DNA of 64,000 nucleotides, from NCBI RefSeq assembly GCF_027947535.2, contig NZ_JAAGKO020000008.1:62001-126000 (forward strand). Direction: 5' to 3'. Under the pieces are notes generated by a model. That model saw nothing but the letters and a program-made list of their open reading frames with translations, did not search any database and was not told the origin of the DNA. The stretch's first letter is position 1; each line of letters starts with the position of its first letter. This document shows, piece after piece, positions 1 to 64,000 of the stretch. The position numbers were made by a program, and so were the translations under genes. The DNA comes from Streptantibioticus silvisoli (GTDB taxonomy: Bacteria > Actinomycetota > Actinomycetes > Streptomycetales > Streptomycetaceae).

Positions 1-99
1 CCACGCCCTGGCGTAGGATTCCGGCACCGGATCTCACGCAACACACCCGACCGGTCCCGCTCCGTAATCACCGCGTCCCCTTAAAGGACAGTTCACCTC

Positions 100-2337
100 A
101 TGACCACGTTCACCGTCATCGTCACGGCCCGCGACGCGCAGGGCCACCTCCGGGAATGCCTCGACAGCGTCCTCGCCGACCCCGGAGCGGGCGGACCGGA
201 CGTCCAGGTGGTCTGCGTCGACAACGGCTCGACCGACGGCACGCGCGCCATCGCCGACGAGTACGCCGCCCGCGACCGGGTCACCGCCGTCCACCTGCCG
301 CGGCCGCTCATGCCCGCCGCCGCGATGGACGCCGGGGCCCGGGCGGCCACCGGCGACTACCTGCTGTTCCTCGACGGCCTGGACCGGCTGGCGCCCGGCG
401 CGCTCGCCGCGCTGGCCCGCCGCGCCGCCGAGACCGGTGAGCCCGACCTGGTCCTGCTCGACCACGTGCGGATCCACTGGCGCAACCCGCCGGCCCCCAG
501 CGGCGACGGCAAGCTGTTCGCCGGCCCCGGCCGTGCCGTGGTCAGCGCCCGCACCCACCCCGAACTGCTCAACCTCAACCCGGTGCTCGCCAACCGGCTG
601 GTGCGTTCCGGCTTCCGGGCCGCGCACCGCGAGCTGTTCACCGCGGAGGGCCCCGGCGAGGCACTGCCCGCCATCGGCCTGCTGCTGGCCGCCGAACGGG
701 TCGCGATCCTCGACGAGATCGTGCTGATGCGCACCGAACCGGACGCCGGCCCCGCCGACGACGACCCGTTCACGCTGTTCGCCACCCACGACCACCTCGC
801 CGCCCTGATGGACCGGCTCCAGGCCCGCCCCGAACAGCGGACGCTGGTCTTCAACGCGCTGACCCGCCGGATGCTCAAGGTCCTCGACGGCACCACGCTC
901 GACGACCGCGAGCACGCCGACTACTTCCGGCTCACCGCCGCCCACTTCACCAGCCACAAGCCGGCCGGCTACCGGCGCCCCGCCGACCTCAACGGCGTGC
1001 GCCACGCCCTGCTGGAACGCGGCTCATACCCCGCCTACCGGGCGTTCACCAGTGCCAACCGCAAGCGGCGCGGCGTGCGCGGACTCGCGGTCAAGGCCAA
1101 GCGCAAGGCCGCCGCGGTGGTCAAGGACGGCGTCTACCGCGAGCAGCTGCGCCACCCCGTCGAGGAGGACCTCGCGGTCTTCTCCGCCTACTGGGACCGC
1201 GGCGTGGCGTGCAGCCCCGGCGCGATCTCCGCCAAGCTCGCCGAACTCGCCCCGCACATCCGGCAGGTGTGGGTGGTGCGCGGCCGCGACGTGCCGCTGC
1301 TGCCGCCCGGCACCGACCACGTGGTGCCCGGCTCGCGCCGCTACTGGAGCGTGATGGCGCGGGCCAAGTACTTCGTCAACAACGTGAACTTCCCCGACTC
1401 ACTCGTGAAGCGGACCGGGACCATCCACGTCCAGACCCACCACGGCACCCCGCTCAAGCGGATGGGCATCGACCAGATCCCGTTCCCGGCCACCTCCCGC
1501 GGCGTCGACTACGACGCGCTGCTGGAGCGCTGCGCGCGCTGGGACTACAGCGTCTCCGCCAACCCGCACTCCACCGAGACCTGGGCCCGCGCCTACCCGG
1601 TGCCGTTCACCTCGCTCGACTACGGCTACCCGCGCAACGACGTCTACTACACCGCCACCGCCGAGGACGTCCGCCGGCTGCGCGAGCGGCTGGGCATCGC
1701 CCCCGGCCGCACCGCCGTGCTCTACGCCCCCACCCACCGCGACTACGAGGCCGGCTGGACCCCGCGGCTGGACCTCGAACGCCTGTCCCGGGTGCTCGGC
1801 GACGACGTCACCCTGCTGGTACGCGGCCACTACTTCTACGACCGCGGCGCCTCCCCGCTGGAGGAACTGCACCGGCGCGGCGCCATCATCGACGTCTCCG
1901 GCTACGAATCGGTCGAGGAGCTCGGCCTGGCCTGCGACGCGCTCATCACCGACTACTCCTCGGTGATGTTCGACTACGCCAACCTCGACCGCCCCATCGT
2001 GGTCTACGCCGACGACTGGGAGACCTACGCCGTCACCCGCGGCGTCTACTTCGACCTCACCGAGCACGCCCCCGGCGCGGTCGCCCGCAACCAGGACGAG
2101 CTGGAAGCCGTCTTCCTCGGCGACGCCTGGCGCGACGAACAGGCCGCCAGCCGGCGGGCCGCGTTCCGCCGCAGGTTCTGCGCCTTCGACGACGGGCACG
2201 CCGCCGAACGCGTCGTGCGCCACGTCTTCCTCGGCGAGCCGGACACCCCCGCGGTCGTGCCGGTCGAGCACCGCACCCCCGCACCCGCGCCCGCCCCCGC
2301 CGCGACCGGCGCCGAGCACGCCACCCCGATCGGATGA
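100..2337 (+). CDS. Glycosyltransferase family 2 fused to CDP-glycerol glycerophosphotransferase domain (teichoic-acid type)
   Basis: A 745-residue protein with two domains. Residues 1 to about 230 form a GT-A/GT2 domain: a TVIVTARDAQGHL start, a VCVDNGSTDGT nucleotide-binding segment, and LLFLDGLD where the DXD-like motif belongs. From about residue 370 to 700 it resembles the TagB/TagF/TarF glycerophosphotransferase family, with VQTHHGTPLKRMG, YAPTHRDYEAGW, LVRGHYFYDRG and ITDYSSVMFDYANLDRP. Proteins of this design build or decorate wall teichoic acid or similar poly(polyol-phosphate) chains at the inner membrane face. An AAAGGA ribosome site lies before the ATG. The tail (last ~25 residues) is Pro/Ala-rich. 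A second GT2 gene follows 50 bp downstream, so the two are probably co-transcribed. The exact polymer cannot be told from sequence. Confidence 0.88.
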   Translation: MTTFTVIVTARDAQGHLRECLDSVLADPGAGGPDVQVVCVDNGSTDGTRAIADEYAARDRVTAVHLPRPLMPAAAMDAGARAATGDYLLFLDGLDRLAPGALAALARRAAETGEPDLVLLDHVRIHWRNPPAPSGDGKLFAGPGRAVVSARTHPELLNLNPVLANRLVRSGFRAAHRELFTAEGPGEALPAIGLLLAAERVAILDEIVLMRTEPDAGPADDDPFTLFATHDHLAALMDRLQARPEQRTLVFNALTRRMLKVLDGTTLDDREHADYFRLTAAHFTSHKPAGYRRPADLNGVRHALLERGSYPAYRAFTSANRKRRGVRGLAVKAKRKAAAVVKDGVYREQLRHPVEEDLAVFSAYWDRGVACSPGAISAKLAELAPHIRQVWVVRGRDVPLLPPGTDHVVPGSRRYWSVMARAKYFVNNVNFPDSLVKRTGTIHVQTHHGTPLKRMGIDQIPFPATSRGVDYDALLERCARWDYSVSANPHSTETWARAYPVPFTSLDYGYPRNDVYYTATAEDVRRLRERLGIAPGRTAVLYAPTHRDYEAGWTPRLDLERLSRVLGDDVTLLVRGHYFYDRGASPLEELHRRGAIIDVSGYESVEELGLACDALITDYSSVMFDYANLDRPIVVYADDWETYAVTRGVYFDLTEHAPGAVARNQDELEAVFLGDAWRDEQAASRRAAFRRRFCAFDDGHAAERVVRHVFLGEPDTPAVVPVEHRTPAPAPAPAATGAEHATPIG

Positions 2338-2387
2338 AGCCCGCAGCGCGGGGCCGCACCGCCGTACGTTCCCTGACCGGAGGATTC

Positions 2388-4067
2388 ATGGCCATGGCGG
2401 CCCCCGAAGTCACCGTCACCGTGATCGTCTACAACGACGCCGAGCGACTGCCGCGCGCGGTGCGCTCGCTGCTCGCGCAGACCGTGGACAACATCGAGAT
2501 CATCATCAGCGACGACCACTCCACCGACAACACCCCTGAAGTGGCACGGGAGTTGGCGGCCAGTGACGAGCGGATCGTCTACCACCGGCTGGAGCGGAAC
2601 AGCGGCGGGTGCAGCGCGCCGCGCAACGCCGCCATCGAACTGGCCCGCGCGCCCTACCTGATGTTCCTCGACAGCGACGACGAACTGCCCGACAACGCCC
2701 TGGAGACGCTGCGCGACCTGCTGGACGCCGACCCCGGCACCGACTTCGCCATGGGCGCGGTGGAACGGGTGCGCACCGACACCGGGACGGTCTCCGCCTG
2801 GTTCCCGCACCTGTTCGAGCACGACCGCACGGTGCACGGCATCCGCGAGGAACCCGGGATGCTCTTCGAGCACCTGTCGACCAACAAGATGTACCGCCGC
2901 TCCTTCATCGACCGGCACGCGCTGCGCTTCCCGCTGGGCATCCACTACGAGGACCAGCTGTTCTCCGCGCAGGCCTACTGCCTGGCCCGCTCCTTCGCCA
3001 TCACCACCACTGCGGTCTACCGGTACTACTTCGCGCCGTACGAGTCGGAGCAGGCCGCCACCATCTCCAACCAGCGCCACCGCATCGAGAACGTCCGCGA
3101 CCGGGTCAACGTCGCCCGGCTCATCGACGCCTTCCTCGACGACAGCGGCCACCACGACATCAAGGCCGACAAGGACTTCAAGTTCCTCAAGCACGACCTG
3201 AAGCTCTACTGCGGCGACCTGCCGTACCGCACCCCGGCGTGGATCAAGCAGTTCGCCGACGAGACCACCCCCTACCTGCGCACCCTCGCCCAGGAGGCGT
3301 TCGAACGCCTGCCGCGCGACCAGCGCGTCGTCATCCGGCTGGTGCGCGACGGCCGCTACGAGGAGGCGCAGCTCGCCGCCCGCGGCATGGGCCGCGACGT
3401 CGCACCGCGGGAGGTCACCGAGGATTCCGAGGGCCGCGTCTACTGGGGGCCGTTCGTGCCCGCCGACCCCGACTCGGCCCGCGAGCTGGAGATCACCGAC
3501 CTGGAGCTGCGCGACCGGCCGTTCCGCACCGCGCTGCTGCGCCACGAGGTCCTCTCCGTCACCCCCGGCCCCGGTGCCCGGATGACGCTCGCGCTGCGCA
3601 CCTACGACCCGGGCAGCCAGCTGCCGATGGGCCCGGTCGTCGCCACCGTGCACCTCGCGCCCGGCCGCAAGCGGCTGAGCACCTCCTTCCGGCTCGACCC
3701 GGTGCGCCCCGGCGTCTTCGAGGGCAGCGTCACCGTCGACCTGGCCGGCGTCCCCATGCCACCGCACGGCTTCGCCGGCCTGCGGCACCCGGTGCTGGCG
3801 ATCACCCAGCACCGCCGGCACCGCACCGGGCTGCTGCTCGCCCCGCTGGACTTCCCCCGGCTCAGCCGCACCGTCGGCTACCACCACGGCATGGCCGAGC
3901 ACCAGGTCACCGTCGAGCCGGAGGGGCACGGCGCCGGCCGCATCCAGGTGGTGTGGGAACGCGCCGGACTGCTGGCCAGGGCCGAACCCCACCTGCCCGC
4001 CCTGCGCCGCATCGCCGGCCCCGGGGTGCGCCGGGTGCGCGGACTGGTGCGCGGCCTGACCCGCTGA
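2388..4067 (+). CDS. Glycosyltransferase family 2
   Basis: A 559-residue protein. The frame stays open far upstream, but the ATG at 2388 follows a CCGGAGGA ribosome site and begins right before the GT2 fold, so I chose it. Residues ~6-110 hold the GT2 hallmarks: VTVIVYNDAERLPRAV, IIISDDHSTDNTPE and LMFLDSDDELPDN (DXD-like metal/nucleotide site). The last ~200 residues form a beta-rich C-terminal part with repeated LxLRTYDP/VTVDLAG-like strands, as in wall-polymer glycosyltransferases with accessory domains. It sits behind the teichoic-acid-type gene and ends at a strong terminator, so a role in the same surface polymer is likely. Acceptor and sugar are unknown. Confidence 0.85.
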   Translation: MAMAAPEVTVTVIVYNDAERLPRAVRSLLAQTVDNIEIIISDDHSTDNTPEVARELAASDERIVYHRLERNSGGCSAPRNAAIELARAPYLMFLDSDDELPDNALETLRDLLDADPGTDFAMGAVERVRTDTGTVSAWFPHLFEHDRTVHGIREEPGMLFEHLSTNKMYRRSFIDRHALRFPLGIHYEDQLFSAQAYCLARSFAITTTAVYRYYFAPYESEQAATISNQRHRIENVRDRVNVARLIDAFLDDSGHHDIKADKDFKFLKHDLKLYCGDLPYRTPAWIKQFADETTPYLRTLAQEAFERLPRDQRVVIRLVRDGRYEEAQLAARGMGRDVAPREVTEDSEGRVYWGPFVPADPDSARELEITDLELRDRPFRTALLRHEVLSVTPGPGARMTLALRTYDPGSQLPMGPVVATVHLAPGRKRLSTSFRLDPVRPGVFEGSVTVDLAGVPMPPHGFAGLRHPVLAITQHRRHRTGLLLAPLDFPRLSRTVGYHHGMAEHQVTVEPEGHGAGRIQVVWERAGLLARAEPHLPALRRIAGPGVRRVRGLVRGLTR

Positions 4068-4091
4068 CCGCGCCGGTGAACCGACGACAAC

Positions 4092-4123
4092 GCTGAGGGG
4101 GCCGCACCCGCGGCCCCCTCAGC
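4092..4123. terminator. Bidirectional hairpin terminator
   Basis: A perfect 14-bp inverted repeat (4092-4105 and 4110-4123) with a 4-base loop lies between two convergent genes ending at 4067 and 4151. There is no long T run, as is usual in streptomycetes. It can serve both strands. Confidence 0.85.
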
Positions 4124-4150
4124 ATCGCTCCACCGGCCGGCCGGAGCCGG

Positions 4151-5755
4151 TCAGCCGCCCTTGGCCACCACCCGCAGCAGCACCTCGCCGTGCGGCCCGT
4201 GCGCCGTCTCGCGCAGCGCCGGGTCGTCCGTGGCCGGACCGCCGGCCCGCCCACGGGTCTCGATGACCCACCGCACGTGGTACTCGCGCAGCAGCGCCAG
4301 CCGTTGCGCCCGGGAGGTGCCGGCCGCGAAGTAGCGCTTGGTGTCGGCGATCCGCGCCGCCTGGTCGGGCAGGAAGAAGTCCGGCCAGCCGGGCTCGACG
4401 GTGTAACCGCCGTACGCCGGCGTCTGCCGCAGCGCCCGGAAGTCCGCCGTCATGACGACGTCGCCGTAGCGCACGTACGGCCGCACCCAGGAGTACGTGC
4501 TCCAGGCGTGCTGGGTCGGCGCGTCCCGTAGCACCGGCGGGATCGCGGCCGGCCGCAGCACGTACGACAGCGTCCCGGCCTGCGCCCAGCAGCCCACCAG
4601 CAGGCCCACCGCGGCCAGCGGCGCCAGCACGGTGCGCACCAGCTTCTCGCGCCCGTCGGCCGCCTCGACGGCCAGCGCTATCTGCGCCGGGAAGAACAGC
4701 GCCGGCAGCACCCGGCCCAGCGCGTAGTGGCCGCTGATCCCGCCCGCCGCGTAGACCACCGCGCCGAGCGCGAACATGATGACCAGCGGATCACGCCGGT
4801 CGCGCCGCAGCCGCAGCGCCAGCGCCGCCACCCCGAGCACCAGCAGCCCGAAGCGGCCCACCAGGTGGGCGTACAGCGGCTTGTGCACCGCGTCCAGGCC
4901 GCCGACGCCCAGCAGGCCGAAGAAGGAGTAGTACGGCCACACCAGCAGGATCACCGCGCACAGCGCCACCCCCGCCGCGATCCGCAGCCACACCGCCCGC
5001 GGCGGCCACGGGCGGGCACCGGCCACCACACCGATCAGGCCGAAGACCGTGACGACGCCGGTGAACTGGTGGCTCAGCAGGATCAGCGCGAGGCCCAGCC
5101 CCAGGCCCAGCCAGCCGGGCAGCCCCCAGTCGCGGGCCAGCGCCTGCCGGGCCAGCGCCCACAGGTGGAAGGCGGCGCCCATGGCGAAGGTGCTGGGGTA
5201 GGCCAGGCACAGCGCCAGCGACGTCATGCCGGGAAAGCCGCTCCAGGTGAACAGCTGCCAGCCGTACAGCAGCGTCACCGTCAGCAGCGCCAGCGGCACC
5301 GCGGCCGGCCGGGTGGTCAGGGTGCGCACGAACCGCCGCACCCCGGTGACCAGCAGCACCAGGTCGACGGCCGCCGCCAGGTGCAAGGTGGCGAAGACGC
5401 TCAGCCCGCCGATCCGGCCGGCCACCGCCAGCAGCAGCATCCACGGCGAGTAGTACGGGCTCGGTACGTCGGAGTCGACCAGCGGGTCGCCGGGCGACGT
5501 CAGGCTGTGCCGCAGCCGTTGCAGGGTGGCCGCGTGGATGCCCAGGTCCCCCACCCACGGCAGCCGCACCACCATCAGCGCCAGCAGCGCGACCACCACC
5601 AGCGCGCAGAGCCACGCCGCGCGGTACGCCAGCCCCGCCCGCCGCCAGCGTCGCCAGGACTCCAGCGGCCGGCGCGATATGCCGCCCGGTCTGCCGCCGC
5701 CCGCCCCGGCGGCCGGGGTCGGGTCGGTCGGCCCGGTCTCAGTGACGGCGGGCAC
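4151..5755 (-). CDS. Polytopic membrane protein, GT-C-like glycosyltransferase candidate
   Basis: A 534-residue protein with about 10-12 hydrophobic segments, starting near residue 45 after a basic, Pro/Gly-rich cytoplasmic leader. An acidic first-loop patch (GDLGIHAATLQRL, then DPLVDSDVPSPYYSPW) is what GT-C enzymes show in their first extracytoplasmic loop. The C-terminal ~130 residues are soluble and end in a WVIETRG segment. The start overlaps the end of the upstream polyprenol-phosphate mannose synthase gene by 17 bp, so translation is probably coupled. It may use a lipid-linked mannose made by that enzyme. That is inference from context and topology; the family itself I do not recognise with certainty. 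Confidence 0.7.
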   Translation of the reverse strand: MPAVTETGPTDPTPAAGAGGGRPGGISRRPLESWRRWRRAGLAYRAAWLCALVVVALLALMVVRLPWVGDLGIHAATLQRLRHSLTSPGDPLVDSDVPSPYYSPWMLLLAVAGRIGGLSVFATLHLAAAVDLVLLVTGVRRFVRTLTTRPAAVPLALLTVTLLYGWQLFTWSGFPGMTSLALCLAYPSTFAMGAAFHLWALARQALARDWGLPGWLGLGLGLALILLSHQFTGVVTVFGLIGVVAGARPWPPRAVWLRIAAGVALCAVILLVWPYYSFFGLLGVGGLDAVHKPLYAHLVGRFGLLVLGVAALALRLRRDRRDPLVIMFALGAVVYAAGGISGHYALGRVLPALFFPAQIALAVEAADGREKLVRTVLAPLAAVGLLVGCWAQAGTLSYVLRPAAIPPVLRDAPTQHAWSTYSWVRPYVRYGDVVMTADFRALRQTPAYGGYTVEPGWPDFFLPDQAARIADTKRYFAAGTSRAQRLALLREYHVRWVIETRGRAGGPATDDPALRETAHGPHGEVLLRVVAKGG

Positions 5756-6569
5756 GGGCCGCGTCCCATCGCATGCGCCAGGGCAGCAGCGCCGACTCCA
5801 GCTGCACCGCCAGCGTCATCTTCGACATGCCGATCTGCCGCTCCTCGAAGTGGATCGGGACCTCGACGACGGTGTAACCGGCGCGCACCGCCTGGAACTT
5901 CAGCTCCACCTGGAAGCTGTAGCCGCTGGAGCGCACCTGCGACAGACGCATCGCGGTGACCGTGTCGGCCCGCCACATGGCGAACCCGGCGGTCACGTCC
6001 CGCAGTCCGGTGCGCAGTACCGCGCTGACGTAGCCGTTGGCCCAGCGCGACAGCAGCTTGCGGTGCGCGCCCCACTCCTCGGCGAGCCGGCCGCCGGCCA
6101 CGTAGCGGCTGCCGATCACGACGCCGGCGCCGGTGGCCAGCGCGGTGCCGAGCATCTGCGCCACGTACTCCACCGGGTGGCTGCCGTCGGCGTCCATCTG
6201 GAGCACGTACCGGGCGCCCTCGGCGACCGCCTGGTCCATGCCGGCCGCGTAGGCCCGGCCCAGCCCGTCCTTGACGGTGCGGTGCAGCACCGTCACCCGG
6301 GTGCGGTCGGCGGTGTTGTGGCGGGCCGCCAGCTCCTCGGCCACCTCACCGGTGCCGTCCGGGCTGTTGTCGTCCACCACCAGCAGCCGCAGGCCGGGCA
6401 GCGGGAGGGCCAGCAGTGCCTCGGCCATCCTCGGCAGGTTCTCGGCCTCGTTGTACGTGGGCATCACCACGGTCAGCGCGGTCTCGCCCCAGCCGGCGGG
6501 CAGGTCGTGCGGGCGGCGCAGCGCCGCGGGCGGCGACTGCGGCGCGTGGGGGGTGGTCGTCACACTCAT
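5739..6569 (-). CDS. Polyprenol monophosphomannose synthase-like GT2
   Basis: A 276-residue GT2 enzyme of the DPM1/Ppm1 type. Visible motifs are LTVVMPTYNEAENLP, LLVVDDNSPDGTGE, VKDGLGRAYAAGM, VLQMDADGSHPVEYV (catalytic DXD) and VIGSRYVAGG. These are the diagnostic blocks of dolichol/polyprenol-phosphate mannose synthases, which move mannose from GDP-mannose to polyprenol phosphate for later use outside the membrane. There are no C-terminal membrane helices, so it would be a membrane-associated catalytic subunit only. I chose ATG at 6569 over the TTG one codon earlier. The gene lies 46 bp after a sugar-nucleotide pyrophosphorylase and overlaps the GT-C-like gene downstream, which suggests a donor-supply-and-transfer operon. 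Confidence 0.85.
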   Translation of the reverse strand: MSVTTTPHAPQSPPAALRRPHDLPAGWGETALTVVMPTYNEAENLPRMAEALLALPLPGLRLLVVDDNSPDGTGEVAEELAARHNTADRTRVTVLHRTVKDGLGRAYAAGMDQAVAEGARYVLQMDADGSHPVEYVAQMLGTALATGAGVVIGSRYVAGGRLAEEWGAHRKLLSRWANGYVSAVLRTGLRDVTAGFAMWRADTVTAMRLSQVRSSGYSFQVELKFQAVRAGYTVVEVPIHFEERQIGMSKMTLAVQLESALLPWRMRWDAARARRH

Positions 6570-6615
6570 CAAGGTTCTTCTCTGTCGGGGCGATCGGTCA
6601 ACTCGCCTGAGTCGG

Positions 6616-7695
6616 TCAGCAGTTGCTGGAGAAGCGGATGGCGGCCGCGGGGAGCACCGCCTCGCACCACACCCGGACGCCGTCCAGCAGTTCGTTGTCG
6701 GCGCCCACGTCGGCCCGGTCGCCGATCACCGTGCCGTCCAGCACCGTGCGGGCGCCGACGCGGGCGCCGGCGCCGATCAGGCTGCGGCGCACCTGGGCGC
6801 CGGCCCCGATCCGCGCGCCGTCCAGCACGACCGTGCCGTCCACCACCGCGTCCCGGGCGATCCTGGCGCCGGCGCCGACCACGGTGCCGCCGGACAGCTT
6901 GGCGCCGTCGGCCACCTCGGCGCCGGGCAGCACCAGGCTCTCCCCGGCGCGGCCGGGCAGCGCGGGGGAGGCGACCACGCCGCGCACCAGGTCGGCGGAG
7001 GCCTGGATGAGGGCGGCCGGCCGGCCCAGGTCCAGCCAGTACGTCTGGTCCACGACGCCGTGCAGCAGCGCGCCGGCCGCCAGCAGCGAGGGGAACGTCT
7101 CACGCTCGACGGAGACCGGGCGGCCGTCGGCGATGGTGTCGATGACGGCCCGCCGGAAGACGTAGCAGCCGGCGTTCACCTGGTCGGTGACGATCTCCTC
7201 GGGGCGCTCGGGCTTCTCGGTGAACGCCAGCACCCGGCCGGTGGCGTCGGTGGGCACCAGGCCGAAGGCGCTGGGGTCCTCCACCCGGGTCAGGTGCAGC
7301 GAGACCTCGGCGCCGGCCGTGCGGTGCCCGTCGACCAGGGCGCGGATGTCGAGCCCGGTGAGGATGTCGCCGTTGAAGACCAGCACCGGTTCGTCGGGTC
7401 CGCAGGTCAGCGCCTTGGAGGCGTTGCGGATCGCGCCGCCGGTGCCGAGCGGTTCGCGCTCGTGGACGTAGGAGATGCGCATGCCCAGCGCGGAACCGTC
7501 GCCGAAGTAGGGTTCGAAGACCTCCGCCAGGTAGGAGGTGGCCAGCGCGACGTGCGTGACGCCGGCCGCCCGGGCTCTGCTCAACTGGTGGGCGAGGAAG
7601 GGGACTCCGGCCGTCGGGACCATGGGCTTCGGCGTGTGTTCCGTGACCGGACGAAGGCGGGAGCCCTTTCCGCCGACCAGGAGGATCGCTTCCAC
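6616..7695 (-). CDS. Sugar-phosphate nucleotidyltransferase (mannose-1-phosphate guanylyltransferase-like)
   Basis: A 359-residue protein. Residues 1-240 form a nucleotidyltransferase fold with the signature ILLVGGKGSRLRPVTEHTPK (activated-phosphate grip), followed by VFNGDILTGLD and a VNAGCYVF strand. From about residue 250 the sequence turns into left-handed beta-helix hexapeptide repeats (GAEVADGAKL, GTVVGAGARI, GTVLDGARI). This layout fits ManC/GMPP-like GDP-mannose pyrophosphorylases of actinomycetes. The adjacent polyprenol-phosphate mannose synthase supports GDP-mannose as product, though other NDP-sugars cannot be excluded. GTG start at 7695, with GAGG about 9 bases before it. First gene of a leftward operon. 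Confidence 0.85.
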   Translation of the reverse strand: MEAILLVGGKGSRLRPVTEHTPKPMVPTAGVPFLAHQLSRARAAGVTHVALATSYLAEVFEPYFGDGSALGMRISYVHEREPLGTGGAIRNASKALTCGPDEPVLVFNGDILTGLDIRALVDGHRTAGAEVSLHLTRVEDPSAFGLVPTDATGRVLAFTEKPERPEEIVTDQVNAGCYVFRRAVIDTIADGRPVSVERETFPSLLAAGALLHGVVDQTYWLDLGRPAALIQASADLVRGVVASPALPGRAGESLVLPGAEVADGAKLSGGTVVGAGARIARDAVVDGTVVLDGARIGAGAQVRRSLIGAGARVGARTVLDGTVIGDRADVGADNELLDGVRVWCEAVLPAAAIRFSSNC

Positions 7696-7717
7696 GGGCT
7701 GTACCTCGATTGCGAAG

Positions 7718-7744
7718 ATGATAAAACGGTTAAAATGTGCACAA
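7718..7744 (-). promoter_or_regulatory. AT-rich promoter-like stretch upstream of the nucleotidyltransferase
   Basis: In this GC-rich context the run from 7718 to 7744 is strikingly AT-rich. Read leftward it offers TTGTGC, a 15-base gap and TATCAT, placed 23 bp before the GTG at 7695. The spacing is shorter than ideal, so the exact -35 is unsure. Confidence 0.35.
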
Positions 7745-7803
7745 GGGGGTAGTGAATACTAGCGTGCGTGACGAGCCGTCAGGCGCCCGGGGCCGCCGCG
7801 CCC

Positions 7804-9036
7804 TCACGGCGACCAGCGGAACAGCATCAGCAGCCCGACCGCGTACCACCCGGCGAACACCGCCCCGCACCCGTACAGGCAGCCCTGCACCACGCGCGGC
7901 AGCCGCGAGACCGGACGCGCGAGTAACAGCAGCATGATCGGCAGGAACGGCAGCATGAACCGCGGCTTGGACAGCGGGGAGCCGGGGGTGCCGACCATCA
8001 GCGCCCAGGCGCCGGCCAGCGCCAGCACCATCGCCCACGGCACCCGCCGGTCCAGCGCCAGCGCCAGCACCCCGCAGGCCACCAGCAGGATCAGTATCAG
8101 CACCGCGCCGTAGCGGATGTCGGCGTCGCGCCGGTAGAGCGTCACCAGCTTCAGGAAGTGCGCGGTGCCCAGGCCGAAGTCGAACGACTGGCCCCACGCC
8201 TTCTCCGCCTCGAACCAGCCGTCCAGCCGGCCGACCTGGGCGCCGATGTACAGCCAGCTGAACAGCAGCCCGGTCGGCGCCAGCGCCAGCCCGGCCCACG
8301 GCCGCCAGCCGTCCCGGCGCCGCAGCAGCGCCCAGCCGGCGCACACCACCATGACCCCGAGCAGCACCGCGGCGGTCGGCCGCATCGCGCCGGCCAGCGC
8401 GGTCAGCGCCCCCGCCGCCACCCAGCGCCGCGCCACCACCGCGATCAGCGCCCACACCAGGGCGGCGGTGAAGCAGCCTTCGGAGTACGGCACCCACAGC
8501 GCGAACGCGTACGGGGAGGCCGCCCACAGCCCCACGCAGGCGTAGCCGACCCGGCGGCCGGCGATCGAGCCGACCAGGGTGTGCACGCCCGCGGCGGCGA
8601 CGGTCGCGGCGGCCCAGGAGACCACCACGCCCGCGACGGGGAAGGACAGGCCGGTCAGGTGCACGGTGCGGATGAGCGCGGGCACCAGCGGGAAGAACGC
8701 CAGCGTCGACCACACCGGCGTGCCGTCCGGCCGGAAGGCCAGCCGCTGCGGGTAGCCGTACCGGGCGATCGCCAGGTAGTTGCCGCTGTCCCAGCGGCGC
8801 AGCACGTGCGCGGCCGGGTAGCCCATGTGACGGGTGATCACCATCAGCAGGGTGAAACCTATGGCCGCGACCCCGAGGTAGACCGCCGCCGCGGTGGCCG
8901 CCTGCCGGCGGTCGAAGCGGATCGTCACCTCGTCGCGGCGGACGGCGCCGGCGACGCGGTCGCGCCAGCCGGCCGGGCCCGGCACGGTCGTGCTCTCCGG
9001 CGAACTGCGGGGGCCGGGCGGGGCGGTGCTGATCAT
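7804..9036 (-). CDS. Membrane mannosyltransferase-like protein (PIG-V/GT-C type)
   Basis: A 410-residue protein with about 9-11 membrane helices. The first outside loop carries RRWDSGNYLAIARYGYPQ, which resembles the WD-x-x-x-Y segment typical of PIG-V-like GT-C mannosyltransferases of actinobacteria. A later VPYSEGCFTAALVW segment and a GxAxAMRPTA helix also fit that family. It would take a polyprenol-phosphate-linked sugar and transfer it on the outer membrane face. It reads leftward toward the nucleotidyltransferase gene, 108 bp away, with an AT-rich promoter-like stretch between, so it is a neighbour in function rather than certainly the same transcript. ATG at 9036. Confidence 0.75.
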   Translation of the reverse strand: MISTAPPGPRSSPESTTVPGPAGWRDRVAGAVRRDEVTIRFDRRQAATAAAVYLGVAAIGFTLLMVITRHMGYPAAHVLRRWDSGNYLAIARYGYPQRLAFRPDGTPVWSTLAFFPLVPALIRTVHLTGLSFPVAGVVVSWAAATVAAAGVHTLVGSIAGRRVGYACVGLWAASPYAFALWVPYSEGCFTAALVWALIAVVARRWVAAGALTALAGAMRPTAAVLLGVMVVCAGWALLRRRDGWRPWAGLALAPTGLLFSWLYIGAQVGRLDGWFEAEKAWGQSFDFGLGTAHFLKLVTLYRRDADIRYGAVLILILLVACGVLALALDRRVPWAMVLALAGAWALMVGTPGSPLSKPRFMLPFLPIMLLLLARPVSRLPRVVQGCLYGCGAVFAGWYAVGLLMLFRWSP

Positions 9037-9155
9037 GGAACGGGGACTCCGGGCATGGGCGGGGACGCGTCACTACGTAAGAGACGAAACCACGGCCGCG
9101 GGTTCATCGCCCACCACGAACAACGCCCACGGGCATCGTCGGGACCCACGCGAAC

Positions 9156-9197
9156 GGCGGCGGGCCGCCGGCTTCCGCAAGCCGGGGACCCGCCGCC
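9156..9197 (-). terminator. Hairpin terminator after pyruvate kinase
   Basis: A long stem (9156-9164 with 9189-9197, continued by 9168-9174 with 9179-9185, loop CCGC) sits 8 bp beyond the pyk stop codon on the minus strand. Confidence 0.75.
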
Positions 9198-9205
9198 GCG
9201 CGTGT

Positions 9206-10636
9206 TCAGTTGCTGTGTCCGCCGCCCAGGTGGTGCACCCGCACCAGGTTGGTGGTGCCGGGCACGCCGGGGGGCGAGCCGGCCGTGATGATCACCGTGT
9301 CGCCCGGCCCGTAGTCGCTGAGCTTGAGCATCTCGGTGTCGACCAGGTCGACCATCGCGTCGGTGTGGTCGACGTGCTCGACCAGGTGCGTCTGCACGCC
9401 CCAGGTGAGCGACAGCTGGTTGCGGGTCGCGGCGTCGCTGGTGAACGCCAGCACCGGCACCGGCACCCGGTAGCGGGCCAGCCGCCGCGCGGTGTCACCC
9501 GATTGGGTGAAGGCGACAAGGGACTTGGCGTCCAGGAAGTCGGCGAGTTCGGCGGCCGCGCGGGCCACCGCGCCGCCCTGGGTGCGCGGCTTCTTGCCGG
9601 GCGCCAGCGGCTCCAGGCCGCGGCGCAGCAGCTCCTCCTCGGCCGCGCAGACGATGCGCGACATCGTCTTGACGGTCTCGATCGGGTACTTGCCGACCGA
9701 GGACTCGGCGGAGAGCATGACCGCGTCCGCGCCGTCCAGGATCGCGTTGGCCACGTCGGAGGCCTCGGCGCGGGTCGGCCGGGAGGCGTGGATCATCGAC
9801 TCCATCATCTGGGTCGCCACGATGACCGGCTTGGCGTTGCGGCGGCACAGCTCCACCAGCCGCTTCTGCACCACCGGGACCTTCTCCAGCGGGTACTCCA
9901 CCGCCAGGTCGCCGCGGGCCACCATGACGGCGTCGAACGCCGCGACGACGTCCTGCATGTTGTCGACCGCCTGCGGCTTCTCCACCTTGGCGATGACCGG
10001 GACCCGGCGGCCCTCCTCGTCCATCACGCGGTGCACGTCGCGCACGTCCTTGGCGTCGCGCACGAAGGACAGCGCGACCATGTCGCAGCCCATCCGCAGC
10101 GCGAAGCGCAGGTCGTCGATGTCCTTCTCCGACAGCGCCGGGACGTTGACCGCGGTGCCGGGCAGGTTGATGCCCTTGTGGTCGGAGATGATGCCGCCCT
10201 CGACCACCACGCAGCGCACCTGCGGTCCGGCGATCTCGATCACCCGCAGCGCCACGTTGCCGTCGTTGATCAGCACCGGGTCGTCGACCCGCACGTCACC
10301 GGGCAGCCCCTTGTAGGTGGTGCCGCAGATGTGCCGGTCGCCGGGCACGTCCTCGGTGGTGATGGTGAACTCGTCACCGGCCTCCAGCTCCACCGGTCCG
10401 TCGGCGAAGGTCTCCAGCCGGATCTTCGGGCCCTGGAGGTCGGCCAGCACGCCGATGGCGGTGCCGGTCTCCTCGGCGACCTTGCGTACCCGGTGGTAAC
10501 GCTCCTCGTGCTCGGTGTGGCTGCCGTGGCTGAAGTTGAAACGGGCCACGTTCATGCCTGCCTCGACCAGTGCCTTCAACTGGTCGTAGGAGTCGACAGC
10601 CGGACCCAGGGTGCAGACGATTTTCGCTCGGCGCAT
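9206..10636 (-). CDS. pyk: Pyruvate kinase
   Basis: A 476-residue enzyme of normal length that converts phosphoenolpyruvate and ADP to pyruvate and ATP in the last step of glycolysis. Family marks in order: RRAKIVCTLGPA at the start, NVARFNFSHGSH, KGPKIRLETF, VIAKVEKPQA, VMVARGDLAVEYPLE (active-site RGDL) and ATQMMESMIHASRPTRAEASD (split here: ATQMMESMI, then SRPTRAEASDVAN). The C-terminal allosteric domain ends near VRVHHLGG. ATG at 10636, with no good ribosome site visible. It lies alone between a terminator and the ackA-pta pair. Confidence 0.97.
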   Translation of the reverse strand: MRRAKIVCTLGPAVDSYDQLKALVEAGMNVARFNFSHGSHTEHEERYHRVRKVAEETGTAIGVLADLQGPKIRLETFADGPVELEAGDEFTITTEDVPGDRHICGTTYKGLPGDVRVDDPVLINDGNVALRVIEIAGPQVRCVVVEGGIISDHKGINLPGTAVNVPALSEKDIDDLRFALRMGCDMVALSFVRDAKDVRDVHRVMDEEGRRVPVIAKVEKPQAVDNMQDVVAAFDAVMVARGDLAVEYPLEKVPVVQKRLVELCRRNAKPVIVATQMMESMIHASRPTRAEASDVANAILDGADAVMLSAESSVGKYPIETVKTMSRIVCAAEEELLRRGLEPLAPGKKPRTQGGAVARAAAELADFLDAKSLVAFTQSGDTARRLARYRVPVPVLAFTSDAATRNQLSLTWGVQTHLVEHVDHTDAMVDLVDTEMLKLSDYGPGDTVIITAGSPPGVPGTTNLVRVHHLGGGHSN

Positions 10637-10755
10637 GCAGACGATCCTATCGATGATTTGTTCCCGCCCGGAATTTAGCCGGTCGACGCCCTGAGGGCAT
10701 CATCACATGCGCCGCTCAAGCACCCCGCAACCGGGACCGGTGTGATAACAGGGGA

Positions 10756-10787
10756 GCGCGCGGCCCCTCAACCGAGCGGCCGCGCGC
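10756..10787 (-). terminator. Hairpin terminator after ackA
   Basis: A perfect 10-bp inverted repeat (10756-10765 and 10778-10787) with a 12-base loop, 17 bp beyond the ackA stop on the minus strand. Confidence 0.65.
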
Positions 10788-10804
10788 CGGCCTTGCCGGG
10801 ACCG

Positions 10805-11964
<1,160 letters not shown>

Positions 11965-11968
<4 letters not shown>

Positions 11969-14070
11969 CGGGTGGCCTCCTGGGCCTGGATCGCGGTGAT
12001 GGCCACGGTGTTGATGATGTCGGGCACGAGCGCGCCGCGCGACAGGTCGTTGACCGGCTTGCGCAGCCCCTGAAGGACCGGGCCGATGGCGACCGCGCCG
12101 GCCGAGCGCTGCACGGCCTTGTAGGTGTTGTTGCCGGTGTTGAGGTCGGGGAAGATCAGCACGGTGGCCCGTCCGGCGACCGGCGAGCCGGGCATCTTCG
12201 CGGCGGCCACCGCCGGGTCCACCGCGGCGTCGTACTGGATCGGCCCGTCCACCAGCAGGTCGGGGCGCAGTTCGCGCACCAGCTCGGTGGCCCGCCGGAC
12301 CTTGTCGACGTCGGCGCCGCTGCCGGAGGTGCCGGTGGAATACGACAGCATCGCGATCCGCGGTTCGACGCCGAACGCGGCGGCGGTGGCGGCGGACTGC
12401 ACGGCGATGTCGGCCAGCTGGCCGGCGTCCGGGTCGGGGTTGACCGCGCAGTCGCCGTAGACCAGCACCCGGTCGGCCAGGCACATGAAGAACACCGAGG
12501 AGACGATGGAGGCGCCCGGCGAGGTCCTGATGACCTCGAACCCGGGGCGGATGGTCGCCGCGGTGGAGTGCGTGGCGCCGGAGACCATGCCGTCGGCCAG
12601 GCCCTGGGCGACCATCAGCGTGCCGAAGTAGGAGACGTCGGCGACCACGTCGTGGGCGAGTTCCACCGTCATGCCCTTGTGGGCGCGCAGCTGCGCGTAC
12701 CGCTCGGCGAACGTGTCGCGCAGCGGCGAGGTCTGCGGGTCCACGATCCGCGCCACCGCGCCGGTCTCCGGTACCTCGTCCAGGCCCAGGGCCAGGCCCA
12801 GTTCACCGGCCCGGCGGCGGATCGCGCCCTCGTCGCCCAGCAGCGTCAGGTCGCAGACGTTGCGGCGCAGCAGCACCTCGGCGGCGCGCAGCACGCGCTC
12901 CTCGGTGCCCTCGGGCAGCACGACGTGCCGGCGGTCGGAGCGGGCGCGTTCCAGCAGGTCGTGCTCGAACATCATCGGCGTGACGCGCGTGCCGCGCGAC
13001 ACCGACAGCCGTTCGGTCAACTCGGCGGCGTCCACGTGCAGTTCGAACAGCCCGAGCGCGGTCTCCGCCTTGCGGGGGGTGGCCGCGGTCAGCTTGCCCT
13101 CCAGGGTGAACAGCTCCGCCGCGGTCGGGAACGAGCCGCCGGGCACCGCCAGCACCGGGGTGCCGGGGGCCAGCCGGGCGGCGAGCGCCAGCACGTCCCG
13201 GGTGGGGCGCTCGTCCAGGGTGAGCAGCACCCCGGCGATCGACGGCGCCCCCGCGGAGTGCGCGGCCAGCGATCCGATGATCAGGTCGGCGCGGTCGCCG
13301 GGGGTGACCACCAGGCAGCCCGCGGTGAGCGCGGGCAGGAACGCCGGCAGCATCGCGCCGCCGAAGACGAAGTCCAGCACGTTGCGGGCCAGCCCCGCCT
13401 CGTCGCCCTCCAGCACGGTGGCGTCCAGCGCCTGCACCACCTGCGCCACGGTCGGCGCCGACAGCGACGGCTCCTCCGGCAGCACCCAGGCCGGCACCCC
13501 CAGCCGGCCCTCCAGCAGCTCACGGGCCCGGCCGGCCTGTTCCGGCGGCACCCGGTTGGCGATCATCGCCAGCACGTCGCAGCCCTGGGCGGTGAAGGCC
13601 CGCAGCGCGTTGCTGACCTCGGCGGCCACCGAGTCGGCGTCCTGCCCGGAACCGCCGACGACCGGCAGGACGGCGGCGCCGAACTCGTTGGCCAGCCGCG
13701 CGTTGAGCGCCAGCTCGTCCGGCAGCTGGGTGTCGTGGAAGTCCGACCCCAGCACCAGGACCACCTCGTAGTCCGCCGCGACCTGGTGGAAGCGGCCGAC
13801 CAGCAGCTCCACCAGTTCGTCCGTCCCGCGTTCGGCCTGCACCCGGGCGGCCTCCGCGTAGCCGACGCCGACCGCGCCGGCCGGGTCCTGGGCGAGCCGG
13901 TAGCGGGCCCGCAGCAGCTGGAAGAGCCGGTCGGGGCCGTCGTCGTGGCTCAGCGGCCGGAAGATCCCGACCCGGTCCACCCGCCGGGTCAGCAGCTCCA
14001 TCACCCCCAGCTCCACGACCTGCCGGCCGTCCCCCCGCCCGATCCCCGTCACGTACACGCTGCGTGCCAC
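11965..14070 (-). CDS. pta: Phosphate acetyltransferase
   Basis: A 701-residue, three-part phosphotransacetylase that converts acetyl-CoA and phosphate to acetyl phosphate. The N-terminal half is the P-loop-like AAA_26 region plus DRTGG domain found in long actinobacterial and proteobacterial Pta. The last ~330 residues are the PTA_PTB catalytic domain, with [51 protein letters not shown] and [20 protein letters not shown]. The frame is open to 14172, but I start it at GTG 14070 ([11 protein letters not shown]), which has GAAGGA about 9 bases upstream. First gene of the pta-ackA operon. Confidence 0.95.
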
Positions 14071-14224
14071 CCGTGACCGTCCTTCGCCGTCGCCCCGCAC
14101 GGGCCCCGGCGGCCCGCCGCCCCAACCTCTCACGCCGCGCGGACCGGCCGGGCGCGCACCGGCGGGCGACACCCCCGTCCGCCCGGCACCGCCCGCCCGG
14201 CCCCGCGTGCGGCGTGCGGCGGCC

Positions 14225-16702
14225 TCAGTCGCGCGCCGGGACCAGCCACACCGTGGACAGCGGCGGGAGGGTCACCTCGATGCTCGCGGGGCGGCCGTTC
14301 CAGGCGATGTCCGCCGGCCGCAGGACGCCCGCGTTGGTCAGGCCGCCGCCGCCGTAGCGGGTGTCGTCGGTGTTGAGCACCTCGCGCCAGCCGGCCGGGC
14401 CGGCCGGGACGCCGACGCGGTACGGGCGGCGCACGACGGGGGAGAAGTTGGTGACCGACACCAGCGGGCGCCCGTCGGCGTCCAGGCGGGCGAAGGCGAT
14501 CACGTTGGCCTCGGCGGCGTCGGAGTCGATCCAGGAGAACCCGGCCGGATCGGTGTCCAGCGCCCACAGCGCCGGGGTGCCGGCGTAGGCGGTGTTCAGG
14601 TCCCGCACCAGGTCCCGCACGCCGCGGTGGTCACCGGCCGCCGGATACGTCTCGTCCAGCAGCCACCAGTCCGGGCCGCGCTCGTGCGACCACTCCGCAC
14701 CCTGCGCGAACTCCTGTCCCATGAACAGCAGCTGCTTGCCCGGATGCGCCCACATGTAGCCCAGGTACGCCCGGGCGGTGGCCCGCTGCTGCCACCAGTC
14801 GCCCGGCATCTTCATCACCAGCGAGCCCTTGCCGTGCACCACCTCGTCGTGCGAGATCGGCAGCACGTAGTTCTCCGAGTACGCGTACACCATGGAGAAC
14901 GTCAGCCCGCCGTGGTGGTGCTCGCGGTGCACCGGGTCGTGCGACAGGTAGTCGAGCGTGTCGTGCATCCAGCCCATGTTCCACTTCAGGCCGAAGCCCA
15001 GCCCGCCGAAGCCGGTCGGGCCGGTGTGGTGGGTCGCCCGGGTCACCCCGTCCCACGCGGTCGACTCCTCGGCGATCGTCACCACCCCGGGGCAGCGCCG
15101 GTAGACCGTGGCGTTCATCTCCTGAAGGAACGCCACCGACTCCAGGTCCTCCCGCCCGCCGCGCTCGTTCGGCGTCCACTGGCCGGGGCCGCGCGAGTAG
15201 TCGCGGTAGAGCATCGAGGCGACCGCGTCCACCCGCAGCCCGTCGATGTGGAACTCCTCGCACCAGAACACCGCGTTGGCCACCAGGAAGTTGCGCACCT
15301 CGTCGCGCCCGGTGTCGAAGACCAGCGTCCCCCAGTCCGGGTGCTCGCCGCGCCGCGGGTCGGCGTGCTCGTACAGCGGCTGCCCGTCGAACCGGGCCAG
15401 CGCCCAGTCGTCCTTGGGGAAGTGCGCCGGCACCCAGTCCAGGATCACCCCGATCCCGGCCCGGTGCAGCGCGTCGACCAGGAAGCGGAAGTCGTCCGGG
15501 GTGCCCATCCGGGACGTCGGCGCGTAGTACGAGGTGACCTGGTAGCCCCACGAGCCGCCGAACGGGTGCTCGGCCACCGGCATCAGCTCCACATGCGTGA
15601 AGCCCAGGTCCCGCACGTAGGCGGTCAGCTGCTCCGCGAGCTGACGGTACGTCAGTCCCGGTCGCCAGGACGGCAGATGGACCTCGTAGACCGACATCGG
15701 CGCCTGGTGCGGCGGCCGGTCGCCGCGGTGCGCCATCCACGCCTGGTCGTGCCACGCGTGGTGCGAGGCGGTCACCACCGACGCGGTGGCCGGCGGCACC
15801 TCGGTGCGCCGGGCCATCGGGTCGGCCTTCATCCGCCGCTCGCCGTCCTGGGTCAGGATGTCGAACTTGTACAGCGCGCCGTCGCCGACGCCGGGCACGA
15901 ACAGCTCCCACACCCCGGACGAGCCCAGCGACCGCATCGGGTACCCGGTGCCGTCCCAGTAGTTGAAGTCGCCGGCCACCCGCACCCCGCGCGCGTTCGG
16001 CGCCCACACCGAGAACCGGGTGCCGGCCAGGCCCTGGTGCTCCATGACCTGCGCGCCCAGCGCCTTCCACAACTCCTCGTGCCGGCCCTCACCGATCAGG
16101 TGCAGGTCCAGCTCGCCCAGCGACGGCAGCAGCCGGTACGGATCGTCCTCGGCGACCTCCTCGCCCTCGTAGCCGACCGACAGCCGGTACGCCGGCACCT
16201 CCCGCAGCGGCAGCACCCCGGAGAACAGCCCGTCGCCGTCGTCGTGCAGCGCCTGCCGCACCCCCGGCGCCTCCACCGTCACCGCCCGCGCGTACGGCTT
16301 GAGCACCCGCACCGCGATCCCGCCGGGCACCGGATGCGCCCCCAGCACGCCGTGCGGGTCGTGGTGGGCGCCGGCCAGCAGCAGCTCGCGGTCGTGCCGC
16401 TCCACCGCCGAAGCCGCCCGCACCCCGCCGGCCCCGGGCCCGCCGGCCCCGGAGCCGGCCAGACCGCCCGAGCCGGGACCGCCTGAGCCGGGACCTCCGG
16501 AACCGCGACCGCCGGAGCCGGTCGGCGGCGTGGCGGGGGCCGGGCGGAACGTGCCCGGCACCGTCACGTCCCGGCGCGGCGCCGAACCGGAGGCGGCCGG
16601 CCGGCTCCCGTCGCCGTATCCGCGGGCGTCGGCCTCCGACCGCATGCCGGCCGGCGGCGCCGGGCGGCCGGGTGCGGGGTGCGAGGGTTCACGCGCAGTC
16701 AC
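14225..16702 (-). CDS. glgB: 1,4-alpha-glucan branching enzyme
   Basis: An 825-residue GH13 branching enzyme that makes alpha-1,6 links in glucan. After a ~95-residue disordered Gly/Pro/Ser leader (see findings) come CBM48-like modules ([20 protein letters not shown]) and the catalytic barrel. The nucleophile is in [12 protein letters not shown] (about residue 489), the acid/base in TIAEESTAW (about 545), and the third carboxylate in [13 protein letters not shown] (about 617). GTG start with GAAGGA upstream. It is the last gene of a leftward set with maltokinase, treS and glgE. In the GlgE pathway GlgB branches the linear maltosyl chains that GlgE extends. Confidence 0.95.
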
Positions 16703-16886
16703 GGTGGGGTCCTTCCAGGTCGGAGGTCGAGGGTCGCAGGTCAGCGGTCGCAGTCGGAGTCGGCATCGTCGGCGTCGTCGGTTTCGTCGGCGTCGTCGGC
16801 GACGCCGGCGGGTTCTTCGGGACCGGCAGGTCTTCGGCGGCGCCCGCGGTCCGGCCGGGCCCGGCGGCCGGCGCCGCCCGGGCCGG

Positions 16887-18347
16887 TCAGGCCGCCAGCC
16901 GCTCCACCGCCGCCATCGGGATCGGCAGCCACCGCGGGCGGTGCCGTGCCTCGTACAGCACCTCGTAGACGGCCTTGTCGGTCTCGTACGCCCGCAACGT
17001 CACCGCGGCCCGGCGCGGATCACGGCCGCCGGCGTCCGCGTACCCCGCGCAGAACGCGTCACGCTGCCGTTCCGCCCAGGCGGCCGCCGCCGGTGAGCCG
17101 GGATCGCGGTGCCGGGCGGCGTAGTCGAAGGACCGCAGCATGCCCGCGACGTCCTGTATCGGCGGCTGCGGGCGGCGCCGTTCGGACAGCGGCCGGGACG
17201 GCTCGCCCTCGAAGTCGATCAGCACCCAGCCGGCGTCCTCGGTGCGCAGCACCTGCCCCAGGTGCAGGTCGCCGTGGATGCGCTGGGCGCCCAGCCCGTC
17301 GCCGCGCTCGCCGAGTTCGGCCAGGTCGGTGTAGGCGCCGGCCAGCCGGTCCGCGTACGGCGCCAGCTGCGGCACCGCCCGGGCCGCGGTCCGCAGCCGG
17401 TCGGTCATCGCGGTGGCCAGCAGCCCGACCTGCGCGGCGTCCAGCCTCTCGCGCGGGAACGCCTCGGCCAGCGCGCCGTGCACCTGCGCGGTCGCCGCTC
17501 CCAGCTCGCGCGCCGCGTCGGTGAACTCCGGCCCGTCGCCGTCGACCGACTCCAGCGCCAGCGCCCAGCCCTCGCTGGAGCCGTGGAGGAAACGTTGCAG
17601 CACCCCCAGGGTCGCCGGTTCGTCGTGCAGGCCCAGCGCCTCGAACCAGGCGGCCGGCGCCGGCACCCGCGGGCAGCCGGACCGGGCCAGCGCCAGCGAC
17701 ACCTCCAGGTCGGGGTTGGTACCGGCCGAGATGCGCCGGAAGACCTTCAGGATGAACGCGTCGCCGTATATCACCGACGAGTTGGACTGCTCGGCGCCCG
17801 ACATCCGGGCCGGCAGCCCGGCCGGTACGACGGTGCCGGGCTCGGCGGAGAACCGCAGCGGCCCGGTGCGGCCGCCGGTGCGCAGCCGTTCCAGCAGCAG
17901 CCCGGCCAGCTTCGGGTCGTACAGCGCCTCGTAGACCGTCAGCCCGGCCAGCGACCCCTCCCGGGCCCGGCCCAGCAGTGCGCCGCCCAGCGCCGGCGGC
18001 AGCACCTCGCGGGTGCCCAGCAGCAGCTGGTAGCAGTCGGCGCCGCCGCCGGCCTGCTCGACGTCCAGCAGCAGGTGCAGCAGCCCCGGGGTGCCCAACC
18101 GCCCGTCGCACGGCAGGAGTTCGACCGCGCTCAGCAGCTGGAAACCGGTGATCTCCCGGCCCTTGCCGGCGAACCAGCGCTGCTCGGGCAGCCAGGCCCG
18201 CAGCAGCGGGTCGAGACCGCGCAGCAGCCCGGCGCCGTCCGGTCCCGGGTCCGGCGCCGCCGGACCCGGGACCCGGCCGCCGGTCATCGCGCCGTCCGCC
18301 CGGTCGGCGCGGGCCGTGCCGCGGTGCGGCGACGAGGTCTGCGGCAT
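16887..18347 (-). CDS. mak: Maltokinase
   Basis: A 486-residue protein of the Mak/Pep2 family, an aminoglycoside-phosphotransferase-like kinase that phosphorylates maltose to maltose-1-phosphate with ATP. The N-terminal cap carries [18 protein letters not shown]. The kinase core has [17 protein letters not shown] (lysine for ATP) and the catalytic loop [14 protein letters not shown], followed by [18 protein letters not shown] (metal-binding Asp). A good ribosome site (GAGGAGGGG) precedes the ATG. Its place between treS and glgB gives the product to GlgE. In some actinobacteria treS and mak are fused; here they are separate, 79 bp apart. Confidence 0.93.
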
Positions 18348-18362
18348 GGTGTCCCCTCCTCG

Positions 18363-18404
18363 GTGGGCGTGGGCGTGGGCGTGGGCGTGGGCGTGGGCGT
18401 GGGC
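18363..18404. repeat. Seven tandem copies of a GTGGGC hexamer
   Basis: Seven perfect GTGGGC units in the short gap between treS and mak, just upstream of the mak ribosome site. A slippage-prone microsatellite that could change the treS-mak spacing. Confidence 0.95.
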
Positions 18405-18426
18405 GCGGTCGGCGCCGGGGCGCGCA

Positions 18427-22136
<3,710 letters not shown>

Positions 22137-22753
22137 TGCGTCACCTGGGCTCGTGTCGTTACGTGGTCTCGGTGCCCCCAAGGCCCTTTTTAGCGCTTTC
22201 TCCGGCTCGGCACTCGCCCGCATCCTCGCTCCCGCCTGCGGCCACTCGGCTGATCTGGATGAAACGTGAAGGAGTTTTCCGATGGCGCTTCGCCGTGTTA
22301 CGGCCCGATGTCGGTGCGACGTCCGCACCCGCACGGACCGGCCCCTCACCCGGTTCCGCCCCGGTCCCGTCCCCCCGCCGCTGCTTAGCCTGCCCCGGTC
22401 CTCCCGGAGGACACGCATGAGTTACGAACGACGGCGAAACGGGTCGGGGGAGTATCGGGCGGGGGCGGGACGGGGGCGTGGTTTGGGGTTCGGTGCGGGG
22501 CGGAGGCGTGGCCGGGGGTGCGGTTCGGTGCGGGGCGGGGGTGTGGCTCGGGGTGCGGTGCGGCGCCGGGCGGGGGTGTGGCCGGGGGTGCGCGGTCCGG
22601 CACCGGGCGGGGGTGTGGCTCGGGGTGCGGTGCGGCGCCGGGCGGGGGTGTGGCTCGGGGTGCGGTCGGCACCCGGCCGGCGGTGTCCGTCCGGCGCGCC
22701 CGTCGAGCCCGTTGGAGCGCCCCGAATCCGTCCGCCCCGGTTACGGTCGAAGG
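22137..22753. other. Divergent glgE/glgP intergenic region with GC-rich repeats
   Basis: 617 bp with no gene I can support. The glgE side (22137-22260) is relatively AT-richer and should hold the glgE promoter. From about 22440 to 22700 the top strand is a G-rich array of imperfect direct repeats, about 30-35 bp long, around the core GCGCCGGGCGGGGGTGTGG; two near-identical copies lie about 70 bp apart. Open frames through it are only repeat translations. Confidence 0.7.
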
Positions 22754-25360
22754 GTGAAGGCTATTCGTCGGTTCACCGTTCGCACCGTCCTGCCCGAGCC
22801 CCTGCGGCCGCTGCGCGAGCTGGCGCGGAACCTGCGCTGGTCCTGGCACCCGCCGACCCGGGAGCTGCTGCGGTCCGTCGACCCGGACGGCTGGGCCGCG
22901 GCCGGCGGCGACCCGTTGCGGCTGCTGGCGTCGGTCCCCGCCGACCGGCTGGCGGAACTGGCCCGGGACCGCGCGTTCCGCCGCCGGCTGGCGGCCGCCG
23001 CCGACGACCTGGGCGACTACCTCGCCCGCCCGCGCTGGTACCAGCGCCAGGACCCGGTCCGGCTGCCGGCCGCCATCGCCTACTTCTCGCCCGAATACGG
23101 CATCACCGCCACCCTTCCGCAGTACTCCGGCGGCCTGGGCATCCTGGCCGGCGACCACCTGAAGGCCGCCAGCGACCTCGGCGTGCCGCTGATCGGCGTC
23201 GGCCTGCTCTACCGGCACGGCTACTTCCGCCAGTCGCTGGACCGCGACGGCTGGCAGCGCGAGCAGTACCCGGTGCTCGACCCCAACGCGCTGCCGCTCG
23301 AACCGCTGCCCCGGCCCGACGGCACCGCGGTCGGCGTCACCCTCACGCTGCCCGGCGGCCGACCGCTGCACGCGCGGGTGTGGAAGGCGCAGGTCGGCCG
23401 GGTCCCACTGCTGCTGCTCGACTCCGACGTCGAGGGCAACACCGCCGAGGGGCGCGAGGTCACCGACCGGCTCTACGGCGGCGGCAGCGAGCACCGGCTG
23501 CTCCAGGAGATGCTGCTGGGCATCGGCGGGGTCCGGGCGGTGCGGGCCTACTGCGCGCTGTCCGGCCACCCCGCCCCGGAGGTCTTCCACACCAACGAGG
23601 GCCACGCCGGGTTCCTCGGCCTGGAGCGCGTCAGCGAACTCAGCGGCCGGCTCGACTTCGACGCCGCCGTGGAGACCGTCCGCTCCGGCACCGTCTTCAC
23701 CACCCACACCCCGGTCCCGGCCGGCATCGACCGTTTCGAACGCGGCCTGATCGCCCGGCACTTCGGCGACGACGGCGAACTGCCCGGCGTCCCCGCCGAC
23801 CGGGTCCTCGACCTCGGCGCCGAGACCTACCCCGGCGGCGACCCGGGCGTGTTCAACATGGCCGTGATGGGCCTGCGGCTCGCCCAGCGGGCCAACGGCG
23901 TCTCCACGCTGCACGGTGCGGTCAGCCGGGAGATGTTCGCCGGGCTGTGGCCGGGACTGGACCCGGACGAGGTGCCGATCGGCTCCATCACCAACGGCGT
24001 GCACGCCCCCACCTGGATCGCCGACGCCACCCTCGCCGCCATCGGCCCCCGGCTCGGCGGCGAGGAGGCGCTCGCCCTCGGCGACGAACGGACCTGGGCG
24101 GCGCTGCGCGACCTGCCCGACGCGGCGGTGTGGGAACTGCGCCGCGTCCTGCGCTCCCGGCTCGTCGACGACGCCCGGGTGCGGCTGCGCAAGTCCTGGC
24201 TGCGCCGCGGCGCCGACCGGCTCGAACTCGGCTGGACCGACGACGTCCTCGACCCGGACGTGCTCACCATCGGCTTCGCCCGCCGCGTGCCGTCCTACAA
24301 ACGCCTCACCCTCATGCTGCGCGACCGCGACCGCCTCACCGCGCTGCTGCTGCACCCCGAACGCCCGGTGCAGTTCGTGGTGGCCGGCAAGGCGCACCCC
24401 GCCGACGAGGGCGGCAAGCGCCTCGTGCGCGAACTCGTCCGGTTCGCCGACGACCCCGCCGTCCGGCACCGCGTGGTCTTCCTGCCCGATTACGACATGG
24501 GCATGGCCGAGACCCTGGTACCCGGTTGCGACGTCTGGCTCAACAACCCGCTGCGCCCGCTGGAGGCCTGCGGCACCTCCGGCATGAAGGCCGCGCTCAA
24601 CGGCGGCCTCAACCTGTCGGTCCTCGACGGATGGTGGGACGAGTGGTACGACGGCCGCAACGGCTGGCCCATCCCCACCGCCGACGGCGCCGACGAGGAC
24701 CCCGAACGCCGCGACGACATCGAGGCCGCCGCGCTGTACGACCTGATCGAGCAGCGGGTCGCGCCGCGGTTCTACGACACCGGCCGCGACGGCGTACCGG
24801 CCGAGTGGACCGGCATGGTCCGCCACACCCTGGCCACCCTGGGCCCGAAGGTGCTGGCCGGCCGCATGGTCCGCGACTACGTCGAGCAGCTCTACGGTCC
24901 GGCCGCCCGCGCCCACCGCGCCGCCACCGACCAGGCCGTCCGCGACCTCGCCGCCTGGAAGGACCGGGTGCGCCGGGCCTGGCCGTCGGTCCGCGTCGAC
25001 CAGCTCGACGCCGCACCGCCCGACAGCGGCCCCGAGGTCGGCGCCGACCTCCCCCTGCGGGCCCGCGTCGCCCTCGGCGGCCTTCAACCCTCCGACGTCG
25101 ACGTGCAGTTGGTGTACGGCCCGGTCGACGACGCCGACCGCATCACCGCCGCCACCGTGCGCCCCCTCAAACCCGCCGCCGCCCCCGCCCCCGACGGCAC
25201 CGCCCCCTACGAGGGCACCCTCCCCCTCACCCACGGCGGCCCCTTCGGCTACACCGTCCGCGTCCTGCCCACCCACCCCCTCCTGGCCTCCCCGGCCGAA
25301 CTCGGCCTGGTCGCCCTGCCGTTGGAGACGGAGGGCATGACGGCGGGGGTACTGCGGTAG
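22754..25360 (+). CDS. glgP: Alpha-glucan (glycogen/maltodextrin) phosphorylase
   Basis: An 868-residue GT35 enzyme of the shorter TIGR02094-like type that releases glucose-1-phosphate from alpha-glucan. The N-terminal DUF3417 segment shows LRELARNLRWSWHPPTREL. Later come IAYFSPEYGITATLPQYSGG and the pyridoxal-phosphate lysine in ACGTSGMKAALNGGLN (about residue 612). GTG start at 22754, opening directly on the conserved MKAIRRFTVRT N-terminus; upstream open frame is repeat sequence. It faces away from glgE, so polymer synthesis and breakdown genes share one control region. Confidence 0.94.
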   Translation: MKAIRRFTVRTVLPEPLRPLRELARNLRWSWHPPTRELLRSVDPDGWAAAGGDPLRLLASVPADRLAELARDRAFRRRLAAAADDLGDYLARPRWYQRQDPVRLPAAIAYFSPEYGITATLPQYSGGLGILAGDHLKAASDLGVPLIGVGLLYRHGYFRQSLDRDGWQREQYPVLDPNALPLEPLPRPDGTAVGVTLTLPGGRPLHARVWKAQVGRVPLLLLDSDVEGNTAEGREVTDRLYGGGSEHRLLQEMLLGIGGVRAVRAYCALSGHPAPEVFHTNEGHAGFLGLERVSELSGRLDFDAAVETVRSGTVFTTHTPVPAGIDRFERGLIARHFGDDGELPGVPADRVLDLGAETYPGGDPGVFNMAVMGLRLAQRANGVSTLHGAVSREMFAGLWPGLDPDEVPIGSITNGVHAPTWIADATLAAIGPRLGGEEALALGDERTWAALRDLPDAAVWELRRVLRSRLVDDARVRLRKSWLRRGADRLELGWTDDVLDPDVLTIGFARRVPSYKRLTLMLRDRDRLTALLLHPERPVQFVVAGKAHPADEGGKRLVRELVRFADDPAVRHRVVFLPDYDMGMAETLVPGCDVWLNNPLRPLEACGTSGMKAALNGGLNLSVLDGWWDEWYDGRNGWPIPTADGADEDPERRDDIEAAALYDLIEQRVAPRFYDTGRDGVPAEWTGMVRHTLATLGPKVLAGRMVRDYVEQLYGPAARAHRAATDQAVRDLAAWKDRVRRAWPSVRVDQLDAAPPDSGPEVGADLPLRARVALGGLQPSDVDVQLVYGPVDDADRITAATVRPLKPAAAPAPDGTAPYEGTLPLTHGGPFGYTVRVLPTHPLLASPAELGLVALPLETEGMTAGVLR

Positions 25361-25505
25361 GGCGGACGGCCGCGCGGTGTGGACGGCGCGGTGGCTGCCC
25401 GCGCCACCCCGTCCGGGTGGAAAACCCCGATTCTCGTTGCCACAGGTCGGAGCTTGCGATTCACTTGCACGAAGGCGATCAAGATCCGGGAAAACGGAGG
25501 ACGAG

Positions 25506-26825
25506 GTGCTACTGAACTTCAGGGTTGCGAACCATCGCTCCATCCGGGAGGAGCAGGAGCTCCAGCTCCACCCGGTCTACGACGCCGACCGTCCGTCCGG
25601 CACGAACTGGGAGGCCGTCCCGGTAGCCGGTGTCTTCGGCGCGAACGCCGCCGGCAAGTCCAACCTGATCGACGCGCTGATGTTCATGGCCCGGATGGTC
25701 GTCGGCTCACACCGCGACGCCGAACCCGACGGCGGGGTACCGCGCCGGCCGTTCCGCCTCGACGAGGAGGCCGGGGGCGACCCGTCCTGGTACGTTGTGG
25801 ACCTGCTGCTGGACGGTGTCCGGTACACCTACGGTTTCAGCATCGACGACGACCGGGTGCTCGACGAGTGGCTGTACTGCTACCCGCACGGCCGGCGGCG
25901 GAAGATCTTCCAGCGGATGCCCGACGAGGTGGAACCCGGGGACTCGCAGTCGGAGCGCGAACTGCGGCTCGTGGAGTCCATCACCGAGCCCAACGTCCTG
26001 TTCATGTCGGTTGCCGCGCGTTCCAAGCAGGCCGCGTTCCGGCCGGTGTACGACTGGTTCGTGCGCGGCCTGCAGTTCCGGCGCCTGGCCTCAGGCCAGC
26101 GCCGGAACGCCCTGGAAGCCCTTCGCCTGTTGGAGGCCCCCGAAAGCCATCCCGGCTTCATGGAGCTGCTGCGGTCCGCGGACCTCGGCATCGAGGAGGT
26201 CGGTACGCAGCGGGTGCCGGTCGACGCCGGTGACGCCCAAGGCACGCGGTACGCGCCGGAGGCCCTGTTCGCGCTGCCGGAGGACCGGGGGAGGCGAGAG
26301 ATGATCCAACCCTGGATCGGCCACCGCGGACGCTCCGGTGTGGTCCGCATGGAGTTGAAGGACCAGTCCGCCGGCACCCGGGCCCTGTTGGAACAGGCCC
26401 CCCGCTTCCTGTCGGTCCTGCGCGAGGGCGGCACCTTCGTCGTCGACGAGATCGACTCCAGCCTGCACCCCCTGCTCACAGCCCGCCTGATCGGCCTGTT
26501 CCAGAGCGCCGAGACCAATCCGCGGCGTGCCCAGCTCGTGTTCACCACTCATGACGCGAGCCTGCTGGGCAGGATCGACGGGGAGGACATCCTCAAACGG
26601 GACCAGGTGTGGTTCGTGGAGAAGAACCAGTACGGGGAGACGGAGCTGTTCTCGTTGGCCGAGTTCAAACCCCGGCAGGAGGAGAACCGCGAACGCCGCT
26701 ACCTGGGCGGCAGTTACGGCGGCGTACCGTTCATCGACGACAGTTTCGCCAGGGCGCTGTCGACCCGGGGGGATACGAATGGCGAGGACACCGAAGCCGA
26801 CCGGCCGCAAGTGCCCCTCTTTTGA
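25506..26825 (+). CDS. AAA15-family ATPase, RloA/AbiLi-like
   Basis: A 439-residue ABC/SMC-type ATPase. Walker A: GVFGANAAGKSNLIDAL (about residues 40-56). Walker B: FVVDEIDSSLHP; then the switch histidine in LVFTTHDASLLGR. The N-terminus LLNFRVANHRSIREEQELQL is typical of AAA15/RloA proteins. GTG start with GGAGG 5 bases upstream. The RloB-like gene begins inside its last 47 bp, so the pair is coupled. RloA-RloB pairs resemble the lactococcal AbiLi-AbiLii abortive-infection proteins and are often found in defence contexts; here the neighbours are glucan genes. An antiviral role is inference. Confidence 0.85.
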   Translation: MLLNFRVANHRSIREEQELQLHPVYDADRPSGTNWEAVPVAGVFGANAAGKSNLIDALMFMARMVVGSHRDAEPDGGVPRRPFRLDEEAGGDPSWYVVDLLLDGVRYTYGFSIDDDRVLDEWLYCYPHGRRRKIFQRMPDEVEPGDSQSERELRLVESITEPNVLFMSVAARSKQAAFRPVYDWFVRGLQFRRLASGQRRNALEALRLLEAPESHPGFMELLRSADLGIEEVGTQRVPVDAGDAQGTRYAPEALFALPEDRGRREMIQPWIGHRGRSGVVRMELKDQSAGTRALLEQAPRFLSVLREGGTFVVDEIDSSLHPLLTARLIGLFQSAETNPRRAQLVFTTHDASLLGRIDGEDILKRDQVWFVEKNQYGETELFSLAEFKPRQEENRERRYLGGSYGGVPFIDDSFARALSTRGDTNGEDTEADRPQVPLF

Positions 26826-27741
26826 GTCAACGCTCGACCGGAGGACCGAACGGCGTTCCTCCCGGGAACGGTTGCTGGTGGTCTGCGGCGCCGAGGTGAC
26901 CGAGCGTGACTATCTCAGCGGTCTCAGGACCGTAGCCCGCAACCAAGCCGTCTCGGTGAAGATCGTCGAGCGTCCGAAGTCCCCCTCCCAGGTCGTGGAC
27001 TACGCGAGGACGTTGCAGGACAGGGACCCCGGCGCGTTCGACCAGACCTGGTGCGTACTGGACGTCGACGACTTCGACGACATCCCGCAGGCCGTCGCCG
27101 CGGCCGGCCGGGGACACCGAATCCGGATCGCCCTGTCCAACCCGTGCTTCGAGCTGTGGTTGCTCCTCCACCACGTCGACCACCGCGCGTTCGCACCCGA
27201 CTGCGACCACCTCAAACCGCTCCTGGACAAGCACCTGCCCGGCGGCTACTCCAAGACCGGTCTGAACTTCCGTCATTTCGCCGGCGGTTGGCAGGACGCG
27301 GTCGGTCGTGCCAAGGCCCTCGCACCGTTCGGTGAGGAACTGCGCCACAACCCGTCGACCGGCTCACCGGGGGCGGGTGCTCGGCGGCCGCCTCACACCA
27401 AACTGTCGCGCCACGCGGTGTGCAGTCCGGCGAACCGGCCGTCGCCCAGGACGAGGCGGTCGGGGGAGCCGTCCTCCACGACGCGGCCGGCGTCCATCAC
27501 CAGCACGCGGTCGGCGATCTCGACGGTGGACAGCCGGTGGGCGATGATCACCGCGGTGCGGCCGTGCAGGACGGTGCGCATCGCGCGCTGCACCGCCTGT
27601 TCGCCGGGTACGTCGAGCGAGGAGGTCGCCTCGTCGAGGATCAGCACCGCCGGGTCGGCCAGCAGGGCGCGGGCGAAGGCGACCAGTTGGCGCTGGCCGG
27701 CCGAGATGCGGCCGCCGCGCTTGCGGACGTCGGTGTCGTAG
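26779..27741 (+). CDS. RloB/AbiLii-like protein, 3' end probably lost
   Basis: Residues ~25-195 resemble the RloB domain (PF13707): LLVVCGAEVTERDYLSGLR, VLDVDDFDDIPQAV, ALSNPCFELWLLLHHVDH and a final ELRHNPSTG. The usual extension after NPSTG is missing. Right after 27365 the frame runs into sequence antisense to the convergent ABC transporter gene (stop at 27393) and stays open to 27741, so the last ~125 residues look like read-through rather than real protein. In many RloB proteins I expect CEGEKTE at the first motif; here it reads CGAEVTE, so the first acidic residue of a TOPRIM-like site may be missing. ATG at 26779, overlapping the ATPase gene by 47 bp. Confidence 0.7.
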   Translation: MARTPKPTGRKCPSFESTLDRRTERRSSRERLLVVCGAEVTERDYLSGLRTVARNQAVSVKIVERPKSPSQVVDYARTLQDRDPGAFDQTWCVLDVDDFDDIPQAVAAAGRGHRIRIALSNPCFELWLLLHHVDHRAFAPDCDHLKPLLDKHLPGGYSKTGLNFRHFAGGWQDAVGRAKALAPFGEELRHNPSTGSPGAGARRPPHTKLSRHAVCSPANRPSPRTRRSGEPSSTTRPASITSTRSAISTVDSRWAMITAVRPCRTVRIARCTACSPGTSSEEVASSRISTAGSASRARAKATSWRWPAEMRPPRLRTSVS

Positions 27742-29246
27742 CCCTCCGGCAGCGCGGTGATGAACTCGTGGGCGCCGATGGCCCGCGCGGCGGCCACCAC
27801 GTCCTCGGCGGTGGCGTCCGGATCGCCCAGCGCGATGTTCTCCGCGACGGTGCCGGAGAACAGGAACGACTCCTGCGTCACCATCACCACCCCGCGCCGC
27901 AGCTCCGGCACCGCGAGGTCACGCAGGTCGACCCCGTCGAGCGTGACAGCGCCCTCGGTCGGGTCGTAGAACCGGCACAGCAGCTTCGCCAGCGTCGACT
28001 TGCCGGCACCGGTCGCGCCGACCACCGCCACCGTCTGCCCGGCCGGCAGCGCCAGGTCGAACCGGGGCAGCACCTCACCGCCGGTGCGGTACGCGAACCG
28101 CACCCCGGCGAACTCCACCGCCCGCCCGGGCCGCCCCGACGCCCGCTGCGGCAGCGTCCTGGGCGCCGCGGGCTCCGGCACCGACGGGATCTGCGCCAGC
28201 AGCCCGGCGATCTTCTCCAGCGAAGCGGCCGCCGACTGCCAGGAGTTGAGGAACATCCCCAGCGGGTCGATCGGCTCGTACAACCGCCGCAGGTACAAAA
28301 CGAACGCCGCCAGCACACCCAGCTCCAGCGAACCGGACGCCACCCGGTAGGCACCCCACAGCACCACCAGCGCCAGCGAGGTGTTGGCGATCAGCCAGGA
28401 GGAGACGGTGAAGCGGCCCATCTCCAGGATCGCGTCGCCGTTGGACGTGCGGTGCACCCGGTTGAGCGCGGCGAACTCCTCGTCGTTGGACTCCTCCCGG
28501 CGGAACGCCTGCACCGGCCGGATGCCGTTCATCGTCTCGGAGAACCGCACGATGACCGACGCCATCGCCGCCGACCGCCGGGTGTAGACCAGCTTCGACC
28601 GGCGGCGGAAGCGGCGCACGGTGAACGCCAGCGGAACCCCGGTCACCAGCGCGACCAGCCCCAGCTTCCAGTCCAGCACCACCAGCACGCCGGAGATGTA
28701 CAGCACCGACAGACCGACGTTGAGCAGCTCCTGCATGCCCTCGGTGATCAGCTCCCGGATCGCCTCCACGTCGGAGGTGGCCCGCGCGATGATCCGCCCC
28801 GAGGTGTACCGCTCGTGGAAGTCCAGGCCCAGCGACTGCGCGTGCCGGAAGATCCGGCCGCGCAGCTCCAGCAGCACGCTCTGCCCGATGACCGCCGACC
28901 GCCGGATGAACACCCGCTGGAGCACCCCGCCGGCCACCGCGCACCCGATGTACGCCACCGCGACCGCCACCAGCGGACCCGCGTCGTGCCGCGCCAGCGC
29001 CGGGATCGCGTGGTCGATGGCCAGCGCCACGATCAGCGGGCCGGACTGCGCCGCCGCCTGCTGCACCACCAGCAGTATCGCCGCCAGCCAGATCCGGCCC
29101 CGGTACGGCCGGGTCAGGTCCCGCAGCAGTGCCCGCGACGCGCCCGGCGGGGCGGGCAGCGCGTCCCGGTCGAACGGGTCGGCCGGGCCGCCGTCCGCTA
29201 CCGGCTCCTGCCGCTCGTCGGCGGGCTGTTCGGTCACCGAGGCCAT
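27393..29246 (-). CDS. ABC exporter, permease-ATPase half-transporter (catalytic-site subunit)
   Basis: A 617-residue type IV ABC half-transporter: six membrane helices (about residues 40-340) followed by an ATPase. Walker A is GATGAGKSTLAKL, the signature RISAGQRQ is off-consensus (SAGQ for SGGQ), Walker B ends in ILDEATSSLD with an intact catalytic Glu, and the switch is VIIAHRLS. The ATG at 29246 shares one base with the stop of the upstream ABC gene (TGATG), so the two are made together as a heterodimer. Likely substrates are drugs or lipids; none can be named. The gene is convergent with the RloB-like gene, 27 bp or less away. Confidence 0.9.
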   Translation of the reverse strand: MASVTEQPADERQEPVADGGPADPFDRDALPAPPGASRALLRDLTRPYRGRIWLAAILLVVQQAAAQSGPLIVALAIDHAIPALARHDAGPLVAVAVAYIGCAVAGGVLQRVFIRRSAVIGQSVLLELRGRIFRHAQSLGLDFHERYTSGRIIARATSDVEAIRELITEGMQELLNVGLSVLYISGVLVVLDWKLGLVALVTGVPLAFTVRRFRRRSKLVYTRRSAAMASVIVRFSETMNGIRPVQAFRREESNDEEFAALNRVHRTSNGDAILEMGRFTVSSWLIANTSLALVVLWGAYRVASGSLELGVLAAFVLYLRRLYEPIDPLGMFLNSWQSAAASLEKIAGLLAQIPSVPEPAAPRTLPQRASGRPGRAVEFAGVRFAYRTGGEVLPRFDLALPAGQTVAVVGATGAGKSTLAKLLCRFYDPTEGAVTLDGVDLRDLAVPELRRGVVMVTQESFLFSGTVAENIALGDPDATAEDVVAAARAIGAHEFITALPEGYDTDVRKRGGRISAGQRQLVAFARALLADPAVLILDEATSSLDVPGEQAVQRAMRTVLHGRTAVIIAHRLSTVEIADRVLVMDAGRVVEDGSPDRLVLGDGRFAGLHTAWRDSLV

Positions 29247-31057
29247 CAGGCGGCGCTCCTCTCGTCGGCGCCGGACATCAGCCAGCGGTACTCCTCGTTG
29301 GTCTCCAGCAGCTCGCGGTGCGTGCCGACCGCGGTGATCCGACCGTCGTCCGACAACAGCGCGACGCGGTCGGCCAGTTGGACGGTGGAGGGCCGGTGCG
29401 CCACCACCAGCGCGGTGGTGGTCGCCAGCACCTCGCGCAGCGCGGCCTCCACCAGCGCCTCGGTGTGCACGTCCAGCGCGGACAGCGGATCGTCCAGCAC
29501 CAGGAACCGCGGGTCGCCCACCACCGCGCGGGCCAGCGCCAGCCGCTGCCGCTGGCCGCCGGACAGGCTCAGGCCCTGCTCGCCGACCTGGGTGTCCACG
29601 CCCTGCGGCAGGTCGTGCACGAACCCGCACTGGGCGGTGCGCAGCGCGCGCAGCAGTTCCTCCTCGCCGGCCTGTGGCGCGCCCATCAGCACGTTCTCCC
29701 GGACGGTGGCGGAGAACAGCGTCGGCTCCTCGAACGCGGTGGCCACCAGGGAGCGCAGCTGCGAGCGGCTCATCGCCGCGCTGTCCGCGCCGTCCAGCGT
29801 GATCCGGCCGCCGGTCGCCTCGTACAGCCGCGGCAGCAGGGCCGTCAGCGACGTCTTGCCGCAGCCGGTCGCGCCGACCAGCGCCATGGTCTCGCCGGAG
29901 CGCACGTGCAGGTCGACCCCGGTCAGCAGGTCGGGGGTGCCCTCGGGCGCGTCCGGGTACCGGAAGCGCACCGCCTCGAACCGGATGCCGTCCGCCGGCC
30001 CGGCCGCGGGTGCCGCGCCGGTGCCGTCGTCGGCGGGCGGCGCGGTGTCCATCACGTCGAAGAACCGGTCGACCGCGGTCGCCGCCTCGTTGCTGATCGA
30101 CAGCAGCCAGCCCAGCGACTCCACCGGCCAGCGCAGCGCCAGCCCGGTGGTCAGGAACGCCACCAGGGTGCCGCTGCTGAGGGTGCCGTGGGCGACCTGG
30201 ACGCAGCCGAACACCAGGGCGCTGCCCAGGGCCACGTCCGGCAGGCTGGTCATCATGCCCCACAGGTTGGCCAGCAGACCGGCCTTGAACAGCTCGGTGC
30301 CGCGCAGTTCCTGCGACTGCCGCTGGAAGGCCCGGGCCTGGCTGCGGTGCCGGCCGAACGCCTTGATGATGCGGATGCCCAGCACGGACTCCTCGACCAG
30401 CGTGGTCAGGTCGCCGATCTGGTCCTGGGCGCGGCGGGTGGCCACCGAGTAGCGCGACTCGAAGTACGTGCACAGCGTCACCAGCGGCACGACCGGCGCC
30501 AGCAGCACCAGGCCGAGTGTCCAGCGCTGGAAGAACAGGATGACGAAGCCGACGACGACGGTGGTGGAGTTCACCACCAGGAAGATCAGCGGGAACGTCA
30601 GGAACATCCGCACGATCTGGAGGTCGTTGGTGCCGCGCGACAGCAACTGGCCCGAGCCCCAGCGGTCGTGGAAGGCGACCGGCAACCGCTGGAGGCGGTG
30701 GTAGAGCTCACCGCGCATCCGGGCCTCCAGCGCGGCCATCGGACGGGCCACCAGCCAGCGCCGCACGCCGAACAGGCCGGCCTCCGCCAGCCCCAGCAGC
30801 AGCACCAGCGCGCCGCCGAGCCAGACGCCGGAGGGGTCGTGGTGCCGGACCGGGCCGTCCACCAGATGCTTGAGCACCAGCGGGATCAGCAGCGACAGGC
30901 AGGAGGCCGTCACCGCCACGAGCGCCGAACACACCAGCCGCCACGCCACCGGCCGCACGTAGGGCCGCAGCCGCAGCAGCGACCGCACCGTCGAGTGCCG
31001 CGGCACCTCCCGCGCCGCGTCGCCCCGCGGGTCCGAACCGCCCTCCCCGCCCGTCAT
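29246..31057 (-). CDS. ABC exporter, permease-ATPase half-transporter (degenerate-site subunit)
   Basis: A 603-residue ABC half-transporter with six membrane helices and a C-terminal ATPase. Walker A is GATGCGKTSLTA, the signature LSLSGGQRQRLALARA is canonical, but Walker B reads FLVLDDPLSALD, with Asp in place of the catalytic Glu. This is the complement of the partner downstream, whose Walker B is intact and whose signature is off-consensus. Together they make one good and one degenerate ATP site, as in TM287/288- or BmrCD-like heterodimeric exporters. ATG at 31057, first gene of the pair. Confidence 0.9.
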   Translation of the reverse strand: MTGGEGGSDPRGDAAREVPRHSTVRSLLRLRPYVRPVAWRLVCSALVAVTASCLSLLIPLVLKHLVDGPVRHHDPSGVWLGGALVLLLGLAEAGLFGVRRWLVARPMAALEARMRGELYHRLQRLPVAFHDRWGSGQLLSRGTNDLQIVRMFLTFPLIFLVVNSTTVVVGFVILFFQRWTLGLVLLAPVVPLVTLCTYFESRYSVATRRAQDQIGDLTTLVEESVLGIRIIKAFGRHRSQARAFQRQSQELRGTELFKAGLLANLWGMMTSLPDVALGSALVFGCVQVAHGTLSSGTLVAFLTTGLALRWPVESLGWLLSISNEAATAVDRFFDVMDTAPPADDGTGAAPAAGPADGIRFEAVRFRYPDAPEGTPDLLTGVDLHVRSGETMALVGATGCGKTSLTALLPRLYEATGGRITLDGADSAAMSRSQLRSLVATAFEEPTLFSATVRENVLMGAPQAGEEELLRALRTAQCGFVHDLPQGVDTQVGEQGLSLSGGQRQRLALARAVVGDPRFLVLDDPLSALDVHTEALVEAALREVLATTTALVVAHRPSTVQLADRVALLSDDGRITAVGTHRELLETNEEYRWLMSGADERSAA

Positions 31058-31401
31058 CGAGGCTCCCTCAGTCGATCATGGTCGTGGACCGCGGCCCGGA
31101 GGTCGGACCGCAGTACGAGACTAAAGGCGACCGCTGACAGCGCCACTGGTTTTTCGGCCCGGGGGTCCGCGCCCGGCACCCCCGCGGCCGGCGCGGCGCC
31201 GGCGCCGGCCGGGATCGACGGCACCGGGTTGACGCCGCGCCGCCGGGCCGTGGAACCCGCCGGGCCGTGGAACCCGCCGGGCCGTGGAACCCGCCGGGCC
31301 GTGGAACCCGCCGGGCCGTGGAACCCGCCGGGCCGTGGATCCCGCCGTGCCCCCGACCCCCCCGCGCCCCCGACCCCACCGCATCGTCGGCCGCGACGGT
31401 G
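31058..31401. other. Intergenic region with a tandem array
   Basis: 344 bp without a gene. It should contain the promoter of the ABC pair near 31060-31140 and, from 31241, the 17-bp array described separately. The last ~60 bp are C-rich and without clear structure. Confidence 0.6.
31241..31342. repeat. Six tandem 17-bp repeats
   Basis: Six head-to-tail copies of CGCCGGGCCGTGGAACC, the first five perfect and the sixth with one A-to-T change. As 17 is not a multiple of three, open frames across it cycle through all phases and are not genes. Confidence 0.97.
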
Positions 31402-33723
<2,322 letters not shown>

Positions 33724-33871
33724 GTGAGGTCTCCCGTCGGGGAATGGATCGACTCGGGGCGCCGCCGCGGACCGGCACGCCCCGGCGCGCGGTGTCCCGG
33801 ACCGCGCGCGGATCACGTCCTCCGGGTGTTCTTCCCTGACGCGCCCCGCTCCCACCGCCCCGCTTCCCCGG

Positions 33872-34825
33872 GTGACGGGTACGTTGCCCTGTGTGACGAA
33901 CGCGGCGGTGGAGTGGGTGCGCGGGCACCGGCGGGCGGCGGTGGCCGCGCTGGGCGCGGCGGGCGCGGCGGCCTGCCTGACGTGGCTGGCGCTGCCGGCC
34001 GGCGGCGGTCCGCACGAGGCGGTGCCGCTGCCGCCGCCGAGGACCGCCACCGGGTACTTCACACCGGAGTCGGGCAGCACGGTCGGCACCGCCATGATCG
34101 TCTCCGTGGTCTTCGACCATCCGGTGACCCGCCGCAGCGCGGTCTCGCGGGCGGTGCGGGTGCTGGCCACCCCGGGCGTGCCGGTCGCCGGGCACTGGTT
34201 CGGCGACCGCCGCCTGGACCTGCGGCCGCAGCGGTTCTGGGCGGCCGGCACGCTGGTCGACCTGCGGCTGCGGCTGGACGGGGTGGAGACCGCGCCGGGC
34301 CGGTACGGCACCCAGAGCAAGGACATCGTCTTCCGGGTCGGCCGCGAGCAGGCCGACGAGGTGGACGCCGCCCGGCACACCCTCACCGTGCGGCGCGGCG
34401 GCCGGACGGTGCGGGTCCTGCCGGTCAGCACCGGCGACCCCGGCCACGCCACGTACGACGGAACGATGGTCATCACGCAGAAGTTCGCCAGGACCCGGAT
34501 GAACGGCGCCACCGTCGGCTTCGGCGGCGCCTACGACATCGCCGACGTGCCGCACGCCATGCGGCTGACCGACTCCGGGACGTTCCTGCACGGCAACTAC
34601 TGGTCGCCGCGCGGGGTGTTCGGCGCCGCCAACACCAGCCACGGCTGCGTCGGCCTGCCCGACGCGCGCGGCGGCGCCCCCGACTCCCCGGCCGGCTGGC
34701 TCTACGGCCAGTCCCTGGTCGGCGACCCGGTCACCGTCACGCACTCCACCGGACCGCGGGTCGGCCCCGGCAACGGCCTGGGCGGCTGGAACCTGCCGTG
34801 GCGGGAGTGGACGGCGACGGGGTGA
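33872..34825 (+). CDS. L,D-transpeptidase (YkuD domain), membrane-anchored
   Basis: A 317-residue secreted or anchored protein. A hydrophobic segment (AAVAALGAAGAAACLTWLAL, about residues 21-40) follows a basic start. An Ig-like module comes next, and the YkuD catalytic domain (about 190-300) carries FLHGNYWSPRGVFGAANTSHGC with the active-site Cys in SHGCVGL (written here in parts: HGNYW, NTSHGCVGL). These enzymes make 3-3 cross-links in peptidoglycan outside the membrane. GTG at 33872 is one start; GTG at 33893 (VTNAAVEWVRGHRR) is equally possible and would be shorter by 7 residues. Monocistronic, divergent from glgX. Confidence 0.9.
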   Translation: MTGTLPCVTNAAVEWVRGHRRAAVAALGAAGAAACLTWLALPAGGGPHEAVPLPPPRTATGYFTPESGSTVGTAMIVSVVFDHPVTRRSAVSRAVRVLATPGVPVAGHWFGDRRLDLRPQRFWAAGTLVDLRLRLDGVETAPGRYGTQSKDIVFRVGREQADEVDAARHTLTVRRGGRTVRVLPVSTGDPGHATYDGTMVITQKFARTRMNGATVGFGGAYDIADVPHAMRLTDSGTFLHGNYWSPRGVFGAANTSHGCVGLPDARGGAPDSPAGWLYGQSLVGDPVTVTHSTGPRVGPGNGLGGWNLPWREWTATG

Positions 34826-35041
34826 GGTCGGCCCGGTGAGACGGTGACGCGGCGTTGGCTCGGCGTCCCGGTGAGGTGGCTCGGCGGCCCGGTCGGGTGA
34901 CGCGGTGCGGCGTCGGCGTGGCGGCGCGGTGAGGTCGTGACGCGGCGGCGCGATGGCGCGGCGCGGCGTCCCGGTGAGGTGGCGTCGTGAGGCGGTGGCG
35001 CGGTGTCACACCCGGGCGCGGGCGGGCCGGTGCGGCCGGGG

Positions 35042-35962
35042 TCAGCGGCCGAAGCCCAGCGTGCGGTGGACCATCACCTCGCCCAGCAGCTGGGAGCAGG
35101 CGCTCGCGGTGTCCAGCAGCCGCCGCGGGTACGACGGTTCGCGCCGGTCCAGCAGCACGCCCAGGCTGGTACCGCTGTGGCCCACCACCACGCCGAGGCC
35201 GCCGACCTCGCGGCACACCGCGATCATCGCGTCCAGCGTCCGCTTGGGCCGCAGCACCTGGTTCATCAGCGCGCTGCGGGTCGCCACCGCGCCCACCTCG
35301 GCCAGGTCGGTACGGGCCACCGCGACCGTCATCCGCTCCAGCAGCACCGCGTAGGCCCGCCGGTCGGCCGCCGAGAACGGCTTGGGGACGCGGTTGAACT
35401 CCACGGTGTCCACCGCGCCGCCCTCGTCGCAGCCGACCACCGTCATCGACGGCAGCGGCCCCAGCAGCGCCCGCAGCGCCACCCGCCGGTGGTGGTAGGC
35501 GACGATCCCCGGGTACAGCACGCCGTCGGTGGGCTCGATCCCGGCCAGGTAGGACTCGATCCGCCGCGGCGGCATCGGCTCGCCCAGCGCGTCGCCCAAC
35601 GCCCGCGCGGTGGCCACCAGGTCGGCCGACGACGACGCCAGCCCCTTGCCCTCCGGCAGCCGGCTCTCCAGGGTCAGCAGCCCGCCGGCCGGCCGCCGCG
35701 ACGACTCCATCACCAGCCGCGTCAGCCGCAGCGCCTTCGTCTTGTGCGCCGGCCGCACCTCCAGCGCCGCGCCGTGCGGCGCCGGGCGGAACGTCGCGCG
35801 CGCCCAGCAGGCGATCGGCAGCGTCACCAGGAAGTCCCCGTCGTCGCCGGGCAGTACGCCCTGCAACAGCTCGCCGAAGGTGCCGAACGCGGTACCCACC
35901 CCGGTCACCGCCCGGTACGGCGGCCCCGGCGACGCCGCGACCCCGTCCACCGCCTGCCTCAC
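35042..35962 (-). CDS. GHMP-family kinase (PduX-like)
   Basis: A 306-residue small-molecule kinase. It has TAFGTFGELLQGVLP near the start, as in PduX/L-threonine-kinase-like GHMP proteins, the ATP loop PEGKGLASSSADLVATA, and a final GGLGVVVGHSGTSLGVLLD block. The frame opens at 36076, but the first ~38 residues would be Gly/Arg repeats, so I use GTG 35962 (VRQAVDGVAAS). The substrate is not evident: PduX makes phosphothreonine for the cobamide side chain, but no cobalamin genes are near. Confidence 0.8.
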   Translation of the reverse strand: MRQAVDGVAASPGPPYRAVTGVGTAFGTFGELLQGVLPGDDGDFLVTLPIACWARATFRPAPHGAALEVRPAHKTKALRLTRLVMESSRRPAGGLLTLESRLPEGKGLASSSADLVATARALGDALGEPMPPRRIESYLAGIEPTDGVLYPGIVAYHHRRVALRALLGPLPSMTVVGCDEGGAVDTVEFNRVPKPFSAADRRAYAVLLERMTVAVARTDLAEVGAVATRSALMNQVLRPKRTLDAMIAVCREVGGLGVVVGHSGTSLGVLLDRREPSYPRRLLDTASACSQLLGEVMVHRTLGFGR

Positions 35963-36323
35963 GCCGCGCCCCCCGCCCCGGCACGGACCCCGGCCCCGGC
36001 TCCGCCACGGACCCCGGCCGCCGCCGGCTCCGCGCCCGGCGTGCCCGGCCCGTTCACCGCCCGCGCCGGCCACCACACCGCGTCGTCCACCGCGTGCTCC
36101 TCCCTCGTCCAGTACCTCGTCCGGCCGCCCGCACCCCCGCGCCGGTCCCGGTCATCACCCGCGCGGTGCGCCACGGTACGCCCGGCCGCGGGGGCGGCGG
36201 ACCGGCCGGGGTGGAGCCGCCGAACGCCCGGCGCCCCGCGGCCGGGCGCGCCGGCACCCACGCGCCGTGCGGCGTCCGTCACTCACCGGGCCGGGCGCCG
36301 CCACCGGACGATACGGTCGCCGC
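35963..36323. other. Divergent intergenic region, no gene seen
   Basis: 361 bp of GC-rich sequence between the GHMP kinase (leftward) and the enoyl-CoA hydratase (rightward). It must hold both promoters. I see only short Gly/Pro/Arg-type open frames and no clear dyad. Confidence 0.6.
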
Positions 36324-37091
36324 ATGACTGTTCACCTTGAGGCCGCCGACGGCGTCGGCGTCATCCGCCTGGACCGCCCGCCGATGAACGCGCTGGACGT
36401 CGCCACCCAGGACGCCCTGCGGCAGGCCGCCGCCGAGTGCTCCGCGCGCGCCGACATCCGGGCCGTGGTGCTGTGGGGCGGGGAGAAGGTGTTCGCGGCC
36501 GGCGCGGACATCAAGGAGATGCAGGCCATGGGGTACGAGGACATGGCACTGCGGGCCGGCGCGCTCCAGGAGTCGTTCACCGCCGTGGCCCGTATCCCCA
36601 AGCCGGTCGTGGCCGCCGTCACCGGCTACGCGCTCGGCGGCGGCTGCGAACTCGCGCTGTGCGCCGACATCCGGATCGTCGCCGACAACGCCAGGTTCGG
36701 CCAGCCGGAGATCCTGCTCGGCCTGATCCCCGGCGCCGGCGGCACCCAGCGGCTGTCCCGGCTGGTCGGCCCCTCGCGCGCCAAGGACCTGATCTTCACC
36801 GGACGCATGGTCAAGGCCGACGAGGCGCTCGCCATCGGCCTGGCCGACCGCGTCGTGGCGCCGGACCAGGTCCACGGCGAGGCGCACGCCTGGGCCGCGC
36901 GGCTCGCCAAGGGGCCGGCCCTCGCGCTGCGTGCCGCCAAGGAGGCGATCGACACCGGTCTGGAGACCGGCCTGGAGACCGGACTCGCCGTCGAACGCGG
37001 CCTGTTCGCCGGGCTGTTCGCCACCCGGGACCGCGAGGCCGGCATGCGCAGCTTCGTCGAGCAGGGCCCCGGCAAGGCCGACTTCGGCTGA
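36324..37091 (+). CDS. Enoyl-CoA hydratase/isomerase family protein
   Basis: A 255-residue crotonase-fold enzyme. Seen: GVIRLDRPPMNALD, VFAAGADIKEM (oxyanion-hole segment), ALGGGCELALCADIRI (second oxyanion strand) and GQPEILLGLIPGAGGTQRL, which has both catalytic Glu positions of true hydratases (E in CELAL and in PEILLG). Probably acts in fatty-acid or branched-chain beta-oxidation, hydrating trans-2-enoyl-CoA. The frame extends upstream, but ATG 36324 opens on the domain. Monocistronic as far as I can see. Confidence 0.92.
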   Translation: MTVHLEAADGVGVIRLDRPPMNALDVATQDALRQAAAECSARADIRAVVLWGGEKVFAAGADIKEMQAMGYEDMALRAGALQESFTAVARIPKPVVAAVTGYALGGGCELALCADIRIVADNARFGQPEILLGLIPGAGGTQRLSRLVGPSRAKDLIFTGRMVKADEALAIGLADRVVAPDQVHGEAHAWAARLAKGPALALRAAKEAIDTGLETGLETGLAVERGLFAGLFATRDREAGMRSFVEQGPGKADFG

Positions 37092-37265
37092 CCGCCCGCG
37101 ACCGCGCCGGCCACCGCTGCCGTCCCAGGTCGCGCCCCAGGTCACAGGGGGTACGCCGGGGTGTCCGCTGCCGTGGGCATATGACCCGGTGGTAGGCCCG
37201 GCGTTCCCTCGTGCGGGGTCAATTCCCTTGGTTCCGGCCCGAACCGGCGTCCCGGACGCCATCAT

Positions 37266-37766
37266 GTGGCCATGGTCGGTCGGGGAACGTCGCATCAGTC
37301 ACCGCCGTCGGGCACCGTCGCGCCGACGTGGCCGGCGGTGCCGAGGGATCTGCACGACGCCTACATCCTGGAGGTCCTCGGCGACCCCTCGGCCGGCGAG
37401 GTCTGCTTCCAGTCCCGCCCCGAGTCGGCCTCCACAGCCCGCCGCCTCACCCTCGCCAAGCTCCGCGCCTGGGGCCTGGGACCGCTCAGCGACACCTGCG
37501 AGCTGCTGGTGTCCGAACTCGTCGGCAACGCGGTGCGCCACACCGGTGCGCAGACCTTCGGCCTGACCATGGAACGCCGCCGCGGCTGGGTCCGCGTCGA
37601 GGTGCGCGACCCCTCCCGCGCCCTGCCCTGCCTGCTGCCGGTGCAGGACCTCGACGTCAGCGGCCGCGGGTTGATGCTGGTCGACAAGCTCTCCGACCGC
37701 TGGGGGGTGGACCTGCTGCCGCGCGGCAAGACCGCCTGGTTCGAACTGCGCGACGGCGAGCGCTGA
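37266..37766 (+). CDS. RsbW-like ATP-binding protein (HATPase_c, anti-sigma factor type)
   Basis: A 166-residue small kinase-fold protein common in Streptomyces. N box: LLVSELVGNAVRHTG; G1: WVRVEVRDPSRALP; G2: VSGRGLMLVDKLSDRWGV. Such proteins bind sigma factors or anti-anti-sigma (STAS) partners and can phosphorylate the latter on Ser. No cognate sigma factor or STAS gene is adjacent; the nearest STAS gene is at 55650. Start is GTG 37266 or ATG 37272. Confidence 0.85.
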   Translation: MAMVGRGTSHQSPPSGTVAPTWPAVPRDLHDAYILEVLGDPSAGEVCFQSRPESASTARRLTLAKLRAWGLGPLSDTCELLVSELVGNAVRHTGAQTFGLTMERRRGWVRVEVRDPSRALPCLLPVQDLDVSGRGLMLVDKLSDRWGVDLLPRGKTAWFELRDGER

Positions 37767-37880
37767 CCCACCCCGTGCGTTAGCGTCGGAGCCGCACGGC
37801 GGTGGACGGTGCCGTACATCGGTGGACGGCGTTGTCCGACAGCGGCCGGCACCGGAGAACGGCAGCCGGTGCCGGACCCG

Positions 37881-37919
37881 CACCGCACGACAGCGGACCG
37901 CACCGCACGACAGCAGACC
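37881..37919. repeat. Two tandem 20-bp repeats
   Basis: CACCGCACGACAGCGGACCG at 37881-37900 is followed at once by a 19-base copy with one change, 33 bp before the SDR start codon. It could be an operator pair or mere slippage. Confidence 0.8.
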
Positions 37920-37951
37920 TCGACGGACGCAGCGGACAAAGGGGAAGGCGC

Positions 37952-38785
37952 ATGACGTCAGCACGGGAGCGCAGGGGGACGGCCGTGGTGACCGGCGCCT
38001 CCGCGGGCATCGGTCTGGCCTACGCGGAACGGCTCGCCGCCACCGGGCACGACGTGGTGCTGGTGGCCCGCCGCGCCGACCGGCTGGCCGACCTCGCCGA
38101 CCGGCTGCGCCGCGCGTACGGCGGCACCGTCACGCCGCTCACCGCCGATCTGGCCGACCCCGAGGGCCTGGCCGCCGTCGCCGAACGGGTCACCGGCGAC
38201 GACGTCACCCACCTCGTCAACAACGCGGGCATCAACGGCTACGGCCCGTTCGCCGGGAAGGACCCGGGCCTGATCGCCGCGGTCCTGGCGCTCAACGTCA
38301 CCGCGCCCACCCTGCTGACCCGTGCCGCGCTGCCCGGCCTGCTGGCGCGCGGCCGCGGCGCGGTGGTCAACGTCGCCTCGCTGCTGGCGTTCTCCGGCGC
38401 GCAGCCGCCCGGCCCGCTGCCGCACCGGGCGGTGTACGCCGGCAGCAAGGGCTACCTGGTCACCTTCAGCCGCATCCTGGCCGCCGAACTCGTCGGCACC
38501 CCGGTCCAGGTCCAGGTGCTGTGCCCGGGGCTGACGGACACCGAGTTCCACCTCGTCGACGCGGACCGCCCGCTGGCCGGCCGCGAACCGCGCAGCAGCG
38601 GCCGCGGCATGGCCGCCGCCGACGTCGTCGACGCCTCGCTCGCCGGGCTGGCGGCCGACGAGACGGTCTGCGTCCCCGGCCTCGCCGACCCGGCCGCCGT
38701 CGACCGGCTGCTGGCCGCCGAGGCCGGGTTGCGCACCGCGGCCGGCTCCCCGCTGGCCGACCGCTACCGTCCGGCGACCGGCTGA
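37952..38785 (+). CDS. Short-chain dehydrogenase/reductase
   Basis: A 277-residue SDR of the classical type. Cofactor loop TGASAGIGLAYAERLA with VARRADRL after strand 2 (NADP preference likely from the Arg pair), LVNNAGINGYG, a conserved NVASLLAF strand holding the catalytic Ser, and AVYAGSKGYLVTF with the YxxxK pair. The substrate is unknown. A strong ribosome site (GGGGAAGG) precedes ATG 37952. Monocistronic. Confidence 0.92.
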   Translation: MTSARERRGTAVVTGASAGIGLAYAERLAATGHDVVLVARRADRLADLADRLRRAYGGTVTPLTADLADPEGLAAVAERVTGDDVTHLVNNAGINGYGPFAGKDPGLIAAVLALNVTAPTLLTRAALPGLLARGRGAVVNVASLLAFSGAQPPGPLPHRAVYAGSKGYLVTFSRILAAELVGTPVQVQVLCPGLTDTEFHLVDADRPLAGREPRSSGRGMAAADVVDASLAGLAADETVCVPGLADPAAVDRLLAAEAGLRTAAGSPLADRYRPATG

Positions 38786-38900
38786 CCCGTCGCCGGGGAC
38801 GCGGGCGTCGGGGGCGACTCCGGTGCCGGCCTCGGCGCGCACCCCGGCCCCGGCCCCGGCCCCGATACCGGTTCCGCAGCCGGATTCAGCCGGGCCCGCT

Positions 38901-39152
38901 TCAACCCCGTCCCCCCGGCCGTCCCGTGCCCCCGGTCCGGTCCCCGGTCCCTCCCCCGGAGCGGGTCGCGCGGCGCAGGGAGACGGCGAGGACCACCACG
39001 ACCGCGGCCGGCGTCAGCCACCAGGCGGCGACGTGGCAGGCGGTGAGCAGGGCCGTGGCGCCCAGCGCCAGGGCCACGCAGAGCGCGACCGTCCAGTCGT
39101 CGCCGATCACGAAGTCGTACCAGAAGCGCAGGAAGTTGTGGACGTGGTTCAT
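38901..39152 (-). CDS. Small two-helix membrane protein
   Basis: An 83-residue protein beginning MNHVHNFLRFWYDFVIGDDW, followed by two hydrophobic helices (about residues 20-60) and a Gly/Thr/Arg-rich tail. Its ATG overlaps the stop of the COG4280-type gene by 4 bases (ATGA), a strong sign that it is real and made with it. I do not know its function. It is the last gene of an operon with a glycosyltransferase, a polysaccharide deacetylase and that membrane protein. Confidence 0.75.
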   Translation of the reverse strand: MNHVHNFLRFWYDFVIGDDWTVALCVALALGATALLTACHVAAWWLTPAAVVVVLAVSLRRATRSGGGTGDRTGGTGRPGGRG

Positions 39153-39925
39153 GAGCCCGCTCCGGGGTCGTCGGGGGAGCCGGGCCGGGTGCCGGCCGGT
39201 TCGCGCGGGCCGCGCAGCGCCGTCACGCAGACCAGCGCGACGGCCAGCGTGCCGGGGACCAGCGCCAGCAGGGCGAGGTCGGAACCGGGCCACCGGGCGC
39301 CGGTGCCCTCGACGGACCAGAACAGGCCGAAGGCGGTGAGCAGCACGCCGACCGCGAACTTCAGGGTGTTCTCCGGTACCCGGGCCAGCGGCGCCCGCAC
39401 CAGCAGGCCGACCGCGGTGACCAGCAGCACCGCGGCCGCCGCACCGAGCGCGGCGAGCCCGATCCGGCCCTGCACCGCGCCGAAGGTGATCACGATGAAC
39501 ACCACCTCCAGCCCTTCCAGCAGTACGCCCTTGAACGCCATGGTGAAGCCGTACCAGTCCGGGACGAACGCCCGCCCGCCGCCGCCGGCCGTCCGGGCGG
39601 CCGCCGCCCGTTCGCGGTAGATCCGGTCCTCGTCGTGCAGCGCCTTGTGGCCGGCGGCCCGCAGGATCGCCTTGCGCAGCCACTGGAGGCCGAAGACCAG
39701 CAGCAGCGCGCCGACCACCAGCCGCAGCGGCTGGAGCGGTACCCGCCCGACGGCCGGGCCCAGCGCGCCCACCACGACCGCCAGGACGGCCAGCGCGGCG
39801 CCGGTGCCGATCAGCGGCGAGCGCCAGCCGCGGGTCGTTCCGGCGGCCAGCACGATGGTCAGCGCCTCCACGGCCTCCACCGCGCAGGCCAGGAAGACCG
39901 ACAGGACCAGGACGGTGGCGTTCAC
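39149..39925 (-). CDS. COG4280-type integral membrane protein
   Basis: A 258-residue protein with about seven helices. Helix 1 carries CAVEAVEALTIVLAAGTTRG and a later helix VLLEGLEVVFIVITFGAVQG. The paired acidic E-x-x-E and EGLEVVFI patterns recall the REGLE-type segments of metal (iron) permeases, and I have seen them in COG4280 proteins, but the substrate is unknown. A soluble loop with HKALHDEDRIYRERAAAA lies between. GTG 39925 overlaps the deacetylase stop (GTGA), so it is coupled on both sides. Confidence 0.7.
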   Translation of the reverse strand: MNATVLVLSVFLACAVEAVEALTIVLAAGTTRGWRSPLIGTGAALAVLAVVVGALGPAVGRVPLQPLRLVVGALLLVFGLQWLRKAILRAAGHKALHDEDRIYRERAAAARTAGGGGRAFVPDWYGFTMAFKGVLLEGLEVVFIVITFGAVQGRIGLAALGAAAAVLLVTAVGLLVRAPLARVPENTLKFAVGVLLTAFGLFWSVEGTGARWPGSDLALLALVPGTLAVALVCVTALRGPREPAGTRPGSPDDPGAGS

Positions 39926-40728
39926 GGTGTCCTCCGGCGGTCGGCGGCGGCGCCGCGGCGCCGGTGGTGCGCGCGGCGGCAGCAGCCGGGGGGTGCGGCG
40001 CGGTGCTCCCGCAGTGGTCCGACGGTGAGGCCGGCGCGTTCGCAGGTCTCCAATATCCTCGGCAGCGCGCCCAGCGCGGAACGCCACGCGCCGGGCGCCG
40101 ACGTGCAGTCCGAGTCGTGCAGCAGCACCGTGCCGCCGCCGCGCAGGTCGGCGGTGACCGTGCGGTGCACCGACTCCGGGGTGGCCCGCCGGGTCCAGTC
40201 CTCGCCCCACGCCGTCCACAGCACCGGTGTGAGGTCCAGGCGCCGCGCGGCCAGGTGCGAGGCGGCCGTCATCACGCCGTACGGCGGCCGGAACAGCCGC
40301 GGGACCTCACCGGTGATGGCGGCCACGCCGTCGCGGGCCCGGGCCAGGTCGTCGTAGGTGGCCCGCGGGCCGCGCAGCATCAGCGGCCGGTGCCGCCAGC
40401 CGTGCACGCCGATCTCGTGCCCGGCCTCGGACATCTCCCGCAGCAGGCCGGGCGCCCGGCGGGCCATCGACCCCAGTACGAAGAACGTCGCGCGTATCCC
40501 GTGCCCGTCCAGCGCCCGCAGGAAGAACGGCGTGGACAGCGGATCGGGCCCGTCGTCGAAGGTCAGCGCCACGTGGTCGGGCCTGCCGCGGCCGCTGAGC
40601 GCGGGCATCAGCCGGTTGCGCAGCGGCCCGAGCGTCGACACGACGGGCGCCGCGTGCACGGCGGCCAGCAGGGGCAGCCCGACCTTGGCGACGGTGAGAG
40701 CGGTACGGACGGCGGGGGCGGCGGGCAT
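39922..40728 (-). CDS. Polysaccharide deacetylase (NodB domain)
   Basis: A 268-residue CE4 enzyme with an N-terminal hydrophobic anchor (about residues 8-28). NodB motif 1: VALTFDDGPDPLSTPFF (catalytic Asp and metal Asp); motif 2: IGVHGWRHRPLM (metal His pair); motif 3: LFRPPYGVM; motif 4 near VLWTAWGEDW; motif 5: TVLLHDSD. It removes N- or O-acetyl groups from an outside polysaccharide or peptidoglycan. Start: ATG 40728 with GAGGAG 6 bases upstream, preferred to the longer 40770 start. Translationally coupled to the next gene. The C-terminal ~25 residues are Arg-rich. Confidence 0.9.
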   Translation of the reverse strand: MPAAPAVRTALTVAKVGLPLLAAVHAAPVVSTLGPLRNRLMPALSGRGRPDHVALTFDDGPDPLSTPFFLRALDGHGIRATFFVLGSMARRAPGLLREMSEAGHEIGVHGWRHRPLMLRGPRATYDDLARARDGVAAITGEVPRLFRPPYGVMTAASHLAARRLDLTPVLWTAWGEDWTRRATPESVHRTVTADLRGGGTVLLHDSDCTSAPGAWRSALGALPRILETCERAGLTVGPLREHRAAPPGCCRRAHHRRRGAAADRRRTP

Positions 40729-40786
40729 CGAATGCTCCTCAACGGCGGCCGGGCAGGGGGAGTTCGGCAAGGGACGCGGGAGCGGG

Positions 40787-42160
40787 TCACAGGTCGAGGT
40801 CGTGCAGCAGGTGCGTCCCGCCGCGGGCGACCGCGTCCTCGGTGCTGTCCGGCCCGGCCAGCAGCGTGGTGGCCAGCGCTGCGGCCAGCACCAGCGCCGT
40901 CCGCCGCTGGGCGCGCCCGGCCCGGACCGGGACCGCCGCCGCGCCGGGACCGGACGCGGCCGCCGTCACCGCCGGCGTCACCGGTGCGGCCGGTACGCGT
41001 TCCGGTCGTACGCGCACCGTAACGCCACCGCGGCCCGGGGTGGGACGGCGGGCGGCGTCGAGTATCGCGGCGGCCGGGCCGTCGGCGTCGCCCCTGGCGA
41101 ACAGGGCGAGCCCCGCCGCCCGTTGGGCGCTGCCGGCCGGGCCGTCCAGCAGACCGGTGAGCACCGGACCGAGGTCGTCGGCGTGGCGTATCCAGGTCGC
41201 CAGGCCCGCCGCGTCCAGGGCGGCGGCGTTGGTGCGCCCGTGGCCCGGTATGCAGCCGTAGGAGGCGACCGGCAGGCCGCTGGCGAACGCCTCCAGGGAG
41301 GTGAGGCCGCCGGCGTTCTGCACCAGGACGTCGGCCGCGTGCATCAGGCCCGGCATGTCGTCGACCCAGCCGAAGACGTGGCCGGTCCCGGCGGCCCGCA
41401 GCCGGTCGGCGAGGGCCTGGTTGCGCCCGCAGACGACGACCGGGACGGCGGCGCCGCACGCGCGTATCCGCGCCGCGGCCTGCTCGACCGGGCCGACGCC
41501 CCAGGAACCGGCGACCAGCAGCGCCAGCGGCCCGTGCGGCGGCAGTCCGAACCGGGTCCGGGCCGCCCGCCGCGCCTGCGGGGTGGCCGGGCCGAACCGG
41601 GGGTCGACGACCGGTCCGCGGGTCAGCACCCGGTGCGCCCCGCACGCCTCGGCCTGCCCGGCCGGGATCGGGTGCAGGGCCAGGTGGGTGTCGACGCCGG
41701 GCGCCACCCACAGCGGATGCACCGAGAAGTCGGTCAGGTACGTCAGCACCGGCACGGTCAGCCGCCCGTCGCGCCGCAGCGCGCCCAGCACCTGGCCGGC
41801 CAGCGGATAGGTGGCGACCACCGCGCGGGTGCCCGGCCGCAGCGCGCGCAGCGCCCGGTGCTCCGCCGCGCGCAGTACCGCGTTCGACACCCGGCCGCGG
41901 CCCGGCCGTTCCGTCGTGGCGTAGATCCGCTGGTACGCCCACGGCGCGTGGGTCAGCAGCTGGTGGTAGGTGCCGCCGAGCAGCGTGCCGAGCCGGGCGG
42001 GCAGCAGGTCGAGGAAGTCGAACCGGTCCACCGCGACCCCGCGGGCGGTCAGCCGGCGGGCGAGTTCCGCGGCGGCCCCGTCGTGGCCGGCCCCCACGCT
42101 CGCGGAGACGATGGCGACCCTGGCCGGTCCCGCCCCTGCAGGACTGTCGAGGTACGGCAC
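40787..42160 (-). CDS. MGDG-synthase-like glycosyltransferase
   Basis: A 457-residue GT28-type enzyme. The N-terminal MGDG-synthase domain (PF06925-like) opens with ARVAIVSASVGAGHDGAA and the C-terminal half has the sugar-nucleotide site VFGWVDDMPGLMHAADVLVQ followed by NAGGLTSLEAFASGLP. Such enzymes glycosylate diacylglycerol or related lipids at the inner leaflet. The last ~70 residues contain a single hydrophobic helix (LVLAAALATTLLAG), which is unusual and may anchor it. Start GTG 42160; a CTACAA-C-TTGTAG dyad begins exactly 38 bp upstream. First gene of a four-gene operon. Confidence 0.85.
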   Translation of the reverse strand: MPYLDSPAGAGPARVAIVSASVGAGHDGAAAELARRLTARGVAVDRFDFLDLLPARLGTLLGGTYHQLLTHAPWAYQRIYATTERPGRGRVSNAVLRAAEHRALRALRPGTRAVVATYPLAGQVLGALRRDGRLTVPVLTYLTDFSVHPLWVAPGVDTHLALHPIPAGQAEACGAHRVLTRGPVVDPRFGPATPQARRAARTRFGLPPHGPLALLVAGSWGVGPVEQAAARIRACGAAVPVVVCGRNQALADRLRAAGTGHVFGWVDDMPGLMHAADVLVQNAGGLTSLEAFASGLPVASYGCIPGHGRTNAAALDAAGLATWIRHADDLGPVLTGLLDGPAGSAQRAAGLALFARGDADGPAAAILDAARRPTPGRGGVTVRVRPERVPAAPVTPAVTAAASGPGAAAVPVRAGRAQRRTALVLAAALATTLLAGPDSTEDAVARGGTHLLHDLDL

Positions 42161-42197
42161 GTGGAACCTGCTTCCGAACGGGGGAGTGGTTCGTACT

Positions 42198-42210
42198 CTA
42201 CAACTTGTAG
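42198..42210. promoter_or_regulatory. BlaI/MecI-like operator (perfect dyad)
   Basis: CTACAA-C-TTGTAG, a perfect 6-1-6 inverted repeat, 38 bp before the GTG of the MGDG-synthase-like gene. The TACA...TGTA core resembles sites of BlaI/MecI/CopY repressors. A BlaI-family gene lies at 46495. Confidence 0.6.
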
Positions 42211-42285
42211 TAGCTGATCTCGAACCACCCCCGACGGCCCCGCGGGGCGCGACGCGCACCGTGCGAACGGCGGTGTTCGCCCAGC

Positions 42286-42987
42286 TCAACGGCGTGCGCG
42301 GGGCTCGCTCCCGGCCGGCCGTCCGCGCGGCACGCCGCACCGGTCGCACCACCACCGGGCCGCCGACAGCCACGCCACCGCGAACAGCCAGCCGCCGGCC
42401 ACGTCGCCCGCCCAGTGCACCCCGAGGTAGACCCGGCTGAGCCCGACCACCACCGCCCACCCCGCCACCACCGCGCACGCCCAGCGCGCCGCCACCGGCC
42501 GCAGCCGCGCCGCCAGCACCGCGCACAGCACCCCCGCCACCAGGCACGACGTCGTGGTGTGCCCGGAGGGGAAGGAGAAACCGGAGGCCGGCGCCGCCCA
42601 CCCCGCGCGATCCGGCCGGGGCCGCGCGATCGCCTCCATCACCCCGTAGCGGGTCAGCTGCGCCGCCACCACGAACGCCGCCAGCGCCCCCGTCACGCGC
42701 AGCCGCCGGGCCGCCGGACCACCGGTCGCCAGACCGGCCGCCACCACCAGCAGGTACGGCCACACCCCGGTGCCGCTGTCGGTCACCCACCGCGCGGCGG
42801 TCACCGCCGCGGCCGGCCGGTGCCCCAGTGCCCAGGCGTGCGGCCACCGTTCGGCGCCCAGCACCAGATCCGGCCGCACCCCCAGGACCCCGGCCGCCGC
42901 CGCGAACAGCGCCGCGCTGACGACCGCCGTCCACCCGTACACCGCGCGGTGCCGCCGCGGCGGACCCGTGCCGGGCGGGCCGGTCAC
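42286..42987 (-). CDS. PAP2-family phosphatase
   Basis: A 233-residue membrane phosphatase with about six helices. The phosphatase triad is complete: AIARPRPDRAGW, FSFPSGHTTTS and GLSRVYLGVHWAGDVAGG. Members dephosphorylate undecaprenyl pyrophosphate, phosphatidic acid or similar lipids on the outer face. GTG 42987 overlaps the stop of the large membrane protein gene by 4 bases (GTGA). With glycosyltransferases next door, a lipid-carrier recycling role is plausible. Confidence 0.9.
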   Translation of the reverse strand: MTGPPGTGPPRRHRAVYGWTAVVSAALFAAAAGVLGVRPDLVLGAERWPHAWALGHRPAAAVTAARWVTDSGTGVWPYLLVVAAGLATGGPAARRLRVTGALAAFVVAAQLTRYGVMEAIARPRPDRAGWAAPASGFSFPSGHTTTSCLVAGVLCAVLAARLRPVAARWACAVVAGWAVVVGLSRVYLGVHWAGDVAGGWLFAVAWLSAARWWCDRCGVPRGRPAGSEPRARR

Positions 42988-44780
42988 CGGGGGCCCGCGG
43001 CGTGGCGCGCGTCCGCCAGGGGGAGCGCGGTGGTGGTGATGGTCATCGGGGTGCCGGAGACGGCGATCAGGTAGACGTGCCGGTCGCGGCCGGTGGGCAG
43101 CGGCTGGAGGTCGGCCGGGGCCCGCAGGACGTAGTCGCCGCGGGCGTGCGGGCGCAGGACGGCCGGCCCGGACCGCACGGTCCACCAGTCCGACGCGCCC
43201 TGGCCGCTGCGGGTGGCGAAGTGCGGGGCCAGCGCGGTGCCGGTGACGTTGACCGCCCGCACGGCGAGGCCGGTCAGGGTCGGCCGGCCCCGGCCGGCGA
43301 CCGTCAGGCGGTCGATCGTCATCCGCAGCGGCGGCGGGCTCGCGGCGGCCACGCCGACGCACAGCACGGCCGGGGCCAGCAGCGCGGCCAGCACCGCCGC
43401 GCCGGCCCGCCGCCCGCCGGCCACGACCGGCCGCGGCTGCCAGGCCCCGGCCAGCGCGGAGGCCGGCACGGTGGCCGCCGCCGCGATCCACAGCGGCGTC
43501 ATCAGCAGGAAGTAGCCGTCCTGCGAACGGGTGGTCAGGTAGAACGCGCACCACGGCAGCACCGTCAGCGCCGGCCCCAGCCGCCGCACGAACAGCACGG
43601 TGGCGGCGAGCAGCCCGAGCATCAGCAGCATGCCCGCGTAGGAGTAGAAGTCCAGCCGGTCGCTGCCGCCGGTGACGTAGTACGAGATGCCCATCACCCC
43701 CTGCCCGTGCAGGATCGCCTTCTGGGTGAACGGCAGGAGGCTGCCCGACAGCCACTGCGACGGCCCCTGGGCGATGAAGTAGGCGTTGACCAGCAGCCAG
43801 GTGGCGAACGCGAGGGCCGCGTGCCGGACGGTCACCTCCAGGGCGCGCCGGTGGCCCAGTTCACCGCGCCGGACCGCGTACATCCCGACGAGCAGGAACG
43901 GCGCCAGGAACCAGGCGAGTTGCTGCGCCGCGCAGGCCAGCCCGAGGCACACCGACCGTGCGACGCCGCCGCGCCCGAGCCGTCCGCCGGCCCCCGTGCG
44001 GTGCCAGCGCACCACGACCGGGATCAGCAGGGCCAGCGCGGTGATCGCCGGGTAGCCGCCGCGGGCGTAGGCGGGCAGCAGGCCGAAGCCGAGGCAGACC
44101 GCGGTGGCCGCCGACCGCCACGGCGCCGGCAGCAGCACCCACAGCGTGACGGTGCCCGCGAGCAGCGCGCCGGTGGTCACCGCGGTGGCGGCCACCGTCG
44201 AGTGCGCGAACAGGTGGATCGGCGCGACCAGCAGGGCGGTCAACGGCCCGTAGCCGTAGGTGTAGTCGGCGCCGCCCGACATCAGCTTGGTGATCCCCAC
44301 GGTCGGCGTGCCGAACAGCCACGGCCACGGCTGCCCGTACATCGCGTGCCCGTGCACGATCTCGTTCGCCGCCTGCGTGGTCAGCGCCGCCTCGTCGATG
44401 CCGGCCGGGTTCAGCCACAGGGCGCACACCACCAGGACGGCCGCCAGCACCAGGACGCCCAGGTCCACCCGGCCCAGCCCGCGCCGGCTGCGGGTGGCGA
44501 ACGCGAGCACCCCGGCGGTCAGGATCCCGGCGTAGCAGACCGAGATGACGCCCGCCACGACCGGCACGTTCGCCATCGCGGTCGTCCACGCGGACCGCGT
44601 CCCGATGAACAGGCTGATGGTGGCCAGCAGGGTCAGACCCCGGTGCCACTGCGGCGGCGCGTCACCGGCCGGCGTGTCCGGACCGGCGGCGCCGGCGGTC
44701 ACCGCGGCGCCGGGCGTCCGCCTCACCCCGGCCGGGTCCCCGCCCGGGGTGCCGACACGCGTGGGCGGATCGTCGTCCAT
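42984..44780 (-). CDS. Large polytopic membrane protein, glycosyltransferase candidate
   Basis: A 598-residue protein with about 11-12 hydrophobic helices and a C-terminal soluble part of ~120 residues rich in Thr/Arg. The first outside loop has LNPAGIDEAALTTQAANEIV and a conserved-looking Asp/Glu pair, as in GT-C enzymes of actinobacteria; PWPWLFGTPTVG follows. The frame is open upstream to 45149, but ATG 44780 has GAGGAGAA before it, and the upstream part is Pro-rich junk, so I start here. A CTAC-N5-GTAG dyad begins 38 bp before the ATG, matching the spacing at the 42160 gene. Sugar and acceptor unknown. Confidence 0.72.
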   Translation of the reverse strand: MDDDPPTRVGTPGGDPAGVRRTPGAAVTAGAAGPDTPAGDAPPQWHRGLTLLATISLFIGTRSAWTTAMANVPVVAGVISVCYAGILTAGVLAFATRSRRGLGRVDLGVLVLAAVLVVCALWLNPAGIDEAALTTQAANEIVHGHAMYGQPWPWLFGTPTVGITKLMSGGADYTYGYGPLTALLVAPIHLFAHSTVAATAVTTGALLAGTVTLWVLLPAPWRSAATAVCLGFGLLPAYARGGYPAITALALLIPVVVRWHRTGAGGRLGRGGVARSVCLGLACAAQQLAWFLAPFLLVGMYAVRRGELGHRRALEVTVRHAALAFATWLLVNAYFIAQGPSQWLSGSLLPFTQKAILHGQGVMGISYYVTGGSDRLDFYSYAGMLLMLGLLAATVLFVRRLGPALTVLPWCAFYLTTRSQDGYFLLMTPLWIAAAATVPASALAGAWQPRPVVAGGRRAGAAVLAALLAPAVLCVGVAAASPPPLRMTIDRLTVAGRGRPTLTGLAVRAVNVTGTALAPHFATRSGQGASDWWTVRSGPAVLRPHARGDYVLRAPADLQPLPTGRDRHVYLIAVSGTPMTITTTALPLADARHAAGPR

Positions 44781-44817
44781 GGCGTTCTTCTCCTCGATTG
44801 GACCGGACCATCGGCTA

Positions 44818-44830
44818 CTACGTCGTGTAG
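44818..44830. promoter_or_regulatory. BlaI/MecI-like operator (imperfect dyad)
   Basis: CTACGTCGTGTAG: outer arms CTAC and GTAG match, the inner two pairs do not. It starts 38 bp before ATG 44780, the same distance as the site at 42198 from its gene. Confidence 0.5.
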
Positions 44831-45100
44831 ATGTCGGATCGGCGGCCGAGGTTGCGCCGAAGGCGCGGGATCCGCCGATGTCGCCGATGGCGCCGACGAC
44901 GCCAGGGGCGGAGCCGGGGGCGGAATCGGAGCCGGGGGCGGGGTCGTGGGCGGAGTCGGGGCCGGGGGCCGGGTAGTGGGGGCGTCCGGGCGGGAGGCGG
45001 AGTGGGTCAGGGGGAGGCGGGGGCTCAAGGGGAGTGCAAGGAGTGCGAGGAGTGCAAGGGGAGCCAAGGGGAGCCAAGGGGGAGGTACGGCCGATGATAA

Positions 45101-45113
45101 CTACATCATGTAG
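45101..45113. promoter_or_regulatory. BlaI/MecI-like operator (perfect dyad), target unclear
   Basis: CTACAT-C-ATGTAG, a perfect 6-1-6 repeat in an AT-rich patch. No gene starts 38 bp away on either strand. It lies 321 bp upstream of ATG 44780 and 289 bp past the M56 gene end. A purine-rich top-strand run (about 45020-45085) lies next to it. Confidence 0.5.
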
Positions 45114-45401
45114 TAATTTATGCCGGACGGCCGCCGTACCGCGTTTCACGACACCGTGCCGCCAGCGTGCCTCCAGTCCCCCGGAGGGGCCCGCGGGCCA
45201 CGGCGGGCGGCGGCCGTTTTCCTCCGAACGGTACGACCGCCCAGGGTGCGCCGACGCGCGGTCGGGCGGGGTTCACCCCTCATGCGTGCCGCGTTCGCGC
45301 CGTCACCCGTGCCGGGCCTGCCCCCTCATGCGTGCCGGGCGCGCGCCGCCCCACCCGGTGCCTGCGCCGCCGTCCGCTGCCGCCCGCCTGCGACGCCGCG
45401 G
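45114..45401. other. Intergenic, no gene seen
   Basis: 288 bp between the operator and the end of the M56 peptidase gene. It contains two copies of CTCATGCGTGCC in a GC-rich background. Open frames here look like shadows. Confidence 0.55.
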
Positions 45402-46490
45402 TCACGTGTTCGGCCGGTGCCGCACGCAGAGGGCGCCCAGCCCGGTGTGGTCCGGCAGCGCCGCCGGGTGGTCCGGCCACGCCGCCGTCCGGGCCGCGTG
45501 ATCGGTGAACCGTGCGTCGGCCGGGCGTCGGTGCGCGCTCGCGGCGGCGCCGTGCGGGCCGGACCCGGGATCGGGGTGCCCGCACAGGTGGGTGTGCTGG
45601 GCGGCTTCGACCATCTGCTCGCTGTCGGTGGCGGCGTCCGTCAGGCTGGTGCAGCACAGCGTCAGCAGCAGGCCGGCGGCCACGAAGTGCAGCGGGCGGT
45701 GCCGGGGCGGCGGGGCGAGCAGCGCCCGGACCCGCTGCGGTACGGCGCCGCCGGTCGCGGCCAGCGCGGAGCCGGCCGGTCCGGCGTGCACCGCGAGCGC
45801 GGCACGGGCCACCGCCCGGGCCACCACCGTGCGGTCGCCCACCCCGGCCGCGGCGTCCTCGTCGGCCCACCGCTCCAGCACGAAGCAGCCCGCCTTCTCC
45901 ACCGGCCGCAGCAACGGGTTGACGGCCGCCGCGATCCGCCAGACGGTCTTGAACCGGTGGTGGTGATGCCGCAGGTGGGCGCGTTCGTGGGCCAGCAGCG
46001 CGGCGCGTTCGCCGGCGGCGAGGCAGTCCAGCATGCCGCGCGAGACCACGATGCGGCCGGGCCGCCCCGGCAGGGCGAACGCCTCCGGTGCCGGGTCGTC
46101 GAGCACGGCCAACTGGTCGTTGCCGGGCAGCCGCCGGCATTCGCGCCGGGCCCAGCGCAGGTCCCGCGTCTGCCGTACGACGGTGACCGCGCACGCCACG
46201 CAGGCGGTGAGCAGCACGAGGGCGCAGCCGACCGCGACGCCGAAGCGCACCGGGTCCTCGGCGCGCAGCAGCCGTACCGACCAGTGGCCCTCCCGCGCGA
46301 CCTGCGGGATCTGCGCCAGCGCGGTGAACGCCAGCAGGGCCAGCGACCCCACCCAGCCGGCCGCCGTCACCAGCGCCGCGCACAGCAGCGCCCACGCGGC
46401 CGGGCGCGGGGCGAGCCGCGGCGCGAGCCGGGGAGCGAGCAGCGCCAGCACGACGGTGACCACGATGGGGACGTAGACGTTGACCAGCAC
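45402..46490 (-). CDS. M56-family zinc metallopeptidase, BlaR1-like without sensor domain
   Basis: A 362-residue membrane protein. Three hydrophobic helices precede the catalytic site LLAHERAHLRHHHHRF (HExxH, about residues 166-170), with a downstream ERWADEDAA where the third zinc ligand is expected; a fourth helix (about 270-290) follows. The penicillin-binding sensor of true BlaR1/MecR1 is absent; in its place is a short His/Ala/Pro-rich tail. GTG start 4 bp after the BlaI-family gene, so the two form an operon. By analogy it cleaves the repressor after an envelope signal; the signal is unknown. Confidence 0.87.
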   Translation of the reverse strand: MLVNVYVPIVVTVVLALLAPRLAPRLAPRPAAWALLCAALVTAAGWVGSLALLAFTALAQIPQVAREGHWSVRLLRAEDPVRFGVAVGCALVLLTACVACAVTVVRQTRDLRWARRECRRLPGNDQLAVLDDPAPEAFALPGRPGRIVVSRGMLDCLAAGERAALLAHERAHLRHHHHRFKTVWRIAAAVNPLLRPVEKAGCFVLERWADEDAAAGVGDRTVVARAVARAALAVHAGPAGSALAATGGAVPQRVRALLAPPPRHRPLHFVAAGLLLTLCCTSLTDAATDSEQMVEAAQHTHLCGHPDPGSGPHGAAASAHRRPADARFTDHAARTAAWPDHPAALPDHTGLGALCVRHRPNT

Positions 46491-46494
46491 CGGT

Positions 46495-46947
46495 TCAGGG
46501 CCTCCCGTCGTCCGGCCCGGCGCCAGTGCCCGCGCCCGAGCCAGCGCCCTTGCCCGCGCCCGTGGCGTCGGCGAGCAGCCGGTGCAGCAGTTGTTCGTCG
46601 CGGGCCGACAGCTCCGAGACGAACCGGGTCAGTACCGCCTCCCGGTCCGAACCGCCCTCCAGCAGCGAACGCATCCCCGCCGCCGTGTGCGACGCCTCGT
46701 CCCGCACCGGTTCGTAGGCGTAGCCGCGGCCCACCCGGTGCCGTACCAGCATGCCCTTGTCGTGCAGCCGCGACAGGATGGTCAGCACCGTGGTGTACGC
46801 CAGTTCCCCCGGCAGCCGCTCGTTGACCTGGGCCGCAGTCAGCGGTTCCGAGGCCGCCCAGAGCGCGGCGAGCACGCCGCCCTCCAACTCGCCCCGCCCA
46901 CGCCTGACCGCCCGGCCGCCGGGCTTCCCGCGCTCATCGTCGCTCAC
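46495..46947 (-). CDS. BlaI/MecI/CopY-family transcriptional repressor
   Basis: A 150-residue protein with an N-terminal winged helix: ELEGGVLAALWAASEPLTAAQ, then YTTVLTILSRLHDKGMLVRHR (recognition helix and wing) and a helical dimer part with FVSELSARDEQLLHRLLAD. This is the classic BlaI layout. GTG start at 46947. First gene of the BlaI-M56 pair. Its promoter region shows no CTAC...GTAG dyad, so self-repression is not evident, but three dyads occur within 6 kb on the genes next door. The tail is Gly/Ala-rich. Confidence 0.93.
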   Translation of the reverse strand: MSDDERGKPGGRAVRRGRGELEGGVLAALWAASEPLTAAQVNERLPGELAYTTVLTILSRLHDKGMLVRHRVGRGYAYEPVRDEASHTAAGMRSLLEGGSDREAVLTRFVSELSARDEQLLHRLLADATGAGKGAGSGAGTGAGPDDGRP

Positions 46948-47034
46948 CGTTCAGACGCCCTTCGTGTCTCGACCCCGCACCAAGCTACCCCGGCCCCGCG
47001 CGCCCCGGGCCCGGCGCCGGACACCCGGACGGCC

Positions 47035-47493
47035 TCAGGCGAATTCCGTCGTCGCGGTGGTGGCGTAGCGGCCCATCACCTCGGTGGTGGTACGCGCGGT
47101 CACCTCCTGGCCGTCCGCCATCGCGGCGCCCAGGTCGCGGAAGTACTGCACGTAGAGGTCCGGGGTGAAGGTGTTGACCATCACGACGGGCTCGTCGCCG
47201 GGGTTGGCGAAGGTGTGCGGGACCCCGGGCGGAACCATCACCAACGTGCCCGCCGGCGCCTCGTAGTCGGTCTGCCCGACGGTGAACACGGCGGTGCCGG
47301 ACACGACGTAGAAGCCCTCGTCGTGCGCGGCGTGCCGGTGCTGGGGCGGGCCGGCGCTGTGCGGGGCGAGGGTGACCTCGCCGATCCCCAGGCGGTGCGC
47401 GGTCGTGCCGCCGTCCTCGAGGATGCGCATCCGGGCCGGCCCCAACGGGATCACTTCGCCGCCGTCGGGCGCGACAACCGATACGTCGTTCAT
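47035..47493 (-). CDS. Cupin-domain protein
   Basis: A 152-residue single-cupin protein. Motif 1: GPPQHRHAAHDEGFYVVSG (His pair, Glu); motif 2: PAGTLVMVPPGVPHTFAN (last His). Metal-binding residues are intact, so it may be an enzyme or a sensor, but the reaction cannot be read from sequence. ATG with AAGGAGC upstream. Divergent from the TetR gene, with a shared control region that carries paired ACTYTCATGA boxes. Confidence 0.88.
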   Translation of the reverse strand: MNDVSVVAPDGGEVIPLGPARMRILEDGGTTAHRLGIGEVTLAPHSAGPPQHRHAAHDEGFYVVSGTAVFTVGQTDYEAPAGTLVMVPPGVPHTFANPGDEPVVMVNTFTPDLYVQYFRDLGAAMADGQEVTARTTTEVMGRYATTATTEFA

Positions 47494-47516
47494 GGCCTGC
47501 TCCTTCGTAAGAGGCT

Positions 47517-47569
47517 ACTTTCATGAAACTAGTCGACATGCGCGACGTTATGCAAGTGGGCTCTCGTTA
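47517..47569. promoter_or_regulatory. Cupin/tetR divergent control region with paired boxes
   Basis: Boxes ACTTTCATGA (47517-47526) and GCTCTCGTTA (47560-47569) are 43 bp apart. Read leftward, between or over them lie TTGCAT and, 17 bases on, CTAGTT, a likely cupin promoter. The same arrangement occurs at 50914-50965 before the alpha/beta hydrolase gene. Confidence 0.55.
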
Positions 47570-47596
47570 TCAGGGTTTGCTTGCTACGCTGGCGTC

Positions 47597-48232
47597 ATGC
47601 AGAACGGCGAAACGACGACACCGCGCGGCACCACCGGCCGCGCCAACCAGAAGCTGCGCACGCGCAACGCGATCCTCCAGGCCGCGGTGGAGCTGATGCG
47701 CACCGGCCGCGAGGTGACCATGCTGGAGGTCGCCAGGACGGCCCTGGTGTCCGAGGCCACCGCGTACCGGTACTTTCCCGACCTGGCCAGCCTGCTGCGG
47801 GAGGCGATGGCCGGGCAGATGCCCAGCCCGCAGGAGGCGCTCGCCTCCGTCGCGGACTCCCGCGACCCGGTGGAGCGCGTCGCCGCCGCCACCGAGCACC
47901 TGCTGCGCCTGGTCCTGGGCTACCAGGGGGCGACCCGCGCCATGATCGCGGCCACCATCACCCGGCCCGCGACGGCCGACGCCCGCCCCGGCCTGCGCTT
48001 CGGCCTGATCGACCACGCGCTCGCCCCGCTGGACGACACCCTCGGGGCCACCGATCCGGCCGCCCTGACCCGGCTGAAGAACGACCTCGCGGTGGTGGTC
48101 AGCGCCGAGGCCCTCTTCTGCCTGACCGACCTGTGCCGGCTCGACCCGCAGGACGCCATCGCCAGCGTGGTCCGCACCGCCTCGACCCTGACCCGCGCCG
48201 CCGTGACGGCGATGGACGCTCCGGCGGGCTGA
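47597..48232 (+). CDS. TetR/AcrR-family transcriptional regulator
   Basis: A 211-residue regulator. The helix-turn-helix is in RNAILQAAVELMRTGREVTM and LEVARTALVSEATAYRYFPD (about residues 21-62); the C-terminal ligand-binding half has no clear family. ATG at 47597. It is flanked by a cupin gene (divergent) and an MFS exporter plus alpha/beta hydrolase (convergent). The shared boxes in the cupin and hydrolase promoters make it the obvious candidate repressor of both. Confidence 0.92.
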   Translation: MQNGETTTPRGTTGRANQKLRTRNAILQAAVELMRTGREVTMLEVARTALVSEATAYRYFPDLASLLREAMAGQMPSPQEALASVADSRDPVERVAAATEHLLRLVLGYQGATRAMIAATITRPATADARPGLRFGLIDHALAPLDDTLGATDPAALTRLKNDLAVVVSAEALFCLTDLCRLDPQDAIASVVRTASTLTRAAVTAMDAPAG

Positions 48233-48251
48233 CCACCGTTCGGTACGGTGG
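48233..48251. terminator. Short hairpin between tetR and the MFS gene
   Basis: CCACCGT-TCGGT-ACGGTGG, a perfect 7-bp stem, begins right after the tetR stop. The convergent MFS gene ends at 48298. Confidence 0.55.
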
Positions 48252-48297
48252 CCGGCCCGCCGGCGCGAGGGTCACGCCTCGGTGCGACGGTCACCGG

Positions 48298-49842
48298 TCA
48301 CCCCCGGCGCGACGGCCACCGTGCGGGGCTGATCATCGGTGCGGCCGGTGCGGGCTGCGTTGTCGGGGTGAGCGGCGTGACCGGCGTGACCGGTGCGGCC
48401 GGCGTCGACCGCGTGGCCGGTTCGGCGGGGAAGCGGGCGGCGATCCGTGCGGCGCCGGCGGTGGCCCGGCCGGTGGTGGTGAGGATGCCCAGGAGCACGA
48501 TCAGGGCGCCGCATCCGGCCAGCGACCACCACGCGGTGTGCCCGGCCGCGGTGAACCCGGTGCGCAGCGGGCCGTGGGTGTGCGCGGTGACGATCGAGCC
48601 GAGGACGGCCACCCCGAGGCTGTTGCCGATCTGGCGGGCGGTCGTGGTGATCGCGGCGGACACCCCGGCCCGGGCGCGCGGCATCCCGGCGACGGCCATG
48701 CTGGTGATCGGGGTGTTGACCAGGCCGAATCCGCAGCCGAGCAGCACGTAGGCGATCAGCAGCACCGGCAGCGCGGTGGTCGCGGTGACGGTGGTCAGCG
48801 TCAGCGCGCCGGCGGCCACCAGCCCCCCGGCGGCGACCAGCGGCAGGCGCGGACCGTGCGCGGCGGTCAGGCGGCCGGACACCGGGGAGGCGACGGCGGT
48901 TCCGGCGGCCATCGGGACCGTGAGCAGTCCGGCGTGCAGCGCGCTGTAGCCGCGTACGTCCTGGAGGTACAAGGTGTTGAGGAACAGGAAGCCCGCCAGG
49001 GCCAGGAACGCGGTGACCGCCGTGACGAACGCGCCGGTGAACGGCACGGACCGGAAGAAAGCCGGGTCGATCAGCGGCTGGTCGCGGCGCCGTTCGTAGC
49101 AGGGCAGCGCGAGGGCCGCGGCGCCGGCCAGGATGAACAGGCCGATGATCGGCGTGCTGCCGTAACCGCGGTGGGCGCCTTCGATGATCGCGCAGATGAG
49201 CGCGACCAGGACGGTGACGACCAGCGCCTGCCCGACCGGATCGCGGCGGCGCGCGGTCGCGGACCGCGACTCGGGCACCAGGACGGCGCTGAGCACCAGA
49301 GCGGCCGATCCGACCGGGATGTTGATCCAGAAGATCGCCCGCCAGCCGGCCGTTCCGACCAGCAGACCGCCGACCACCGGGCCCAGCGACAGCGACAGGC
49401 CGACCGTCGCTCCCCACACGCCGATGGCGCGGGCGCGTTCGCGCGGGTCGGCGAAGGTGTGGGTGATGATCGACAGCGCGACCGGGTTGAGCATGCTGGC
49501 GCCCAGGCCCTGCGCCACGCGGAAGGCGACCAGCCACGGCAGGTCCGGGGCCAGGGAGCAGGCCAGCGAGCCGGCGGTGAACAGCGCCAGGCCGGCCTGG
49601 AAGACCCGGCGCCGCCCGATCCGGTCCGCGGTGGACCCGGCGAGCAGCATGAAGCCGGCGATCGCCAGCGTGTAGCCGTCGACGGTCCACTGCAACCCGC
49701 TGACCGCCGGGTGCAGATCGCGCTGGACGGCCGGCAGCGCGACGTTCACCGCGGAGGTGTCGAGCACGGTGATCAGCAGACTCAGGCAGCACACCGCCAG
49801 TACGAGCACTCGGCGCCGCCGGGCGGGATCGGGCGTGGTCAC
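48298..49842 (-). CDS. MFS transporter, DHA2 family (14 helices)
   Basis: A 514-residue drug:proton antiporter of the EmrB/QacA type. The N-terminal LLITVLDTSAVNVALPAVQRD (motif D1), GSTADRIGRRRVFQAG (motif A) and RVAQGLGASMLNP (motif B/C region) are present. About 14 helices are visible. GTG 49842 follows GAGGAGGCAGAA at good spacing; the longer frame to 49965 adds only a Pro/Thr-rich leader. It lies 186 bp after the alpha/beta hydrolase gene and may share its transcript. Likely exports a toxic compound sensed by the TetR protein. Confidence 0.92.
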   Translation of the reverse strand: MTTPDPARRRRVLVLAVCCLSLLITVLDTSAVNVALPAVQRDLHPAVSGLQWTVDGYTLAIAGFMLLAGSTADRIGRRRVFQAGLALFTAGSLACSLAPDLPWLVAFRVAQGLGASMLNPVALSIITHTFADPRERARAIGVWGATVGLSLSLGPVVGGLLVGTAGWRAIFWINIPVGSAALVLSAVLVPESRSATARRRDPVGQALVVTVLVALICAIIEGAHRGYGSTPIIGLFILAGAAALALPCYERRRDQPLIDPAFFRSVPFTGAFVTAVTAFLALAGFLFLNTLYLQDVRGYSALHAGLLTVPMAAGTAVASPVSGRLTAAHGPRLPLVAAGGLVAAGALTLTTVTATTALPVLLIAYVLLGCGFGLVNTPITSMAVAGMPRARAGVSAAITTTARQIGNSLGVAVLGSIVTAHTHGPLRTGFTAAGHTAWWSLAGCGALIVLLGILTTTGRATAGAARIAARFPAEPATRSTPAAPVTPVTPLTPTTQPAPAAPMISPARWPSRRG

Positions 49843-50028
49843 TTCTGCCTCCTCGGTGGGGGATCGCGGGGGCGCGGCAGGCAACGGGGTCGCGCTCGCG
49901 GTGGGTGTCGGGGTCGGGCTCGGGGCCGGTACGGGCTGCCGGGCGTGCCGCGGTTCGCCGCGCACGGCACGGCACCGCGCCCGCCGGGGGCCGCCGTGAT
50001 CGCGGCGCCGGGCGGGCGCGGGAGGGGG

Positions 50029-50850
50029 TCACTCACCGTCGGGCTTCACCTCGGCGTCCACGAAGTCCCCGATGGCGCCGAAGACCGTGCCGGGCTGCTC
50101 GATGTGCGGGAAGTGCCCGGCCTGCGGGACGGGCCGGAAGGTGGCCCGGGGGAAGGACGCGGCCAGGGTGCGTTCGTACTCCAGCGGCACGATCCCGTCC
50201 TGCTCGCCGGCGAGCACCAGCACCGGAACGGTGACCCGGTGCAGGCGGCCGCGCAGCTTCGGGTCGTGGCCGGCGCCCGTGTAGACCGCCTGGGTCCGCT
50301 GGTTGGCGGCCGTCCCGGCCTTCTGCTGCTCGCTCAACGTGCTCGGGTCGAGGCGCAACTCCGGCTTGTGGAAGGCCAGTTCACCGGTACGGATCGGCCC
50401 GAGCTTCGCGGGGTCGGCGATCTCCAGCGGCGGCTCGGGCGTGATGCCGGTCGCGGCGAGCAGCACCAGCGCGCTGATCCGGCCGCGGTTGTCGCGCAGG
50501 CCCATCTCGGCGGTGACCCAGCCGCCGATCGAGTTGCCGACCACCATGACCGCGGTCAGGCCGAGTTCCTCGATCAGGTCCAGGTAGGCCACGGCCAGGT
50601 CGGCGACCGAGTCGGTCGACTCCGGCCGGTGCGTGCCGTCGAACCCGGGGTGGGTCGGCACGACGACGTAGGCGTGCTCGGACATCGCGGTCGCGAAACC
50701 GGCGACCGAGCGCGGCCCGGCGCCACCGTGCAGCACCAGCGCGCCGGTGCCGGCCGCGGCGGCGGCGTCGCCGTACTCGTCAAGGGTGATGCGCAGGCCG
50801 TTGCGCAGCTCGACCGTGCGGGTGGTGCGGGCGGGGGTGGTGACAGTCAT
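50029..50850 (-). CDS. Alpha/beta-fold hydrolase
   Basis: A 273-residue hydrolase. Oxyanion region LVLHGGAGPRSVAGF, nucleophile Ser in VMVVGNSIGGWVTAEM (about residue 103), Asp in LVLAGEQDGIVPLE and His in PQAGHFPHIEQP: a full triad. Substrate unknown. ATG 50850 with AAGGGA upstream. The promoter region holds two ACTCTCATGA boxes and a TTGCAT-N17-CATACT promoter read leftward, like the cupin promoter. Confidence 0.9.
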   Translation of the reverse strand: MTVTTPARTTRTVELRNGLRITLDEYGDAAAAAGTGALVLHGGAGPRSVAGFATAMSEHAYVVVPTHPGFDGTHRPESTDSVADLAVAYLDLIEELGLTAVMVVGNSIGGWVTAEMGLRDNRGRISALVLLAATGITPEPPLEIADPAKLGPIRTGELAFHKPELRLDPSTLSEQQKAGTAANQRTQAVYTGAGHDPKLRGRLHRVTVPVLVLAGEQDGIVPLEYERTLAASFPRATFRPVPQAGHFPHIEQPGTVFGAIGDFVDAEVKPDGE

Positions 50851-50913
50851 GGTGCGATTCCCTTGGCGTCGATACCGGTCTTGGGTGACCGCCAACCCCC
50901 TTCCTGGGGGCTG

Positions 50914-50965
50914 ACTCTCATGAGTATGGGCCACTCCCATCGTTCATGCAAGTCCACTCTCATGA
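50914..50965. promoter_or_regulatory. Paired ACTCTCATGA boxes before the alpha/beta hydrolase
   Basis: Two identical ACTCTCATGA boxes (50914-50923 and 50956-50965), 42 bp apart, bracket a leftward promoter candidate TTGCAT-N17-CATACT. Compare 47517-47569. Confidence 0.6.
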
Positions 50966-51479
50966 TGAGTGCTGGCATGACGCGACGGAGCGGGATCGGG
51001 TCGCCGCCGGTGCTTGTCCCTGCCGGGCGGCGGTCAGGGGCTCATGCGGTCGGCGCTCATGCGGTCAGGGGTTTGTGCGGTCAGGGGCTCATGCGGTCAG
51101 GGGTTTGTGCGGTCAGGGGCTCATGCGGCCAGGGGCTTGTGCGGCCGGGCGGGCCGGGCGGAGCGCATGGGTGGGGTGACGTCACCGGGGGATCGGACCG
51201 GGTGTTCTCACCGGGCGGGGCCGGTCGCGGTGGAGTCCGTCGCCACGGGGGACGGGGACCATGCCGTCGACGGGCGGGCCGGGGACGCGCCGGGCCGTGG
51301 TGCTTCCCCGGTCGGCCACCCGACTCGGGCGATCACCGCATGCGGGCCGCCGCCGGACCTGCGCGGCGGGCCGGAGCGCGGCGAGTTCACGCACTCCGGG
51401 TCGATGCTCCGTCAGCCCCCGGGGCCGTTGCCCGCGTAGCGGTTGATCCCGGAGCCGTCCCCGCGTCGGCGTGCCGGTG
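50966..51479. other. Intergenic with a 15-bp repeat array
   Basis: 514 bp without a supported gene. 51034-51150 is a tandem array (see next entry). The rest is GC-rich with only short or shadow frames. Confidence 0.55.
51034..51150. repeat. Imperfect 15-bp tandem array
   Basis: Alternating units such as CTCATGCGGTCAGGG and TTTGTGCGGTCAGGG repeat about seven times. Being 15 bp it keeps an open frame, but it has no gene-like ends. Confidence 0.9.
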
Positions 51480-52058
51480 TCAGAGGCCGGGGGCGTCGGA
51501 GCCGTTGAGGGCCCACAGTGCGCCGGTGTACCGGAGCGGGCCGATCGCGCAGACCAGCGCGCCGCCCACGAGGGGAAGCAGCCGGCCGGGCAGGAAGCGG
51601 CTGCGGACCACCAGCACCTTGGCGGCGAAGGCGCCGTAGAGGGCGCAGCCGCTCACGGAGTGCAGGGCGACGCGGGTGCCGGTGGTCTCCACGCCGTAGG
51701 CGGCCACGCAGTGGTAGGCGATCGGCACCGACAGCAGGAAGGCGACCAGGCCGATGAGCCGGTGCACCGTGCGCACCCGGCGGGGCGGGGGCCGCAGGCC
51801 GGGGATGCGCCCGTACCTCCACAGCGCCAGTCCGAGCTGGACGAGCGCCAGGCACCACAGCGCGCTGCCCAGCCGCGCCTTGAGGTCGACCGCCTGGGTG
51901 CCGTGGGCACCGAACAGGCCCGAGTCGTAGTCCGGGGTGTCGTGGCGGGCGACCGACCGGATCGCCGGCGATCCGGCCACCGACACCGCGGCACCGATGG
52001 CCAGGGCCGCGGCCCGCACCGGCAGGCTCCGGTGCGGGCCGCGGCGGCCGGTCGTCAT
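51480..52058 (-). CDS. DUF6529-type membrane protein, cytochrome b561-like
   Basis: A 192-residue protein with about five helices. HRLIGLVAFLLSVPIAYHCV and a later LHSVSGCALYGAFAAKVLVV place His residues inside helices, as in b561-like haem proteins; haem binding is inference. Start ATG 52058. The lipoprotein gene with the LYLFEAD motif lies 43 bp upstream, and the two are probably co-transcribed; this pair occurs together in Streptomyces. A redox role at the membrane is likely but unproven. Confidence 0.7.
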   Translation of the reverse strand: MTTGRRGPHRSLPVRAAALAIGAAVSVAGSPAIRSVARHDTPDYDSGLFGAHGTQAVDLKARLGSALWCLALVQLGLALWRYGRIPGLRPPPRRVRTVHRLIGLVAFLLSVPIAYHCVAAYGVETTGTRVALHSVSGCALYGAFAAKVLVVRSRFLPGRLLPLVGGALVCAIGPLRYTGALWALNGSDAPGL

Positions 52059-52101
52059 ACCGGCGTCGCCGTGCCGGGCGCGGTGCCCTGCCGGGCGGCG
52101 G

Positions 52102-52644
52102 TCAGCTCTTGTCCACCTTCTTGCCGCTCGCGTCGAGCACGTACCACTCGGCACCGAACTGGTTGAGGCCCTCGCCGTTGGCCTGGCCGGACTTGGAGTC
52201 GCCGGCGTACTGGTACAGCGGGTGGCCGTGGTACGTCACCTGCTCCTTGCCGTCGGACCTCTTGGTGGTGCCCAGCAGGTCCGACTTGGCCCTGCCGCCG
52301 GCCTTCGCCTTGCCGGAGGTCGGCGTCGGCGGCCAGGCGGTGGCGCACGCGCCGTTGCACGTCGACTTGCTGGTCCTGTCCGCCTCGAACAGGTAGAGGG
52401 TGCGTCCGGTGCCGTCGACCAGCACCGAGCCGAGCGAGCCGACCGACGCCGTCTTGATCTGCGCCTGCTTGGCGGCGGCCGCCCTGTCCGCCACCGGGGT
52501 ATCGCCCGCGCGCCCCGACGCCGTGCCCGACGGCGACGCCGAGGACGCCGCGGAGGAGCCCGTCCCGTTCGAACAGCCGCTGGCCGCCGCGGCGATCGTC
52601 ACAGCGGCGACCGTCCAGGTGATCGCCTCGAACATGCGTCGCAT
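52102..52644 (-). CDS. COG4315-type secreted lipoprotein
   Basis: A 180-residue exported lipoprotein. A signal peptide ends in the lipobox AAASGC (Cys about residue 24), followed by a Ser/Thr-rich linker. The conserved part has TLYLFEADRTSKSTCNGACA (the YxFxxD motif and a Cys pair) and HGHPLYQYAGD (second repeat). The family is of unknown function. ATG 52644; a second ATG three codons later is possible. Operon with the DUF6529-type gene. Confidence 0.82.
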   Translation of the reverse strand: MRRMFEAITWTVAAVTIAAAASGCSNGTGSSAASSASPSGTASGRAGDTPVADRAAAAKQAQIKTASVGSLGSVLVDGTGRTLYLFEADRTSKSTCNGACATAWPPTPTSGKAKAGGRAKSDLLGTTKRSDGKEQVTYHGHPLYQYAGDSKSGQANGEGLNQFGAEWYVLDASGKKVDKS

Positions 52645-52884
52645 CGAAGACTCCCGCAGGATGTGCCAAGGCCCGAGGGCCACCCGACGTCCCAGGACAA
52701 CCAGGACACCGGCACCCGACCCGCCGCGGGCGACGCGCCCAGGACGCGAGTGCACCGGAACGGGCGACCGTCGCCCGCAGAGGCTTACAGGGTCAATGGA
52801 CCCGCGGACGTGCAGCACGCGCAAAGACGCCACCGCTTCGACGGCCGGTGTCGGTCTGGGCTTGGTGCTGTCCGACAGGGAATC
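52645..52884. other. Intergenic, no gene seen
   Basis: 240 bp with the lipoprotein promoter at its left end and no supported gene. It joins the primase remnant at 52885. Confidence 0.5.
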
Positions 52885-53040
52885 GTGTACCTCGGCCTGG
52901 ACCTCTGCGTCGACCGCCGGACGGGCGTCGTCGCGCTGTGGGCCGCAGCCATCGTCCGCGACGCGGGCACCACTTACGTAGAGGTGTCCCCGTCCGGTTT
53001 CGGGCTGCCCATCTCGGGCCGCGCGGACGGCCGCCAGGGA
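52885..53040 (+). pseudogene. Fragment resembling a bifunctional primase/polymerase of phages and integrative elements
   Basis: This frame reads LDLCVDRRTGVVALWA and then TTYVEVSPSGFGLPISGR. I recognise the pattern (LDxCVDxxTGxxxxWA...YTEVSPSGxGLxIxGR) from the N-terminal prim-pol domain of primases on actinobacterial phages and conjugative elements. Only ~50 residues match; no proper start, no downstream helicase part. It is thus most likely the remnant of a lost element. The recognition is from memory and should be checked. Confidence 0.5.
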
Positions 53041-53153
53041 CGCCGATACGACGGTACGGCCGCGGGCGGGTCTACTGCAGCGGCCGCTCGTCACTGTGAC
53101 GGGTCGACGACATGGCCATTGCCCGTCGACCTTCGCGGACCTCTCCGCAGCGG

Positions 53154-53333
53154 TCAGTCGTCTGGCGCAGACGATTTTGCGCGCCGGACCTCGTTCTGTA
53201 GTTCTCGCATGGCCCTGACTGCTTGAACAGCCTTGCCACAGATCACGGGAACTTGGTCAAGAAGGTGGGCGACGATCCACGTCCCGCCAGTGATCGCACC
53301 AACGATGACAGCGGCCCAACCAACGGACTTCAT
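53154..53333 (-). CDS. Small single-helix membrane protein
   Basis: A 59-residue protein: MKSVGWAAVIVGAITGGTW (helix), then IVAHLLDQVPVICGKAVQAV and a charged tail with RELQNEVRRAKS. The heptad-like tail and clean hydrophobic helix look like a real product. The ribosome site is weak. It lies in a lower-GC stretch next to the primase remnant and may be a leftover element gene. A longer frame upstream to 53762 is not convincing. Confidence 0.5.
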   Translation of the reverse strand: MKSVGWAAVIVGAITGGTWIVAHLLDQVPVICGKAVQAVRAMRELQNEVRRAKSSAPDD

Positions 53334-53434
53334 GGCACACCAACCCAAGTCGTGGCGCTGCGTGTTGCTGCGCACTCCAAAAATGGCTTGGTCTCCGTGC
53401 CCGGAGGCTAGCACCCCCTCGTGCCCCTGATAAA

Positions 53435-53464
53435 CCCGACCGGCCTCACCCGGTCGGGGGTTTT
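53435..53464 (+). terminator. Intrinsic terminator
   Basis: CCCGACCGG (53435-53443) pairs perfectly with CCGGTCGGG (53450-53458), followed by GGTTTT. This is a textbook rho-independent terminator for rightward transcription, but no real rightward gene precedes it; it may belong to the lost element. Confidence 0.75.
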
Positions 53465-54061
53465 CATGTTCTGGAGGGCCCATGGAAAAGACTCCCGCTC
53501 CCACGGTGCGTGCAAGCGCGCAGGCTGCCCGTTGAAGGGCCGCTCCGGACGTGGCGCGGAACGTCACTAGGTCGGACCGCGACCGTACTGGTCTCGTCTC
53601 TGCCGGCACCTGGCGGACTTCGAGACGCGAGCCAAGACGTCGGACCCGTTGAGGGCAACTGAGGCAGCCGACGTGAGGTGCGAGGTCGGTGACTTCCTCA
53701 ATGGCCGGTGATGTTGATGTGATCGGCCAGGTCGGCGTCAAGGTCCTCCCGGTTGTCACCACGTTTAACGGCAGGCCCAGGTAGCGGCCGTCAATGCCGC
53801 AGATCAGGCAGGCGCCGCAGCCAGCTGTGTCATGGCGGCCTGGGTCGCGGACCCTCTGGGGTCCAGTCTCACGCCCCCTCGGTATTGCACTGGGCGACCA
53901 TTGGGGACCACCATCAGTGCTTCTCGATGGTCAACGCGCCCAGAGAACGGCGCCGTAGTCCGGTGAGCAGATCGATGGCGCGTGTTCGCCCGCACGATCA
54001 AGCCCCGGCTCGTAGCTGCGTTCAGGTTTCTGCCGGAGCGGGACCTCCCCGGAGCGGGTTC
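53465..54061. other. Lower-GC stretch without supported genes
   Basis: About 600 bp, visibly less GC-rich than its surroundings, with broken frames only. One short rightward frame (around 53700-53785) reads AGDVDVIGQVGVKVLPVV, which faintly recalls the start of phage tape-measure proteins. I regard the region as decayed element sequence. Confidence 0.45.
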
Positions 54062-54316
54062 CCCCGAGCGGCCTCACCGGTGCCACACCTCACCGGAGCC
54101 ACACCTCACCGGTGCCGGACCTCACCGGTGCCGGACCTCACCGGTGCCGGATCTCACCGGTGCCGGGCCTCGCCCCCAGCGGCCTCACCGGTGCCGGACC
54201 TTCCCCCGAGCGGCCTCACCGGTGCCGGATCTCACCGGAGCCGGACCTTCCCCCGAGCGGCCTCACCGGTGCCACACCTCACCCGTGCCACGCCTCACCG
54301 GAGCCACCTCACCGGA
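54062..54316. repeat. 16-bp repeat array with interspersed spacer unit
   Basis: About twelve copies of a 16-bp unit near CCTCACCGGTGCCGGA, with variants (GGAGCC, GCCACA), interrupted at intervals by a CCTTCCCCCGAGCGG spacer. Ends 25 bp before the aldo/keto reductase stop codon. Open frames across it are repeat translations. Confidence 0.95.
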
Positions 54317-54341
54317 AGCCGGCCCTCCCGCGGAACCCCCG

Positions 54342-55337
54342 TCAGTTCCCCACGCCGAGGCTGGACATGAGCGCCGGCGGGTAGCGGTCGCCGCGGGCCG
54401 CGCCCGGCGGGACCGCCTTCTCGATCGCGGCGAGGTCGTCCGCGGTGAGGTCCACCTCCGTCGCGGGCAGCGCCTCCGCCAGCCGTTCGCGGGTGCGGGC
54501 GCCGACCAGCGGCACGATGTCCCCGCCCTGGGCGGCTACCCAGGCGATGGCCAGCTGAGCGACGGTGCACCCCTTCGCCTCGGCGACCCGGCGCAGCGCC
54601 TCCACGAGGGCGAGGTTGTGTTCGACGTTCTCCCGGGAGAACCGGGGGGTGTGGCCGCGGCTGTCGCCGGGGTCGGCCTCGTGCCCGGCCGTCCAGTGCC
54701 CGGAGATGAGGCCGCGGCTGAGGACGCCGTACGCGGTCAGCCCGATGCCCAGCTCCCGCAGCGTGGGCAGGACGTCCGCCTCCACCGCGCGGGAGATCAG
54801 CGAGTACTCGATCTGGAGGTCGGCGATCGGGTGCACGGCGTGCGCCCGGCGGATCGTCGCCGCGTCGACCTCCGAGAGCCCGACGTGCCGTACGTACCCG
54901 GCGTCGATCATCTCCTTGATCGCGCCCACCGTCTCCTCGATCGGTACGGCCGGGTCCAGCCGGGCGGGGCGGTAGATGTCGATGTGGTCGGTGCCCAGCC
55001 GGGTCAGCGAGTAGGCCAGGAAGTTCTTCACCGCCTCGGGGCGGCCGTCGGCCCCGCCGAACCCGGGGCCCGGCGCTCGCAGCATGCCGAATTTCACGCT
55101 CAGCAGGTAATCGTCCCGGTCCCGGCCGCGCAGCGCCTCGGCGAGCAGCAGCTCGTTGTGGCCCATGGCGTAGAAGTCGCCGGTGTCGATCAGCGTGACG
55201 CCGGCCTCCAGCGCGGCGTGCACGGTGGCGATACTCTCCGCGCGGTCGGCCGTGCCGTAAACGCCCGACATACCCATCGCCCCCAGGCCGAGGGCGGAAA
55301 CGGCCGGGCCGGTGCTTCCCAGGGTTCGCGTCTGCAT
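54342..55337 (-). CDS. Aldo/keto reductase
   Basis: A 331-residue AKR family enzyme (NADPH-dependent carbonyl reductase). Visible: LGSTGPAVSALGLGAMGMSG, LIDTGDFYAMGHNELLLAEA (catalytic Asp and Tyr), then SVKF where the catalytic Lys lies, and a cofactor end QGGDIVPLVGARTRERLAE. Substrate unknown. ATG 55337 with a strong GAAGGAG site. Monocistronic. Confidence 0.93.
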   Translation of the reverse strand: MQTRTLGSTGPAVSALGLGAMGMSGVYGTADRAESIATVHAALEAGVTLIDTGDFYAMGHNELLLAEALRGRDRDDYLLSVKFGMLRAPGPGFGGADGRPEAVKNFLAYSLTRLGTDHIDIYRPARLDPAVPIEETVGAIKEMIDAGYVRHVGLSEVDAATIRRAHAVHPIADLQIEYSLISRAVEADVLPTLRELGIGLTAYGVLSRGLISGHWTAGHEADPGDSRGHTPRFSRENVEHNLALVEALRRVAEAKGCTVAQLAIAWVAAQGGDIVPLVGARTRERLAEALPATEVDLTADDLAAIEKAVPPGAARGDRYPPALMSSLGVGN

Positions 55338-55619
55338 CGTGCTCTCCTTCGTCGTCGTTCCACCACCCACCCTGCGCCCGCGCGGCACCGGATGGCAGCG
55401 GAGCGTTCGTCCTGGGAGAGCCGGTCCCTGGCTGGGCCCGCCGGCAAGGCGTACGCCTCCCGCGCGGCCCGCCAACGCCCGTACCACCCGTGAACGCCCG
55501 CGCGGGCGCGTGGTCCGTGTCGAGCGACGCCCCCGCGCCGCCGGGCCCGGCTGATGCCCGGGGCGGGCAGGCGCTCCGCCGCCCAGGACGTCAGCCCCGG
55601 CCCCGGGACCGTCAGCGGC
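55338..55619. other. Intergenic, no gene seen
   Basis: 282 bp between the AKR start and the rsbV-like gene end. It carries the AKR promoter and GC-rich filler only. Confidence 0.5.
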
Positions 55620-55646
55620 TCCCGGGCCGATCGGCCGATCCCGGGA
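55620..55646 (-). terminator. Hairpin after the rsbV-like gene
   Basis: TCCCGGG and CCCGGGA (55620-55626 and 55640-55646) flank a palindromic GGCCGATCGGCC. It begins 4 bp after the STAS-gene stop on the minus strand. Confidence 0.45.
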
Positions 55647-55649
55647 CCG

Positions 55650-56090
55650 TCAGCCCGATGATCCGGACGAAACGTCCCAGCCAGTCCCCTCCGCGTCCCG
55701 GCGAGCGCCGCCCCCGGGCTGCACGCGCCGGCCGAGACCGCCGGCGGGCCGGTGGCGGCGGGTGGCGGTGCGGGTGTCGGGGTAGAGGGCGAAGACCTGG
55801 TCCAGGCCCACGATGCCGAGGATTCTGCGGGTGTTGGCCGGGACCGCGGCCAGGGCGATGTCGGCGCCCGCCTCGGCGGCGAGGTTGCGGGCGGCCACCA
55901 GGGTGTTGATGCCGCTGGAGTCGCAGAACCGCATCCGGGCCAGGTCCACGACCAGCAGTTGCCCGTCGGCCATGGGGAGGGTCTCGACGGTGCGGCGCAG
56001 GTCGGGGGCGGTTTTGTGGTCGAGGTCGCCGGTGATCGCCAGGACCGGGCCGGTCGCGGCGTCCCGCGTGGTGATCGTCAGCGGGTTCAT
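55650..56090 (-). CDS. STAS-domain anti-anti-sigma factor (RsbV-like)
   Basis: A 146-residue protein whose first ~105 residues form a STAS domain: LAITGDLDHKTAPDLRRTV, LLVVDLARMRFCDSSGINTL with the phosphorylatable Ser of DSSG. The last ~40 residues are Arg/Gly-rich. ATG 56090 overlaps the phosphatase stop by 4 bases, so it is made with it. The phosphatase would dephosphorylate it, freeing it to bind an anti-sigma kinase (RsbW-like). Confidence 0.9.
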   Translation of the reverse strand: MNPLTITTRDAATGPVLAITGDLDHKTAPDLRRTVETLPMADGQLLVVDLARMRFCDSSGINTLVAARNLAAEAGADIALAAVPANTRRILGIVGLDQVFALYPDTRTATRRHRPAGGLGRRVQPGGGARRDAEGTGWDVSSGSSG

Positions 56091-57367
56091 GCCGGACCGC
56101 CGCCCGCGGGGGCGAGCGCGGGCGCGCCGAGGGCCAGGAGCGCGGTGTCGTCGTCGAGGCCGTCGCCGAAGCTGTCGAGCAGCGCGGTCAGGGCGGTGAC
56201 GAGCGCCTGGGGGCCGGTGGCGGAGGGCTGGGCGGTGGCGAAGGCGCGCAGGGCGTCGTCGCCGTACAGCTCGCGCCGCGGGCCGATCCGGGCCTCGGTC
56301 AGGCCGTCGGTGTAGAGCAGCAGGGTGTCGCCGGGGACCAGCATGGTGGACGCCGGGGTGAACTTCGCCCGGGGCATGATGCCGATGAGCATCCCGCCGG
56401 GGGTGGGCAGGTACTCGGCGCCGCCGTCGGCCCGCCGCACCAGCGCCAGCGGGTGGCCGCCGGAGGCCAGGTCCACGGCGAAGCCGTCGTCCCGCCGTTC
56501 CAGGGTGCCGTAGATGGCGGTGCAGTAGCGGGTGTCGCCGCTGCTGTAGCGCTGGCTCAGCACGGTGTTCAGCGTGGTCAGGACCTCGACGGGGTCGGGG
56601 TTGTGCAGGGCGGCGGCGCGCAGCGTGTAGCGGGTCAGCGAGGTGACGGCCGCCGCCTGCGGGCCCTTGCCGCACACGTCGCCGAGGAAGAAACCCCAGC
56701 GCGCGTCGTCCAGCGGGAACAGGTCGTAGAAGTCGCCGCCCAGCAGGTCGGGGGAGGCGGTGTGGTAGTGGGAGGCGGTCTCCAGACCGGGGATGACCGG
56801 CAGCGCGGTGGGCAGCAGGCTCTGCTGGAGGACGGCCAGCGCCTCCTGGAGACGCTCGCGGTCGGCCTCGGCCTGCCGGCGCGCCTGCTCGGCCGCCTGC
56901 CGGCCGCGCAGCAGCTCCGTCTCGTACGCGCGGCGGTCGCTCGCGTCGAAGACGGTGGTGCGCACCAGCAGCGGCTCGCCGTCCGCGCTCGTCTTCACCT
57001 TCGACGTCACCAGGACCGGCAGCCGTGCGCCTTCGGCGGCCCGCAGTTCCATGGCGATGCCGTTGACGTGGCCTTTCATCTGGAGCAGCGGGGCGTAGTG
57101 CGTCTCGTGGTAGAGCTTGCTGCCCATGGTGAGCAGGTCGGTGAACCGCATCCGGCCCACCACCCGCCGGCGGGACAGGCCCAGCCAGTCCAGCAGGGTG
57201 GTGTTGATCTTCGCGATGGTGCCGTCCATCAACGTCGACAGGTAACCGCACGGCGCCTGCTCGTACAGCTCCTCGGCGCTGTCCTCCAGCAGGGCGGTGA
57301 AGGCCGCGTCGGTGGTGTCCACGTCCTGCTCCTCGTCCGGGTCGGGCAGGGCGCCGGTGCGGCACAT
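56087..57367 (-). CDS. PAS-PP2C phosphatase (RsbP-like)
   Basis: A 426-residue cytoplasmic protein of RsbP design: a PAS domain (about residues 25-150, with APCGYLSTLMDGTIAKIN), a coiled-coil linker (ETELLRGRQAAEQARRQAEA, then QEALAVLQQSLLP), and a SpoIIE/PP2C domain. Metal-binding Asp are in LGGDFYDLFPLD, GDVCGKGPQAAA, LLLYTDGLTEARIG and DDDTALLAL. I start it at ATG 57367, one base overlapping the RsbQ-like stop; GTG 57370 is possible (GTGA overlap). Its substrate is expected to be the STAS protein encoded next. Confidence 0.92.
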   Translation of the reverse strand: MCRTGALPDPDEEQDVDTTDAAFTALLEDSAEELYEQAPCGYLSTLMDGTIAKINTTLLDWLGLSRRRVVGRMRFTDLLTMGSKLYHETHYAPLLQMKGHVNGIAMELRAAEGARLPVLVTSKVKTSADGEPLLVRTTVFDASDRRAYETELLRGRQAAEQARRQAEADRERLQEALAVLQQSLLPTALPVIPGLETASHYHTASPDLLGGDFYDLFPLDDARWGFFLGDVCGKGPQAAAVTSLTRYTLRAAALHNPDPVEVLTTLNTVLSQRYSSGDTRYCTAIYGTLERRDDGFAVDLASGGHPLALVRRADGGAEYLPTPGGMLIGIMPRAKFTPASTMLVPGDTLLLYTDGLTEARIGPRRELYGDDALRAFATAQPSATGPQALVTALTALLDSFGDGLDDDTALLALGAPALAPAGGGPA

Positions 57368-58170
57368 CACCGGCTCCCTCCGAGGAAGGCGGTGATCGCC
57401 TGCGCGGTGGCCTCGGGGGCGCTCAGCTGGGGGCAGTGCCCGGTCGCGTTCAGCGTCACCAGGCGGCTGCCGGGGATCGCGGCGTGGACGTAGGCGCCGA
57501 CCTCGCGGGGCGCTATCACGTCGTGCGCGCACTCCAGGACCAGGGTCGGCACCGTCACCGTCCGCAGATCCGCGCGGCTGTCGGTCAGGAAGGTCGTACT
57601 GGCGAAGACCCGGGCCTTGTCGGGGTCGGCCGCGCAGAACGACGCGGTCAGCTCGGCGCCGAGTTCCGGCCGGTCGGGGTTGCCCATGATCACCGGGGCC
57701 ATCGCCGCCGACCAACCCAGATAGTTCGAGTCCAGCGACTCCAGCAGCTCGTTGATGTCCTCGGCGCTGAACCCGCCGCGGTAGCCGTCCTCGTCGATGT
57801 ACCGGGGCGAGGGGGCGACCATGACCAGGCGGGAGAACCGCTCCGGCTCCTTCGCCGCCGCCAGGACGCCCACCATCGCGCTCACCGAGTGCCCGACGAA
57901 CGCCACGTCCCGCAGGTCCAGTTCCTGGCAGACGTCCAGCACGTCCTGGGCGTAGCCGGCCAGCGAGGAGTACCGCTGCTCACTCCACGCCGAGGAGTCC
58001 GAACGTCCCGATCCCACGTAGTCGAACAGCACGACGCGGTACTCCTCGGCCAGCGCCGGGACCACCATCCGCCACATGTTCTGGTCGCAACCGAACCCGT
58101 GCGCCAGCAGCACCACCGGCCCGTCCGCCCGACCGGTCACGGTGACGTTGTTCCTGTGGCGAATATCCAT
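57367..58170 (-). CDS. RsbQ-like alpha/beta hydrolase
   Basis: A 267-residue protein that closely follows Bacillus RsbQ: RHRNNVTVTGRADGPVVLLA, HGFGCDQNMWRMVVPAL, LFDYVGSGRSD, YAQDVLDVCQELDL, FVGHSVSAMVG (nucleophile Ser about residue 90), VLECAHDVIAP and LNATGHCPQLSAPE. RsbQ is the partner of RsbP in energy-stress signalling and is a relative of plant karrikin/strigolactone receptors. ATG 58170 chosen over TTG 58179, as GGGAG is too close to the latter. First gene of the rsbQ-rsbP-rsbV-like operon. Confidence 0.93.
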   Translation of the reverse strand: MDIRHRNNVTVTGRADGPVVLLAHGFGCDQNMWRMVVPALAEEYRVVLFDYVGSGRSDSSAWSEQRYSSLAGYAQDVLDVCQELDLRDVAFVGHSVSAMVGVLAAAKEPERFSRLVMVAPSPRYIDEDGYRGGFSAEDINELLESLDSNYLGWSAAMAPVIMGNPDRPELGAELTASFCAADPDKARVFASTTFLTDSRADLRTVTVPTLVLECAHDVIAPREVGAYVHAAIPGSRLVTLNATGHCPQLSAPEATAQAITAFLGGSR

Positions 58171-58224
58171 ACCAGTCAATCTCCCACTACCCCGGAAGCC
58201 GCGATGGCCCGGATGGTGCGGCCC

Positions 58225-58249
58225 CTACCCCGGATCTCGCTGAACAGGC
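58225..58249 (-). promoter_or_regulatory. Stress-sigma-like promoter for the rsbQ operon
   Basis: Read leftward: GCCT, a 15-base gap, GGGTAG, ending about 55 bp before ATG 58170. It fits the GNNT-N14-16-GGGTAC/T pattern of streptomycete sigma-B except for the last base. Confidence 0.35.
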
Positions 58250-58437
58250 ATCGTGCTGGACATGTGTATGGGGCGGCCGGTGGGGGCGGCCGGTGGGCCG
58301 GTCCACGGATCGGTCGGCGGGGCGGCCTGCGGGGGCTGGACGGCGGGTGGAGTCGGGGGCGTTGAAAAGGGGGGAAGCCGGGGCCGTCGGAGGCGGGGCG
58401 GTGGGAACGCGCCACGGCGGGCGGTCCGGCGAGCCCC

Positions 58438-58532
58438 CAACGGTGGCGATCGTCAACGGTGGCGATCGTCAACGGTGGCGCCTCCCAACGGTGGCGATCC
58501 CTCCGCAGCGGCGATTCAACGGTGGCGATGCA
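58438..58532. repeat. 16-bp repeats upstream of hsp20
   Basis: Units starting CAACGGTGGCGATCGT repeat in tandem three to four times (58438-58485 most regular), followed by two looser copies. They end about 15 bp before the tandem dyads. Confidence 0.85.
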
Positions 58533-58547
58533 ACGACGGCGAGCGCG

Positions 58548-58593
58548 CGTCATCCACTCGATGACGTAAGTGTTTGTCATCGGATGGATGACA
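58548..58593. promoter_or_regulatory. Two tandem RheA-type operators
   Basis: CGTCATC-N5-GATGACG (58548-58566) and TGTCATC-N5-GATGACA (58575-58593), centres 27 bp apart. The second equals the operator described for RheA, the thermosensing repressor of hsp18 in Streptomyces albus. They lie 73 to 118 bp before the hsp20 start. Confidence 0.75.
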
Positions 58594-58665
58594 TGATAGA
58601 AATGAGGGCAGCAGAACCGCAGCGGCAGTGGCAGGTACTGCCCGATCCCCTGGAGGTGTTTCGTG

Positions 58666-59097
58666 ATGTTGATGCGTACTGACCCCTTCCGTGAGTTCGA
58701 CCGGCTCGCCCAGCAGCTGCTGGGGAACGCCGGCACCTGGTCCAAGCCGTCGACGATGCCGATGGACGCCTACCGCGAGGGCGAGGAGTACGTCATCGCC
58801 TTCGACCTGCCCGGCGTGAGCGCCGAGGCGATCGACATCGACGTCCAGCGCAACATGCTCACCGTCAAGGCCGAACGACGCCCCGCCGCCAAGGCCGACG
58901 ACGCGCAGATCGAGCTGTCGGAACGCCCGCTGGGCGTCTTCTCCCGCCAGCTCGTGCTCGCCGACACCCTCGACACCGAGCACATCAGCGCCGACTACGA
59001 CGCCGGCGTGCTGACGGTGCGCATCCCCGTCACCGAACGCGCCAAGCCCCGCCGGATCGCCGTCGGCGGCACGTCGGCCCACCAGATCACCGGCTGA
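58666..59097 (+). CDS. hsp18: Small heat-shock protein (Hsp20/alpha-crystallin)
   Basis: A 143-residue ATP-independent chaperone. The alpha-crystallin domain (about residues 30-130) has PMDAYREGEEYVIAFDLPGV at its start, LTVKAERRPA and DAGVLTVRIPVTERAKPRR (with the GVLTVRIP signature and the terminal I-x-V near RRIAV). GGAGG lies 9 bases before ATG 58666; GTG 58663 and ATG 58672 are alternatives. The gene symbol follows the S. albus homologue because of the RheA-type operators upstream. Monocistronic, ended by a hairpin. Confidence 0.93.
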   Translation: MLMRTDPFREFDRLAQQLLGNAGTWSKPSTMPMDAYREGEEYVIAFDLPGVSAEAIDIDVQRNMLTVKAERRPAAKADDAQIELSERPLGVFSRQLVLADTLDTEHISADYDAGVLTVRIPVTERAKPRRIAVGGTSAHQITG

Positions 59098-59119
59098 TCC
59101 GCACCCGGCCCCCCGGACA

Positions 59120-59161
59120 CCGGAGGGCGGGCGCGCAGACCCCCGCGCCCCCGCCCTCCGG
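59120..59161 (+). terminator. Hairpin terminator after hsp20
   Basis: A long GC stem (59120-59135 with 59144-59161, a 2-base bulge) 23 bp after the stop codon. Confidence 0.65.
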
Positions 59162-59397
59162 CCAACGGCCGCCCGAGCCGCCGACCACGACCCCGCACAC
59201 GACCGCGCCGGTCCGCCACCGCGCCCGTCCCGTCCCCGCCCGGCCGCCGTCGCCGGGCAGTCGTCGCCGTACCCGGCGGCCCACGTCCCGTGATCCGTAA
59301 GGCAGATGACACCCGGTTCACGCGGGAGTCGGCACCGTTTCCCGGCCGGGCGTCCCCCGGCCTGTTCCTCCGCATACGAAAGGCGAGTGCGTCACCG

Positions 59398-59844
59398 ATG
59401 TCCCTCCACACCATCCGCAGCGCACCGGGTATGGCGTACGGGCAGTTGCTCGAACGAGTGCGGTACGACGGTGCGTACCCCACCCGTGAACGGGCCGAGC
59501 GGGCCGTCCGCGACGTACTGGGCGCCCTCGGCCGCCAGTTGACCGGCGAGGAGCGCGCCGCGCTCGCGGCCCGCCTCCCCGCGGAGGCGGCCTTCGCCCT
59601 CAACGCCCAGGCCTCGGACACGGCCCCGGCCGCCGAGGCGCTCACCGGCTGGGGGTTCGTCAAGGAACTCGCCGCCCGCACCGGCGGCACCCCCGCGACG
59701 ACCCGGTGGGACACCGGCGCGGTCCTGTCCACCGTCGCCCACCTCGCCGGCGAGGACTTCGTCGCCCGCGTCATCGCACGACTGCCCCCGGGCTACGCCC
59801 TGCTGTTCGGCCGCATCGAACTCAGCCGCGCCGAGGCCGCCTGA
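59398..59844 (+). CDS. DUF2267 protein
   Basis: A 148-residue soluble, helical protein of the DUF2267 (PF10025) type: ERVRYDGAYPTRERAERAVR, LGRQLTGEERAALAARLP and then HLAGEDFVARVIARLPPGYA. These proteins are often found near stress genes in actinobacteria; no activity is known. ATG 59398 chosen; the ribosome site is weak. Between hsp20 and a tiny hydrophobic protein. Confidence 0.8.
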   Translation: MSLHTIRSAPGMAYGQLLERVRYDGAYPTRERAERAVRDVLGALGRQLTGEERAALAARLPAEAAFALNAQASDTAPAAEALTGWGFVKELAARTGGTPATTRWDTGAVLSTVAHLAGEDFVARVIARLPPGYALLFGRIELSRAEAA

Positions 59845-59996
59845 CCCGGCGTGACGTGGAGGCGTTCGCGGCGCGTCCCGTACGCCGGTGCGGATGAGGA
59901 ACGAGTGGCGTCGATCGTGGTGGCCGGGAGAGGGATGAGAATTCTCCGCATGTATGCGTGACGTAAGGGCAGAAGCGTGTCAGGAGGTTGATGACA

Positions 59997-60167
59997 ATGG
60001 GTGCTCTTCTTTTGGTTCTTCTGCTGGCACTGATCCTCGGCGGCGTGGGATTCGCCGTGCATATCCTGTGGTGGATCGCACTGATCGTTCTGGTCGTGTG
60101 GCTGCTCGGATTCGTCTTCCGCAGCGCCGGATCGGGCGGTTCGCGGGGCCGCTGGTATCGATGGTGA
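59997..60167 (+). CDS. Tiny hydrophobic membrane protein
   Basis: A 56-residue protein made of two hydrophobic runs (LLLVLLLALILGGVGFAVHI and LWWIALIVLVVWLLGFVF) and a basic tail GRWYRW. I know this as a common small Streptomyces hydrophobic protein of unknown function. AGGAGG lies 9 bases before ATG 59997 (ATG 59991 is too close). A strong terminator follows at 60225. Confidence 0.8.
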   Translation: MGALLLVLLLALILGGVGFAVHILWWIALIVLVVWLLGFVFRSAGSGGSRGRWYRW

Positions 60168-60224
60168 ACGGTTGGGCGCAAGCGCTCGATCGCACCTGAT
60201 CGCGCAGAGAAGTGCGCGTAGACA

Positions 60225-60256
60225 TGGGGGTCGCACCGGATTCGGTGCGACCCCCA
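60225..60256 (+). terminator. Strong hairpin terminator
   Basis: A perfect 14-bp stem (60225-60238, 60243-60256) with loop GATT, 57 bp after the tiny hydrophobic protein gene. Confidence 0.8.
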
Positions 60257-60377
60257 GTCATGTTCCGGAGGCGCTGGCTCGTTACGGATTTCGAATGTCG
60301 CCGCGCAGCCGTTGCAAGGCTGAGGGACGGAACCGCGGTCCTGCTCGCGATGGGGCGGGATCGGTGATCACCGCAGG

Positions 60378-60605
60378 TCACCGGGTACCTGCGAACGCGG
60401 TGGAATCGGGCAGCCGGTGAATCCCGGTGATCAGGGAAACGAACCCGGTATCGACCGCCGGAGCGGGCAACGGGTCGGGCGGTTCCGCCTCCGGGGTCCG
60501 GCGGTAAAGCTCAAGGCTGAACTCCGCCGTGTGTAGCCGTACGTACCGGCCGTGCCACCTCCGGGTGAGCGGCCAATGCTTCCGGACCGGCCCGGAGTTC
60601 CTCAT
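60378..60605 (-). CDS. Small hypothetical protein
   Basis: A possible 75-residue protein, basic at the start (VRKHWPLTRRWHGRYVRLHT) with EFSLELYRRTPEAEPPDPLP after it. Codon third positions look about 80 per cent G/C and the composition is protein-like, which lifts it above the shadow frames. A GGGGA site lies about 9 bases before ATG 60605. I do not recognise the family. Confidence 0.4.
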   Translation of the reverse strand: MRNSGPVRKHWPLTRRWHGRYVRLHTAEFSLELYRRTPEAEPPDPLPAPAVDTGFVSLITGIHRLPDSTAFAGTR

Positions 60606-61095
60606 CGTGAACGGTCCCCGAACCCCGGCGAAGCACGGCTCCGGCCTTGCGGTACAGCACACGTTCGTCCACCACGCCGGGGCCGCCGGGTTCCGCGATG
60701 GCGCGACGGGAATCCGGGGGCGGGCGGTGCGGTAAACCGTTCTGCTGATCGCTCGGAGTCGGATCGTGTTCGTTTCGGGCCCGGTTGATGCATCGTGAAG
60801 CTGTCGATCAACCGTTTCGTCTGGCACGGATTGCGCCCGGTGCCGTTGTCTCCGTCTCCGTCTCTGTTCTTCGCCGGCGCCGAGTGTTCGACCTTCGCTG
60901 AGCCGGACCGGACCGAGCCGGACCGAGCCAAGCCGAGCCGGACCGAGCCAAGCCGAGCCGGACCGACCCAAGTCAGGCCGGACCCCCGCCTCGCCCTGAG
61001 GGTGCCCCGCCCCCGACCGTGCCCCCGCCTCGCCCTCGACCCCGCCCCCGATCGCACCCCTCGCCCCCGCCCGCAAGTGGCGACCCCGACCTTGA
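60606..61095. other. Intergenic, no gene seen
   Basis: About 490 bp. 60890-60970 holds repeats around AGCCGGACCGAGCC. The right end contains the promoter of the 61153 operon. No supported gene. Confidence 0.5.
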
Positions 61096-61133
61096 CTTTG
61101 CCCTGCAAAGCGTCCTAGCTTTGCGATACAAAG
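61096..61133. promoter_or_regulatory. Two CTTTG-N5-CAAAG operators in the promoter of the 61153 operon
   Basis: CTTTG-CCCTG-CAAAG (61096-61110) and CTTTG-CGATA-CAAAG (61119-61133), centres 23 bp apart. Between them runs GCAAAGC-N6-GCTTTGC. A promoter TTGACT (61092) with TAGCTT 18 bases on overlaps them. They lie just before the membrane protein whose partner is a winged-helix regulator. Confidence 0.7.
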
Positions 61134-61152
61134 TTGCCCCGGGAGGCGCGAG

Positions 61153-61830
61153 ATGAACAAGACGCACGACACCGACAAGAGTCCGGCCGGCGACGAGGAC
61201 GGCGAACTGGATCCGCGGGACGCGGCACGGATCATCGAGCAGACCGAGATCCAGGCCAGGCGCCAGTTCGAGACCTCGTCGCCGCTGGCGGCGCTCCTGG
61301 GGGCGGGGGTCTTCCTGTTCGGTTACGGCGCGGTCTGGTTCTCCATGCGCGACCAGCGCGTGTACGCCGGGCCGGCCGGCTGGTCCCTCGCGCTGCTGTA
61401 CGGCCTGATCGCCGTGTCGGCAATCGTCGGAAGCCGGGTCTCCCGGCGCGCGACCACCGGTGTCAGCGGGCGGGCCCGCCGGCAGATGCAAGCCCAGTCC
61501 GCCGCTGTGATGGTCGCCGGCATGGGCGCCTGGGTGGTCGAGGGGGCCCTGCGGCACCTCGGCGTGAGCTTCAGGATCGTCTACGGGATATTCGGGCCGA
61601 CGGTGCCCCTGATCGCCCTGGCCGCGGCCGCGGGCGGGTACGCGGCGGCGCGCGAGAAGTGGCCGGAGCTCGGCCTCACGATGGCCATCATCGCCGTCGC
61701 CGCCGGGAGCACGTACTTCGGGCCGAACGGAGCGTGGGGCCTGACCGGCGTGGGGTGTTGCGTGGCCCTCATGACGTACGCCGCCGTCCTGACGGTCCGG
61801 CTGCGCCGCCCCTCCCCGGTCCAGCCGTGA
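61153..61830 (+). CDS. Membrane protein encoded with a winged-helix regulator
   Basis: A 225-residue protein with an acidic ~45-residue cytoplasmic start (GELDPRDAARIIEQTEIQAR) and about six helices. No recognised catalytic motif. GGGAGG precedes ATG 61153. The regulator gene starts within its stop codon. In Streptomyces such pairs (membrane protein plus small MarR-like regulator) occur often, but the role is unknown. Probably regulated by its partner through the CTTTG boxes. Confidence 0.75.
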   Translation: MNKTHDTDKSPAGDEDGELDPRDAARIIEQTEIQARRQFETSSPLAALLGAGVFLFGYGAVWFSMRDQRVYAGPAGWSLALLYGLIAVSAIVGSRVSRRATTGVSGRARRQMQAQSAAVMVAGMGAWVVEGALRHLGVSFRIVYGIFGPTVPLIALAAAAGGYAAAREKWPELGLTMAIIAVAAGSTYFGPNGAWGLTGVGCCVALMTYAAVLTVRLRRPSPVQP

Positions 61831-62126
61831 CCGCCGACGCCCTCGACCCGCTGATCCACGCGCCGGCGAGGCTGCGCATCATGGTGACGCTGGCCGCGCT
61901 CAACGACGGCGACACGCTGTCCTTCACCCGCCTGAAGGACATGCTCGACCTGACCCCCGGCAACCTCATCACCCACCTGCGCAAACTAGAGGACGCGGAG
62001 TACCTCCGCACGGTGAAGACCGGCAACGGGACCGCGTCGCTCACCTCGGTGACGATGACCCGTCGCGGACGCGCGGCGCTGGAGGCGTACACGGCGGCCC
62101 TGCGTGACCTGATCGCCGGGGTGTAG
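61827..62126 (+). CDS. Winged-helix transcriptional regulator (MarR/ArsR-like, PF13601 type)
   Basis: A 99-residue one-domain DNA-binding protein: PARLRIMVTLAALNDGDTLS, FTRLKDMLDLTPGNLITHLR (recognition helix), KLEDAEYLRTVKTGNG (wing) and MTRRGRAALEAYTAALRDLI (dimer helix). This is the layout of the winged-helix DNA-binding domain PF13601. GTG 61827 overlaps the membrane-protein stop (GTGA), so the two are coupled. It probably binds the CTTTG-N5-CAAAG pair in its own operon promoter. Confidence 0.9.
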   Translation: MTADALDPLIHAPARLRIMVTLAALNDGDTLSFTRLKDMLDLTPGNLITHLRKLEDAEYLRTVKTGNGTASLTSVTMTRRGRAALEAYTAALRDLIAGV

Positions 62127-62149
62127 AGGGGCGGCTCGTCGGTCGGCGG

Positions 62150-62290
62150 GGTGCGGTGTGTTGGGGTGCGGTGCCGGGTCCTGCGGTGCGGTGTCTTGGG
62201 GTGCGGTGCGGTGCGGTGTCCGGCGGTGCGGTGTCTTGAGGTGCGGTGCCGAGTCCTCCGGTGCGGTGTCTTGGGGGCCGGGTCCTCCGG
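62150..62290. repeat. GTGCGGTG-rich imperfect repeats
   Basis: About 140 bp of GGTGCGGTGTCTTGGGGTGC-type units, four to five copies, roughly 35 bp apart, between the regulator and the secreted-protein gene. Part of a 390-bp gap without another gene; the promoter of the next gene should lie at 62400-62500. Confidence 0.85.
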
Positions 62291-62516
62291 TACCGGGTCC
62301 GCTCCGGTGTTTTGTCCGCCGGTCGGACGGCGTGTCCTGTTCGTCGGCGAACGGTGGGCCCCCGGCCGGGGGCGTGGAAAATACTCGGTCGGGGTGGCCG
62401 GATCTCATCCATACGTGGCGGATGCCGTGCCACTAGCATTCTGCTGCTCCTGCACGGTTCACCCCTCGCTCACCAGGGCCATGGGCGGCCTTGGTCGCGC
62501 CTATTCGGAGGTTGAC

Positions 62517-63017
62517 ATGCACGGTAAGCACCGCCGCCTGAGAACGTACGGAACGATCGCCGCCTTCGTGCTGCTGGGCGGGGCCGTCGGCCTCCCGTCG
62601 GCCGCCGCGACGGTCGATCCGGCCCCCATCGGGGCGAACCAGTTCTTCAACGGCCAGGTCAACGGCGCCTCGGCCAGCGCGGTGATCCGGGTGGTGTGCC
62701 CCGTGCCGGCGACGGTCGGTGAGACGGGCCACCCGATCGCGGGCCAGACGGTGGACGTGGTGCCCGGCGCCTCCTCGACGTCGGCCGTCGTCGGCTACAC
62801 GGGTTCGGCCGGCACCCACGTCAACGTCGAATTCGGCACCGCCTCCGCGAATGCTCCCGTCACGTTGAGCAGCTACGCGGTGCAGGCCGCGATCCCGACC
62901 ACCCTCAACCTGCCCTGCTCCGGCACGGGCAAGGTCGACTTCGTCCCCACCCCCACCAGCCCCACCGCGCAGACGTCGTCGGTCACCGTCACGTACGCGG
63001 ACATCGCCGCCTCCTGA
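62517..63017 (+). CDS. Secreted protein of unknown function
   Basis: A 166-residue exported protein. A basic start and a hydrophobic core (TIAAFVLLGGAVGLPSAAAT) form a signal peptide, cleaved near residue 31. The mature part is rich in Ala, Ser, Thr, Val with two Cys (VVCPVPATV, LPCSGTG), which may form a disulfide, and looks like a beta-sandwich. GGAGG lies 5-6 bases before ATG 62517. Monocistronic, ended by a strong hairpin. Confidence 0.8.
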   Translation: MHGKHRRLRTYGTIAAFVLLGGAVGLPSAAATVDPAPIGANQFFNGQVNGASASAVIRVVCPVPATVGETGHPIAGQTVDVVPGASSTSAVVGYTGSAGTHVNVEFGTASANAPVTLSSYAVQAAIPTTLNLPCSGTGKVDFVPTPTSPTAQTSSVTVTYADIAAS

Positions 63018-63029
63018 CCCGGCCCAGCC

Positions 63030-63069
63030 GGCCTCGTGTCCGCCGGGTCGCGGCGGACACGAGGCCTTT
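63030..63069 (+). terminator. Strong hairpin terminator with T run
   Basis: A perfect 15-bp stem (63030-63044, 63052-63066), loop of 7, then TTT, 12 bp after the secreted-protein stop. Confidence 0.85.
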
Positions 63070-63568
63070 CGCGCCGCGGGGTTAGGGGGTGAGGGGTGAG
63101 GGGTGACCGTGGGAAGGACGGGCGGGGTGCTGCGGCGCTGACCTGCCGAGGCGGGCACGGGTGCGGAATTCCAACCGCTCTCGTTCCAAATCTCGTAGTC
63201 GATCCGCGGACTGAAGCCGAATATTTCGCCCCGCGGGAGCCCGAGCCCGCACTTGACCTCCGCAGCGTGCTGGTGATGCACCTACAGATCGCCTCACGAG
63301 ACTTCGGCCGTCCCAGCCGCGTAAAGCTCCTACGGCCACGCCATTGACGCGGTGACAGCAGGAGTGGTCGCGCCTGATGACGTTGCGTACTCGGACGGGT
63401 TCGGCTACCCGGCGCCCAGTCGCGCGCTCGGCAGCGGGCCCTTGCCTTATCTGCTTCGGGGTCAGGAGCCACGTGAGCAGGCGCATGCGAATCCGGCCGT
63501 TGGCGCTCACTTCATGGAACGGCACCCCGAACCGCTTGGTCCCGGGTGCCGTCGTCGTCACGGCATCG
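63070..63568. other. Intergenic, no supported gene
   Basis: About 500 bp of lower GC than usual in parts (63170-63360). Open frames on both strands lack gene-like character. A decayed gene is possible but I cannot identify one. Confidence 0.45.
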
Positions 63569-63889
63569 CTACTGATGGCGGCCCGGAAGGGTGAGGGGAC
63601 CGCCGGCAGGCAGGTTGGCGGCGCCGAGGGCCTGGTCGGTGATGCACAGGTGTGTGTTGCCGTCCTGGATGCGCTTGATGAAGTCGTTCAACGCGGCCTC
63701 CCGTCCCTGGACTGTGACTCGGGTCAGGTACGCTGCCGGGCCGAGCGCGTCGAGGACCGCATCGCCGCCGATCTCTTCGGCCGTCGGCTGACTGGGCTGG
63801 GCGATCTTCTCCGGTCCGGCCTTGCGGAGCGCCGCACACAGGTTGGTGATGCCCTCGTCCGTGACGCGCAGCCGGTTCGCACCTGCCAT
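63569..63889 (-). CDS. Small hypothetical protein
   Basis: A 106-residue protein starting MAGANRLRVTDEGITNLCAA, helical in the first half, then TVQGREAALNDFIKRIQDGN and a Gly/Pro-rich end. The N-terminal pattern (LRVTDEGITxLxxxL) faintly recalls ESX/WXG100-like proteins, but no WXG motif is present. ATG 63889 with GAGGGG about 7 bases upstream. Function unknown. Confidence 0.6.
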   Translation of the reverse strand: MAGANRLRVTDEGITNLCAALRKAGPEKIAQPSQPTAEEIGGDAVLDALGPAAYLTRVTVQGREAALNDFIKRIQDGNTHLCITDQALGAANLPAGGPLTLPGRHQ

Positions 63890-63942
63890 GTCAAGTCCCC
63901 TCGGTGATCCGGATATCACTGCTGGATATTGTTGATCCGACT

Positions 63943-63956
63943 ATCCTACGAAGGAT
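63943..63956. promoter_or_regulatory. Dyad in the AT-rich promoter region of the last gene
   Basis: ATCCT-ACGA-AGGAT inside an AT-rich stretch (63910-63965) that should hold the promoter of the gene ending at 63569. A repressor site is possible. Confidence 0.35.
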
Positions 63957-64000
63957 TTTCCATTATGCAGTCGTGTGTCTGACGGGGAGTGGGGAAGTGG

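Follow-up and report, generated by a model that had tools for sequence, protein, structure and literature searches.

A predicted TetR-family regulon with paired operators at cupin and alpha/beta hydrolase promoters in Streptantibioticus silvisoli

In the 64,000-nucleotide stretch of the Streptantibioticus silvisoli genome analyzed here (contig NZ_JAAGKO020000008.1, positions 62,001 to 126,000; hereafter the window), a cupin gene and an alpha/beta hydrolase gene are preceded by copies of the same promoter, and a gene for a TetR-family regulator lies between them. On comparative-genomic grounds, we proposed that this regulator, encoded at 47597, very probably represses both its own gene and a regulon for the detoxification or catabolism of a small molecule, acting through two operators at each target promoter and being released by a ligand. 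The promoter recurs in roughly 60 soil-dwelling relatives. The genes of the locus are as follows.

47035..47493, minus strand: cupin, single-domain, 152 aa (Pfam Cupin_2, E 4e-20), with both metal-binding motifs (HRHAAHDE; PPGVPHTFAN)
47597..48232, plus strand: TetR-family regulator, 211 aa (Pfam TetR_N), proposed to repress its own gene and the regulon
about 48298..49842, minus strand: DHA2 (EmrB/QacA type) MFS efflux transporter (TIGR00711), with an inferred start codon
50029..50850, minus strand: alpha/beta hydrolase, 273 aa (Pfam Abhydrolase_6, E 1e-19; Abhydrolase_1, E 8e-18), with the nucleophile motif GNSIGGW

The cupin and tetR genes diverge across a gap of 103 bp, and the MFS gene lies on the same strand as the hydrolase gene, approximately 190 bp downstream. 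At 45402-46947, the gene of a BlaI-type repressor (Penicillinase_R) is followed by a same-strand open reading frame with an HExxH-like segment, an arrangement that resembles the BlaI/M56 peptidase pair.

The likeness of the two promoters had been described in an earlier note as paired ACTYTCATGA boxes, read on the strand opposite to transcription. The boxes were exact at 47517-47526, 50914-50923, and 50956-50965, but the sequence at 47560 reads GCTCTCGTTA, with three mismatches, and corresponds to the -35-side operator in diverged form. When at most one mismatch was allowed, ACTYTCATGA had five matches in the window compared with 0.96 expected, a number reached by none of 100 shuffles; the whole 8.7-Mb genome contained five occurrences, three of them inside the window, and the pattern ACTTGCAT-N16-28-TCATGA occurred twice in the genome, exactly at the cupin and hydrolase promoters. 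The reported spacings of 43 and 42 bp were correct between the GAGAG/GAAAG half-sites (47565 to 47522; 50961 to 50919). Likewise, the leftward TTGCAT promoter was recovered in both regions, as TTGCAT-N18-TAGTTT (cupin) and TTGCAT-N17-CATACT (hydrolase), and the common ATGCAAGT-N3-CTCTC proved to be the -35 hexamer plus its operator read on the opposite strand. ACTYTCATGA was dropped as a unit, being the reverse complement of the strand-shared TCATGARAGT and covering just part of each operator. The true shared unit is the whole promoter of about 73 bp with its two operators, not the paired 10-bp boxes, and its parts are listed below.

47505..47578, minus strand: complete cupin promoter-operator, also upstream of the divergent tetR (profile R1, 44.6 bits, E 7e-11 over the whole genome)
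47552..47565, minus strand: cupin predicted operator 1, GAGAG-CCCA-CTTGC (from sequence; conserved in orthologous promoters; holds most of the -35)
47550-47555, minus strand: cupin -35, TTGCAT (from sequence)
47526..47531, minus strand: cupin -10, TAGTTT (from sequence; 18 bp past the -35)
47509..47522, minus strand: cupin predicted operator 2, GAAAG-TAGC-CTCTT (from sequence; 43 bp from operator 1)
47585..47590, plus strand: putative tetR -10, TACGCT (CTTGCTA-type box near the start, conserved in many orthologues)
50903..50974, minus strand: complete hydrolase(-MFS) promoter-operator (profile R1, 55.3 bits, E 3e-14 over the whole genome)
50948..50961, minus strand: hydrolase predicted operator 1, GAGAG-TGGA-CTTGC (from sequence; holds most of the -35)
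50946-50951, minus strand: hydrolase -35, TTGCAT (from sequence)
50923..50928, minus strand: hydrolase -10, CATACT (from sequence; 17 bp past the -35)
50906..50919, minus strand: hydrolase predicted operator 2, GAGAG-TCAG-CCCCC (from sequence; 42 bp from operator 1; distal half degenerate)

All of these operators are GAGAG-N4-CTYKC-like and lie 42 or 43 bp (four helical turns) apart, one containing the -35 (TTGCAT) and the other lying just past the -10; one-sided degeneracy was observed in hydrolase operator 2 and in cupin operator 1. A position matrix derived from other genomes only assigned 74.8 and 76.8 bits to the two window promoters, compared with -21.5 bits for the best non-overlapping window sequence and a maximum of -21.6 bits in 30 simulated windows. 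Directly upstream of the hydrolase promoter, at 51030-51145, a GCGGTCAGGGGCTCATGCGGTCAGGGGTTTGT-type unit is repeated a few times in tandem.

The search of the genome for further copies, as the earlier note had advised, was carried out with a sequence-only profile (R1) built from 40 sites, all from other genomes, with the window sequences left out. Over the 8.7-Mb genome, R1 found exactly four promoters, at 57.1, 55.3, 44.6, and 36.6 bits: those of the cupin and the hydrolase, plus a divergent pair on contig C68 (57.1 and 36.6 bits); the next matches were opposite-strand readings of two of these elements. The pair on C68 precedes genes for a double alpha/beta hydrolase of 546 aa and a luciferase-like monooxygenase of 288 aa (Bac_luciferase), and the strongest copy in the genome is the one before the double hydrolase. 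Weaker matches in two relatives (G074 and G084) likewise had related monooxygenases behind them. The C68 sites support the view that the predicted regulon reaches a second contig and takes in the double hydrolase and the monooxygenase encoded there. The 546-aa protein (C68; locus coordinates 5533-7173) contains two alpha/beta hydrolase domains arranged in tandem, and both are related to the hydrolase of the window. In the same profile search of the genome, a second cupin gene (C1:120868) was without the element, and no separate operator was found directly before the MFS gene. Thus, the proposal that one regulator controls the cupin, the hydrolase, and perhaps the MFS exporter stood for the two enzyme genes, which share the element, whereas control of the exporter would depend on presumed co-transcription with the hydrolase.

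To which regulator the element belongs was addressed by its distribution. Orthologues of TetR were present in 62 of 395 Streptomycetaceae genomes, and the element, scanned for across all 395 with stricter filters, was present in 59: 59 of the 62 TetR-positive genomes versus none of the 333 TetR-negative ones (Fisher 3e-67, phylogeny ignored, related genomes not being independent cases). The training of the profile drew on part of the TetR-positive set, and neither the negative set nor the window genome was used. Among carriers of a related cupin, 59 of 61 TetR-positive genomes had the element, versus 0 of 79 TetR-negative ones. A strict IUPAC pattern matched in 34 genomes, all TetR-positive, and its reversed-pattern control in none of the genomes listed. 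Three TetR-positive genomes had no profile match (G213, G327, and G392); the TetRs of G327 and G392 are only 44-52% identical, G213 gave a partial match only, and G392, whose TetR is 51% identical, carries a variant site, TGAGAGTCGACTTGCATG, before its cupin. The TetR matches in six genomes (G315, G161, G027, G338, G177, and G049) contain one or two internal stops and may be pseudogenes or alignment-end artefacts.

The TetR, the cupin, and the element could travel as one cassette, and the counter-evidence is limited to remote sites and to the TetR-negative cupin carriers. In several genomes (G018, G026, G061, G070, G102, G119, G140, G177, G178, G194, and G298), sites are located at a distance from tetR or even on a different contig, and wherever a gene was found behind such remote sites, it too encoded a cupin, hydrolase, or monooxygenase; adjacency alone therefore cannot explain the link between element and TetR. 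The tetR gene itself carries the element: cupin operator 1 (47552-47565) falls at the -35 region of tetR, and where tetR is located away from the cupin gene, a single operator is kept upstream of its own start (L051, L060-L063, and L074). The operator is thus conserved at both the regulator's own and the target promoters, which is consistent with autoregulation. The putative tetR -10 lies only 6 bp before the ATG, so the transcript would be near-leaderless. That tetR carries the element as the other targets do, and that sites occur at several loci, would also be expected if a regulator encoded elsewhere bound the element and tetR were merely one target. We consider this improbable, since none of the 333 genomes of the family without TetR carries the element, such a regulator would need an identical distribution, and across the examined loci no other regulator recurred as a neighbour of the element. 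Taken together, the distribution, the operator at tetR, and the remote sites gave strong comparative-genomic support to the suggestion of the earlier note that there is one regulator, most simply the TetR protein.

In the proposed mechanism, a TetR dimer would bind each GAGAG-TNNA-CTYKC-like operator, two of which, 42 or 43 bp apart, are predicted at the structural-gene promoters and one at tetR. Because 42-43 bp corresponds to four turns, two dimers would sit on one face of the DNA. With operator 1 on the -35 and operator 2 right after the -10, the geometry suits repression by occlusion, and the bound repressor may block RNA polymerase at both ends, over the -35 hexamer and just past the -10; tetR, with its one operator, would be under looser repression than its targets. 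Repression is also predicted from the arrangement of the genes: TetR regulators of Streptomyces located less than 200 bp from a divergent neighbour usually repress that neighbour (PMC3511530), and the cupin-tetR gap of 103 bp is within this range. Some TetR-family proteins are known to activate, as AtrA did its neighbour (PMC3511530); however, a TetR that activates, or both activates and represses, these promoters is a still less probable reading, since the operator positions fit occlusion, and both hexamers and the 17- or 18-bp spacer are near canonical, so that the promoter should need no activator. As for the repressor that we favour, its release would be caused by a small organic ligand, probably one on which the enzymes or the pump act. 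Release would turn on the cupin (a putative metal-dependent oxygenase or isomerase), at least one alpha/beta hydrolase, and the luciferase-like monooxygenase, as well as the DHA2 pump through presumed read-through from the hydrolase gene; the overall order would be to modify, cleave, and export.

We compared the loci of the 62 TetR-positive genomes among the 395 Streptomycetaceae. Absence of the boxes from orthologous loci had been named as a finding that would speak against a common regulator, and the boxes were present there. The genes remained clustered in varying order, with TetR next to the cupin, the hydrolase, the MFS gene, or several of these, and the conserved element preceded the cupin or the hydrolase gene. 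Aligned matches gave the consensus C-ACTCTC-N-T-N-ATGAGAG-T-N-CA-CTTGCATGA-(about 14 nt)-CCTAC-N2-TCATGAGAGTCAGCTCTCACGA, in which GAGAG, TTGCA, and the TA of the -10 were near-invariant while the spacer diverged. The operators were 42 bp (n = 35) or 43 bp (n = 29) apart, with a few at 45-46 bp, and the -35/-10 spacer measured 17 (46 cases) or 18 bp (30 cases), together 76 of 79 matched spacings. Listed matches scored about 20-87 bits, mostly above 35, compared with at most 3.5 bits in a reversed-sequence control of 0.94 Mb. Behind 100 examined sites there were 51 cupin, 39 hydrolase, and 3 luciferase-like monooxygenase genes; the remaining seven sites were without a called gene, several of them being opposite-strand readings. 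In a second family of the same class, relatives also have the cupin, the TetR, and the element. Because cupin and hydrolase genes are often adjacent in relatives, an ancestral promoter could be common to both, but recent promoter duplication or shared cassette ancestry without selection for a regulator is the least credible of the alternatives, as GAGAG, TTGCA, and the distal half-site stay near-invariant across many species while the intervening 14-16 bp diverge freely, and the related cupins of TetR-negative genomes, like the second cupin of S. silvisoli, are without the element.

Some loci had features of their own. One genome (G057:C1:3950228-3967042) carries the TetR-cupin-hydrolase locus twice, inverted, approximately 16 kb apart, and with identical match scores. 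SDR and AraC-type regulator genes lie near both of two remote cupin-hydrolase sites (L137 and L138, in G177 and G298), and a SnoaL-like gene is annotated near the former.

The regulator scored above the gathering cut-off of TetR_N (PF00440; 26.2 versus 24 bits), and its AlphaFold2 model is helical throughout (mean pLDDT 63, with a low-confidence ligand domain). Its ALVSEATAYRxFPDL segment is invariant in 17 of 17 aligned orthologues, and VSEATAYR, in the DNA-binding domain, was unchanged in all TetRs compared, including the 51%-identical protein of G392. The cupin has motifs 1 and 2 with three His and one Glu (HRHAAHDEGFYVVSG and GTLVMVPPGVPHTFAN), and the His, Glu, and Asn of the metal-binding motifs are invariant in 17 orthologues; its predicted structure (pLDDT 79) resembled generic cupins (Kribbella 5j7m, tm1459, KdgF, RemF, and YxaG), and the fold search returned no decisive enzyme class among the matches. 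For the hydrolase, the nearest NCBIfam models were those of enol-lactonase (PcaD), far under the cut-off, and the MFS protein exceeded the EmrB subfamily cut-off of TIGR00711 (259.9 versus 230.2 bits). Judged by their families, the proteins may oxidize (monooxygenase, cupin), hydrolyze (alpha/beta hydrolase), and export (DHA2 pump) some toxic or uncommon organic compound, from which we infer a detoxification role. A bolder proposal, which we regard as possible but rather unlikely, is that an unusual TetR design, with the -35 inside an operator half-site and a second operator four turns away past the -10, governs a conserved pathway of actinobacteria that is so far undescribed. This pathway (luciferase-like monooxygenase, cupin, alpha/beta hydrolase, and efflux) would degrade one particular compound, a natural product or one from plants, that is not known as a Streptomyces substrate so far. 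More generally, four generically annotated protein families are joined into a single functional unit, and its operator is defined sharply enough to be used as a query against any actinobacterial genome. The TetR with its promoter of about 75 bp is a ready reporter for ligand screening, and the ligand, if found, would show what chemistry is carried out by a cupin and hydrolase family that many Streptomycetaceae possess.

A search of open-licence papers found no description of the motif or of a TetR/cupin/hydrolase regulon; the regulon is apparently undescribed, and otherwise of familiar type. The QdoR/LmrA regulon of Bacillus subtilis, the nearest analogy, also includes an MFS pump, LmrB. As in the QdoR(YxaF)/LmrA system, a TetR-family regulator is paired here with two operators at a cupin-enzyme promoter and one at the regulator promoter (PMC8481877). 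In B. subtilis, the two operators at qdoI and the one at qdoR give strong versus weak repression, and quercetin releases both (PMC8481877). In contrast to QdoI, a two-domain quercetin dioxygenase of YxaG type, the window cupin is single-domain with 152 aa (YxaG, 1y3t, is a distant match, E 4e-6), and its putative regulon adds an alpha/beta hydrolase and a luciferase-like monooxygenase; sequence searches found no recognisable kinship between the window TetR and the QdoR/LmrA regulators. The flavonoid analogy serves only as a lead. Solved TetR-family proteins (3ang, 3aqs, 2rek, 3vuq, and DesT 3lsj) are similar mostly in the N-terminal DNA-binding domain (E 4e-5 to 4e-4), their ligand domains not being comparable with that of the window TetR. 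The divergent gene at 103 bp and the predicted operators in the intergenic DNA recall the TetR/TetA-type divergent pairs of Streptomyces (PMC3511530); unlike in those pairs, the proposed targets include further promoters, one set of them on another contig, and are mainly enzymes, with the efflux gene downstream of one. Overall, the combination resembles a Gram-positive detoxification switch built on the QdoR plan, one that may have arisen separately or diverged far.

Follow-up and report, generated by a model that had tools for sequence, protein, structure and literature searches.

An rsbQ-rsbP-rsbV operon in Streptantibioticus silvisoli, a well-preserved member of the described RsbQ-PAS module

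Three overlapping genes of Streptantibioticus silvisoli raise the question of whether they form a sensory system of a known type and, if so, what feeds it and where its signal goes. The window, i.e., the whole stretch of DNA analysed here, comprises 64,000 nucleotides of contig NZ_JAAGKO020000008.1, and positions below refer to it unless another contig is named. The earlier note had read the genes as an rsbQ-rsbP-rsbV operon joined by 1- and 4-base overlaps, and both coordinates and overlaps hold: the minus-strand reading frames lie where they had been placed and encode homologues of RsbQ, RsbP and RsbV in a translationally coupled unit. The features are as follows.

57367 to 58170, minus strand: rsbQ, alpha/beta hydrolase (reading frame and Pfam; best solved relative 1wom)
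56087 to 57367, minus strand: rsbP, N-terminal PAS domain, helical linker and C-terminal SpoIIE/PP2C phosphatase (reading frame, Pfam, model)
55650 to 56090, minus strand: rsbV, STAS anti-anti-sigma protein (reading frame and Pfam)
58178 to 58186, minus strand: TGGGAGATT, conserved extended -10-like element 7 bases 5' of the rsbQ ATG (upstream regions of relatives)
58225 to 58249, minus strand: GCCTGT-N13-GGGTAG, the weak sigma-B-like candidate of the earlier note (sequence; not conserved)

The stop codon of rsbQ (TGA, 57369-57367) shares 1 base with the ATG of rsbP (57367-57365) in the junction TGATG, and the rsbP stop (56089-56087) overlaps the ATG of rsbV (56090-56088) by 4 bases in the junction ATGA. 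A second open start of rsbQ, TTG at 58179, lies upstream of the ATG at 58170; RsbQ residue numbers count from this TTG (P0001), and 3 is to be subtracted for numbering from the ATG. Pfam identifies RsbQ as an alpha/beta hydrolase, RsbP as PAS_9 plus SpoIIE, with PAS_9 at 27.1 bits (cut-off 27), and RsbV as STAS. Among NCBIfam models, RsbQ draws hydrolase names only, all far under cut-off, and RsbV matches the anti-sigma-antagonist superfamily at 57.0 bits (cut-off 53.45). The operon is flanked by an aldo/keto reductase gene downstream and a divergent Hsp20 gene (58663) upstream, and an Rfam search of 54000-60500 gave no match. Between rsbQ and the Hsp20 gene, positions 58428-58529 hold a short tandem repeat of CAACGGTGGCGATC-like units. 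Positions 58575-58593, 5' of the Hsp20 gene, read TGTCATC-N5-GATGACA, a pattern that presumably resembles the RheA operator, which the main text of PMC11754652 does not spell out; it matches exactly once in the window and never in 100 shuffles.

Two samples place the operon among its relatives. Sample A, the best 80 of at least 560 loci in the genome collection, is biased to close relatives; within it, rsbP follows rsbQ in 80/80 loci and rsbV is present in 76/80. Sample B takes 200 genomes evenly from the family and, with an rsbQ threshold of E 1e-60 or better, yields rsbQ in 67 genomes and 72 places, the source genome included. At the 71 places outside the source genome, rsbP always follows rsbQ (71/71) and rsbV is found in 57 by tblastn or 56 by the STAS profile with a position limit. 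Thus rsbV, absent in 14/71 places, is not an obligate part of the operon. The samples overlap, and their 151 loci reduce to 145 distinct RsbQ sequences. Counting the window and without de-duplication, the rsbQ-rsbP junction is TGATG in 130 of 152 loci and rsbV starts with ATGA or GTGA in 113 of 131, so that the junction overlaps recur more than chance allows. The operon, which had been presented as notable for a streptomycete, is in fact common there (67/200 family genomes), and its type was described in 2011 (PMC3183031).

The identity of the hydrolase is clear. The closest solved protein is B. subtilis RsbQ (1wom, E 1.5e-86), followed by 3qvm (E 7.7e-71) and by plant receptors from E 2.3e-60; the kinship with karrikin and strigolactone receptors, which share the fold, is thus real, and the RsbQ match ranks first among solved relatives, ahead of the KAI2/D14 class. 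The catalytic triad Ser98-Asp220-His248 is invariant in 145/145 distinct relatives, and so are F29, V99, F137 and F197. These are the equivalents of F27, V97, F136 and F196 of B. subtilis RsbQ, which Kaneko et al., as cited in PMC3183031, tied to the cavity and its gate.

RsbP bears the marks of the PAS class that partners RsbQ. The class residues that Nadezhdin et al. defined are present in its PAS domain, namely the hPhG motif with C40, L79, K84, Y86, H90, P93, E107 and P117, and those counted in the relatives are nearly constant (C40 in 145/145; L79, K/R84, Y86 and H90 in 144/145 each; P117 in 143/145; E/D107 in 142/145). The residues tested in B. subtilis RsbP are C10, L48, Q53, F55, Y59, E72 and P86 (PMC3183031), and those of the window appear conserved in kind, a correspondence drawn by eye from the text of that paper and not from an alignment with the B. 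subtilis RsbP sequence itself. The aspartates of the PP2C motifs are kept mostly in 141-143 of the 145 relatives, one of them in 122. Where the PAS domain ends, window RsbP reads DAS, which we take to fit the DIT motif; relatives mostly read DAR. PMC3183031 describes the RsbP class as one without the DIT linker motif at this point.

A model of the PAS region (residues 20-165, built from 33 sequences; mean pLDDT 85.5) has a PAS fold and a following helix, the helical linker, at a pLDDT of about 66-73, at the place where an RsbP would have its coiled-coil linker. A sequence profile of the domain found no solved relative. The nearest solved folds are a mixture of LOV, heme, FAD and AHR PAS domains, and the model therefore names no ligand. 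This spread also leaves undecided a heme-binding reading of the domain, which starts from His87 at the heme-binding His position of FixL and DosP as located in PMC3183031.

The same residues and folds could be read otherwise, with RsbQ as a metabolic esterase or lactonase whose product, and not the shape of RsbQ, is the signal and fills the PAS pocket of RsbP. The intact triad in all 145 relatives would suit such an enzyme, as would a PAS domain whose fold is modelled confidently and resembles LOV, heme, FAD and AHR domains alike. PMC3183031 names the idea and says that no experiment supports it, and in B. subtilis a direct contact between RsbQ and the PAS domain was demonstrated and no PAS ligand was found. 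We consider this reading unlikely.

The third protein, RsbV, has the phosphoacceptor motif DSSG with Ser58. In the relatives with a match, Ser58 of the motif DS(S/T)G is present in 127/127 and the next residue is Ser or Thr in 126/127; beyond residue 111 or so, little is conserved.

We favour, with a probability of about 0.8, the reading that RsbQ and RsbP are a sensory pair with its own substrate, RsbV, and an output through an RsbW-type anti-sigma factor and a SigB-family sigma factor. With its Ser-Asp-His triad intact, RsbQ would serve as a hydrolase-receptor: it would meet a signal or small ligand, the latter being plausible, and, by analogy with B. subtilis, would contact the PAS domain of RsbP. 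The change would pass through the helical linker and switch on the PP2C phosphatase, which, as in B. subtilis, would take the phosphate off Ser58 of the co-translated RsbV; the direction of signalling is likewise modelled on that organism. RsbV would then strip the RsbW-type anti-sigma factor from a SigB-family sigma factor encoded elsewhere.

At the window locus itself, neither RsbW nor SigB is encoded with the operon. The term "complete operon" in the earlier note is right for the three genes; RsbW and sigma genes are missing from the locus, as that note itself had said of the adjacent positions. It had proposed the RsbW-like gene at 37266 as the partner. This gene ranks 28th of the 74 HATPase_c_2 matches in the source genome, of which 61 exceed the Pfam cut-off, and there is no reason to single it out; the HATPase match nearest to the operon is about 18 kb off. 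The source genome has 9 SigBFG (TIGR02980) genes over cut-off, with no TIGR02980 match on the contig of the window (C109).

At 9 of the 71 places of sample B, a SigB-family gene is found no more than 7 kb away, vs about 1 expected. This comparison involves two differing detectors and places that are only partly independent: at the places we used a profile of 7 of the source genome's 9 genes with a score above 100 bits, and the expectation comes from TIGR02980 at E 1e-50 or better (274 genes in 35 of 66 other genomes, about 0.95 per Mb, calculated by hand). These genes lie on differing sides and strands. HATPase proteins occur within 7 kb at 18/71 places, vs roughly 7 expected from the density in the source genome (by hand), and a HATPase gene directly follows rsbV on the same strand at 4/71 (L142, L153, L161 and L184), and at L087 of sample A. 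At L161, the genes for the sigma factor, RsbQ, RsbP, RsbV and an RsbW-like protein all share a strand; these five genes are also together on one strand at L142, where some 2 kb separate the upstream sigma gene from rsbQ. From the enrichment of both gene families near the operon we infer an output through a SigB-family factor, which these neighbourhoods support; in most relatives, the operon has neither an RsbW nor a sigma gene next to it.

RsbV might instead target a partner-switch kinase in charge of some other process, so that the output would not be a sigma factor at all; some STAS/HATPase pairs may work that way. The numbers in the source genome, with 61 HATPase_c_2 proteins over cut-off vs 9 SigBFG sigma factors, and the places where rsbV is missing (14/71) are in keeping with this, but SigB-family genes are about ninefold commoner near the operon than genome density predicts, and we regard a non-sigma output as rather unlikely.

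The operon is patchily inherited. On large contigs, 24 of 34 places are within 1 Mb of a contig end, which may or may not be the end of a linear chromosome, vs 8.1 if uniform. Relatives at E 1e-40 or better are found in 74 plasmid records, of which 11 are from Streptomyces, and rhizobial records are also frequent. On the linear plasmid NZ_CP109388.1 of S. anulatus (L195) the order Q-P-V is annotated; this plasmid carries a second hydrolase-phosphatase (RsbQ-RsbP) pair about 5 kb off.

The source genome holds a second, damaged copy. On contig C87 (about 8874-9190, L105), an rsbQ with its middle missing lies beside an intact rsbP paralogue: about the first 15 residues and the last third of the hydrolase frame are kept, and the middle, including the catalytic serine, is gone. 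The paralogue is open throughout and 65% identical to window RsbP. Its nearest relatives (including L180, L186, L188, L189, L191 and L192) adjoin a long RsbQ match, and the loss of rsbQ therefore looks recent, although an assembly fault could also produce this picture. Because the PAS domain of the C87 protein, as translated, keeps the class residues, window RsbQ might serve this orphan RsbP. Near the end of contig C40 (2236-2771, L106) there are rearranged rsbP fragments, the best short piece being 96% identical to window rsbP.

Patchiness (67/200 genomes), proximity to contig ends (24/34), the gutted second copy and the rsbP fragments in the same genome might suggest an accessory island in decay that now does little. 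The window copy, however, keeps all the catalytic and class residues checked as well as both couplings, which makes decay highly improbable; we take the operon to be a genuine, well-preserved member of its module.

How rsbQ is transcribed is a separate matter. The earlier note saw a stress-sigma-like promoter upstream, and GGGTAG boxes are indeed present at 58192-58187 and 58230-58225, the second with GCCTGT 13 bases upstream. The pattern is not conserved: a scan for GNNT...GGGWAN, which could place 57 of the 72 upstream regions, finds it in 8/57, vs a mean of 3.9 and a maximum of 8 in shuffles, and we rejected a sigma-B-like promoter of rsbQ. A sigma-70 consensus scan of 55300-58700 found no promoter. 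What is conserved lies closer to the gene. The pattern TGNNANNNT occurs at -18 to -14 of the rsbQ start, nearly always at -16 or -15, in 127 of the 141 distinct upstream regions, vs 0.97 on average, and never more than 4, in 100 shuffles. The element reads TGN[GC]ANN[AC]T (window, L025-L104, L124-L194), and TGNNANNNT also precedes the damaged rsbQ on C87. A Shine-Dalgarno reading was rejected, the core being present in the stretch in only 68 of the 127 regions with the element and the terminal T being conserved. The hexamer stops 6-7 bases short of the ATG, the spacing of an extended -10 in a leaderless promoter, which suggests a leaderless rsbQ mRNA. Leaderless mRNAs arise from about 21% of primary start sites in S. 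coelicolor, where the usual -10 is TANNNT (PMC4895711); among leaderless cases of S. lividans, 63.8% have T as the first hexamer base (PMC8079986). The canonical TGNTANNNT, with T as the first hexamer base, occurs in none of the 141 distinct rsbQ upstream regions.

Against the reading of the operon as a sensory pair that acts through RsbV on a SigB-family factor, we count the places that lack rsbV, the unconserved sigma-B-like promoter, the DAS of window RsbP, the loss of rsbQ on C87, and the lack of an RsbW or sigma gene adjoining the operon here and in most relatives.

Streptomycetes make butenolide and butyrolactone hormones, and B. subtilis RsbQ reportedly perceives butenolides, as Melville et al. 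are said to have found in 2024. The streptomycete RsbQ could be a hydrolase-receptor for hormones of these types, the bacterium's own or a plant's, that signals via RsbP and RsbV to a SigB-family factor. We hold this to be a long shot; if true, it would give the general stress response a hormone-like input. The analysis connects streptomycete operons that are numerous and patchily inherited with a module of which the B. subtilis member has this reported property. Loci of the L161 type, with sigma factor, RsbQ, RsbP, RsbV and RsbW-like protein together, are compact enough for ligand, hydrolase, phosphatase and sigma factor to be tested jointly. Among the open-access papers searched, titles and abstract openings yielded none on ligand sensing by a streptomycete RsbQ. 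Deletion of the "RsbQ-like" gene SLIV_19850 of S. lividans lowers diamide tolerance, more strongly on minimal medium (PMC6295645).

Compared with known systems, the operon is an ordinary member of the RsbQ-PAS module with phosphatase output defined by Nadezhdin et al. 2011 (PMC3183031), not a new system. It resembles the energy-stress pair RsbQ-RsbP of B. subtilis (Brody 2001, as cited in PMC3183031) in the order of hydrolase and PAS-PP2C phosphatase and in the triad, cavity and PAS-class residues, but differs in the rsbV joined to the pair and in a His (142/145 relatives) where B. subtilis RsbP has C56; the main text of PMC3183031 does not use the term STAS. S. ambofaciens and S. pristinaespiralis each have two RsbQ-PAS copies with phosphatase output according to the same paper, and the source genome also has two, although rsbQ of its second copy is deleted. 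The rhizobial plasmid systems, e.g., that of Rhizobium pRLG204, share the succession of RsbQ and a PAS protein but have a histidine kinase output. The plant receptors KAI2 and D14 are related in sequence and have the same triad, and the lid loop of window RsbQ aligns gap-free with that of HTL1 (5z7w, E 2.3e-60); the window protein is nevertheless nearer to RsbQ (E 1.5e-86) and is partnered with a PAS phosphatase, whereas the plant receptors pair with an F-box protein. To the described module the present locus and its relatives make modest additions: an rsbV joined to the pair, a conserved element at the start codon, sigma genes in the neighbourhood of relatives and a second copy that has lost most of its rsbQ.
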